Shown here: positions 1 to 34,614 of the stretch, piece by piece
How positions within the stretch are numbered: position 1 is the first letter of the stretch
Layout: the number at the start of each line of letters is the position of its first letter
Assembly: GCA_005116965.1 (NCBI GenBank)
Contig: SWDG01000022.1
Coordinates: forward strand, 60,789-95,402
DNA length: 34,614 bases
Origin: Nitrospira sp.
GTDB taxonomy: Bacteria > Nitrospirota > Nitrospiria > Nitrospirales > Nitrospiraceae
Direction of reading: 5' to 3'
Program-made: the position numbers and the translations under genes
Notes under the pieces: generated by a model
What the model saw: only the letters and a program-made list of their open reading frames with translations
Told to the model about the DNA's origin: nothing
The model's database searches: none

Positions 1-758
1 ATGCAACGGTCTATCGAGGTGAGACCTGTGTGTTCGCTGACTTGTCGTTTGTGCTTCGAGAGGGTGAACATGCCGCAATCTTGGGTCCCAACGGGTCGGG
101 GAAATCAACATTGCTTAGATTGCTCTCAGGCGAAGTGCATGCGATGCCCAAGGACGAAACACGAATGGCGCTCTTTGGTGAGGAGCGTTGGAACGTCTGG
201 GATGTGCGGAAGCGAATCGGCATTGTGTCGCACGATCTCCAACGCGACTATCTGATCTGTGCTGAAGGATTGAACGTCATCCTCTCTGGGTTTTATGCGA
301 GCAACGACACCTACGAATACCAACAGTTCAGCAAAACCCAGCTGACCAGGGCGTATGAGGTGATGCAGGAATTGGGCATTACGGATTTGTCTGGTCGCCG
401 TTTCGGCCATCTCTCCACCGGTGAGCAGCGACGGTTTCTGTTGGGCCGGGCGCTGCAGCATGACCCGCCGGTGTTGGCGCTGGATGAACCGACAAGCGGC
501 CTCGATCTCAAGGCCTGCTTTCAGTATCTCGATCTCCTGCGTATTCAACTCACGAAAGGAAAGACCGTTCTGCTCGTGACGCACCATCTGCATGAAATTC
601 CACCGGAGATCAATCGCGTGATCTTCCTGAAAGAAGGGAAGATCCTCGCCGACGGCCCGAAGCGAACACTCCTCACCAACGAACCGGTCAGCCGGCTCTT
701 CGACAGTCAGATCACCCTCGTTCAGGCCAACGGCTGGTATCAAGCCTTGCCAGGGTAG
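1..758 (+). CDS. ABC transporter ATP-binding protein (5' end outside the window)
   Basis: This is the nucleotide-binding subunit of an ABC transporter. The frame is open to the window edge (codons from base 3) and reads ATVYRGETCVFADLSF before the first internal GTG at 30. That is the normal beginning of an ABC ATPase domain, so the gene starts upstream and GTG 30 is not the real start. Visible motifs are Walker A GPNGSGKST (about residue 19 counted from GTG 30), a signature motif in the form LSTGEQRR, Walker B VLALDEPTSGLD and the switch histidine in LLVTHHLHEIP. The stand-alone single domain resembles ModF/YlmA-type ATPases. The partner permease and substrate are not visible. No terminator is evident after the stop. 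Confidence 0.9.
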   Translation, partial: ATVYRGETCVFADLSFVLREGEHAAILGPNGSGKSTLLRLLSGEVHAMPKDETRMALFGEERWNVWDVRKRIGIVSHDLQRDYLICAEGLNVILSGFYASNDTYEYQQFSKTQLTRAYEVMQELGITDLSGRRFGHLSTGEQRRFLLGRALQHDPPVLALDEPTSGLDLKACFQYLDLLRIQLTKGKTVLLVTHHLHEIPPEINRVIFLKEGKILADGPKRTLLTNEPVSRLFDSQITLVQANGWYQALPG

Positions 759-1149
759 GAGCCGTCGCGTTCTTTCCCTCGCCAAACCTCCGCTTCTTTT
801 GACGAACCTTGTTTTGAGCGATAGGCTTCAGCTGCGGTAGTTGCTTAAAGCAAAGGTATACGTGGCCGAGGATCTATTCAAACATCAATATATGCAATGT
901 CTGGTTACACTGCTTGGAAAAGTGTATTCCGGTATTTTCTGTCGAAGATGAGACCGGGACCGTTGATGCAAGCTATGCCGCGCTCTGCCAGATGGGATCG
1001 GTTATGCTCAAAGACGGTGATCAGGTGATGCTCGAAGGACACTTTCTGGGGACGTTGGATGTGAGATTGGTCACAAAGCGATGAATGTGTGTCCGTCTGT
1101 ATGTCGCAGATTCTGAAACTTGAATCGAGACGAGTATCGGGGGATGCTG
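759..1149. other. Gap between convergent genes with a possible 3' gene remnant
   Basis: No complete gene is supported here. On the plus strand, codons from about 932 to 1084 read as plausible protein (it contains VEDETGTVDASYAALCQMG and ends in DVRLVTKR before TGA at 1082-1084). No start codon or Shine-Dalgarno precedes it, and the upstream codons look non-coding. It may be the tail of a decayed gene. Otherwise I see nothing. Confidence 0.4.
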
Positions 1150-1596
1150 CTACTTTTTTCGAAGTCCAAAAAATGTTCCGGCGCCGGCGGCGCCCGCTGA
1201 GGGGAGATAGCCGGTCAGCACGTCTTTGAAACCCTGGGCTTTGCCTCGACCCCAATCAAGGATATGATTCACATCTGCTTGGATCAGAGTCCAATCCAAG
1301 TGAATCCAGCCGGTGGTTTTGAGGATGGCGATGAGTGCCGCCAATGAGGCAGCAACCAATAGGGCGAGCTTGACGGTCTTCCTGACTGCCCATCCGAGTA
1401 AGAACCCTCCCAGGAAGCTGGCTCCCCCATTGGCGAGGACCGGCGACATCAGGTCGGTGAGCCAGGCGCCGACTCCGGCGGCGGTTGTTGCACTGGCAGC
1501 AAGAAACGATTTGGCGGCCCAGGGAGGGTCGGAGAGTATTGGTGCGAGTGTTTTCGCAAGAAAGCTGCTCTGAGGTGTAGGCGCTGGGGTGTTCAT
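1150..1596 (-). CDS. FUN14 family membrane protein
   Basis: A small integral membrane protein of 148 residues. After a Ser/Ala-rich N-terminus come hydrophobic segments at about 30-50, 58-75 and 76-95. The second and third contain the glycine-rich GGFLLGWAVRKTVKLALL signature of the FUN14 family, followed by the typical GWIHLDW stretch, an amphipathic region and a final hydrophobic Ala/Gly segment ending FFGLRKK. Bacterial FUN14 proteins have no established function. The ATG overlaps the TGA of the upstream peptidase gene (ATGA, 1593-1596), so the two are almost certainly co-translated. Confidence 0.85.
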   Translation of the reverse strand: MNTPAPTPQSSFLAKTLAPILSDPPWAAKSFLAASATTAAGVGAWLTDLMSPVLANGGASFLGGFLLGWAVRKTVKLALLVAASLAALIAILKTTGWIHLDWTLIQADVNHILDWGRGKAQGFKDVLTGYLPSAGAAGAGTFFGLRKK

Positions 1597-2465
1597 AGCC
1601 GTTTCGTGTCAAATGTGTTGCAGACTGAGGGGTCGCCGGACTCGAGCCCACGCTTGAGCCAGGTCATCCGTTGTTCAGATGAACCGTGGGTCCAGCTTTC
1701 CGGCTGGACATGGCCACGCGACATTTTCTGCAATCGATCGTCCCCGATGGCCGCTGCCGCACGGAGCCCTTCTTCGAAATCGCCCGGTTCGATCACGTTC
1801 CGTTCGCGCTTGGCGTGATGCCCCCAGACGCCGGCATAGCAATCAGCCTGGAGTTCCATTCGCACTGACAGGGCGTTGCCTTCAGCTTCGGAGGCCTGTC
1901 GCTGGAGGCGGTGCACTTTTTCCGCGACGCCGAGCAGGTTTTGGACATGGTGGCCGACTTCATGGGCGATGACGTAGGCCTGGGCAAAGTCGCCCGCTGC
2001 GCCGAGTCTATGCGCCATCTCGTCGAAGAAGGCAAGGTCTAGATAGACTCGGTGATCGTTTGGGCAATAGAACGGACCCACCGCTGACGAAGTCGTGCCG
2101 CATGCCGACTGGACGGCACCAGAAAAGAGCACCATACGTGGGTCTTCATAGCGTGGACCGAGGAGCGTGCGCCAAGTCGTTTCGGTGTCGGCTAGAACGA
2201 CAGACGCGAACCTGCCGAGTTGGTCTTGAGGGGCGCCGACTGGGCCTGACTCTGATGGGGCCGAGGGAGCCATTGTCTCGGTCACACCCTGGACCCCGGT
2301 GATCATATTGAAAACAGTCAGCGGGTTGGCTCCGGTGAAATAGCTGACGGCGAGCACCAGTACGATCGTACCAATGCCGAAGCCCCCTTTCCCTCCGAGC
2401 CGGGCCGGGCCCATACCGCGACGATCTTCGATGTTGTCGCTTTCGCGTTGATCTTCGATACGCAT
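1593..2465 (-). CDS. ypfJ: YpfJ-type neutral zinc metallopeptidase (KPN_02809 family)
   Basis: A 290-residue membrane-anchored metallopeptidase. An Arg/Asp-rich cytoplasmic start (RIEDQRESDNIEDRRG) is typical of this family. One transmembrane helix (about 30-46) follows, then a periplasmic catalytic domain with the zinc motif HEVGHH (168-173) and a third ligand in ELQADCYAG (Glu204), matching the HExxH...E(L)QADC pattern. Cysteines at about 122 and 134 may form a disulfide. Length is normal for the family. The substrate is unknown. It is first in a two-gene unit with the overlapping FUN14 gene. Confidence 0.93.
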   Translation of the reverse strand: MRIEDQRESDNIEDRRGMGPARLGGKGGFGIGTIVLVLAVSYFTGANPLTVFNMITGVQGVTETMAPSAPSESGPVGAPQDQLGRFASVVLADTETTWRTLLGPRYEDPRMVLFSGAVQSACGTTSSAVGPFYCPNDHRVYLDLAFFDEMAHRLGAAGDFAQAYVIAHEVGHHVQNLLGVAEKVHRLQRQASEAEGNALSVRMELQADCYAGVWGHHAKRERNVIEPGDFEEGLRAAAAIGDDRLQKMSRGHVQPESWTHGSSEQRMTWLKRGLESGDPSVCNTFDTKRL

Positions 2466-2490
2466 AGGCGATGTCTTTCATTCTACGGAA

Positions 2491-3147
2491 TCAGTCTGAT
2501 TCCTTCTCCATCGATTGGATAAACTTGTCTGCTTCAGCGATGGAACGGTTCATGTCTTTGACCAGCTGATCGACTTGCGCATCAACCTTGACGAGTTCGC
2601 CCTTGATGGCCGCTAGCGCCCGGGCGTTCAAGTTATGTTTCAGGTAGAGGACTTGGTCTCGCAGCGGTTTCAGAACCGGTTCAATGCGTTGTTCAGCCCG
2701 TTTCATCGCCCCCAGCATGTCCTTGTAGCGGCTCTTGGTTTGGGTGAGTTTGGCTTGGCTCTTCCGCCGCAGATCGGCATTTGAATATTGGCCAAGCTCC
2801 GTTTCCCACTCGGAAAAGAGCGCATCAGCGACGCTTTCAACATCGGCGATCTTTTTTCGAACGGTTTTGGCACCGTCTTCGCTGTTCTCAAGTTCGCCGT
2901 TTAATTTCTTATAGGTCAATTCCAGGTCGCCGCCGTCATAGGAAACCACTTGCCCGAATTGCTCCAGGGTAGTTTGAATTTCTTTTTTCGCGTCTTCCTG
3001 TGCGTCTCGCGCTGATTTGACACGGCTGCTCAGGATGTCGCGTTTGGCATAGCCCATCTTCTCCATGGTCGCCATATAGGCCTTGTCGCAAGCAGAAAGG
3101 CCGAACGGCATCACGAGGAGCATGATGGCAAGAACTATCTTCAACAT
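2491..3147 (-). CDS. DUF2959 family lipoprotein
   Basis: A 218-residue secreted protein. The N-terminus MLKIVLAIMLLVMPFGLSAC is a lipoprotein signal with lipobox LSAC (Cys20). The mature part begins with MEKMGYAKRDILSSRVKSAR, the DUF2959 hallmark (EKMGYxKRD), and is almost entirely charged heptad-like sequence, so long coiled coils are likely. The start is supported by GAGG five bases upstream of the ATG. It lies just upstream of ypfJ, with 25 bases between stop and start, so the three genes could form one unit. The function of DUF2959 is not known. Confidence 0.9.
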   Translation of the reverse strand: MLKIVLAIMLLVMPFGLSACDKAYMATMEKMGYAKRDILSSRVKSARDAQEDAKKEIQTTLEQFGQVVSYDGGDLELTYKKLNGELENSEDGAKTVRKKIADVESVADALFSEWETELGQYSNADLRRKSQAKLTQTKSRYKDMLGAMKRAEQRIEPVLKPLRDQVLYLKHNLNARALAAIKGELVKVDAQVDQLVKDMNRSIAEADKFIQSMEKESD

Positions 3148-3183
3148 AATGACCTCTTCTCCTGGGCTGTGGCCTCGATGAGC

Positions 3184-3222
3184 AGGTGACGCTGAACAGT
3201 CACCTTGGGAATTCGTATCATA
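3184..3222 (-). promoter_or_regulatory. Putative promoter -10 and leader hairpin of the DUF2959 gene
   Basis: On the minus strand a TATGAT -10 hexamer lies at 3217-3222; the -35 region is poor. Just downstream, in the predicted 5' leader, is an inverted repeat AGGTGAC/GTCACCT (3184-3190 and 3199-3205, loop of 8), 37 bases before the start codon. It could be an operator or an mRNA hairpin. Confidence 0.35.
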
Positions 3223-3259
3223 ACTGAAGAATGCACAGGGTGAAAGACCTTAGTCCGCA

Positions 3260-3448
3260 TTATTCATGAACGCTTCTACTCCAACCGCCGATACGCCGCT
3301 GTGACAAGCCTGGCCGTGGTTTTCTGAGGAAGAGACCGAAGCTGAGAGCAATGATGCTGGGCCAGATCATCGAGAGAGAGCCAAGAGCGAGGACAAACAC
3401 CATCGCGGCCACTGTGTCCTGGGCAAGTTGGCTTTTGGCTGGGGGCAT
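3260..3448 (-). CDS. Possible small membrane protein
   Basis: A 62-residue frame with one or two hydrophobic stretches (AAMVFVLALGSLSMIWPSII, then ALSFGLFL) followed by a basic tail KPRPGLSQRRIGG. A GAGAG purine run lies a few bases before the ATG, and AGGA further up. I do not recognise a family. The composition suits a real small inner-membrane protein, but nothing independent confirms translation. Confidence 0.35.
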   Translation of the reverse strand: MPPAKSQLAQDTVAAMVFVLALGSLSMIWPSIIALSFGLFLRKPRPGLSQRRIGGWSRSVHE

Positions 3449-3786
3449 ACACTCTCTTTTCCTGGCTTGCTCTTTGCCTGAAAACGCGAGCAGTGTTGGT
3501 TCTATTATTCGTATGATATCGCCTACGGATACCTAATTAGCAACTGAGAAAAAGACCTACTAACAGTTAGGGCTATTGGCAGGGTGACAATAGATACAGT
3601 TCGACGTCCACACCGAAGGCGAATTAAAGGGGTCGGGAGTCTTTAATTGAAAAAGTTCGTCTGGACGATCGTACTTGGTCGGGTCTATTCTGAATCTATT
3701 GGTTTCGTCCGCGAGAGATGACGTCGACTCTGTGCGATTGACGTTACCGTAGTCTGCTTTGTCGGTGCTTCATAGGTGTTAAGACG
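3449..3786. repeat. Gene-free stretch with an AATTAAAG palindrome
   Basis: No gene is supported. The notable structure is an inverted repeat AATTAAAG (3622-3629) and CTTTAATT (3641-3648) enclosing GGGGTCGGGAGT. An A/T stem around a GGGGTC-type core resembles REP-like elements mobilised by TnpA-REP (RAYT) transposases, but there is no transposase here. Confidence 0.35.
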
Positions 3787-3820
3787 AAAGAGGCTGCCCG
3801 GGAGAGCAGGCAACCTCTTT
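3787..3820 (-). terminator. Intrinsic terminator hairpin after transketolase
   Basis: Twelve-base arms at 3787-3798 and 3809-3820 pair with a single G.T wobble around a 10-base loop, starting 7 bases beyond the tkt stop codon. The minus-strand sequence after the stem has short T runs (TTTCGTCTT) rather than a long U tract. Confidence 0.7.
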
Positions 3821-3826
3821 GGAACA

Positions 3827-5899
3827 TCAGGCGGCTTTTGCGGGCTTCTGAATCTGCCTTGTTGCTGCGGCCACGACGCTGTCTACCGTGAACCCGAATT
3901 TCTTTTGGAGTTCTTTGAGGGGAGCCGAGGCGCCAAACGATGTCATACCGATGATCTCGCCTGTCAGCCCGGCATACGTCGCCCATCCAAACGTGGAGGC
4001 CTGTTCCACGCAGACCCGTGCCGTGACGGTTGGAGGAATCACGCTGTCGCGGTATTCTTGGGATTGATGCTCGAAGAGTTCCCAGGAGGGCATGCTCACC
4101 ACGCGGGCTCTGATCCCTTTTGCCTTCAGCTTCTCTCCTGCCTCAAGGCAGAGTGAGACTTCACTGCCACTGGCGAGGAGCAGCACGTCCGGCTTTCCTC
4201 CTGGCACGTCGGCCAACACGTAGGCGCCTTTCGCGACTCCGGATGCGGCGGCATATTTGATCCGGTCGATGGTCGGGAGGGCCTGGCGGGTTAGAATCAA
4301 CGCCACAGGCTCGTGCTGCATCTGCATGATGACTCGCCAGGCTTCGGATACCTCATTCGCATCGGCGGGCCGAAGGACGATCAGATTTGGTATTGCTCGG
4401 AGCGAGGCCAGTTGCTCGATTGGCTGGTGGGTCGGCCCGTCTTCACCGACACCGATCGAATCATGTGTAAAAATGTGGATGACGGGGATTTCCATCAGCG
4501 CGCTCAATCGGATCGCGCCCCGGCTGTAATCGCTGAAAATCAGGAAGCCGGAGCCATAGGGGCGCACTTTGGAGAGCGAGAGCCCGTTTAACACGGAGCC
4601 CATCGCGTGTTCCCGAACGCCGAAATGCAGGTTGCGGCCGCCTCGACTGGTGGCAGTGAAATCGCCGGCTCCCGCGAAGGTTAAACGGGTCTTCGTAGAA
4701 GGGGCCAGATCGGCCGACCCTCCGAGCAGCCACGGGACATGTTGTGCCAGGGTGTTGAGGACCTTGGCTGAGGCATCGCGCCCGGCCACGCCTTTGGGAT
4801 CCGCAGGGAACAGGGGTAAATCCTTATCCCATCCCTCAGGCAGTTCGCGCTGTTGCATATGAGCGAGGTGACGGGCGTACTGAGGGTATTGCTCCTTATA
4901 GGCCTCAAACTTCGCCATCCAGGCCGCGTGCGCGGCTTGTCCTCGCTGTCCCATGCCTTGCTGGAAATGTTCGCGGACGCCATCCGGCACCAGGAACTTC
5001 TCCTGTTCCGGCCAGCCGTAGTTCCGCTTGGTCAGCCTGATTTCTTCTTCGCCCAGCGGTTCGCCATGTGCGGCGTGGGTATCTTGTTTGTTGGGGGAAC
5101 CATAGGCGATATGGCTATCGACGATGATCAACGTCGGGCGATCCGCTTCCTTGTTAAACGTGGTCAAGGCTCGTTCAAGCATGTCGAGATCGTTGGCGTC
5201 GCCAACCCGGGTGACATTCCATCCGTATCCGATGAACCGGGTGGCCACGTCTTCACTGAAGGCCCAGTCCGTGTTGCCTTCGATCGTGATCTGGTTGTTG
5301 TCGTAGATCCAGCAGAGGTTGGATAGCTTCAAATGCGCCGCCAGGGACGCTGCTTCTCCTGTGACGCCCTCCATCATGCAGCCGTCTCCACACAGCGCGT
5401 AGACGTTGTAGTCAAACATGTCGAACCCTGGGCGATTGAAGTAGTGGGATTGCCACTGGGCAGCGATCGCCATCCCAACGCTGGTGGCAACCCCTTGACC
5501 GAGCGGACCGGTCGTGGTCTCCACGCCGGAAGTCCAGCGGTATTCCGGGTGGCCGGCGCACTTGCTCTTGAGCTGGCGAAAATGTTTGAGGTCGTCCAGC
5601 TGTACCGAGAGCTCGCCCAGCCGTTCGTATTGAGGATTGACTGCCTTCACTCCGGTCAAATGCAGCAGCGAATAGAGGAGCATGGAGGCGTGTCCCATCG
5701 ACAGCACGAACCGGTCCCGGTTCGGCCAAATGGGATCGTTCGGATCAAATCGTAGGATTCGCTGCCAGAGACAGTAGGCCACCGGCGCCATGGCCATCGG
5801 TGTTCCAGGGTGGCCTGAATTAGCTTGTTGCACGGCATCCATCGAAAGAGTGCGGATCGTGTTGATGCAGGTCTGGTCGAGTTGTGCGTTCGTCACCAT
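3827..5899 (-). CDS. tkt: Transketolase
   Basis: A full-length 690-residue thiamine-diphosphate enzyme of the pentose phosphate pathway and Calvin cycle. It transfers two-carbon ketol units between sugar phosphates in the cytoplasm. The N-terminal pyrophosphate domain shows SGHPGTPMAMAP, GPLGQGVATSVGMAIA and the ThDP motif GDGCMMEGVTGEAASLAAHLKLSNLCWIYDNN. The pyrimidine domain has the catalytic FGVREHAMGSVLNGL and HDSIGVGEDGPTHQPIEQLASLRAIPN. The C-terminal domain ends FGASAPLKELQKKFGF. All key blocks are present and the length is standard. GGGG precedes the ATG closely. It stands alone with its own terminator. Confidence 0.98.
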   Translation of the reverse strand: MVTNAQLDQTCINTIRTLSMDAVQQANSGHPGTPMAMAPVAYCLWQRILRFDPNDPIWPNRDRFVLSMGHASMLLYSLLHLTGVKAVNPQYERLGELSVQLDDLKHFRQLKSKCAGHPEYRWTSGVETTTGPLGQGVATSVGMAIAAQWQSHYFNRPGFDMFDYNVYALCGDGCMMEGVTGEAASLAAHLKLSNLCWIYDNNQITIEGNTDWAFSEDVATRFIGYGWNVTRVGDANDLDMLERALTTFNKEADRPTLIIVDSHIAYGSPNKQDTHAAHGEPLGEEEIRLTKRNYGWPEQEKFLVPDGVREHFQQGMGQRGQAAHAAWMAKFEAYKEQYPQYARHLAHMQQRELPEGWDKDLPLFPADPKGVAGRDASAKVLNTLAQHVPWLLGGSADLAPSTKTRLTFAGAGDFTATSRGGRNLHFGVREHAMGSVLNGLSLSKVRPYGSGFLIFSDYSRGAIRLSALMEIPVIHIFTHDSIGVGEDGPTHQPIEQLASLRAIPNLIVLRPADANEVSEAWRVIMQMQHEPVALILTRQALPTIDRIKYAAASGVAKGAYVLADVPGGKPDVLLLASGSEVSLCLEAGEKLKAKGIRARVVSMPSWELFEHQSQEYRDSVIPPTVTARVCVEQASTFGWATYAGLTGEIIGMTSFGASAPLKELQKKFGFTVDSVVAAATRQIQKPAKAA

Positions 5900-6448
5900 G
5901 GCCCCCTTGTTCTAGCGGTGTGGTCCTGGAGTGTTACCGTCGATGGTTCTCTTCAAGTATGTCGGTCGTTTCGATCGCAGGCTTGAGAGATGGCGTGAAG
6001 AAGATGTGAGGGAACCACACACGATGGAACAGCTAAACTGCAAGAGGTTCGGCTCCACACAACTCATGAGGGTTAGGTCTTGTATTGTGCATTCACCAGA
6101 AGTAAGGGACTGTGGGGCGATGCCAGGAGTTAAGGCGACGATCTTCGTGGGGATATCATAAAAGCTCTGGGTCTGGGCAAGTTCGGTGTGGATGTCTGTC
6201 GAGTTAGGAAGCGAGCTTGATGACCGAAAAGTCGTGTGGCTCTTCTTGTTCTGTCCACTTGCAGGGCATGCTACTTTCCAGGGAGAAAGTCGGTGGGGTC
6301 TATTCGCGACGTCATTATTGTAGATTCTGGTGAAGCGACGCTGGTGGAAGTGCCGCAATCGTTTTTCAACAATCTGCTCGGCGCTTCTTCGACTTTTGAG
6401 TACTCAGCGGAGCTGCGGATCGCTCGGCCACGTCCTGATGGTCGGCCA
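5900..6448. other. 549-bp gap, nothing recognised
   Basis: This lies between the transketolase start and the TolC-like stop. Open frames on both strands are low-complexity in meaning, lack Shine-Dalgarno support and show no family motif. A short hairpin, CTGATGG/CCATCAG (6435-6441, 6446-6452), overlaps the TolC-like stop codon but has no T tract. Confidence 0.5.
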
Positions 6449-7798
6449 TCAGTTCCGTGTCAGCCAACCGTTGAGTTCTTCCAGATCCGTCCGGGTGAGG
6501 GTCCCGCCCCAGACACGTAAAGCCACCATGGATCGGATATAGTCGTAGCGAGCCCTGGCATGGGCAAACCGGGATTTGAGGAGATTCTTTTTCGCTTCCA
6601 GCAGCGCCACGATCGTTGACGCGCCCAACTCATAGCCCCGTTGCTGGCCATCCCGGGCTTTGACGCGGGCCTCCACCTCGCGCGCCGTCGAGGCAATGCG
6701 TGAGTATCCCGTTTTGGCATTCAGATACGCCGTCCGCGTCTCCCGTTCGATCTCACGTTGCTTTTCCATACGCTTGTACTTCACCATTTCAAAGCGGGCG
6801 AGGGCTTCGCGTTCTCCGGCTTTCATGCTGCCACCAGAAAATAAGGGCACCGTGAGCTGCAGTCCCAAAGTCCCGACCGTGTAGGGGTCCAGCTGCCGGT
6901 TATCGAACCCGCCATTCTTGGCATAAATGCCGGCCATCTGCAGGGACAACTGGGGGAGATGATTGGCCCACTGACTGGCAATGGCTTTGGCGGACGCGTC
7001 CATCGCGTGGTGCAACGCGCGGATCGCCGGATGACGCGTGACCGCGTCGGCCACCCACTGGTCGGACTGTCCAGGCACCGGTGGCAACTCCTCTTTTGTG
7101 AGTCGAGCTAGATCGGTCACCGGCGTTCCAACTACCTCCCGTACCTTTTCCAAGGCGATCGCCTTCGCATTGTGGATTTCAAGTTCGCGCGTTTTGAGCG
7201 TCTGGTAGTAAGCCTCCACCTCGTAGAGATCGGTGACTTTCGCCATGGCGCGCTCGTACAGACGGCGGATCCGCTGCATCTCCCCGTCGGTCACGTCCAA
7301 CTCGCTTTGCACATAGCTCGCTTCATCATGGGCCAGCAGGAACTCCAAGTAGCGATCGACTAAGTCGGTGGCGAGCCCCATGCGGGCATTTTCCAAGTCC
7401 TGCTCCGCTTGCTTCACGGTCAACCCGGCTCCCTCATAGGCACGATAGGAGGCCAGGTCGAACAGCGCTTGCCGCGCCTGCACCACACCGCGCAATCCCT
7501 GATATTGCGCGGTGAAATCCGTGGTCTGTCCAGTAGATTGGTTCTGGCCTTCCTGGGTTAATTCGTTCCACGTGATGTTGCCGGTGGCCGATACTTGGGG
7601 CAAAAGTTTGCTGCGTGCCTGATCCTGCTGGGCTTCTACCTGCACGACAGAATACTGTCGGCCCATCACGACTGGATTGGTGGCCAGGGCCACATCGTAG
7701 AGCTGCAGCAACGTGGCCGGTGGCCCATCGGCCGCCTCGGCCGTCGGGCTGAGAAGCATTAGTGTCAACACGAGAAGGACGAGATTTCCCATTGTCAT
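6449..7798 (-). CDS. TolC-family outer membrane efflux protein of a type I secretion system
   Basis: A 449-residue outer-membrane channel subunit. The signal peptide (NLVLLVLTLMLLSPTAEAADG) leads into the usual duplicated OEP architecture: long helices rich in Gln/Ala/Glu and strand signatures such as LFSGGSMKAGEREALARFEMVKYKR. The C-terminal half has the canonical RTAYLNAKTGYSRI and LLEAKKNLLKSRFAHARARYDYI blocks. Two ATGs are possible (7798 and 7792); GGAG sits 3 or 9 bases upstream respectively, so 7792 is equally likely. It is the last gene of the RTX export locus, 69 bases after the fusion-protein gene. Confidence 0.92.
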   Translation of the reverse strand: MTMGNLVLLVLTLMLLSPTAEAADGPPATLLQLYDVALATNPVVMGRQYSVVQVEAQQDQARSKLLPQVSATGNITWNELTQEGQNQSTGQTTDFTAQYQGLRGVVQARQALFDLASYRAYEGAGLTVKQAEQDLENARMGLATDLVDRYLEFLLAHDEASYVQSELDVTDGEMQRIRRLYERAMAKVTDLYEVEAYYQTLKTRELEIHNAKAIALEKVREVVGTPVTDLARLTKEELPPVPGQSDQWVADAVTRHPAIRALHHAMDASAKAIASQWANHLPQLSLQMAGIYAKNGGFDNRQLDPYTVGTLGLQLTVPLFSGGSMKAGEREALARFEMVKYKRMEKQREIERETRTAYLNAKTGYSRIASTAREVEARVKARDGQQRGYELGASTIVALLEAKKNLLKSRFAHARARYDYIRSMVALRVWGGTLTRTDLEELNGWLTRN

Positions 7799-7867
7799 CG
7801 ACTCCGCTCTGTGCGTGGTTGTCAGGACACCTGTCTAGATTGGAAGGAGATCGGGTCGTCTCTCCGC

Positions 7868-8554
7868 TCAATCCTCGAGAAAGGCGCGTGTGAAGGTGTC
7901 GGTCAGGGGCTTCATCAAATACTGCACCAGGGTTCGTGCCCCGGTCTTGATGAGCACCTCCGCGGGCATTCCCGGCACCAGTTCAAGGTTGGCATCTCTC
8001 AAGGCCTGAAGGCCACTGGGAGAGACCTCAACTCGGGCCAGATAGTAGGCGGTCTCGCCGCTGGTGCTTTCTTTGGTGTCCCGCACAATTCGATCCGCTG
8101 AGAGACTGATCAGTGTTCCGTCGATGGTGGGCACATCGCGGGTCTTGAACGCGCTGAACCGCACCTCCGCGATCTGTCCCACCGTGACCCGATCAATGTC
8201 GATGGGTGCGACTTGGGCTTCGATGATGAGCTTCTGATGTTGCGGGACGATGTCGAGTAGCCGGCCACCCGGGGGGAGCACGGCGCCGATCGTATGCACG
8301 GCCAACCCCAGCACCATCCCTGAGACAGGGGCCTTGATGACGGAGCGGTTGACCAGACTTTCCAGCGACTGCACTTTCTCGCGCAGTTGGAACAATTCGG
8401 CCTGGACGTCACTCAACTCTTTGGCGACTTCCCGTTGCAGGTCTTTGTGCAGCTGCAAAATCTTGAGTTCGATCTCTCCAATTTGCAACTCGCTCGCCGC
8501 CATATCGGACAGCAGTTGCCCGCGTTGGCCTTGGGGCACCGGTCGACTACACAT
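7868..8554 (-). CDS. HlyD/PrtE-type membrane fusion protein, lacking the N-terminal half
   Basis: This is the periplasmic adaptor of a type I secretion system. It aligns with the C-terminal half of the PrtE/AprE class: the second coiled-coil arm (IGEIELKILQLHKDLQREVA), the lipoyl half RSVIKAPVSGMVLGLAVHTIG, a beta-barrel block (PIDIDRVTVGQIAEVRFSAF) and the end VPGMPAEVLIKTGART...MKPLTD. Family members are usually about 430 residues; this one has 228 and lacks the transmembrane anchor, the first lipoyl half and the first coiled-coil arm. The ATG at 8554 has an excellent AAAGGAG seven bases upstream, six bases after the exporter stop; a GTG at 8560 is too close to it. The short protein therefore seems to be the translated form. 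An in-frame internal deletion after the start codon would explain it. Function is doubtful unless another adaptor complements it. Confidence 0.85.
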   Translation of the reverse strand: MCSRPVPQGQRGQLLSDMAASELQIGEIELKILQLHKDLQREVAKELSDVQAELFQLREKVQSLESLVNRSVIKAPVSGMVLGLAVHTIGAVLPPGGRLLDIVPQHQKLIIEAQVAPIDIDRVTVGQIAEVRFSAFKTRDVPTIDGTLISLSADRIVRDTKESTSGETAYYLARVEVSPSGLQALRDANLELVPGMPAEVLIKTGARTLVQYLMKPLTDTFTRAFLED

Positions 8555-8566
8555 GGGCACACTCCT

Positions 8567-10360
8567 TTACGATGTTTGTTCCGGAACGACCGGCAGGACA
8601 TGCTCCAAGCGTGTGCCAGTCGCCGGCCTTGGTGGAGACACCGCGGGCGGCGGTTGGGCCATGGCCGCCAGGACCTCTTCACGCGATCCATACCGGGCCA
8701 GTTTTCCCTGTACGATCAGTGCGATCTTCTGCACCGCCTGGAGCACATTTGTGCGATGCGTGACCACCACTACGGTACAGCCGTCCCGTTGTAAGTGTCG
8801 TAACGTGGTCATGAGGGCAGCTTCCCCGGCCATGTCGAGGTTTGCATTGGGTTCATCGAGGACCACCACGCGTGGCCGTCCGTAGATCGCCCGGGCAATC
8901 CCGAGGCGTTGCTGTTGCCCGGCTGAGAGGGCGACGCCGCGACCAATCAATGGGGTGTCGTAGGCCTGCGGCAAGGTCAAAATCATCTCATGGATCCCCG
9001 CCCATCGGGCCGCTTCGACTACACGGTCCGCCTCAATCGAGCCGAATCGCGCGATGTTCTCCGCAACGGTGCCGTCGAGCAATTCCACATCTTGCGGGAG
9101 GTAGCCCACGTATTGACCAAGCTGGGTCCGATCCCAGTTGTGGAGGTCTGCGCCATCAAGGCAGACCCGTCCGCGCGCTGGAAGGTACAGGCCGAGGATC
9201 GCCCGTGCCAAGGTGGATTTGCCGGCTGCACTGGGTCCGATGAGCGCCACCGTCGTCCCAGGCTCGATCATGAGGGTCACCCCGTTCAGAATGGGCTCGT
9301 TCCGACCCGGCACCGCGATCACGAGGTCCTCCAGTGTGACCTGCCCCCGTAATGGCGGTAACGACATGTGGGCGGCGCGTTCGGGGATGGTTCGGAGCAG
9401 CGTATCCAGCCGCCCATAGGACTCGCGCGCCCCGAGAAACCCGCGCCAGCCTGCAATCATTTGGTCGAGCGGCGCGAGCGCTCGCCCCAACAGAATGGAC
9501 CCGGAGATGACCAGCCCGGGAGAGATCGCCTTTTGGATGGCCAGATAGGCCCCCAGCCCCAACACGAGCGATTGAATCGTCAGCCGGTAGGTCCGAGCCA
9601 GGGCGTTGATCAAGCCGGCCTTGGTGCTGGCTCGACTTTGCAGTGTGAGCACCTGCATCTGTCGCGCGGACCAGCGTGCTCGTAAGCGGGGCAGCATCCC
9701 CATGGCCTCCACCACTTCGGCATTGCGTATATTGCGTTGGACGAACTGGGTGGCCTCGATTGATTCGCGGTTCGCCTCCGCCAGATCAGTGCGGGTCGCC
9801 AGCTCATTCCACCATGCGAGCGCCGCCAACAGAAGCATGGACAGGACCGCCACAATCCCGAAGTAGAGATGAAACAGGAACATGAGTCCGACATAAATCG
9901 GGATCCAAGGCGCATCGAAAAAGGCCAGCAATCCCGGGCCGGTCAAGAATTGCCGGATCTGCAACAGATCGGTCAGGGGGTGGGCTGTGGCGATCGTTCC
10001 GCCGCTAGTGAGGGATTGGGTAAAGATGGCGTCAAAGACCCGTTCCCCGAGGTGCTCATCGAGGCGGGCACTCGTCGCGACCATGATCCGTGACCGGATC
10101 CATTCGAGTCCGCCGAGCACCAGGAAGAGAAAGACGGTAATAGCCGTGAGCATCAGCAGCGTCGACTCACTGCCGCTCATTAGCACCCGGTCATATACGG
10201 CGAGCATGTAGATCGCCGGCACGAGCATCAGCAGGTTCACGAACAGGCTAAAAAATGCGGTGGTCAGGAAGGACCGACGACAGGCTGCTAAGGCCTGTTG
10301 CAGATCGGACGACTCACTCGTCAGAGGTGTCATTGGGGTGGAGAGATTTGGTTTCATCAT
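8567..10360 (-). CDS. Type I secretion ABC exporter (PrtD class)
   Basis: An inner-membrane ABC exporter of about 597 residues with fused membrane and ATPase domains, energising export of RTX proteins. The membrane domain has hydrophobic spans from SFLTTAFFSLFVNLLMLVPA onward, with the PrtD-type DRVLMSGSESTLLML block. The ATPase has Walker A GPSAAGKST (about residue 375), signature LSAGQQQRLGIARA (about 478), Walker B VVVLDEPNANLD (about 508) and the H-loop VVVTHRT. The frame is open to 10489, but a promoter lies at 10461-10489. The start is therefore taken at the ATG pair 10360/10357, which lacks a clear Shine-Dalgarno. The C-terminal tail is proline-rich. It is directly upstream of the fusion-protein gene. 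Confidence 0.93.
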   Translation of the reverse strand: MMKPNLSTPMTPLTSESSDLQQALAACRRSFLTTAFFSLFVNLLMLVPAIYMLAVYDRVLMSGSESTLLMLTAITVFLFLVLGGLEWIRSRIMVATSARLDEHLGERVFDAIFTQSLTSGGTIATAHPLTDLLQIRQFLTGPGLLAFFDAPWIPIYVGLMFLFHLYFGIVAVLSMLLLAALAWWNELATRTDLAEANRESIEATQFVQRNIRNAEVVEAMGMLPRLRARWSARQMQVLTLQSRASTKAGLINALARTYRLTIQSLVLGLGAYLAIQKAISPGLVISGSILLGRALAPLDQMIAGWRGFLGARESYGRLDTLLRTIPERAAHMSLPPLRGQVTLEDLVIAVPGRNEPILNGVTLMIEPGTTVALIGPSAAGKSTLARAILGLYLPARGRVCLDGADLHNWDRTQLGQYVGYLPQDVELLDGTVAENIARFGSIEADRVVEAARWAGIHEMILTLPQAYDTPLIGRGVALSAGQQQRLGIARAIYGRPRVVVLDEPNANLDMAGEAALMTTLRHLQRDGCTVVVVTHRTNVLQAVQKIALIVQGKLARYGSREEVLAAMAQPPPAVSPPRPATGTRLEHVLPVVPEQTS

Positions 10361-10460
10361 GGTTATCGTAAGTTCATGGAGCCATGGTGGAGCAGCAAAG
10401 GCCTCTTGCGTGTGATTAGCTGTATGACTCCGTAGTGATAACGTCCAAAATTTGGCTACG

Positions 10461-10489
10461 TATGTAGCGCATCGTAGCGAAGCTTTCAA
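10461..10489 (-). promoter_or_regulatory. Putative promoter of the exporter genes
   Basis: On the minus strand TTGAAA (10484-10489), a 17-base spacer and TACATA (10461-10466). A small palindrome, GCTAC-GTAT-GTAGC (10455-10468), overlaps the -10. It lies between the RTX hairpin and the exporter start, so exporter genes could be expressed independently of the substrate gene. Confidence 0.4.
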
Positions 10490-10598
10490 GCCATTTAGCT
10501 AGGCTCTTTGACCTCGACTCTGGTCGTTTCGGCTCATATACATAAGTCCTATTCCCAATGGAATGGTAGTGGGCTCCCTTATCCCACTCTCACTCGAT

Positions 10599-10628
10599 GC
10601 GAGGCGCCCCTGAACAGGGGCGCCTCGC
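10599..10628 (-). terminator. Strong 13-bp hairpin after the RTX gene
   Basis: A perfect inverted repeat, GCGAGGCGCCCCT / AGGGGCGCCTCGC (10599-10611 and 10616-10628) with a GAAC loop, begins 15 bases past the RTX stop. No T tract follows on either strand, so it may act as a partial terminator or 3' stabiliser rather than a full intrinsic terminator. Confidence 0.65.
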
Positions 10629-10643
10629 GTGACGTCACGAGTC

Positions 10644-11609
10644 TTACAGGATAATGTCGGTGACGTGTACCGCCGGAGCCCCGGTTAGCTGAATCTGGAA
10701 CTCCGCCGCTGCATCGTTATCAATATTGCCGTTCAGGACCCCGCCGGAGTACCAGACGTGTCCCGCCGTATGAGGCCCCCCAAAGATAAAGTCCTGGTTG
10801 CCGGATTTTGTGACATTGGCATCGATCCCCTTCAGATCGATTTTGTCGCCGATCCCAGACCCATTACCCTTGAAATCGGTGATGACATCCCGCCCTGCAC
10901 CAGCTGGGCTGTCGCTGACCGACTTGTACACGAACTTATCGTGCCCCGTCCCCCCAGTGAGCGTGTCCTTGCCGCCGCCACCGATGAGCGTGTCATTGCC
11001 AGCCAGGCCCTTGAGTACGTTGTTCCCGCTGTTGCCGGTGATAACATTGTGATTCCCATTGCCCGTGCCATTGATGTGTGCAGAGCCGGTGAGGGTGAGG
11101 TTCTCGATCCCCTTGTCCATATGGCTCAGGACATAGCTCACGGATGACTTCACCAGATCTACCCCGCCTAGGGCATCGTTATATTGTTCTGCTGCCTTAT
11201 CATCCTTGTGGTTCACAATGTAGATATCGTTTCCGTCGCCGGCGTCCATGGTGTCAGCTCCGCCCTTCCCATCCAGCGTGTTCTTGCCGCTGTTACCTTC
11301 GATGAAATTCTTATTATCATTGCCGGTGCCATTGATATTCCCAAAATCGGTCAGGTGGAGGTCCTCAATCCCGAAACCAAGTTTATGGGACGCGGATGCG
11401 TACACGACGTCATGACCGCCCAACGTATCGTTATAGAACTCCGATGTCGTATCGCCCACGTTGTCGACATAGTAGATGTCACTGCCGTCGCCGCCGTGCA
11501 TCACGTCGGCCCCGGTCAGACCATCAAGAGTGTCATCATCTGATGTGCCGAAAAGGGCGGGGAAAATAACTCCATTATCATCAAAAATGGTACCAGTAAT
11601 GTTTGCCAT
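10644..11609 (-). CDS. RTX (hemolysin-type calcium-binding repeat) protein, type I secretion substrate
   Basis: A 321-residue extracellular protein. It consists almost wholly of RTX nonapeptide repeats (GGDGSD, GGADTMDAGDGND, GLAGNDTLIGGGGKDTLTGG) alternating with beta segments. Two modules of about 85 residues are visible: each runs from a calcium repeat through YxVDxxxD and a (Y)ND(T/A)LGG element to an HINGTGN or NINGTGN element. There is no protease HExxH, lipase or other catalytic domain. The C-terminus is TDIIL: an acidic residue followed by hydrophobic residues, as in the PrtA-class uncleaved secretion signal. GGAGG lies two bases before ATG 11612 and five before ATG 11609, so 11609 is preferred. 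It is first in the secretion locus and is presumably its cargo. Confidence 0.92.
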   Translation of the reverse strand: MANITGTIFDDNGVIFPALFGTSDDDTLDGLTGADVMHGGDGSDIYYVDNVGDTTSEFYNDTLGGHDVVYASASHKLGFGIEDLHLTDFGNINGTGNDNKNFIEGNSGKNTLDGKGGADTMDAGDGNDIYIVNHKDDKAAEQYNDALGGVDLVKSSVSYVLSHMDKGIENLTLTGSAHINGTGNGNHNVITGNSGNNVLKGLAGNDTLIGGGGKDTLTGGTGHDKFVYKSVSDSPAGAGRDVITDFKGNGSGIGDKIDLKGIDANVTKSGNQDFIFGGPHTAGHVWYSGGVLNGNIDNDAAAEFQIQLTGAPAVHVTDIIL

Positions 11610-12112
11610 CATAACCTCCTATATTGGTGCGTTCTCCCAACCGGATCATCCGGCCAGGGTTGTCGAGGGGGAACGGCTCCCGAAAGTGCATCATCCACCC
11701 TCATGAATTTGAACCGGTTCACGATTTACTCCTGCTCTCACTGCGCACCTCGGCTTTCTCCCTCCTTTCCTTCTTTCCATGCCGCTGTGGTCACGATGTT
11801 ACGTCCAACGCCGATGCCTGCCCCCGCTCGGATCACCGAGCCAGTGTTCGACACCACTCGCGGCTGCGTTCATCTGGAAGCGCTCACCCGAGCGACCATT
11901 TGAAATAATGAGGCTGCCTCACCATTGTGGGTCGCCATGCGTTCAGTGGTGGCAAGCGACTGATGCCTGGCTAAAGCAAACGCGATGCCAGCCTGAGACC
12001 AGCACACAGACAAGCTCGCTCGATGTTCCAATCGTACGTATTATCAACAGCATCTGAACTGCCTATCGAGTTATACGTAGCTTCCTACTCATGCTGCGTA
12101 CCGAGGGGGTGG

Positions 12113-12154
12113 ATCGGAATCGATTCCATGGGTGTATCGAATCAGATTCCATGG
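12113..12154. repeat. Pair of 19-base operator-like direct repeats
   Basis: ATCGGAATCGATTCCATGG (12113-12131) and ATCGAATCAGATTCCATGG (12136-12154) are 23 bases apart, close to two helical turns. The first contains the palindrome GGAATCGATTCC. The arrangement suits two bound regulator dimers on one face of the DNA. Confidence 0.4.
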
Positions 12155-12303
12155 AGAGAGTTCGTGGAGGCATCAAATCCCAGTCACGAGGCAGGCCATG
12201 CCCGGTAGCGCATGATGGCGGCAGTGCGGGCGTGGAAGGGGAGTGGTCTCGGGAGGTGTGTGAAATCACGATTTGCGTCTGCCTCTGTATGGAACTCTAG
12301 GTA

Positions 12304-12332
12304 TTGACAGGACTCACTCCTGTACGTAGTCT
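12304..12332 (+). promoter_or_regulatory. Putative promoter with overlapping inverted repeat, membrane hydroxylase gene
   Basis: A perfect TTGACA (12304-12309), a 17-base spacer and TAGTCT (12327-12332, weak -10). The inverted repeat ACAGGA-CTCAC-TCCTGT (12307-12323) overlaps the -35, a common operator position. Confidence 0.4.
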
Positions 12333-12349
12333 CGCGTCAACGAGGCGCT

Positions 12350-13072
12350 GTGTGCATGTTTCTCCAGATCGTTGTCGGGCTGATGCTTGGGTATGCCGTT
12401 GTTTCACTCCTGGAATCTCTCGTTCACCGGGTGATCTACCATGCGGGACCTCGAACCCGTCGGCTCTGGGCACAACATCCACGGATCAGTGGACCCTTCC
12501 GGCACGCCTACTTCTCCCATGGCATCGTCCATCATCGATGGACCTTTCGTCGAGATTTCGTGACGCAATTTACCAGTGAACACGAGAGAGAACGGCTCGA
12601 TCAGAGCATGCAGGGTCCTCAGGGTGTATTGATTCGGCGAGAGCACTACGGCATGACGCTGCGTGGCGTTGGGATTGTCTGGTTCAATCTGCCGATGATC
12701 CCCTTTCTGTTGCTGATTGGATTGGTGTGTGGTCCATGGGTGCTGGTGGGGGCGCTTCCGGCCTTGGCGGTCTATTCCTGCTTGGCCATGTTCGTGCATT
12801 CCTATTTACATCGACCGCATGATGCGGTTGCTGGGGCATCCCCTGTCTTACGGTGGATGCTCAAGACAGGCTATATCCGGTTTCTGCGGCAACATCACTA
12901 TCTTCACCATCGATACGCTGACTGCAATTTCAACTTACTTCTGGGCGGGGATGTTGTGCTTGGTCGATACCGCGTGCCGACCGCTCAAGATTGGGGTGAA
13001 ATGTGTCGGCTTGGGCTGGTCGTGAATGAAAGTGGGAAACCTGCGCACTCTCACCTTAGTCATGGTGCATGA
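12350..13072 (+). CDS. Membrane di-iron hydroxylase/desaturase-like protein (fatty acid hydroxylase superfamily)
   Basis: A 240-residue integral membrane protein with four histidine clusters typical of the sterol desaturase/fatty acid hydroxylase superfamily: HRVIYH (about 26-31), HGIVHHRW (57-64), HSYLH (149-153) and HHYLHHRY (181-188). These would bind two irons at the cytoplasmic membrane face. Hydrophobic spans lie at about 4-22 and 106-148. Such enzymes hydroxylate or desaturate lipids or carotenoids; the substrate cannot be told. The start may be GTG 12350 or ATG 12356, with GAGG at 12342-12345. It stands alone, divergent from the RTX gene. Confidence 0.82.
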   Translation: MCMFLQIVVGLMLGYAVVSLLESLVHRVIYHAGPRTRRLWAQHPRISGPFRHAYFSHGIVHHRWTFRRDFVTQFTSEHERERLDQSMQGPQGVLIRREHYGMTLRGVGIVWFNLPMIPFLLLIGLVCGPWVLVGALPALAVYSCLAMFVHSYLHRPHDAVAGASPVLRWMLKTGYIRFLRQHHYLHHRYADCNFNLLLGGDVVLGRYRVPTAQDWGEMCRLGLVVNESGKPAHSHLSHGA

Positions 13073-13328
13073 GAAGTCTAAGAGCTAACAGACTCTTTAA
13101 AATTCCCGCCGAGCATGAATGTCACGAGCGAAGTTGTGAGGCGTATTCTGGGCCGTACGTTGAGCCTGTGAGTGATGCGAGAACGCCGTTTGATAGCCTT
13201 TTTGCGCATCCTGTCAGGTGGGCGCGAGGGATGATCACGCTGAGAGGCGTCGGGAATAGCTGATCGCAAGATACAATAACTCTACGCCTTGAAGTGCCAC
13301 GCCAAACACGAACTCGATTCCCTGTCCC

Positions 13329-14468
13329 TTAGGTCGACCGCATTTCCCACTGATTGCCCATCACGCCGAGCCGGTTGCGGTTCCGGCTCGGGTCGTCATG
13401 TGGAATCCCATCGATACTCATGCGGATGTCGGCATTGACGTGTCCCACGAGATAGTAACTGTGTTCCACGAGACCCTTGACGAGAGGGGTGCAGTCGACC
13501 TGGTGTACCTTATTATGCACGTGAGCTGGTCGCGCCGGGCCGTTTGACCCCAGTCGATCCGGATTGCCTTTTGTGAAATCAGAAATGACGAGGGCGGCAT
13601 CGCCGCGATTGTGGTAGACGCTAACGCTTCTGGCCAATTCGTGTACCCTGGCCAGCGGTTCCCCCTGTTCCAGTGCAGTATCGTCCACGTCGGGTGAACA
13701 GAGAAAGATGTGTTCGAAGATGCGGGGTAGCGCATTGCCAGGGGTGAAGGCATCGCACCGTTCGAGAGCGTTCTGTAAGAGGTAGTTGCCCATCGAGTGA
13801 CAGAGGAGATGGAGATCTTGTTTGCAGAGCGCTTCTTCTGCTCGGCGCAGGCTGGCGAGAAAGTCCCGTACCTTTAGAATGCCGCGGCCGATAGCGTTGC
13901 CGGACCCGGCCGCCTCTGACCGATCCGATTTGTAGGAGACGAAGGGGAGTGCCATTCCGTCGGAGGGCCAGGTGAAGAGTACGACCTGCACCTGCTGTTC
14001 CGGGTCTCTCTCCGGACTGGCATTCAACATGGTCTGCAGCGATAGAGCCGTCCCGACGGCGTCGGTCCAGGAGACGTTGTAGCCATGGATAAACAGCAGC
14101 ACATCCGAATGCTGGCGCATGATCGTTTGCAGATCTGAGAACGCTGCCTGCGAGCCCAGCTTGATGTTCTCTTGTTGGTCTTCGGCGACCGACCGGTTGA
14201 TCTTTTCCCGATAGGCCAGGATGTCGGCGGACTCGGCGCATTTGGCCAGGTACTTGATGAGCCCCTCGCCGTCGCCCTGTCCCATGCTGCCACAGTCCTT
14301 CTGGAGAAATTTGGCCATCTTGGATTCATCAACCTTGACGAGGACTCGGCCGAAACGAAGATTCTCGACGCCGTCGTCGCTGAATTTCTTGCCGTACCCA
14401 TCCGGGTGCCAGCGATCGTCGCCTAGGTGATTGCGGTTGGTCGCGTAGAAGAGTCGTAAGTCAGTCAT
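13329..14468 (-). CDS. DUF900 alpha/beta hydrolase
   Basis: A 379-residue predicted serine hydrolase. Visible features are a strand/oxyanion block VLLFIHGYNVSW, FTWPSDG, and the nucleophile elbow LLCHSMGNYLL (Ser within HSMGN). A block IFLCSPDVDD carries a candidate acid residue. A histidine-rich end (LVEHSYYLVGHVNADI) holds likely catalytic His. This pattern, especially HGYN, TWPS and HSMGN, marks the DUF900 family. No signal peptide is present, so it is probably cytoplasmic. The start at 14468 is set by GGAG eight bases upstream; the longer frame to 14489 lacks a site. Substrate unknown. Confidence 0.85.
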   Translation of the reverse strand: MTDLRLFYATNRNHLGDDRWHPDGYGKKFSDDGVENLRFGRVLVKVDESKMAKFLQKDCGSMGQGDGEGLIKYLAKCAESADILAYREKINRSVAEDQQENIKLGSQAAFSDLQTIMRQHSDVLLFIHGYNVSWTDAVGTALSLQTMLNASPERDPEQQVQVVLFTWPSDGMALPFVSYKSDRSEAAGSGNAIGRGILKVRDFLASLRRAEEALCKQDLHLLCHSMGNYLLQNALERCDAFTPGNALPRIFEHIFLCSPDVDDTALEQGEPLARVHELARSVSVYHNRGDAALVISDFTKGNPDRLGSNGPARPAHVHNKVHQVDCTPLVKGLVEHSYYLVGHVNADIRMSIDGIPHDDPSRNRNRLGVMGNQWEMRST

Positions 14469-14577
14469 GATCAGAGCTCCTTCTGTCACGAACGTGAGGT
14501 ACTGTGGCGGTGTCGGGCAGTGACTGCGTAGATGTGCTTATCGGCTTCGATGGGGAAAGTCAAGGCTGAGTAGCCGA

Positions 14578-15534
14578 TCAATAGGTGAGTGAGCGTTCAG
14601 GAGGACTCCCGTGTAGCTCCGTCAGAAGAAACCGCCGAACCCGTGCGCGCGCGTCTCGGGAGGGCTGCCCAGTCTCGTCCTCCCATTTCCAGGAACCAAT
14701 CAAGGTGCTGTGGGCGTTGGTCGGTTTTCCATCATGCTGGTATTCGTCAGCTGGGATTTCGCCGCTGAGAAACCGTTCGCCAAACTCTTTGCGTAGCGTG
14801 TGTTGTTTCGCGGGATCTGACATGCAGTCTGTTTCAAATCTCAGTCCATAAATCTTCGCAGTACTGCCACGTGCGCCCTGAAGGTCGTCAACTGAGAGAC
14901 CGAGTGATTGTTTGTCCACATCAGTGGACCACCAAAAGGACAGAGGCAACGCCGGTTGGGCGACCACCGCAGCACCAACGTGCGGATTGTCCAGCAGTGC
15001 CACAGGGAGGGGGCCGGTCATGCAGTTCCCGATCACGCCAAGTCGCTGCTCATGGTGGCGCCCTCCAATCTTTTGCACCACACCACGTAGCCAGTCAACG
15101 ATGGGCGTGCTTCCATGAGAGGGAATGCCCCACTCGCCGCCGGGAAAGAAATCAATCACACCGCGAAACCAATAGGCCCATAATCCAGAGGCCGGGGAGA
15201 GTGTTCCTTTCTCACCGAACAACAGGGGCACATAGACAGTGAAGTCTTTCGAGAGTTCTTCCGCATAAGCGAGTGTCCCTGGCGTCAGCCCTGTTAGCTC
15301 GTGGAGCAGGAGCAGAGGCGGTTTAGAAGTGCTGTCATTGAGACAGAACACCGAATGCGTTATTCCAGCATGTGTGATGGGAGTCTCGAAGCATTCGGTC
15401 CAATTCAGTGTAGGAGTGCCTTCTTCTTTCGTATGTGGCGCGCATGTTCCCAACTGCGCGGCTCCACAACCAGCCTGTAAGAGGAGCAAGGCTGTTGCAA
15501 TTGCGCGAAAGAGAGAACGGCGAGGTGTTTTCAT
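14578..15534 (-). CDS. Dienelactone hydrolase-like lipoprotein
   Basis: A 318-residue predicted lipoprotein with an alpha/beta hydrolase fold. The N-terminus MKTPRRSLFRAIATALLLLQ leads to lipobox AGC, which places the start at ATG 15534 rather than the longer frame to 15576. The hydrolase core has LLLLHELTGL, VYVPLLFGE and a cysteine nucleophile elbow GVIGNCMTG, matching the GxCxxG of dienelactone hydrolases. The likely acid lies near RFETDCMSD and the histidine is in NAHSTLIG. It would act in the periplasm on lactones or esters. It is 109 bases upstream of the DUF900 gene on the same strand, so the two hydrolases may be co-expressed. Confidence 0.83.
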   Translation of the reverse strand: MKTPRRSLFRAIATALLLLQAGCGAAQLGTCAPHTKEEGTPTLNWTECFETPITHAGITHSVFCLNDSTSKPPLLLLHELTGLTPGTLAYAEELSKDFTVYVPLLFGEKGTLSPASGLWAYWFRGVIDFFPGGEWGIPSHGSTPIVDWLRGVVQKIGGRHHEQRLGVIGNCMTGPLPVALLDNPHVGAAVVAQPALPLSFWWSTDVDKQSLGLSVDDLQGARGSTAKIYGLRFETDCMSDPAKQHTLRKEFGERFLSGEIPADEYQHDGKPTNAHSTLIGSWKWEDETGQPSRDARARVRRFLLTELHGSPPERSLTY

Positions 15535-15771
15535 AGCTGTTGTACACCACCAGGGATTACTATGTGTGTGGTCCAAGTCGCAGGTGACCCTGCCGAAGCT
15601 TGCCAGCCTTGACGGGCCAAGACAAGCCCGATGTTAGTGAGGCGCATGCAACAGGAGAGACGCGATGGCTCTCCTAACTGCCAAGCAGGACGCACGTCAG
15701 TGGTACAGTGGCTTAATCAGAACCGTGATGTCATCAGCAGCAGCGAGGGCTGCTCGCCAACGCACTGACAC

Positions 15772-17037
15772 CTACTGAATCGAGCGGAGCACTTCACGCG
15801 TAGTAGGTGTATGTAGTTTGCTCAGTGCATGAGCCTCGATCTGCCGAACCCGTTCCCGGCTTGAATCTAACTGTTCGCCAACCTCGACCAAGGTCATCAT
15901 TTTGTCGTACCCGAGGCCGAAGCGCATGCGAATCACGGCGTTTTCTCTTGGGCTGAGCGGGCTCAGGAGGCGTTCGAGTTCCTTTTCTCGGTCGAGCTGA
16001 TGGATGGAGCTGTCCGGCGGGGCTGTCTGATGATCGGGGAGAAGGTCGCCTAAGACGGTCTGACCCTCACCGACCGGTGTCTCCAGTCCGAGTGGTTTTT
16101 GAATGGCGGCTAACGTGGTGCGCACTCGTTCTGGACGGAGTCCAAGGGTTCGAGCGATGTCCTCTATCCGAGGCGCTTCTCCGAGTTGCAGCTCCAATCG
16201 TCGCGTGGCCCGGGCGATGCGACTGGCGGCCTCGCATTGGTGAACGGGCACACGGATTACACGGGATTGCTCGGCGAGCGCCCGCGTGATGCCTTGACGG
16301 ATCCACCAGGTCGCGTAGGTGCTGAACTTGAATCCCTTGCGGTATTGAAAGCGTTCCGCCGCCTTCATCAAGCCAATATTTCCTTCCTGAACCAGATCGA
16401 GCAGCGTGAGGCCGTGTGTGATGTACCGTTTTGCGACATCGACTACCAGGCGCAAGTTGCGCCGGACGAGCTCCTCTTTCGCGTCTTCCAGCTGTTGGCC
16501 TGCCGTTCGTATCTCCGTCAGCATCGTGAGGAGTTGCTGACGGACCTGCGGTTCCATGAGGCTGCCCTCTTCGGTTGATCCAGCCCACGCACTGAGAAGT
16601 GTGTCGGCTCGATCCAGGGCAATGGCAGAGAGACCGCTCAGACGCCGGATGGCACTGAGCTCTTGAATCGTCTCTTTACGGGAGGTTGGGGAGACAGCGT
16701 GAGCCAGTATGGCCGTGGCGTTCTTCAGGGACATCCTGATGCGGCGGGTTCCTTCGTCGATTCGCTTGGCAAGGTGGAGTTCCTCCTTCTTGGTCAATAG
16801 GGCTGTACCACGGAAGGAACGGAAATAGAGAGATTCGAGTAGAAAGGGATTCTGTCGGCTTCCACCCTCTGTGTCAGGCCAGACGGTTGGGTCAGAGTCT
16901 CCGTCGGGCTCTTGGTCGCATGCGATCTGGTTGATGAGTGCTCCGGAAGTGGCCTCGTCTTGATCGGTAACCTCCAGCTCAATTTTGTCCTCGAAATGAA
17001 TACTTTCAGAGATCCCTCTTAATTCATCATCCCTCAT
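15772..17037 (-). CDS. RNA polymerase sigma-70 family factor (group 2, RpoD/RpoS-like)
   Basis: A 421-residue sigma factor. After an acidic non-conserved N-terminus come region 1.2 (NPFLLESLYFRSFRGTALLT, LAKRIDEGTRRIR), a poorly conserved spacer of about 80 residues, and region 2 with NLRLVVDVAKRYITHGLTLL, DLVQEGNIGLMKAAERF and the -10 contact block FKFSTYATWWIRQGITRAL. Region 3 starts at VIRVPVH and region 4 ends with the helix-turn-helix TLVEVGEQLDSSRERVRQIE. The N-terminus is shorter than in primary RpoD, and the RpoD 1.1 domain is missing, so this is probably a stress or stationary-phase type sigma. The start at 17037 is set by AGGGAG seven bases upstream; the longer frame to 17088 has no good site. 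Confidence 0.93.
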   Translation of the reverse strand: MRDDELRGISESIHFEDKIELEVTDQDEATSGALINQIACDQEPDGDSDPTVWPDTEGGSRQNPFLLESLYFRSFRGTALLTKKEELHLAKRIDEGTRRIRMSLKNATAILAHAVSPTSRKETIQELSAIRRLSGLSAIALDRADTLLSAWAGSTEEGSLMEPQVRQQLLTMLTEIRTAGQQLEDAKEELVRRNLRLVVDVAKRYITHGLTLLDLVQEGNIGLMKAAERFQYRKGFKFSTYATWWIRQGITRALAEQSRVIRVPVHQCEAASRIARATRRLELQLGEAPRIEDIARTLGLRPERVRTTLAAIQKPLGLETPVGEGQTVLGDLLPDHQTAPPDSSIHQLDREKELERLLSPLSPRENAVIRMRFGLGYDKMMTLVEVGEQLDSSRERVRQIEAHALSKLHTPTTREVLRSIQ

Positions 17038-17120
17038 CGCTAATCTCCCTTCAGCCATCAGACCTAAAGCCAAGGTCCTAAGGCTCACCTACATAGTAGT
17101 GGTGGGTAAAGGCTGATTAA

Positions 17121-17149
17121 TGTGTATCAGTATGTCCAATGTTTGTCAA
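17121..17149 (-). promoter_or_regulatory. Putative promoter of the sigma factor gene
   Basis: On the minus strand a perfect TTGACA (17144-17149), a 17-base spacer and an extended -10 TGA-TACACA (17121-17126). The upstream 50 bases (17150-17200) are strongly A/T-rich, as in a promoter with an UP-like element. The leader would be about 77 bases. Confidence 0.5.
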
Positions 17150-17200
17150 ATGAATTAGAATTGAATAATAGATGAAGCGCATATCTTTAATTGTCATTAA

Positions 17201-18880
17201 TTAACATTGGTTATGTTGTTGTCCAACAGACGATGCTTCCCGACACGTGTCGTTGCTGCGATCTGAGGTAATACATCCCAGCAGTATTGGATGATCCCAG
17301 TTGAAGACATCATAGCCGAAATTTGAGTCTTGATGGCAGACCTCGTCGAGGTCCGTGAGGCCAGGGAAGTAGATATACAGTGGGGCACCATGCTCGTGGT
17401 CCTTTTGTAAGCCATTCCTTAGCCGACACACATCTTCCATTCGTCCACTTCGATCAGCCGAATGGTCAGATACGATGATATCTGGAAGTTTCCGTTGAAT
17501 AAGTGCATAGGCGCCAAGATTTTCGGATTGCCCGCCATCCGACAATCGAATATTTACATAATCACTAGCTGAATTCCCTGCGCGTCCATGGAAGAAATAC
17601 AGTGGAAATGGGAGGAGCCTATGGAATACAGCTTCCGACCAATGAATATGAGGATTTGGAATACTTCTTCCCCAATCTAAGGTGAAAAACTTTAGAAGTG
17701 GGTTGTAGAAAGGGGGGGCAACCTTTTGCTGTGAATCCAGAAAAGCTGCTGATGAGGTCACTGCCTTCCAGGGGAGAAGATTGCCTAGTGTCTTTGAGGA
17801 GTATCGAAATAGTCCAGAGCCAGATCCGTACGGAGAAAACTCAAAGCTTGTCAGTTGAAATGGTTTCTGGCCCGGGTTAAATCCTGCAGAGATGACGTCC
17901 CTATTCTCGCCAGCCGTGGTATTGATAATCCACAATGGAATCATGCCGTTCTCGTAGTGTTCCTTTAGCAGGTCAAAGGTCAGCTGAGTTCTTGTCCAGT
18001 CCTCATTGCCCTCCGGGCGAGTTTGTTCAGAGCAGGTGGTCTGCGTGCAGTTTGCCGGTGTGGCTCCAAAGGTTCTGACGATCCCATTTTCGTATTTCCA
18101 GCGGGACAGAGAGAGAGGGATTTCCCAGTCAAACATGGTGTTGAGAAGGATATTAAGTGGTAGTGACCCAACTGTTAATGCCGTAAGAAGCCCAAAGTCA
18201 CTCCAGTTGCGTCCTTGGTCTCTGGTTGTTTCTTCGTATCGAAAAGAATCAATTAAAGGTAAGTTTAAGACGAAAATATCTTGATAACCGCGAAGGTGAT
18301 TCTGATATCGGACTTGGTCGAGTTCAAAGCCTGTTTTCTTATCAGGGTTCTTTTTGTCGCGATAAAAATTGGTCAATGTTGTTTGAGGGCAGTTTCCGGA
18401 GGAGCGATTCTCAGATGAAGGTTTGTTCTCAGGAAGTGAGTCAGGGATAAATTCTGCATTGACATACTTATAGGGAATGCAATCGGCAAAGAACTTCTCT
18501 GCAAATTCCTTGTGGTCAAACGGCCTTAAGAAGTTGCGAGGGAATTCTGCTGGGTTTAGCAGTCTGGAAAAATACCAGAGCGCAGCGTAGCCGCCCCCAG
18601 AGACCGTTGATATGGCATCCACTTGATCCATGATCTCCGCTTCCGTTAACCCTTGGAGCATGCCGATTGAGAAGTCTGCAGCCTTAGTTCCTCCGCCAGC
18701 CAATGCGAGTCCTAGGTGGGGAGCAGTTCCTTTACTGTGAGTGCGGTCTTCAATCCCTTGTTGTAAATATTCCGTTTGTGTAAGAGCGCCGGGTAGAGGC
18801 TGCGTACTACAGCCACTGACTAGAAGGCAGATGGCAATTAGGACAGGATTGGCATTCTGAAGTGTGACGAGTGGTCTCAT
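17201..18880 (-). CDS. Patatin-like phospholipase lipoprotein
   Basis: A 559-residue predicted lipoprotein acyl hydrolase. Signal NPVLIAICLLVSGC has its lipid-bearing cysteine at residue 24. The patatin fold is visible as the oxyanion loop LALAGGGTKAADFS (GGGTK at 62-66), the nucleophile block ISTVSGGGYAALWYF (Ser94) and the catalytic DGG in RLSDGGQSENLGAYAL (Asp448). The first Gly of the classic GxSxG is replaced by Thr, a variant known in SGG-type patatins. About 350 residues lie between Ser and Asp, more than in simple patatins. The start is ATG 18880 (a TTG adjoins it); no Shine-Dalgarno is seen, so coupling to the upstream frame is likely. It is last in a lipoprotein operon and would act at the envelope on lipids. 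Confidence 0.88.
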   Translation of the reverse strand: MRPLVTLQNANPVLIAICLLVSGCSTQPLPGALTQTEYLQQGIEDRTHSKGTAPHLGLALAGGGTKAADFSIGMLQGLTEAEIMDQVDAISTVSGGGYAALWYFSRLLNPAEFPRNFLRPFDHKEFAEKFFADCIPYKYVNAEFIPDSLPENKPSSENRSSGNCPQTTLTNFYRDKKNPDKKTGFELDQVRYQNHLRGYQDIFVLNLPLIDSFRYEETTRDQGRNWSDFGLLTALTVGSLPLNILLNTMFDWEIPLSLSRWKYENGIVRTFGATPANCTQTTCSEQTRPEGNEDWTRTQLTFDLLKEHYENGMIPLWIINTTAGENRDVISAGFNPGQKPFQLTSFEFSPYGSGSGLFRYSSKTLGNLLPWKAVTSSAAFLDSQQKVAPPFYNPLLKFFTLDWGRSIPNPHIHWSEAVFHRLLPFPLYFFHGRAGNSASDYVNIRLSDGGQSENLGAYALIQRKLPDIIVSDHSADRSGRMEDVCRLRNGLQKDHEHGAPLYIYFPGLTDLDEVCHQDSNFGYDVFNWDHPILLGCITSDRSNDTCREASSVGQQHNQC

Positions 18881-18910
18881 CAATAGTGCCGTTCAGTATG
18901 CTGCTGTAAT

Positions 18911-19096
18911 TCAAGTTGAGATGACATACGTGTGAAGCGTAGGTTTGTGAGAAGTCCTGTACGGGTCATATTTTGGAATAGAGGAACACTCTTGAAGTGA
19001 ATCCGTAGTGATCTCTTGTAAAGCGCGTCGTGCTCGCTCAGCCAGGTTTCCAAAGCTCTCACTCCGGTCTCCCGGTAACTGCCTTTTCATCACCAT
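18911..19096 (-). CDS. Possible small protein between two lipoprotein genes
   Basis: A 61-residue frame starting two bases after the stop of the Ig-domain lipoprotein gene and ending 30 bases before the patatin start. It is hydrophilic, with one probable helix (FGNLAERARRALQEITTDSL), and has no signal peptide. I recognise no family. A competing frame (GTG 19062 to TGA 18880) overlaps the patatin ATG as TGATG and might instead serve coupling. Which of the two is translated cannot be decided by eye. Confidence 0.35.
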   Translation of the reverse strand: MVMKRQLPGDRSESFGNLAERARRALQEITTDSLQECSSIPKYDPYRTSHKPTLHTYVIST

Positions 19097-19098
19097 AC

Positions 19099-20397
19099 CT
19101 ACTGGACATGCACCGTTGTTTCCACTGAGATTGGTGGTAATGATGAATCAGTTATCTTTACCTTATCCGTCATGTTCCCAGTGTTCCCTGCTGTGTAGAG
19201 TCCCCTTTGATCAATGGCACCGCCAGACTTGTTGTCAGAAATCGTGAATGTGAAAGGGGGCACACCACCGATAGCAGAAAATTGTAGGGTTTGTCCTTGG
19301 GCAACGCTTTGTCCTTTTGGTGTTATATCAAGTGTTGGATAGACTGTGATGGTGGCAATAGCTGCTCTTCCCGTCTTGTCAGATGCTCCGACTGAATAGG
19401 TCCCCGGTGTCTTTCCGGCCGTGTAAATGCCTGTCGAAGGGTCAATACTGCCGGCTGTGGCAGTATCATGCATGAGGGTGAATCGGACTTGGCCTTTCCC
19501 GCCGGCGACCTCGAATGTCCGTGTGCTCTCAACGGTCATTGCTACACTTTCTGGCATGATCAGAAAATCGTTTTGAGGATACAGGGCCTTATTCAACACC
19601 GAATTCACCTCCCGGCGTTTGACAAATTCGCTCGCTGCCTTGCCGGTGGCAAAGAATTGCACGTGGTTCACGCCACTTTGCTCTTTGGTACTGATTACAC
19701 TGGAGTTATCGAGTGAGGCCACAAAGGACGGAAGTGTAACTTTCCACTCTTTGGTATCAGTTGAGTCTGCTTTGTCTGAACATTCTTTTTTCAAAACTTC
19801 TTGGGCGAATATTGGCGGGAAGGCGAGCTCTTTTCGGTTATAGCCCAATTTCACTGTGCTCGGATAAGGACCGGTTGAGCCATCCCAGGCTGCCTTCAAG
19901 CCAAAAGAGGTGTCTGTTGCAAAATAAAAGTCTCGAGAGCTCTCATCTTTCTGAAAGGTAAGTGTTTGCCATGCCCATTTCCAGAACGGACGGAGGTCTG
20001 GTTCTTTTGACAAACAGAGAGTGGATGGGGCCAGGTCTTTGTGCTCATTATCTGGTCCTTCCGCAAGAATAACGGCAGCCTCTCCGCCTGCAAAGCGAGA
20101 AGTGATCGTGGGATCAAAGAATGTTCCTTCCAGTCCGAATGATGCTAGCAGCGGCAATGTATTGTGTGTCTTAGCTGCATTCTGATCAGAGTTCCTTTCG
20201 CCACGTACGTCACGAAATGTGGGAACAACGGCCAACTCCCGCCGTGCAATGGTTACTTCAGCTGTAGGCGGCTTGGAATCTATGTCCAGCCCGTAGCTGG
20301 TTTTTGTTGCAAACAACAGCCGATCGTTCGTTTCGCATCCTGGGAGAGAGATGCCAACAACGAGCAAGGCGATGCTGCAGTTCCATTTCCTATTCAT
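19099..20397 (-). CDS. Lipoprotein with duplicated N-terminal module and C-terminal Ig-like domains
   Basis: A 432-residue envelope protein. Signal IALLVVGISLPGC ends in a lipobox (Cys21). An internal duplication follows: module A (about 27-112) has LLFATKTSYGLDI ... TIARRELAVVPTF and FAGGEAAVIL. Module B (about 157-260) has FYFATDTSFGLKA ... LGYNRKELAFPPIF and FATGKAASEF. The C-terminal 160 residues hold two bacterial Ig-like repeats, marked by GSIDPSTGIYTAG and GGAIDQRGLYTAG. The ATG overlaps the stop of the upstream lipoprotein gene (ATGA at 20394-20397), so the two are co-translated. Function unknown; the architecture suggests an envelope binding or scaffold protein. Confidence 0.8.
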   Translation of the reverse strand: MNRKWNCSIALLVVGISLPGCETNDRLLFATKTSYGLDIDSKPPTAEVTIARRELAVVPTFRDVRGERNSDQNAAKTHNTLPLLASFGLEGTFFDPTITSRFAGGEAAVILAEGPDNEHKDLAPSTLCLSKEPDLRPFWKWAWQTLTFQKDESSRDFYFATDTSFGLKAAWDGSTGPYPSTVKLGYNRKELAFPPIFAQEVLKKECSDKADSTDTKEWKVTLPSFVASLDNSSVISTKEQSGVNHVQFFATGKAASEFVKRREVNSVLNKALYPQNDFLIMPESVAMTVESTRTFEVAGGKGQVRFTLMHDTATAGSIDPSTGIYTAGKTPGTYSVGASDKTGRAAIATITVYPTLDITPKGQSVAQGQTLQFSAIGGVPPFTFTISDNKSGGAIDQRGLYTAGNTGNMTDKVKITDSSLPPISVETTVHVQ

Positions 20398-20780
20398 TGT
20401 TTAGGCTCCTTCTTATCCTGTGTGCTCGTATTCGATTGAAAATATCCCAAGTCGGAGGGGTACGTTCCTATTTTGAAATAGAAATAGTCTCTACTTGGAT
20501 GGGGTTCGATGGTGACTGCGGTGTTTTCTCCAGAAATCAGAATGTGTTCTCGTCGGTCGTAGCCGGCGCTTATTCCCAAGGAACCATTGTCCATCCCAAC
20601 AGCTATTCCGGACAGGGTCATTCGTTGAACAAGCGCCTGCTTCCCATCGTTGGGAGGTATTGTCTTAACGGAAAGATGCCCGAAGCCAAAAATGTGTTCC
20701 GCCCCAGTATCACGGTCGCGGTAATAGATGGCACAACCGGACAGGAGAAACCCAAGGGTGATTAAGAGGGAAATACTCAT
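20394..20780 (-). CDS. Small lipoprotein sharing a motif with its downstream neighbour
   Basis: A 128-residue lipoprotein. MSISLLITLGFLLSGC is a clean lipoprotein signal, so ATG 20780 is preferred over the longer frame to 20831, although its Shine-Dalgarno (GGAAG) is very close. The mature part begins AIYYRDRDTGAEHIFGFGHL and contains GSLGISAGYDRREHI. This resembles the two TSxGL...YxRKEL repeats of the next protein. No known domain is recognised. It is first in the four-frame operon ending with the patatin. Confidence 0.78.
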   Translation of the reverse strand: MSISLLITLGFLLSGCAIYYRDRDTGAEHIFGFGHLSVKTIPPNDGKQALVQRMTLSGIAVGMDNGSLGISAGYDRREHILISGENTAVTIEPHPSRDYFYFKIGTYPSDLGYFQSNTSTQDKKEPKQ

Positions 20781-20922
20781 TACTTCCAGAAGGGGTAATC
20801 TGGCTCCTTCCAATTGTGAGCTGCCTTGCATTCTGACTAACTGATCCTCATAAAGAACTTGTTGCCAGGCATGACTATTGACTTATCGCCTTACCCATTC
20901 CCGCGTTGTGCGGCACCGAAGC

Positions 20923-21006
20923 TCACCGGGCGGTCAGCGTGACCGTGAGCAACAGGAGCAACCATCCAATGTTCAACTCCATGTTCAACCACAGTGAGCT
21001 ACGCAT
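20923..21006 (-). CDS. Candidate 27-residue single-span membrane peptide
   Basis: A very short frame: ATG at 21006, TGA at 20923-20925. The Shine-Dalgarno AAGGA lies seven bases upstream of the ATG, better than for many longer genes here. The peptide has a short polar start (MRSSLWLNME), a hydrophobic core GWLLLLLTVTLTA and a final Arg. The size and profile suit a small membrane regulator or a type I toxin-like peptide, but no family is recognised. Confidence 0.4.
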   Translation of the reverse strand: MRSSLWLNMELNIGWLLLLLTVTLTAR

Positions 21007-21402
21007 CGAATATCCTTCAGGGTAAAAGCCATATGACGTCAATCGCGTCGCTGGAATCCTGAGGTGCACTGGAATAAGTCCGATCGGTCATGATGGTAAT
21101 CGATCAACAAACTGTGCAACCTCATGTGGGTTCCTTCCAGCAAAGAACGGGCCAGGATGAGTTGACAAGAACTACGTACATTCCCAAGCATTGTTCAGTT
21201 TCCTGATAAATAGCGGCCTGCTGGGTGAATCCTTTTCGATTCAGGGAGTATCTAAATGGATTCACTCGCTCCTCACCACAACTACCGGCTCGATCAGACT
21301 GACCTTTAAATTCAGACTACGTACTCAAGCGCGGCGGGATAGTAGCGCCGGAGAATGAGCAAAGAAATAACTCGTTAGGTTAGGGATGTGAAGATCTATC
21401 AG

Positions 21403-21453
21403 GCAGATACAAGTAGCTCTATTGTATATAGAGCTACTTGGCCATTCATCTGC
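21403..21453. repeat. Large perfect stem-loop
   Basis: Arms CAAGTAGCTCTAT (21410-21422) and ATAGAGCTACTTG (21428-21440) pair perfectly around TGTAT. An outer GCAGAT/ATCTGC pair (21403-21408, 21448-21453) extends it. No T tract follows on either strand. It could be a terminator, a protein-binding site or a small mobile-element relic. Confidence 0.6.
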
Positions 21454-21584
21454 TTTGAATGGGCAATGCAGCTAAGAGTTGTCAGGAGATTCTCGTGAGC
21501 AGGCGTCAGCGTGATCGAGAGTATTGCGGACCCACAGACTGATACCATTGGTAAGTCCACATGAGTTTCTCCGGGTCAGTCTGG

Positions 21585-21590
21585 TATACT
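21585..21590 (+). promoter_or_regulatory. Extended -10 promoter of the toxin-antitoxin pair
   Basis: TGG-TATACT at 21582-21590 is an extended -10 with a weak -35 (TGAGTT, 21562-21567). It would start transcription near 21597, 18 bases before the antitoxin ATG, and rules out longer in-frame starts such as ATG 21561. Confidence 0.5.
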
Positions 21591-21614
21591 CGTTTCACCG
21601 AGAGGGGACATGAG

Positions 21615-21866
21615 ATGACGACACATCGAATTGAAGTGAATCCCAAAGTGATGATGGGCAAACCGGTCATCCGTGGCACACGTATTCCTGTCGAACTGAT
21701 TCTTCGAAAACTCGGAGAGGGGGCCGCCGAGGCTGATCTGCTTGATGCCTATCCCCGGCTCACCAAGGCCGATATCCAGGCTGCCATTGGCTATGCCGCC
21801 GACACTGTGGCTCATGAGGAAACGGTGTTGGTTGGTGCTCCTTCCCGCAAACGAGCCAAGCGCTAG
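21615..21866 (+). CDS. DUF433 antitoxin
   Basis: An 83-residue cytoplasmic protein of the DUF433 family, the usual antitoxin partner of DUF5615 PIN-like toxins. The diagnostic sequence is RIEVNPKVMMGKPVIRGTRI, followed by a winged-helix-like segment PVELILRKLGEGAAEADLLD and AYPRLTKADIQAAIGYAAD. The C-terminus is basic (RKRAKR). ATG 21615 has AGGGG about seven bases upstream and lies just after the promoter. The toxin gene begins three bases after its stop, so the pair is one transcript, probably repressed by its own product. Confidence 0.92.
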   Translation: MTTHRIEVNPKVMMGKPVIRGTRIPVELILRKLGEGAAEADLLDAYPRLTKADIQAAIGYAADTVAHEETVLVGAPSRKRAKR

Positions 21867-21869
21867 TCC

Positions 21870-22226
21870 GTGCAGTTCCTTGCCGACGAGAGTTGCGACT
21901 TCTCTGTGGTTCGAGCGCTCCGGGCTGTCGGCCATGACGTGCTGGCCGTGGCAGAAATCGCGTCTGGTTCTGACGATAGTATAGTCATGGACATAGCCTT
22001 CCGTGAGCATCGGGTACTTCTGACGGAAGATAAGGATTTCGGCCAACTCGTCTACTCCCACTCGCAACCATCCAGTGGCGTAATTTTCATTCGTTATCCA
22101 GCCAGTGCTCGCAAGGCTCTTCCCAAGGCTGTCGTGACTCTTGTATCAGAGGCCGAGATCGACTTGGTCGGCAGGTTCGTCGTGATGAGTCCCGGTCGTG
22201 TTCGCATAGGTGGGGCTGTGCGATAG
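21870..22226 (+). CDS. DUF5615 PIN-like toxin
   Basis: A 118-residue predicted nuclease of the Mut7-C/DUF5615 PIN-like fold. Conserved acidic blocks are visible: FLADESCDFSVVRALR at the N-terminus (Asp6, Glu7), a central Asp pair (SGSDDSIV) and LLTEDKDFGQLVY, the TxDxDFG hallmark. GTG start with no Shine-Dalgarno, three bases after the antitoxin stop, which suggests translational coupling and lower toxin output. The family is thought to cleave RNA when freed from its antitoxin; activity here is inferred. The key residues appear intact. Confidence 0.9.
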   Translation: MQFLADESCDFSVVRALRAVGHDVLAVAEIASGSDDSIVMDIAFREHRVLLTEDKDFGQLVYSHSQPSSGVIFIRYPASARKALPKAVVTLVSEAEIDLVGRFVVMSPGRVRIGGAVR

Positions 22227-22328
22227 GGTAGGGTTCAGACGGTGCACCTGATATTAAGCCTGGATCTTGTCACCATGCGTCATCACCGCCATGGGTTTTG
22301 CTAAGATGGACATTCATATAGCTGAATC

Positions 22329-23975
22329 TTACCGTATCTTGGCTGTGGTCAGAATGGATTTGGCTGCCGCAATGCCGGAGAGCGCAGCGCCTTCCATGAA
22401 GCCCTGCCACTCGTAAAACGAGTTGGTGTGTTCGCCGGCGAAAAACAGGTTGCCTGCGGGGATGCCCTCCAAGCCAGCCATTGTCGTGAATTGGCCGGGG
22501 CGATAGCAGCTATAGCTGCCTTTCATGAATGGATTCGACGGCCAATGTTCAAGATGGGCCAGATACTGTCCATTCACCCGTGTTGCGGCTTCAAGCGTAC
22601 CTGGAAAGATTTTGTTCAGATCGGTCAGAAACCGTTGGGCTTCAGTCTGTACGGCGTTCGGGTTTAGTCCCGCGCCTCGTGCGCCGCTGGAAAAGTCGGT
22701 CAGAATTCCCCTTGTCTCTGATCCCAAGGTCGGGTTCGTCTCCCATGTCGTTTGATGGTTTGTCAGATCGGAATAGGACGTTCCATTCCCTCCAAGCGCG
22801 CGCCAGGGACGGCTGGGAAAGCCGATCATCATTTTGGCGTTGGTGCCGTAGCCGAGTTCTTGAATGGCCGTGAGTTGATGGCTGGGGATTGCGAGGCTCG
22901 CATCCAGTTCGACTTCACGGAGGGTCGTGAAGGGGATGGTCAGTACAACAACGTCGTGCGTGTGTACAACCGTGCGGTTACTGGATCGGAACGTGAGTTC
23001 AATTCGCCCATCGCTCAACTTGCGGACTCGCACGAGTCTGGAGTCATAGGTGAGCTGTCCAGGAAGTTCACGTGTCAGCCCTTCGACGATCCGGTCATTT
23101 CCATCCACCACATGATAGCGTTCGTCACCGAACAAGCCGAACGGGGTAAATTGCGAGCGGCGGTCGGCATGGATGAAGAGGAGAAAGGTGAGGCAGCTTT
23201 GTTCGTGTGCCGCGAGTCCATACTCAGCCTCGTAGGCGGCAATGATGGCAGCCTTGGCAAGCGGCCCAGCCGGGACGCCGACTCCGTTCCGTCCTTCGAG
23301 GTAAGCCAGCAGGTTCGTGCGGTCGAGGGTAACATCGTCCGGTGTATAGGAACTAGCCGTAACTTCTGGCGAGAGGCGATTGAGGTCATGCCGCATCACT
23401 GAGACGAAATCGCGAAACTCGGCCACGATTGCAGATTTTGAATATCGCTGTCCTGAGAAATGGTAGAAAATTTTGCCTGGCTGATTGTGGTCATCTTCCA
23501 GCGAAAGGCGAAAGCGTTTGGCGTAGCTCAAGATAGTCTTATGAAGGGTGTCAATGAGTTCACCTCCACGTTCTGCGACTTGACCTGGGAAGAAGCCTCG
23601 TAACGACCAACAGCGTCCGCCGGCTCGAACAGCTGCTTCGTAGACGGTGGCTGGAATGCCTCGTGTCTTGAGCGTATCGGCGCAAGCCAATCCGGCGAGC
23701 CCTGCACCGACGATGCCGACTGAAAGTGAAGAGGGGAGTGGTTTGGCATCAGCCATGCGGAGTGGAAAACCCGTGATCGTCCCGATAGCAAGTGTTGCAC
23801 CGGTTGCCCCGGCGCCGAGCAGAAATTGGCGTCGGGACATCCTTGCAGAAGTTTGAGCCTGAGTCAGCTCTTGCAGCGCTCCGACGGCATCGTCGGTCGA
23901 GCAGCCTTGACGCTCGGCCAGCAAGGCTGCTGTCATTAATCGTGAGAACGAACGGAATGCAGAGGTTCGAGCCAT
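22329..23975 (-). CDS. Tat-exported flavin amine oxidase-type oxidoreductase
   Basis: A 548-residue FAD enzyme of the monoamine oxidase superfamily. A twin-arginine signal MSRRQFLLGAGATGATLAIG begins near residue 46 after an unusually long N-terminal extension. The FAD-binding motif is VGIVGAGLAGLACADTL...YEAAVRAGGRCWS, and the C-terminal FAD block is GNLFFAGEHTNSFYEWQGFMEGAALSG. The fold is complete. It would be exported folded with FAD and oxidise an amine or similar substrate in the periplasm. GGAGG lies seven bases before ATG 23975, preferred over TTG 23981. It is monocistronic and convergent with the toxin gene. Confidence 0.9.
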   Translation of the reverse strand: MARTSAFRSFSRLMTAALLAERQGCSTDDAVGALQELTQAQTSARMSRRQFLLGAGATGATLAIGTITGFPLRMADAKPLPSSLSVGIVGAGLAGLACADTLKTRGIPATVYEAAVRAGGRCWSLRGFFPGQVAERGGELIDTLHKTILSYAKRFRLSLEDDHNQPGKIFYHFSGQRYSKSAIVAEFRDFVSVMRHDLNRLSPEVTASSYTPDDVTLDRTNLLAYLEGRNGVGVPAGPLAKAAIIAAYEAEYGLAAHEQSCLTFLLFIHADRRSQFTPFGLFGDERYHVVDGNDRIVEGLTRELPGQLTYDSRLVRVRKLSDGRIELTFRSSNRTVVHTHDVVVLTIPFTTLREVELDASLAIPSHQLTAIQELGYGTNAKMMIGFPSRPWRALGGNGTSYSDLTNHQTTWETNPTLGSETRGILTDFSSGARGAGLNPNAVQTEAQRFLTDLNKIFPGTLEAATRVNGQYLAHLEHWPSNPFMKGSYSCYRPGQFTTMAGLEGIPAGNLFFAGEHTNSFYEWQGFMEGAALSGIAAAKSILTTAKIR

Positions 23976-24114
23976 CGGCAAGCCTCCCGGTTGGCGAACG
24001 GTCAGGGCGGTATCTTACAGAAGGGTGAGGCACGCGGAAAGAGATTGAATACGAGCGGCGGTACCTATGTTCGATCTACGGAAGGGTCGATCACCGGCCA
24101 GAAAAAACGACGTG

Positions 24115-24132
24115 AGGGAGCGGCAGCTCCCT
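24115..24132 (-). terminator. Terminator hairpin of the bactofilin gene
   Basis: Minus-strand stem AGGGAGC/GCTCCCT (24126-24132 with 24115-24121, four-base loop) touches the stop codon. A run of six T on the minus strand follows seven bases later (24102-24107 on the plus strand are A). Confidence 0.5.
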
Positions 24133-24578
24133 TATTCGCTTTCAATCAGCACAGGGCGCGATGAGTTGAGTCGCGGCGAAAAATCAGAGAGCACCACGGT
24201 CGACTGTTGGAGTTCATCGACCACCGGATGGGAGCCCATGTCGATGGACCCTTTAAAGAACGCGCCTTCTTCCAGTGAAAACGACGGGGAAGCTATATCG
24301 CCGAGAAGGACCGCCGGCTTCAGGAGCTGGATCTTGCTGCTCGCGGTGACGTTCCCTTGGATTTTTCCTCTGCAGACAACGGATTCGGCAACGATTGAAC
24401 CTCGGATGAGCGCATTTTCACCGATCACCAACATGCCCTTGGCGTGGATTTCTCCTTCGATGGAACTATCGATTTGAACGGTGCTGTGAAAATGGACGAT
24501 GCCTTTGAATGTGACGTCTTTCCCTAGAACCGTAAAGTTTGCATTGTCCGCTTCGAGTTCTCGTTTTTTGTCCCACAT
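24132..24578 (-). CDS. Bactofilin
   Basis: A 148-residue polymer-forming cytoskeletal protein. The centre is a repetitive beta-helix with regular hydrophobic and glycine spacing (TFKGIVHFHSTVQIDSSIEG, EIHAKGMLVIGENALIRGSI, VAESVVCRGKIQGNVTASSK), typical of bactofilins, flanked by short polar ends. These proteins form filaments that scaffold shape or envelope proteins. The N-terminus MWDKKRELEADN has no membrane helix. Start at 24578 is preferred (GAGG nine bases upstream); the longer frame to 24647 adds unrelated residues. Confidence 0.9.
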   Translation of the reverse strand: MWDKKRELEADNANFTVLGKDVTFKGIVHFHSTVQIDSSIEGEIHAKGMLVIGENALIRGSIVAESVVCRGKIQGNVTASSKIQLLKPAVLLGDIASPSFSLEEGAFFKGSIDMGSHPVVDELQQSTVVLSDFSPRLNSSRPVLIESE

Positions 24579-24817
24579 GATGGCGATCCTCTTGTAGATG
24601 AGCCTGTTCGATCCCTCTGATGTCTTTGAGTGACACAGGCGCTTCATCGTGAGAAGTGGGGGTCGCCGGTGCCTTGTGTCAATGAAAATCGAAGCACAAC
24701 ATACAGGAGTCGAGAGAAAGAATCAAAGGCAGATTTGTACGTATCCCTCTTGGCCGGGATCGAGGGCTATTTCTTGGCGGAGGGGTGTTGCCGAGTTGGT
24801 TTCTTTTCCGAACTATT
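24579..24817. other. Upstream region of bactofilin, no gene seen
   Basis: This includes the bactofilin leader. A plus-strand frame through 24630-25085 has no family resemblance and is rejected as a gene. Confidence 0.4.
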
Positions 24818-24985
24818 TCAGGTGATGGATGTGACGGTCTTGCCGATTGCCGATCCGATCTTGGGGATTTCTTGTTCGATGTTCTACGCGGCGCTCCGTG
24901 CCCCGCGCGCGAGGTCTTCGACGGTCAAGCCTTTGCCACGTTCGGTCTGTGGAGATTCCGCTGATGCAGACCCGCTTCCCCGTAC
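24818..24985 (-). pseudogene. Broken small gene with an in-frame stop
   Basis: Minus-strand codons in one frame read SPQTERGKGLTVEDLARG and SAA, then a TAG, then NIEQEIPKIGSAIGKTVTSI before TGA at 24818-24820. The text on both sides of the TAG reads as one amphipathic small protein, and no ATG, GTG or TTG precedes it in frame. I recall small conserved Nitrospira-type proteins with a GKGLTVEDL...NIEEEIPKIG pattern, but cannot verify this. The simplest view is a decayed copy that lost its start and gained a nonsense codon (AAG to TAG is one base). Confidence 0.5.
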
Positions 24986-25074
24986 GAGAAGACGGTGCGT
25001 CGGATGGAGTATTCAGGTGGGATCGCGTATGATCTGGCGGTTTCGTCACCTGTACTTCAGGGGAGCCAGACGCA

Positions 25075-25467
25075 ATGGATATTGATGTCTCATCTCGGCG
25101 GTTGGTCGTTGTTGGGTGTCTCTGTGCCGGACTCGGCGTGGCAGCCGGCGCATTCGGCGCTCATATGCTGAAGGAGATCCTGGAGCCACCAATGTTGGCC
25201 GTCTACGACACGGCGACCCGTTACCAGATGTATCATGCCTTTGGCATGGTCTTGAGCGGGTTTGCGGTGCGGATCGGTCGCGACGCGGGAGCGGCCAAAG
25301 CCGGCTGGCTGTTTTTGGCGGGAATATGTTTGTTTTCCGGGAGTCTGTATGGCGTGTCGTTATTGGGAATGCGTTGGCTCGGGGCGGTGACGCCGGTCGG
25401 CGGCGCGCTGTTCATCGTGGGGTGGGCGGTGTTGGCTTGGCGCGCTTGGCGTGGGTCCGAAGGTTGA
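25075..25467 (+). CDS. DUF423 family membrane protein
   Basis: A 130-residue inner-membrane protein with four hydrophobic segments. The diagnostic DUF423 pattern is present: GLGVAAGAFGAHML near the N-terminus, ATRYQMYHAFGMVLSGFA in the middle and LFSGSLYGVSLLGMRWLGAVTPVGG near the C-terminus. The same family includes YgdD and YwdK; its role is unknown. GGGGAG lies nine bases before the ATG. It stands alone, followed by a palindromic repeat region. Confidence 0.92.
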   Translation: MDIDVSSRRLVVVGCLCAGLGVAAGAFGAHMLKEILEPPMLAVYDTATRYQMYHAFGMVLSGFAVRIGRDAGAAKAGWLFLAGICLFSGSLYGVSLLGMRWLGAVTPVGGALFIVGWAVLAWRAWRGSEG

Positions 25468-25504
25468 TGACTAGCCCCATCATTCTTGAATGCAACTGCT
25501 GCAA

Positions 25505-25605
25505 CGGTTTCAAGTTTCATGTTTCAGGTTCATGGTTTCCGCACAACTTGAAACTTTAAACCTGGAACTCACGATCGAAGGAAAGAGGGACGCTTCACGA
25601 GATAC
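25505..25605. repeat. Intergenic palindromic repeat, copy 1
   Basis: GTTTCAAGTT (25507-25516) and AACTTGAAAC (25545-25554) form perfect arms. About 35 bases later comes GACGCTTCACGAGATAC (25589-25605), which is repeated exactly in copy 2. It lies between the convergent DUF423 gene and secreted-protein gene. Confidence 0.6.
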
Positions 25606-25628
25606 GCTTCACTCACTTCGAAGCAGGG

Positions 25629-26627
25629 CTAAGGTTGACAGGCAGCCGTACGTTTGGCGCTGATCGGTCCCCATCCTCCCATGTTGTTCACGAACGACCC
25701 TTCGATCTTCGCATCGTCCTTGATGAACAGCAGACTGTCCTCTTGGAGCTGGCCGTTATGCTCCCATCGCAAGTAAATGGCATCTCCCAGGATGATGATC
25801 TCGGTTGGTGCCGCGGCCTGAGCCGAGACCTGTCCGAGTGGGGGGAACATGACAGTGGACTTCTGTTCTCCATGGATCTGGTGGTTATGGATGATCCATT
25901 GCCAGGTTCCGCACAGTCGAGCCCGGCCTTTGGCCTGCCGGATACGTTCCTTCCACCCATAGATGTCCCACCAAGCGGCGGTTGCCTTGTGACTGGCTTC
26001 AAGCGCAGCGCGATTGGCAGCGAGTAACAGCTCCGTATTCTTCGGCGGGACTATCACCTGAGATGGTCCTGTTTTCTGGTCTGTCTGGATGAGACGGAGT
26101 AGGTCGGAGAGTGAGGTAACCTTGCTGCGGCTCGTTACCCAATCCTGCTGTGTTGCGTGAAGCGAGGTGCTGGTTGTGGAAGGCGTCTCATCATGGGTGA
26201 TCGAATCAGCAAACTGCCAGACCGCCATTGCTGCCATCAGTTCAGAGATAGATTGAGACAATTCAGCCAGGCCCAGCTCCTTGACCAACTTGTTTGAAAG
26301 TCGTTTGGCTCCGACGGCCCCCGCCGCATCGTTGAGACCGAGAGCAGGACCGATGGTTGAGGTGAATAACGCTTGGGCACTCGCATCCGAATCGATTGAC
26401 GCGAGTTGGCTTCCTTTATGTGAGACGATCTGAGAGAGCAGCATCGGCGACGCGTCTTCCGCTCGGACCGGAGGGGACGACAGGAGGATGGAGATCCCCA
26501 TGATGATTGCAAGGAGCCTGACAGTGGCATCTCGACGTACGCTGAGCTCTCGGCGGCGATGAGGTGGGCCGGCAAGAATTGAGTGTGCGTGAGTCTGGTT
26601 GCGCGGAGACGATGTGCCGTGGGTCAT
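25629..26627 (-). CDS. Secreted protein of unknown function
   Basis: A 332-residue protein starting with the ATG that overlaps the stop of the upstream hydrolase (ATGA, 26624-26627), with AAGGA just before it. A long basic N-region precedes a signal-like core RLLAIIMGISILLSSPPVRA, so the mature protein would start near EDASP. The central part is helical and polar. The C-terminal 90 residues (GTWQWIIHNHQIHG ... GSFVNNMGGWGPISAKRT) look like a small beta-barrel or lipocalin-like domain of strands with turns. No family is recognised. Export to the periplasm and coupling to the hydrolase are inferred. Confidence 0.7.
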   Translation of the reverse strand: MTHGTSSPRNQTHAHSILAGPPHRRRELSVRRDATVRLLAIIMGISILLSSPPVRAEDASPMLLSQIVSHKGSQLASIDSDASAQALFTSTIGPALGLNDAAGAVGAKRLSNKLVKELGLAELSQSISELMAAMAVWQFADSITHDETPSTTSTSLHATQQDWVTSRSKVTSLSDLLRLIQTDQKTGPSQVIVPPKNTELLLAANRAALEASHKATAAWWDIYGWKERIRQAKGRARLCGTWQWIIHNHQIHGEQKSTVMFPPLGQVSAQAAAPTEIIILGDAIYLRWEHNGQLQEDSLLFIKDDAKIEGSFVNNMGGWGPISAKRTAACQP

Positions 26628-27424
26628 GTTCCTTGGAAGCAAGACTTTAAAAAACTCGCGGTTCGTTCCCAGGCGAGGGCCGAATTCTTAGGGTCATAGG
26701 AGGCTGGCTTCATCTCGTTGCAAAAGGCGTGGGCCGCCTCGGGGTAGAGATGCATCTCGACGCGCTTGGCATAGTCGGCGGAGGCGCTGCGTAGTTGCGC
26801 GACGTCGTCCTGCGTCACCCAGGCGTCCTTCCCTGCCTGGTGATACAGCACCGATGAAAAGAGGTCTTTCATCAGCTCTTTGGGCGTGACCGGCTTGCCG
26901 TAATAGGAGACGGCCGCCCGCAGCCGTTTCCGATGGCAGGCGAAACGGAGCGCATAGGATCCACCCATTCCATACCCGACGACTCCATGAATATTTTTCT
27001 TCACGAAGTGGCAGGTATTCAGGTATTCACAGCAGGAATTGATATCCGTGATGACATGCGCGTCGTTCTGACGTTCCTGCAGCGCGGCCGCCACGTCATC
27101 GTTGGCGGTTACCATTCCTCCCAACCTGCCGTAGAGATTGGGAATGATCACCGCATACCCTTCACAGGCCAGCCGGGCGCCCACATCCTTCATCTGTCCA
27201 GTTAATCCCCACCAATCATGCAACAGGACAAGCCCTGGATAGGTCCCTGGTTGTTGCGGCCAGAAGAGCAACGAATCGATTTGGTGCTCCTTCGGCATTT
27301 TGCTCTTGAAGTAGGGGTCAACCATCTGATCGGTGTGCGTGGGGATGGGTATGCCGCTTGGGAAGCGGGCTGTTCCTGTCCCGATCTGTTCTAATGTGAA
27401 CGGTGTCGCGTGAGTGGTGGACAT
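26624..27424 (-). CDS. Dienelactone hydrolase-like protein lacking the nucleophile
   Basis: A 266-residue alpha/beta hydrolase-fold protein. The family landmarks are present: PGLVLLHDWWGLTGQMKDVG, GYAVIIPNLYGRLGG, VVGYGMGGSYALRFAC, VSYYGKPVT, the acid-residue block AGKDAWVTQDDV and the histidine block YPEAAHAF. The nucleophile elbow, normally GxCxGG, reads GYGMGG, so a glycine sits where the catalytic cysteine should be. Asp and His are kept. Either the protein is catalytically dead, or it acts by another residue. No signal peptide. It is co-translated with the following secreted-protein gene. Confidence 0.87.
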   Translation of the reverse strand: MSTTHATPFTLEQIGTGTARFPSGIPIPTHTDQMVDPYFKSKMPKEHQIDSLLFWPQQPGTYPGLVLLHDWWGLTGQMKDVGARLACEGYAVIIPNLYGRLGGMVTANDDVAAALQERQNDAHVITDINSCCEYLNTCHFVKKNIHGVVGYGMGGSYALRFACHRKRLRAAVSYYGKPVTPKELMKDLFSSVLYHQAGKDAWVTQDDVAQLRSASADYAKRVEMHLYPEAAHAFCNEMKPASYDPKNSALAWERTASFLKSCFQGT

Positions 27425-27509
27425 GGTTGGAATGTGTTATTGGAGCGGCGTTGTTCTCAGCATGATCGTACTATATGAAGCCCCTTCCGGGAATGTCAAA
27501 TGAGTGCCA

Positions 27510-27538
27510 TTGACTGAATATCCGGCGCCGATTACAGT
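27510..27538 (+). promoter_or_regulatory. Putative promoter of the Gfo/Idh/MocA gene
   Basis: TTGACT (27510-27515), a 17-base spacer and TACAGT (27533-27538). The predicted start near 27545 is about 14 bases before the GTG. Confidence 0.45.
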
Positions 27539-27558
27539 GACTCCCTTGTAGAGGGTGT

Positions 27559-28542
27559 GTGAACGAAGATTGCATCGGTGTAGGGTTGATCGGCGTGGGT
27601 CGGCATGGGATGCGCTATGCCCGGCACATCGTGCAGGATCTGCCCACCGCTTGTCTCAGGGCCGTCTGCCGGCAGCATCCCGAACAGGGGCTTGATCTTC
27701 CCGGAGCCTCCTCGGTTACCGTGTACAAAGAGCCTCAGTCGCTGATCGCCGATCCCCTGGTCGATGTGGTTCTTGTCGTCACGCCACCAATCTATTCCCT
27801 GGATATCTGTCGGATGGCGGTCCTGGCCCGCAAGCCCCTCTTGATTGAAAAACCGCTGGCAACCACCGCAGCCGATGCTCAGGCGATGGTCGTCCTGGCT
27901 CATGAGGCGGAGGTGCCGTTGATGACGGCGCAGACCCTCCGGTTCGACCACACGATTCAGCAGATGATGACCTTGCGGCATCGGATCGGGCGGTCTGAAC
28001 GATTGGACTTGATCAGCCGGATCGAGTTCAAACCAACGGCTCCTGACCATGCCGATGGCTATGGCAAGCGGGGAGCCCTGCTGGAAATCGGAGTGCATAT
28101 GCTGGACCTGGTTCGATTTCTGACTGGTGAAGAGGTATCCACAGTGCGTTGTACGATGGACATCCTCCCGCCGGCTGCGCCGGAAACCACGGCATCCGTT
28201 GACCTCACCACTGGAGGAGGAACGGTATGCCGGATCGAAATTGCACGGGTCGCGGCGGGGCGTGTTGGGCGCGCAGTATGGAGCGGCTCTCAGGGACGAC
28301 TGGAAGCCGATTGGGGCCAGCGCCGGCTCCAGTGTTCTGACGAAACGGGAACGAGTGACTTCGATCTCCCTCCGGCCCAGACGGTCCTTGCCACCCTTAC
28401 GGCGTTCTTGCAGGCCGTGAACGACGACACACCGATGCCCATCACGGGTGAAGATGGGTTCCGTGCGGTGGAAATTGCCGAAGCCTGTTACCGCTCAGCG
28501 CAAGACGGAGGCGCTCGTGTCGCCCTTGATCGTCGCTCGTGA
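27559..28542 (+). CDS. Gfo/Idh/MocA family oxidoreductase
   Basis: A 327-residue NAD(P)-dependent dehydrogenase. The N-terminal Rossmann motif is IGVGLIGVGRHGMRYARHI (GxGxxG), followed by VDVVLVVTPP and the family hallmark EKPLATT. The catalytic C-terminal domain has a likely His in EIGVHMLDLVRFLTG and ends with DGFRAVEIAEACYRSAQDGG. The family oxidises or reduces sugars, inositols and related compounds; the substrate is not identifiable. GTG start with GAGGG three bases upstream. It is monocistronic and divergent from the hydrolase gene. Confidence 0.92.
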   Translation: MNEDCIGVGLIGVGRHGMRYARHIVQDLPTACLRAVCRQHPEQGLDLPGASSVTVYKEPQSLIADPLVDVVLVVTPPIYSLDICRMAVLARKPLLIEKPLATTAADAQAMVVLAHEAEVPLMTAQTLRFDHTIQQMMTLRHRIGRSERLDLISRIEFKPTAPDHADGYGKRGALLEIGVHMLDLVRFLTGEEVSTVRCTMDILPPAAPETTASVDLTTGGGTVCRIEIARVAAGRVGRAVWSGSQGRLEADWGQRRLQCSDETGTSDFDLPPAQTVLATLTAFLQAVNDDTPMPITGEDGFRAVEIAEACYRSAQDGGARVALDRRS

Positions 28543-28677
28543 AGCGTATCCCGCGATCAGTTTCGAATTTTCAGGTTTCTCGTTTCAAGTTCGAACAGGA
28601 GCTCTCGCGCAACGTGAAACCAGCAATCTGAAACCCTTGCCTGGATGACGAGATACGAACGACGCTTCACGAGATAC
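28539..28677. repeat. Intergenic palindromic repeat, copy 2
   Basis: Terminal inverted repeats GTGAAGCGT (28539-28547) and ACGCTTCAC (28662-28670) bound the element; its left end overlaps the TGA of the preceding gene. Inside are GGTTTC/GAAACC and GTTTCA/TGAAAC arms. The right end includes GACGCTTCACGAGATAC (28661-28677), identical to copy 1. Confidence 0.6.
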
Positions 28678-28699
28678 TCGTGCATCGTGACGTGGGCTA

Positions 28700-28933
28700 T
28701 CATTCCGCGACGATGTGAGTATCGGTTTCTTCGACGCCGTCGACTGAATGGATCTTGGTGATGACGACGTCGGACAGCGCGCGTTCATCCTGGACGCTGA
28801 TAAAGAGGAAAATATCCGGACGGCCGAAACAGGAATGGGCTTGTTCGACTCCGGGCATGCGCTTCAGCGTGGCGACGACATCTTTGGTTTTGCCCGCTTT
28901 GACCTTGATGAGAATGTAGGCTCTCGTTGCCAT
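28700..28933 (-). CDS. Stand-alone Lrp/AsnC effector-binding (RAM) domain protein
   Basis: A 77-residue protein corresponding only to the C-terminal ligand-binding domain of Lrp/AsnC regulators. It starts ATRAYILIKVKAGKTKDVV and continues with MPGVEQAHSCFGRPDIFLFI and IHSVDGVEETDTHIV, the usual beta-alpha-beta ferredoxin-like pattern. There is no helix-turn-helix. Such proteins oligomerise and bind amino acids or similar ligands, and may modulate full-length Lrp proteins. GGAGG lies five bases upstream of the ATG, an excellent site. It is monocistronic between repeat elements. Confidence 0.9.
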   Translation of the reverse strand: MATRAYILIKVKAGKTKDVVATLKRMPGVEQAHSCFGRPDIFLFISVQDERALSDVVITKIHSVDGVEETDTHIVAE

Positions 28934-28989
28934 GTGTTCCTCCCTGCTCTAAGTGTGTGATGCCGAGTGTCTATATGCCTGCCCGCGGT

Positions 28990-29066
28990 GCTGAGTTTCA
29001 AGTTGCAGGTTTCAAGTTTCACTGTTTCTAGCCTAATCCTTAACTAGAAACCAGGAACTCGAAACG
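28990..29066. repeat. Intergenic palindromic repeat, copy 3 (diverged)
   Basis: It contains GTTTCAAGTTGC and GGTTTCAAGTTTCA, like copy 1, and a perfect arm pair GTTTCTAG (29024-29031) / CTAGAAAC (29044-29051). The GACGCTTCACGAGATAC part is absent. Confidence 0.5.
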
Positions 29067-29073
29067 TACGTGA

Positions 29074-29718
29074 TTATCGTCCCCCCGCTCCCGGCATAGC
29101 GTTCCGTCGGGAGGTGTAGATCTCTTCAAACGTGTTTCCACGCGCGGCAAGTGCCGACCGGCTATCTTTTACGAGCTGCATGAGTCGCGTGAAATCATCG
29201 ACGGACAGGTTGAACTGTCGTAGTCCGGTTGTCAGCCGCTGTCGTTCTTCGACCGCTGTCGGCAGGTCCGCGTCCGCGAGCGCCTCCAGCATGTCTGCGG
29301 TCCATCCGCTTGAGCGAAATCTTTCTAGGACTGTTGATGTGTTCTCGCCGTGCTTGGCGGTCACGGCACGGTGCGCGAAATCCTGCAAACCCCCATCTGT
29401 GCCTGTGGCAAACGCGGATTGAAGCTGAATGACGGACTGAATGACACGATCAGCTTCTCGGCTGCCCTCAGGTGGAAGCACCTGCGCCTGTTCCAGTGTC
29501 GCGAGGACGGCCATGGCCGATCCGACATAGGGAGATGCGCGCTTTGACTGCTGCGTCGGAATTGCAGGGGATTGGTGTTCCGCAAAGGCTGAAGCCTGTT
29601 CCATTGGGACGGAGGAGAGCACGAGGCAGAGGCTGACGGCCATGATCAGGCGAACCGGCCATGTGGATAATGGTCGAATTGAAGGGACCGTTCCCTCTGA
29701 GGAGTACCAGAAACGCAT
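29074..29718 (-). CDS. Secreted protein of unknown function
   Basis: A 214-residue protein with a signal peptide, RLIMAVSLCLVLSSVPMEQASA, cleaved near FAEHQ. The mature protein is helical and polar (EADRVIQSVIQLQSAFATG, SGWTADMLEALADADLP, LRQFNLSVDDFTRLMQLVKD) and ends in a Gly/Ala tail. No known domain is recognised. It could be periplasmic. The true start may lie at one of several codons before the signal core; the longest is given. It is divergent from comM. Confidence 0.65.
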   Translation of the reverse strand: MRFWYSSEGTVPSIRPLSTWPVRLIMAVSLCLVLSSVPMEQASAFAEHQSPAIPTQQSKRASPYVGSAMAVLATLEQAQVLPPEGSREADRVIQSVIQLQSAFATGTDGGLQDFAHRAVTAKHGENTSTVLERFRSSGWTADMLEALADADLPTAVEERQRLTTGLRQFNLSVDDFTRLMQLVKDSRSALAARGNTFEEIYTSRRNAMPGAGGR

Positions 29719-29780
29719 GGGAGGATTATGACAGAGTCGGTAGGAGCGGTGATAGAGAAGACTTGGCAGCCGGCCCTCTA

Positions 29781-29809
29781 TTGAAAGCTCCGTAGGGACT
29801 TCCTATAAT
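29781..29809 (+). promoter_or_regulatory. Near-consensus sigma-70 promoter of comM
   Basis: TTGAAA (29781-29786), a 17-base spacer and a perfect TATAAT (29804-29809). Predicted transcription start is near 29816, giving a leader of about 36 bases. Confidence 0.8.
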
Positions 29810-29851
29810 TACCAGGTTTGGCTGCGGTCCAGACAGAAAGGCAGTGTGGTC

Positions 29852-31381
29852 ATGCTCGCCAAAGTGAGGAGCGCGGCACTTGTCGGGCTTGATGCGCATC
29901 TGGTGGATGTCGAGGTCGATATCTCCGGTGGCCTTCCGCAATTCTCGGTCGTTGGCCTGCCTGATGCCACGGTCAAGGAAAGTCGTGACCGCGTGCGTTC
30001 CGCGCTGAAGAACACGGGATTTCACTTTCCCGCCAAACGGATTACCGTCAATCTCGCACCAGCTGGAGTCAAAAAAGAGGGATCGGGACTTGATCTTGCC
30101 ATCGCCGTTGGGATTCTTGTCGCCGAAGAGGTGATCCCACAGGCGATGGTGGACAAGCGGGTTCTGGTCGGAGAACTTTCGTTGGACGGCCGTGTGAGAC
30201 CGATCATGGGCGCGCTCTCGTTTGCGCTTGCGTGCCGGGCCGGATACGACCTGCTGCTGCCGGCTGACAATGGTGCTGAAGCTGCGCTGGTGGACGGCAT
30301 CAGCGCCTATCCACTCCATAGCCTCCCCGAAGCCGTGGAATTTCTGAAGGGGAATCAAGCCATTGTGCCGAGCTGTTCGAACCATGCGTTGCTGGAGTCT
30401 ACTAGGACGGCGGAGGACGAGGACTATACCGACGTCCGTGGGCAGGACCATGCTAAGCGGGCACTGGAAGTGGCTGCGTCGGGTGGACACAATGTGCTGA
30501 TGGTCGGTCCCCCAGGTTCCGGCAAGACGATGTTGGCGCGCCGACTCCCTTCGATTCTTCCGCTGCTGGAATCAGAAGAAGCCATTGAAACGACCCGTAT
30601 TCACAGCGTCGCCGGGCAACTGGCTCCGGACCGGCCCTTGCTGACGGTGCGGCCCTTCCGCGCTCCTCATCACAGCATCTCCGATGCCGGTCTTGTCGGA
30701 GGAGGCACCGTTCCGAAGCCCGGAGAAGTCTCCCTTGCGCATAACGGCGTGCTGTTTCTGGACGAGTCTCCTGAGTTCAAACGAGGTGTGCTCGAGGGAT
30801 TGCGGCAGCCGTTGGAAGATGGACATATGATCCTGACCAGAGCCAGCGGAACCCTGAAATACCCAGCTCGGTTCATGCTGATTGCCGCAATGAATCCTTG
30901 TCCCTGCGGATATTATGGAGATCGAACCAGACCCTGTATTTGTACCGTCACTCAGATTCGCCGGTATCGCGCGAAACTGTCCGGGCCGCTGCTGGATCGG
31001 CTGGATATCCATCTGGATGTGCCGCCTGTTCCGGTGCGAGAGCTCCGTACCGACCTGCCTGCGCCAGAGGGATCAGTTGCGATCCGATTGCGTGTCGTCG
31101 CGGCTCGAGCACGTCAGCGACGACGGTACCAATCCGACGGAATTTATACGAATGCGCAGTTGAAGCCGCGGATGATAAAGCGGTATTGTGGGCTCGATCA
31201 GCCCGCTCAGGAATTGCTGGAGCAGGCGATGGCGAGGTTGCGACTGTCGGCGCGAGCGCATGGGCGCATCTTACGGGTCGCGCGCACCATTGCCGATTTG
31301 GCCGACTCAGAGAGGATTGAGACCGTGCACATCGCGGAAGCCATTCAATACCGTTCATTTGACCGCAATCCCGAGCTGTGA
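29852..31381 (+). CDS. comM: ComM/YifB family Mg-chelatase-like AAA ATPase
   Basis: A 509-residue AAA+ protein; in transformable bacteria ComM is a hexameric helicase promoting branch migration during uptake of DNA. The N-terminal domain begins MLAKVRSAALVGLDAHLVDV (start 29852; GTG 29846 is an alternative), followed by DISGGLPQFSVVGLPDATVKE and NLAPAGVKKEGSGLDLAIAVG. The ATPase core has Walker A MVGPPGSGKTMLARRLPSIL, HHSISDAGLVGGG, Walker B NGVLFLDESPEF and the cysteine cluster MNPCPCGYYGDRTRPCICT. The C-terminal helical domain ends IHIAEAIQYRSFDR-like. Length is normal. A small membrane protein gene follows after 7 bases. Confidence 0.95.
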   Translation: MLAKVRSAALVGLDAHLVDVEVDISGGLPQFSVVGLPDATVKESRDRVRSALKNTGFHFPAKRITVNLAPAGVKKEGSGLDLAIAVGILVAEEVIPQAMVDKRVLVGELSLDGRVRPIMGALSFALACRAGYDLLLPADNGAEAALVDGISAYPLHSLPEAVEFLKGNQAIVPSCSNHALLESTRTAEDEDYTDVRGQDHAKRALEVAASGGHNVLMVGPPGSGKTMLARRLPSILPLLESEEAIETTRIHSVAGQLAPDRPLLTVRPFRAPHHSISDAGLVGGGTVPKPGEVSLAHNGVLFLDESPEFKRGVLEGLRQPLEDGHMILTRASGTLKYPARFMLIAAMNPCPCGYYGDRTRPCICTVTQIRRYRAKLSGPLLDRLDIHLDVPPVPVRELRTDLPAPEGSVAIRLRVVAARARQRRRYQSDGIYTNAQLKPRMIKRYCGLDQPAQELLEQAMARLRLSARAHGRILRVARTIADLADSERIETVHIAEAIQYRSFDRNPEL

Positions 31382-31388
31382 GGTTTCG

Positions 31389-31601
31389 GTGACGTCGACG
31401 AAAGTCTTTCTGTGGTGGTTTGTGGTGGGAGCCACGATGGCGCTCGCCGTCATCATGGTGCAAGGGGGTGTCAGGGAAGTGATGCAGGCTCAAGGGTCTG
31501 TGTGGGAGCTGAAACTTGTTGAGCTGTTGACCACGATCATGGGGGGCGGGTTGCTGGGGGGCTGTATCGCGCTGATTTTGGACCGGATCAAGAAGTCCTA
31601 A
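31389..31601 (+). CDS. Small two-span membrane protein
   Basis: A 70-residue frame from GTG 31389, 7 bases after the comM stop, with AGG about five bases upstream. It has a hydrophobic span VFLWWFVVGATMALAVIMV, an amphipathic middle (REVMQAQGSVWELKLVELL) and a second span IMGGGLLGGCIALILD with a basic end RIKKS. I recognise no family. The close spacing makes it part of the comM transcript. Translation is supported only by composition and position. Confidence 0.6.
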   Translation: MTSTKVFLWWFVVGATMALAVIMVQGGVREVMQAQGSVWELKLVELLTTIMGGGLLGGCIALILDRIKKS

Positions 31602-31667
31602 TTCTCTGTAGATCCGAACATAGGCTGAGTATTCACATACCTCCAGCTCTCTATACTGCAAGCCAAT

Positions 31668-32093
31668 ATGGATATTGAAATAGGCTCCAATCTCTACAAG
31701 AATTCAAGTGGAACCATCGAAGTCGAGGGTGTGCCGCAAATCCAAGTCGCCCGCCACCCCTCAACGGGGATACTGTTGGTGAACTTTGCGCTGTTTGACT
31801 TGAATGGCCGGATGCTGGCCAAGGTGGTGGACAGCACCATGATGTTCAACGAACGGCGCGCCTATGAATTGACGAAGACGGATAAGGGTGTGTCAATGAA
31901 GGAAGCCGAGTCCGGCAAGATTCTTCTCCAGTTCGAGGTGAAGGCTCCCGATATCGTGTCTTTGTCACGCGGGGAGTTTTACACGATGAAAGGCCATCTC
32001 TTCCACGTATCACCGACGGAGTGGAAGCTCGAGAAGCAGCAGAAGAGCGGACTCATGCACGACGCCAAAGGGGGTGCTGTGTCTATCGGCTAG
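31668..32093 (+). CDS. Hypothetical beta-rich protein
   Basis: A 141-residue protein with no signal peptide or membrane segment. It reads as alternating beta strands (TIEVEGVPQIQVARH, ILLVNFALFDLNGRMLAKVV, KILLQFEVKAPDIVSLSRGE, YTMKGHLFHVSPTEWKL), which suggests a small beta-sandwich. The C-terminus is polar and probably disordered. No family is recognised. It has no clear Shine-Dalgarno (GCCAAT precedes ATG 31668); an ATG start with this coding bias still makes it likely. It is convergent with clpB. Confidence 0.6.
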   Translation: MDIEIGSNLYKNSSGTIEVEGVPQIQVARHPSTGILLVNFALFDLNGRMLAKVVDSTMMFNERRAYELTKTDKGVSMKEAESGKILLQFEVKAPDIVSLSRGEFYTMKGHLFHVSPTEWKLEKQQKSGLMHDAKGGAVSIG

Positions 32094-32097
32094 CTGG

Positions 32098-32325
32098 AGT
32101 ATGCTGCAAAAGCCCGCCAGCGTCGTTCTCGCCTCGCTCAAGGCCTCAACGTAAGGAAGTCGAAGGCAAAGTACCTATCCGCTCGTATGTGATCGAAGCG
32201 AGCGGTTCAAGCGAAGCTTGGTATGTACATCCTCGGCCTTTCGCTCGCTGCGGGCCTTGCCCGGTGAAAGGCGCGTCTTGGCGCGCCGGGGTTGGGCGGG
32301 TGAGACGGTGAGCTGTTTCAACATC
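32098..32325. mobile_element. MITE-like palindromic element between convergent genes
   Basis: Imperfect terminal inverted repeats match at 12 of 16 positions: AGTATGCTGCAAAAGC (32098-32113) and, on the other strand, AGGATGTTGAAACAGC (32310-32325). Inside are GCCTTTC/GAAAGGC (32236-32242, 32266-32272) and GGCGCG/CGCGCC hairpins. About 228 bases, no protein-coding frame. It resembles non-autonomous repeats I recall from Nitrospira-type genomes, which I cannot check here. It may also serve as a two-way terminator. Confidence 0.5.
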
Positions 32326-32355
32326 CTCAGGACCCCCACAGCGCACGTTCATTTC

Positions 32356-34614
32356 TTAGGGGTTGGTCCGTGATGTTACGATCGGCACCACGACAAGCTC
32401 CCCATTTTGTGCATCGACCGACGCGGTATCCCCATCCCGCAACTCACCTTTGATCAGCAACTTCGCGATCGGTGTTTCTAATTCCTGTTGAATGAGGCGT
32501 TTGAGCGGTCGGGCTCCGTAGACCGGATCATAGCCACGTTCTCCTAAATGCTTGAGCGCGGACGGGCTGATCGCTAGGGGAATCCGCCGCTCGGCTAATC
32601 GATTGCGGAGACGTTCCAGCTGAATTTCTACGATCTTGATCAAGTGTTCGGTGCCGAGTGGATGGAAGACCACAAGTTCATCCACCCGGTTCAAGAACTC
32701 CGGGCGAAACTGTTGCCGCAGCTCGCCCATCACCAGCGTCCTCACTTGCTCATGGGACGCGCCGCGTTGCTGTGCCTCGAGAATCTGAGGGCTGCCGATG
32801 TTGGAGGTCATGATCAACACGGTGTTCTTAAAATCGACTGTGCGACCTTGCGAATCGGTCAGTCGCCCATCATCCAGCACTTGCAGCAAGACATTGAAGA
32901 CGTCGTGGTGCGCTTTCTCGATTTCATCGAATAGGATCACTGAGAATGGGCGCCGCCGAACAGCTTCGGTGAGTTGGCCACCTTCTTCGTACCCGATATA
33001 GCCGGGAGGCGCGCCGATGAGGCGGGCGACCGTGTGCTTTTCCATATACTCGGACATATCGATTCTGACCAGATTCCCTTCATCGTCGAACAGAATGGTC
33101 GCCAGCGCACGGGCCAATTCTGTCTTCCCGACGCCGGTGGGGCCGAGAAACAGAAAAGAGCCGATCGGGCGATTCGGGTCTTTGATACCCGATCGCGCAC
33201 GCAGCACGGCATCCGCAACGGCTCGGACTCCTTCCTCTTGTCCCACGACGCGTTGATGCAGCAATTCCTCAAGTTTCAACAGTTTGTCGGTTTCCCCTTC
33301 GAGTAGACGAGAGACTGGAACACCAGTCCAACGGCTGACCACGGCGGCAATCTCGTCTTCATCGACCTCTTCTTTCAGCAGCCGTGTTTCATCCTGCTTC
33401 TTTCCCAAGTGCTGCTGCTCCTGTTCCAGTTCTCGTTCTAACCGAGGCAGTTCTCCGTACCGAAGTTCCGCCACGCGATTGAGGTCGTAGGCCCGCTCGG
33501 CCTGCTCGATCTTGAGCTTGATGTCCTCAATCGCCTCACGTGTTTTACGGAGTCGGGAGACAGAGGCCTTTTCTGATTCCCACCTGGTTTTCAGGGTCTG
33601 TAAGTCGCGTTGTTTTTCGCTCAGCTCCGTTTCGAGGTCGGTCAACCGGGCGGCGCTGGCCGGATCCTTCTCTTTCCTCAACGCTTCCCGCTCAATTTCC
33701 AGCTGGAGTACCTTGCGTGACACTTCGTCCAACTCCGCTGGAAGGCTGTCGATCTCGGTCCTGAGACGAGCGGCTGCTTCATCGACCAGGTCGATCGCTT
33801 TATCCGGAAGAAACCGATCTGAGATGTATCGATGCGACAACTTTGCCGCGGCGACGAGCGCGCTGTCCTTGATCCGCACGCCATGGTGGACTTCGTACCG
33901 CTCTTTGAGGCCGCGCAAAATGGATATGGTGTTCTCCACGGATGGCTGGTCGACCAGGACTGTCTGAAAGCGACGTTCCAACGCCGCATCTTTTTCGATG
34001 TGTTTTCGGTATTCGTCGAGCGTCGTGGCGCCGATCAGGTGCAACTCGCCCCGTGCCAGCATCGGCTTCAGCAGGTTGGCCGCATCCATCGCCCCTTCGG
34101 CCGCTCCAGCTCCGACGACCGTATGTAATTCATCGATGAACAGGAGGATTTGACCTTGAGACGATTGAATTTCCTTCAACACGGCCTTGAGCCGTTCCTC
34201 GAACTCGCCGCGAAACTTGGCACCGGCGATGAGCGATCCCATGTCCAATGCGAAGAGCTTCTTATGTTTAAGACTTTCTGGAACATCGCCTTTGACGATA
34301 CGGATCGCCAGCCCCTCCACGATCGCGGTTTTCCCGACTCCCGGTTCACCGATGAGCACGGGGTTGTTCTTCGTGCGGCGGGAGAGGATTTGAATCACTC
34401 GCCGGATTTCATCGTCTCGCCCGATGACGGGATCAAGCTTGCCTTGCCCGGCTAATTGAGTCAGATCGCGTCCGTATTTCACCAGCGACTGGTAGGTGCT
34501 TTCCGGGTCCTGACTGGTGACACGCTGATTGCCGCGCACCTGCTGCAATCCGGACAGGAGACGGTCCCGGGTGAGTCCCAGTTTCTTGAGCACCCCTCCT
34601 TCCTGAACCATGGC
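32356..34614 (-). CDS. clpB: ClpB disaggregase (N-terminal part outside the window)
   Basis: A cytoplasmic AAA+ chaperone that, with DnaK, dissolves protein aggregates after stress. The frame runs off the window with no stop, so the N-domain is mostly outside. Visible are the end of the N-domain linker, NBD1 with Walker [16 protein letters not shown] and Walker [14 protein letters not shown], and the coiled-coil middle domain (about 290-420, highly charged). NBD2 follows with [15 protein letters not shown], the pore loop [13 protein letters not shown] and [14 protein letters not shown]. The C-terminal domain has [20 protein letters not shown]. The middle domain distinguishes ClpB from ClpA/ClpC. 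All seen motifs are intact. Confidence 0.97.

What the first reader, a model, noticed from the sequence alone, without database searches (positions are those of the whole stretch)
17201..20780. Lipoprotein-lipoprotein-patatin operon with a motif shared by the two leading proteins
Three envelope proteins with lipoboxes (128, 432 and 559 residues) are packed in one operon. The first two are joined by an ATGA overlap, and the second and third are separated only by a possible small frame. Protein 1 contains GSLGISAGYDRREHI; protein 2 has two copies of a related block, TKTSYGLDI...IARREL and TDTSFGLKA...GYNRKEL, each followed by a second FAxGxAA element. A repeat shared between neighbours suggests they co-assemble or bind the same ligand, with the patatin as the enzymatic output. 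I know of no named system of this design.
Basis: partly seen in the sequence, partly recalled or inferred. Interest (0 to 1): 0.72.

Follow-up and report, generated by a model that had tools for sequence, protein, structure and literature searches.

The report
Lipoprotein cassette with exchangeable envelope lipase
Nitrospira-type bacteria carry an undescribed set of two or three small outer-membrane-type lipoproteins encoded in a row, often directly in front of an exported lipid-cutting enzyme whose type differs between species, which suggests the lipoproteins hold or control the enzyme.

Summary
The operon is real: P1 (128 aa) and P2 (432 aa) overlap by 4 nt, and a patatin follows 218 nt later; all three have lipoboxes. 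P2 carries two divergent copies of one module (hairpin with invariant T/G/R/E/P, then FATGxAA). The module is a new family with no Pfam, NCBIfam, PHROG or PDB match, found in 22 other Nitrospirota genomes and sporadically in Pseudomonadota, often as two tandem lipoproteins. A small P1-like lipoprotein sits directly upstream at 27 of 27 testable loci. P1's own motif match to the module is suggestive only.

The patatin partnership is partly supported. A patatin lies directly downstream at 8 of 23 Nitrospirota loci, from two distinct patatin types; 6 of 7 type-II patatins found are there. Two other loci have an alpha/beta hydrolase instead. But close relatives of this fused P1-P2 pair lack an adjacent patatin, as do the Pseudomonadota copies. 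The window's patatin keeps its Ser-Asp dyad but lacks about 200 C-terminal residues present in its relatives.

Best reading: a constant lipoprotein unit with an exchangeable envelope lipase, which it anchors or restrains (inferred). New variant of the known lipase-plus-lipoprotein kind; interest 0.5.

The parts
20394..20780 (-). P1, small lipoprotein (128 aa, lipobox LSGC-A), with a His..Gly element (EHIFGFGH) near the lipidated Cys and a hairpin-like motif GIAVGMDNGSLGISAGYDRREHILI
19099..20397 (-). P2, two-module lipoprotein (432 aa, lipobox LPGC-E), start codon overlaps the P1 stop (ATGA)
20053..20337 (-). module A of P2 (about residues 21-115): FATKTSYGLDI...IARRELAVVP...FAGGEAA
19567..19947 (-). 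module B of P2 (about residues 151-277): FATDTSFGLKA...LGYNRKELAFPP...FATGKAA
19102..19545 (-). C-terminal Ig-like region of P2 (Big_2-like, below Pfam's cut-off); variable between relatives
18884..19098 (-). gap between P2 and the patatin (218 nt to the ATG start); no supported gene, no terminator-like site on the coding strand
17201..18883 (-). patatin-like lipoprotein (type I; 560 aa from TTG, 559 from ATG; lipobox VSGC-S); GGGTK oxyanion loop, Ser95 in TVSGGG, Asp449 in SDGGQ; lacks about 200 C-terminal residues found in its relatives
14578..15576 (-). neighbour: dienelactone-hydrolase-like lipoprotein (332 aa); its homologue lies directly downstream of P2 in G002 and near P1-P2 in G335
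13329..14489 (-). neighbour: DUF900 alpha/beta hydrolase (386 aa), syntenic in G002

Best explanation
P1 and the module protein(s) form a constant lipoprotein unit on the outer membrane. It works as the cognate envelope partner of an exported lipase encoded just downstream. The unit is made either as P1 plus two single-module lipoproteins or, as here, as P1 plus one two-module protein. The lipase slot is exchangeable: type-I patatin, type-II patatin, or one of two alpha/beta hydrolases. Most likely the lipoproteins bind the lipase, hold it at the membrane and keep it in check, so that it cuts a chosen lipid pool (foreign or damaged lipid) without harming its maker. Shown: the gene order, the module family, the duplication, the lipoboxes, the recurrent lipase next door and the kept catalytic residues. 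Inferred: outer-membrane location, physical binding, and restraint or anchoring as the role. In the window the patatin is C-terminally shortened and may have reduced or altered activity.
For: The module family and its P1 partner are conserved: a P1-like ORF lies directly upstream at 27 of 27 loci with enough sequence, and P1-alpha is never found without P2 (7 of 7). A patatin lies directly downstream at 8 of 23 Nitrospirota loci: type I in the window and G293, type II in G006, G113, G190, G194, G291 and G338. 6 of 7 type-II patatins in 175 Nitrospiraceae genomes lie there, although the patatins of G006 and G113 share only 26% identity, so the linkage is old. Alpha/beta hydrolases of two kinds lie directly downstream in G025 and G016. 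Module-bearing Nitrospiraceae genomes have 1-8 patatin genes each, so chance adjacency is roughly 0.001 per genome. The lipases themselves carry signal peptides or lipoboxes, so all parts go to the envelope.
Against: The closest relatives with P1-alpha and fused P2 (G002, G045, G221, G335, G329, G023, G012) have no adjacent patatin. Pseudomonadota loci have no lipase nearby. Five of seven type-I patatins occur away from the modules, four of them beside unrelated lipoproteins. No direct evidence of binding or inhibition. The window's patatin is truncated.
Confidence: 0.45

Rival explanations
1. The lipoproteins are true immunity proteins of an antibacterial lipase: the lipase attacks neighbours and the lipoproteins neutralise it at home, as Tli lipoproteins do for type VI Tle lipases.
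For: The design of lipase plus lipoproteins with an exchangeable enzyme is like effector-immunity loci; Tli3 is an outer-membrane lipoprotein that inhibits the phospholipase Tle3 (PMC9860674). The modules are often duplicated in tandem.
Against: The lipases carry Sec signals or lipoboxes, unlike the cytoplasmic Tle3 of PMC9860674, and no VgrG, PAAR or Hcp gene was recognised in the loci read. Many loci have the lipoproteins but no lipase (orphan immunity is possible).
Confidence: 0.2
2. P1-P2 is an independent two-protein envelope complex. Lipase genes settle next to it in Nitrospiraceae by gene-neighbourhood drift, or because both are regulated together, without physical partnership.
For: The P1-module pair is universal while the lipase is not: absent at 7 Nitrospirota loci and in all Pseudomonadota loci. 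Fused forms in G023 and G278 are followed by an unrelated membrane/Ig-like protein.
Against: Two distinct patatin types plus two alpha/beta hydrolase types recur in the same slot, with short or overlapping gaps, far above the patatin background.
Confidence: 0.3
3. The module builds an oligomeric beta-barrel or pore in the outer membrane through which lipase products or the lipase itself pass.
For: AF2 model of a minimal module: four strands (7-19, 30-43, 67-75, 81-89) plus a helix; the top VIA-align rows include pore proteins.
Against: Model pLDDT 63.5; best Z 5.3 and Foldseek E 0.67 mean no significant fold match. Strand 2 carries an invariant R-x-E core and shows no beta-amphipathic alternation (p=0.63).
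Confidence: 0.05

Closest known systems
Tle/Tli type VI lipase effector and immunity lipoprotein pairs
   Same: A phospholipase or lipase gene beside a lipoprotein gene; Tli3 is an outer-membrane lipoprotein (PMC9860674).
   Different: Lipases here have their own Sec/lipobox signals, no T6SS parts were recognised nearby, and the lipoproteins match no known family.
Patatin-like phospholipases (PF01734), including PlpD/T5d and ExoU types
   Same: Gly-rich oxyanion loop, Ser in an SGG elbow and Asp in DGG.
   Different: Lipoprotein or signal-peptide forms with long C-terminal extensions and no POTRA/BamA part seen; the Pfam match covers only residues 59-131 of the window protein.
VolA/FadL (surface lysophospholipase lipoprotein with an OM channel; own knowledge, not read here)
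   Same: A lipoprotein lipase with an outer-membrane partner encoded next to it.
   Different: The partners here are small lipoproteins, not FadL; the enzyme family differs.

Membership tests
Patatin-like phospholipase (PF01734), window 17201-18883 | Profile match over the curated cut-off | tested here: met
   32.4 bits against 27.7, residues 59-131
Patatin-like phospholipase (PF01734), window 17201-18883 | Ser-Asp dyad and oxyanion loop | tested here: met
   GGGTK, TVSGGG (Ser95) and SDGGQSEN (Asp449); the Ser and Asp motifs are kept in all 7 type-I proteins
Patatin-like phospholipase (PF01734), window 17201-18883 | Full length like its type-I relatives (not a feature of PF01734 as such) | tested here: not met
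   About 200 C-terminal residues missing, no match to them in any frame of the window
Patatin-like phospholipase (PF01734), window 17201-18883 | Lipase/phospholipase activity | not testable with these tools
   needs enzyme assay
Type VI Tle/Tli effector-immunity pair | Effector without Sec signal, delivered by T6SS | tested here: not met
   Lipobox or signal peptide (by inspection) at the N-terminus of the patatins and of the G025 hydrolase
Type VI Tle/Tli effector-immunity pair | VgrG, PAAR, Hcp or adaptor genes in the locus | tested here: inconclusive
   none recognised among the ORFs of the loci read, but no profile scan for T6SS parts was run
Type VI Tle/Tli effector-immunity pair | Lipoprotein inhibits the lipase | not testable with these tools
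   needs co-expression or inhibition assay
Known lipoprotein families (Pfam, NCBIfam, PHROGs, PADLOC, PDB) | Profile match of P1 or module | tested here: not met
   no family over a cut-off for P1 or the modules; no PDB sequence match for the module

The most novel reading that the evidence does not exclude
A previously undescribed, modular outer-membrane lipoprotein system in which a constant lipoprotein pair or trio accepts different lipases (two patatin types and at least two alpha/beta-hydrolase types) as interchangeable enzymatic parts, each physically bound and regulated by the lipoproteins.
Probability: 0.35. Interest if true: 0.7.

Novelty: new variant of a known kind. Interest (0 to 1): 0.5.

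Why it matters
It defines an unannotated lipoprotein family with a clear signature and links it to exported lipases in Nitrospira and its relatives, whose envelope biology is little known. If the lipoproteins bind and restrain the lipase, this would be a new way for Gram-negative cells to carry a membrane-cutting enzyme safely. The tandem operon in Nitrospira defluvii (FP929003.1) offers a complete-genome version to test.

Tried and rejected
A genome-contig scan with P2 alone found nothing because its patterns were too specific; alignments A1 and A3 were too diverse for the scan. Plasmids: no module relative, only an Ig-domain match. The first AF2 model of module B was poor (pLDDT 59.4). Foldseek and VIA-align on the second model gave no significant match; pore-like rows were not taken as evidence. 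A recent internal duplication of P2 was rejected: A modules (support 84) and B modules (support 100) form separate clades across genomes, so the two copies are old. Fusion of the b and c tandem genes in that order is not supported either, because A groups with c (97). A frameshift explanation for the patatin's short C-terminus was rejected: no trace of the missing part in any frame. Defence-system membership: no PADLOC match. Literature: no paper on a Nitrospira patatin system found.

Full report
What is there. On the minus strand of the window three open frames follow each other: P1 (20394-20780, 128 aa), P2 (19099-20397, 432 aa) and a patatin-like protein (17201-18883, 560 aa from TTG or 559 from ATG). 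P1 and P2 overlap by ATGA; the patatin starts 218 nt after P2, and no terminator-like site lies on the coding strand in that gap. All three start with a signal peptide ending in a lipobox (LSGC-A, LPGC-E, VSGC-S). None has Asp at +2, which by the E. coli rule (own knowledge) points to the outer membrane. Pfam sees only a weak Ig-like match in the P2 C-terminus and a patatin match in the third protein. NCBIfam and PADLOC give nothing for the three window proteins, and PHROGs nothing for P1 and P2.

The repeat. P2 residues 21-115 and 151-277 are two copies of one module. They match each other by BLASTP at E=1e-4, and each matches the profile of single-module homologues with HHalign probability 96.7% and 98.4%. 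The module signature is F.T.T..G(L/I).....P....GY.R.E...P, a variable loop, then a hydrophobic stretch and FATGxAA. In 16 B-type and single modules T, G, R, E, P and the T, G, A, A of the last element are invariant; module A keeps most of these. In P1 the stretch GIAVGMDNGSLGISAGYDRREHILI aligns to the first half of the module in the same register in three separate P1 subgroups and beats 99-100 of 100 column shuffles, but HH probability stays at or below 5.5%. I treat the P1-P2 shared motif as suggestive, not shown.

Distribution. Profile searches found the module in 21 of 175 Nitrospiraceae genomes and, counting the same-order genome G045 and the same-phylum genome G080, in 23 Nitrospirota genomes including the window. 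It also occurs in Phenylobacterium, two other Alphaproteobacteria, a Hydrogenophilaceae and Arsukibacterium. It is rare in Pseudomonadota: one further genome in a sample of 397. In ten Nitrospirota genomes the two modules are fused in one protein, as in the window; in nine they are two lipoproteins in tandem; the other four show a single module, one of them cut by a contig end. In a tree of modules, A and B form separate clades (support 84 and 100), so the duplication is old, not local.

P1 is an invariable partner. A small ORF (116-287 aa), with a lipobox in nearly all, lies directly upstream, mostly overlapping the module gene, at 27 of 27 loci where enough sequence is present; the other two are cut by contig ends. 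The Phenylobacterium copy was found by reading the frames by eye. P1 proteins diverge strongly, but share a His-x-x-Gly-like element soon after the lipidated Cys, and profile comparison links some subgroups weakly (E about 3e-4 to 3e-3). P1 of the window's type was never found without P2 (7 of 7 genomes).

The enzyme next door. In the window a patatin follows. Its cassette relative is in G293: P1-module-module-patatin, 57% identical over 541 aa. Six genomes (G006, G113 = Nitrospira defluvii FP929003.1, G190, G194, G291, G338) have P1-module-module-patatin with a different, roughly 980-1210 aa patatin type. Among 175 Nitrospiraceae genomes seven carry that second type, and six of the seven have it in this cassette. 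The G006 and G113 patatins share only 26% identity, so the linkage has lasted. In G025 and G016 an alpha/beta hydrolase takes the same place. A homologue of the G025 enzyme lies four genes downstream of P1-P2 in G329, G002 has hydrolase genes on both sides of the pair, and G335 has a patatin about 2.5 kb downstream. Module-bearing Nitrospiraceae genomes hold 1-8 patatin genes each (G045, of another family, has none). With roughly 4,000 genes per genome (my estimate), the chance that the next gene is a patatin is about 0.001, against 8 of 23 seen, or about three independent lineages.

Limits. The other seven genomes with the window's own form (P1-alpha plus fused P2) have no adjacent patatin, and the Pseudomonadota loci show no lipase next door; in the Hydrogenophilaceae locus the contig ends soon after the module. 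Five of seven type-I patatins sit elsewhere, four of them beside unrelated lipoproteins. The window's patatin is the only patatin found in its genome. It keeps GGGTK, TVSGGG (Ser95) and SDGGQSEN (Asp449) but stops about 200 residues before its relatives, and no trace of the missing part is found in the window. The patatin partnership is therefore a recurrent, not an obligate, feature.

Structure. With 17 sequences, AlphaFold2 gives a modest model of a minimal module: four strands in two hairpins and a helix, with the first hairpin fairly confident and the rest not (mean pLDDT 63.5). No significant fold match. Pore-forming proteins appear among the top rows, but Z is at most 5.3 and strand 2 has no beta-barrel alternation, so I do not claim a pore.

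Mechanism. The best reading is a constant lipoprotein unit that anchors and restrains an exported lipase, with the lipase exchanged between lineages. Gene order, module family, lipoboxes and catalytic motifs are shown; location, binding and restraint are inferred. The main rivals are an immunity role like Tli lipoproteins (PMC9860674), weakened by the lipases' own export signals, and an independent envelope complex that merely attracts lipase genes.

Noticed in passing
window 6449-11612 (-): ABC transporter, membrane-fusion-like protein and TolC-like protein next to an RTX-type repeat protein: looks like a type I secretion locus.
   Followed up: no
window 15772-17088 (-): Sigma-70 family sigma factor (438 aa) sits between the patatin and the hydrolase genes; in G002 (L043) the hydrolase follows P2 directly without it.
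   Followed up: partly
L158, L159, L160 (G149, G258, G180): Type-I patatins lie beside unrelated lipoproteins with the motif RIEVEVYKGPLSLEPEIQLGELYGYL (about 540 aa, no Pfam match): a possible second lipoprotein-patatin cassette.
   Followed up: partly
L045 8512-9309 (+), L081 4625-5368 (-): Homologous membrane proteins with an Ig-like C-terminus lie just downstream of the fused module protein in G023 and G278, in place of a lipase.
   Followed up: partly
L126 7232-8200, L130 4979-6028: A homologous membrane-type protein (TAWIDVA.GLT..YLG.SLFVT.INEYI) flanks the P1-module genes in G329 and G295.
   Followed up: no
L002 / G002:C258:12863-13684: Similarity to window P2 continues past an in-frame TAG, so G002 seems to have lost the Ig-like C-terminus by a stop codon.
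   Followed up: no
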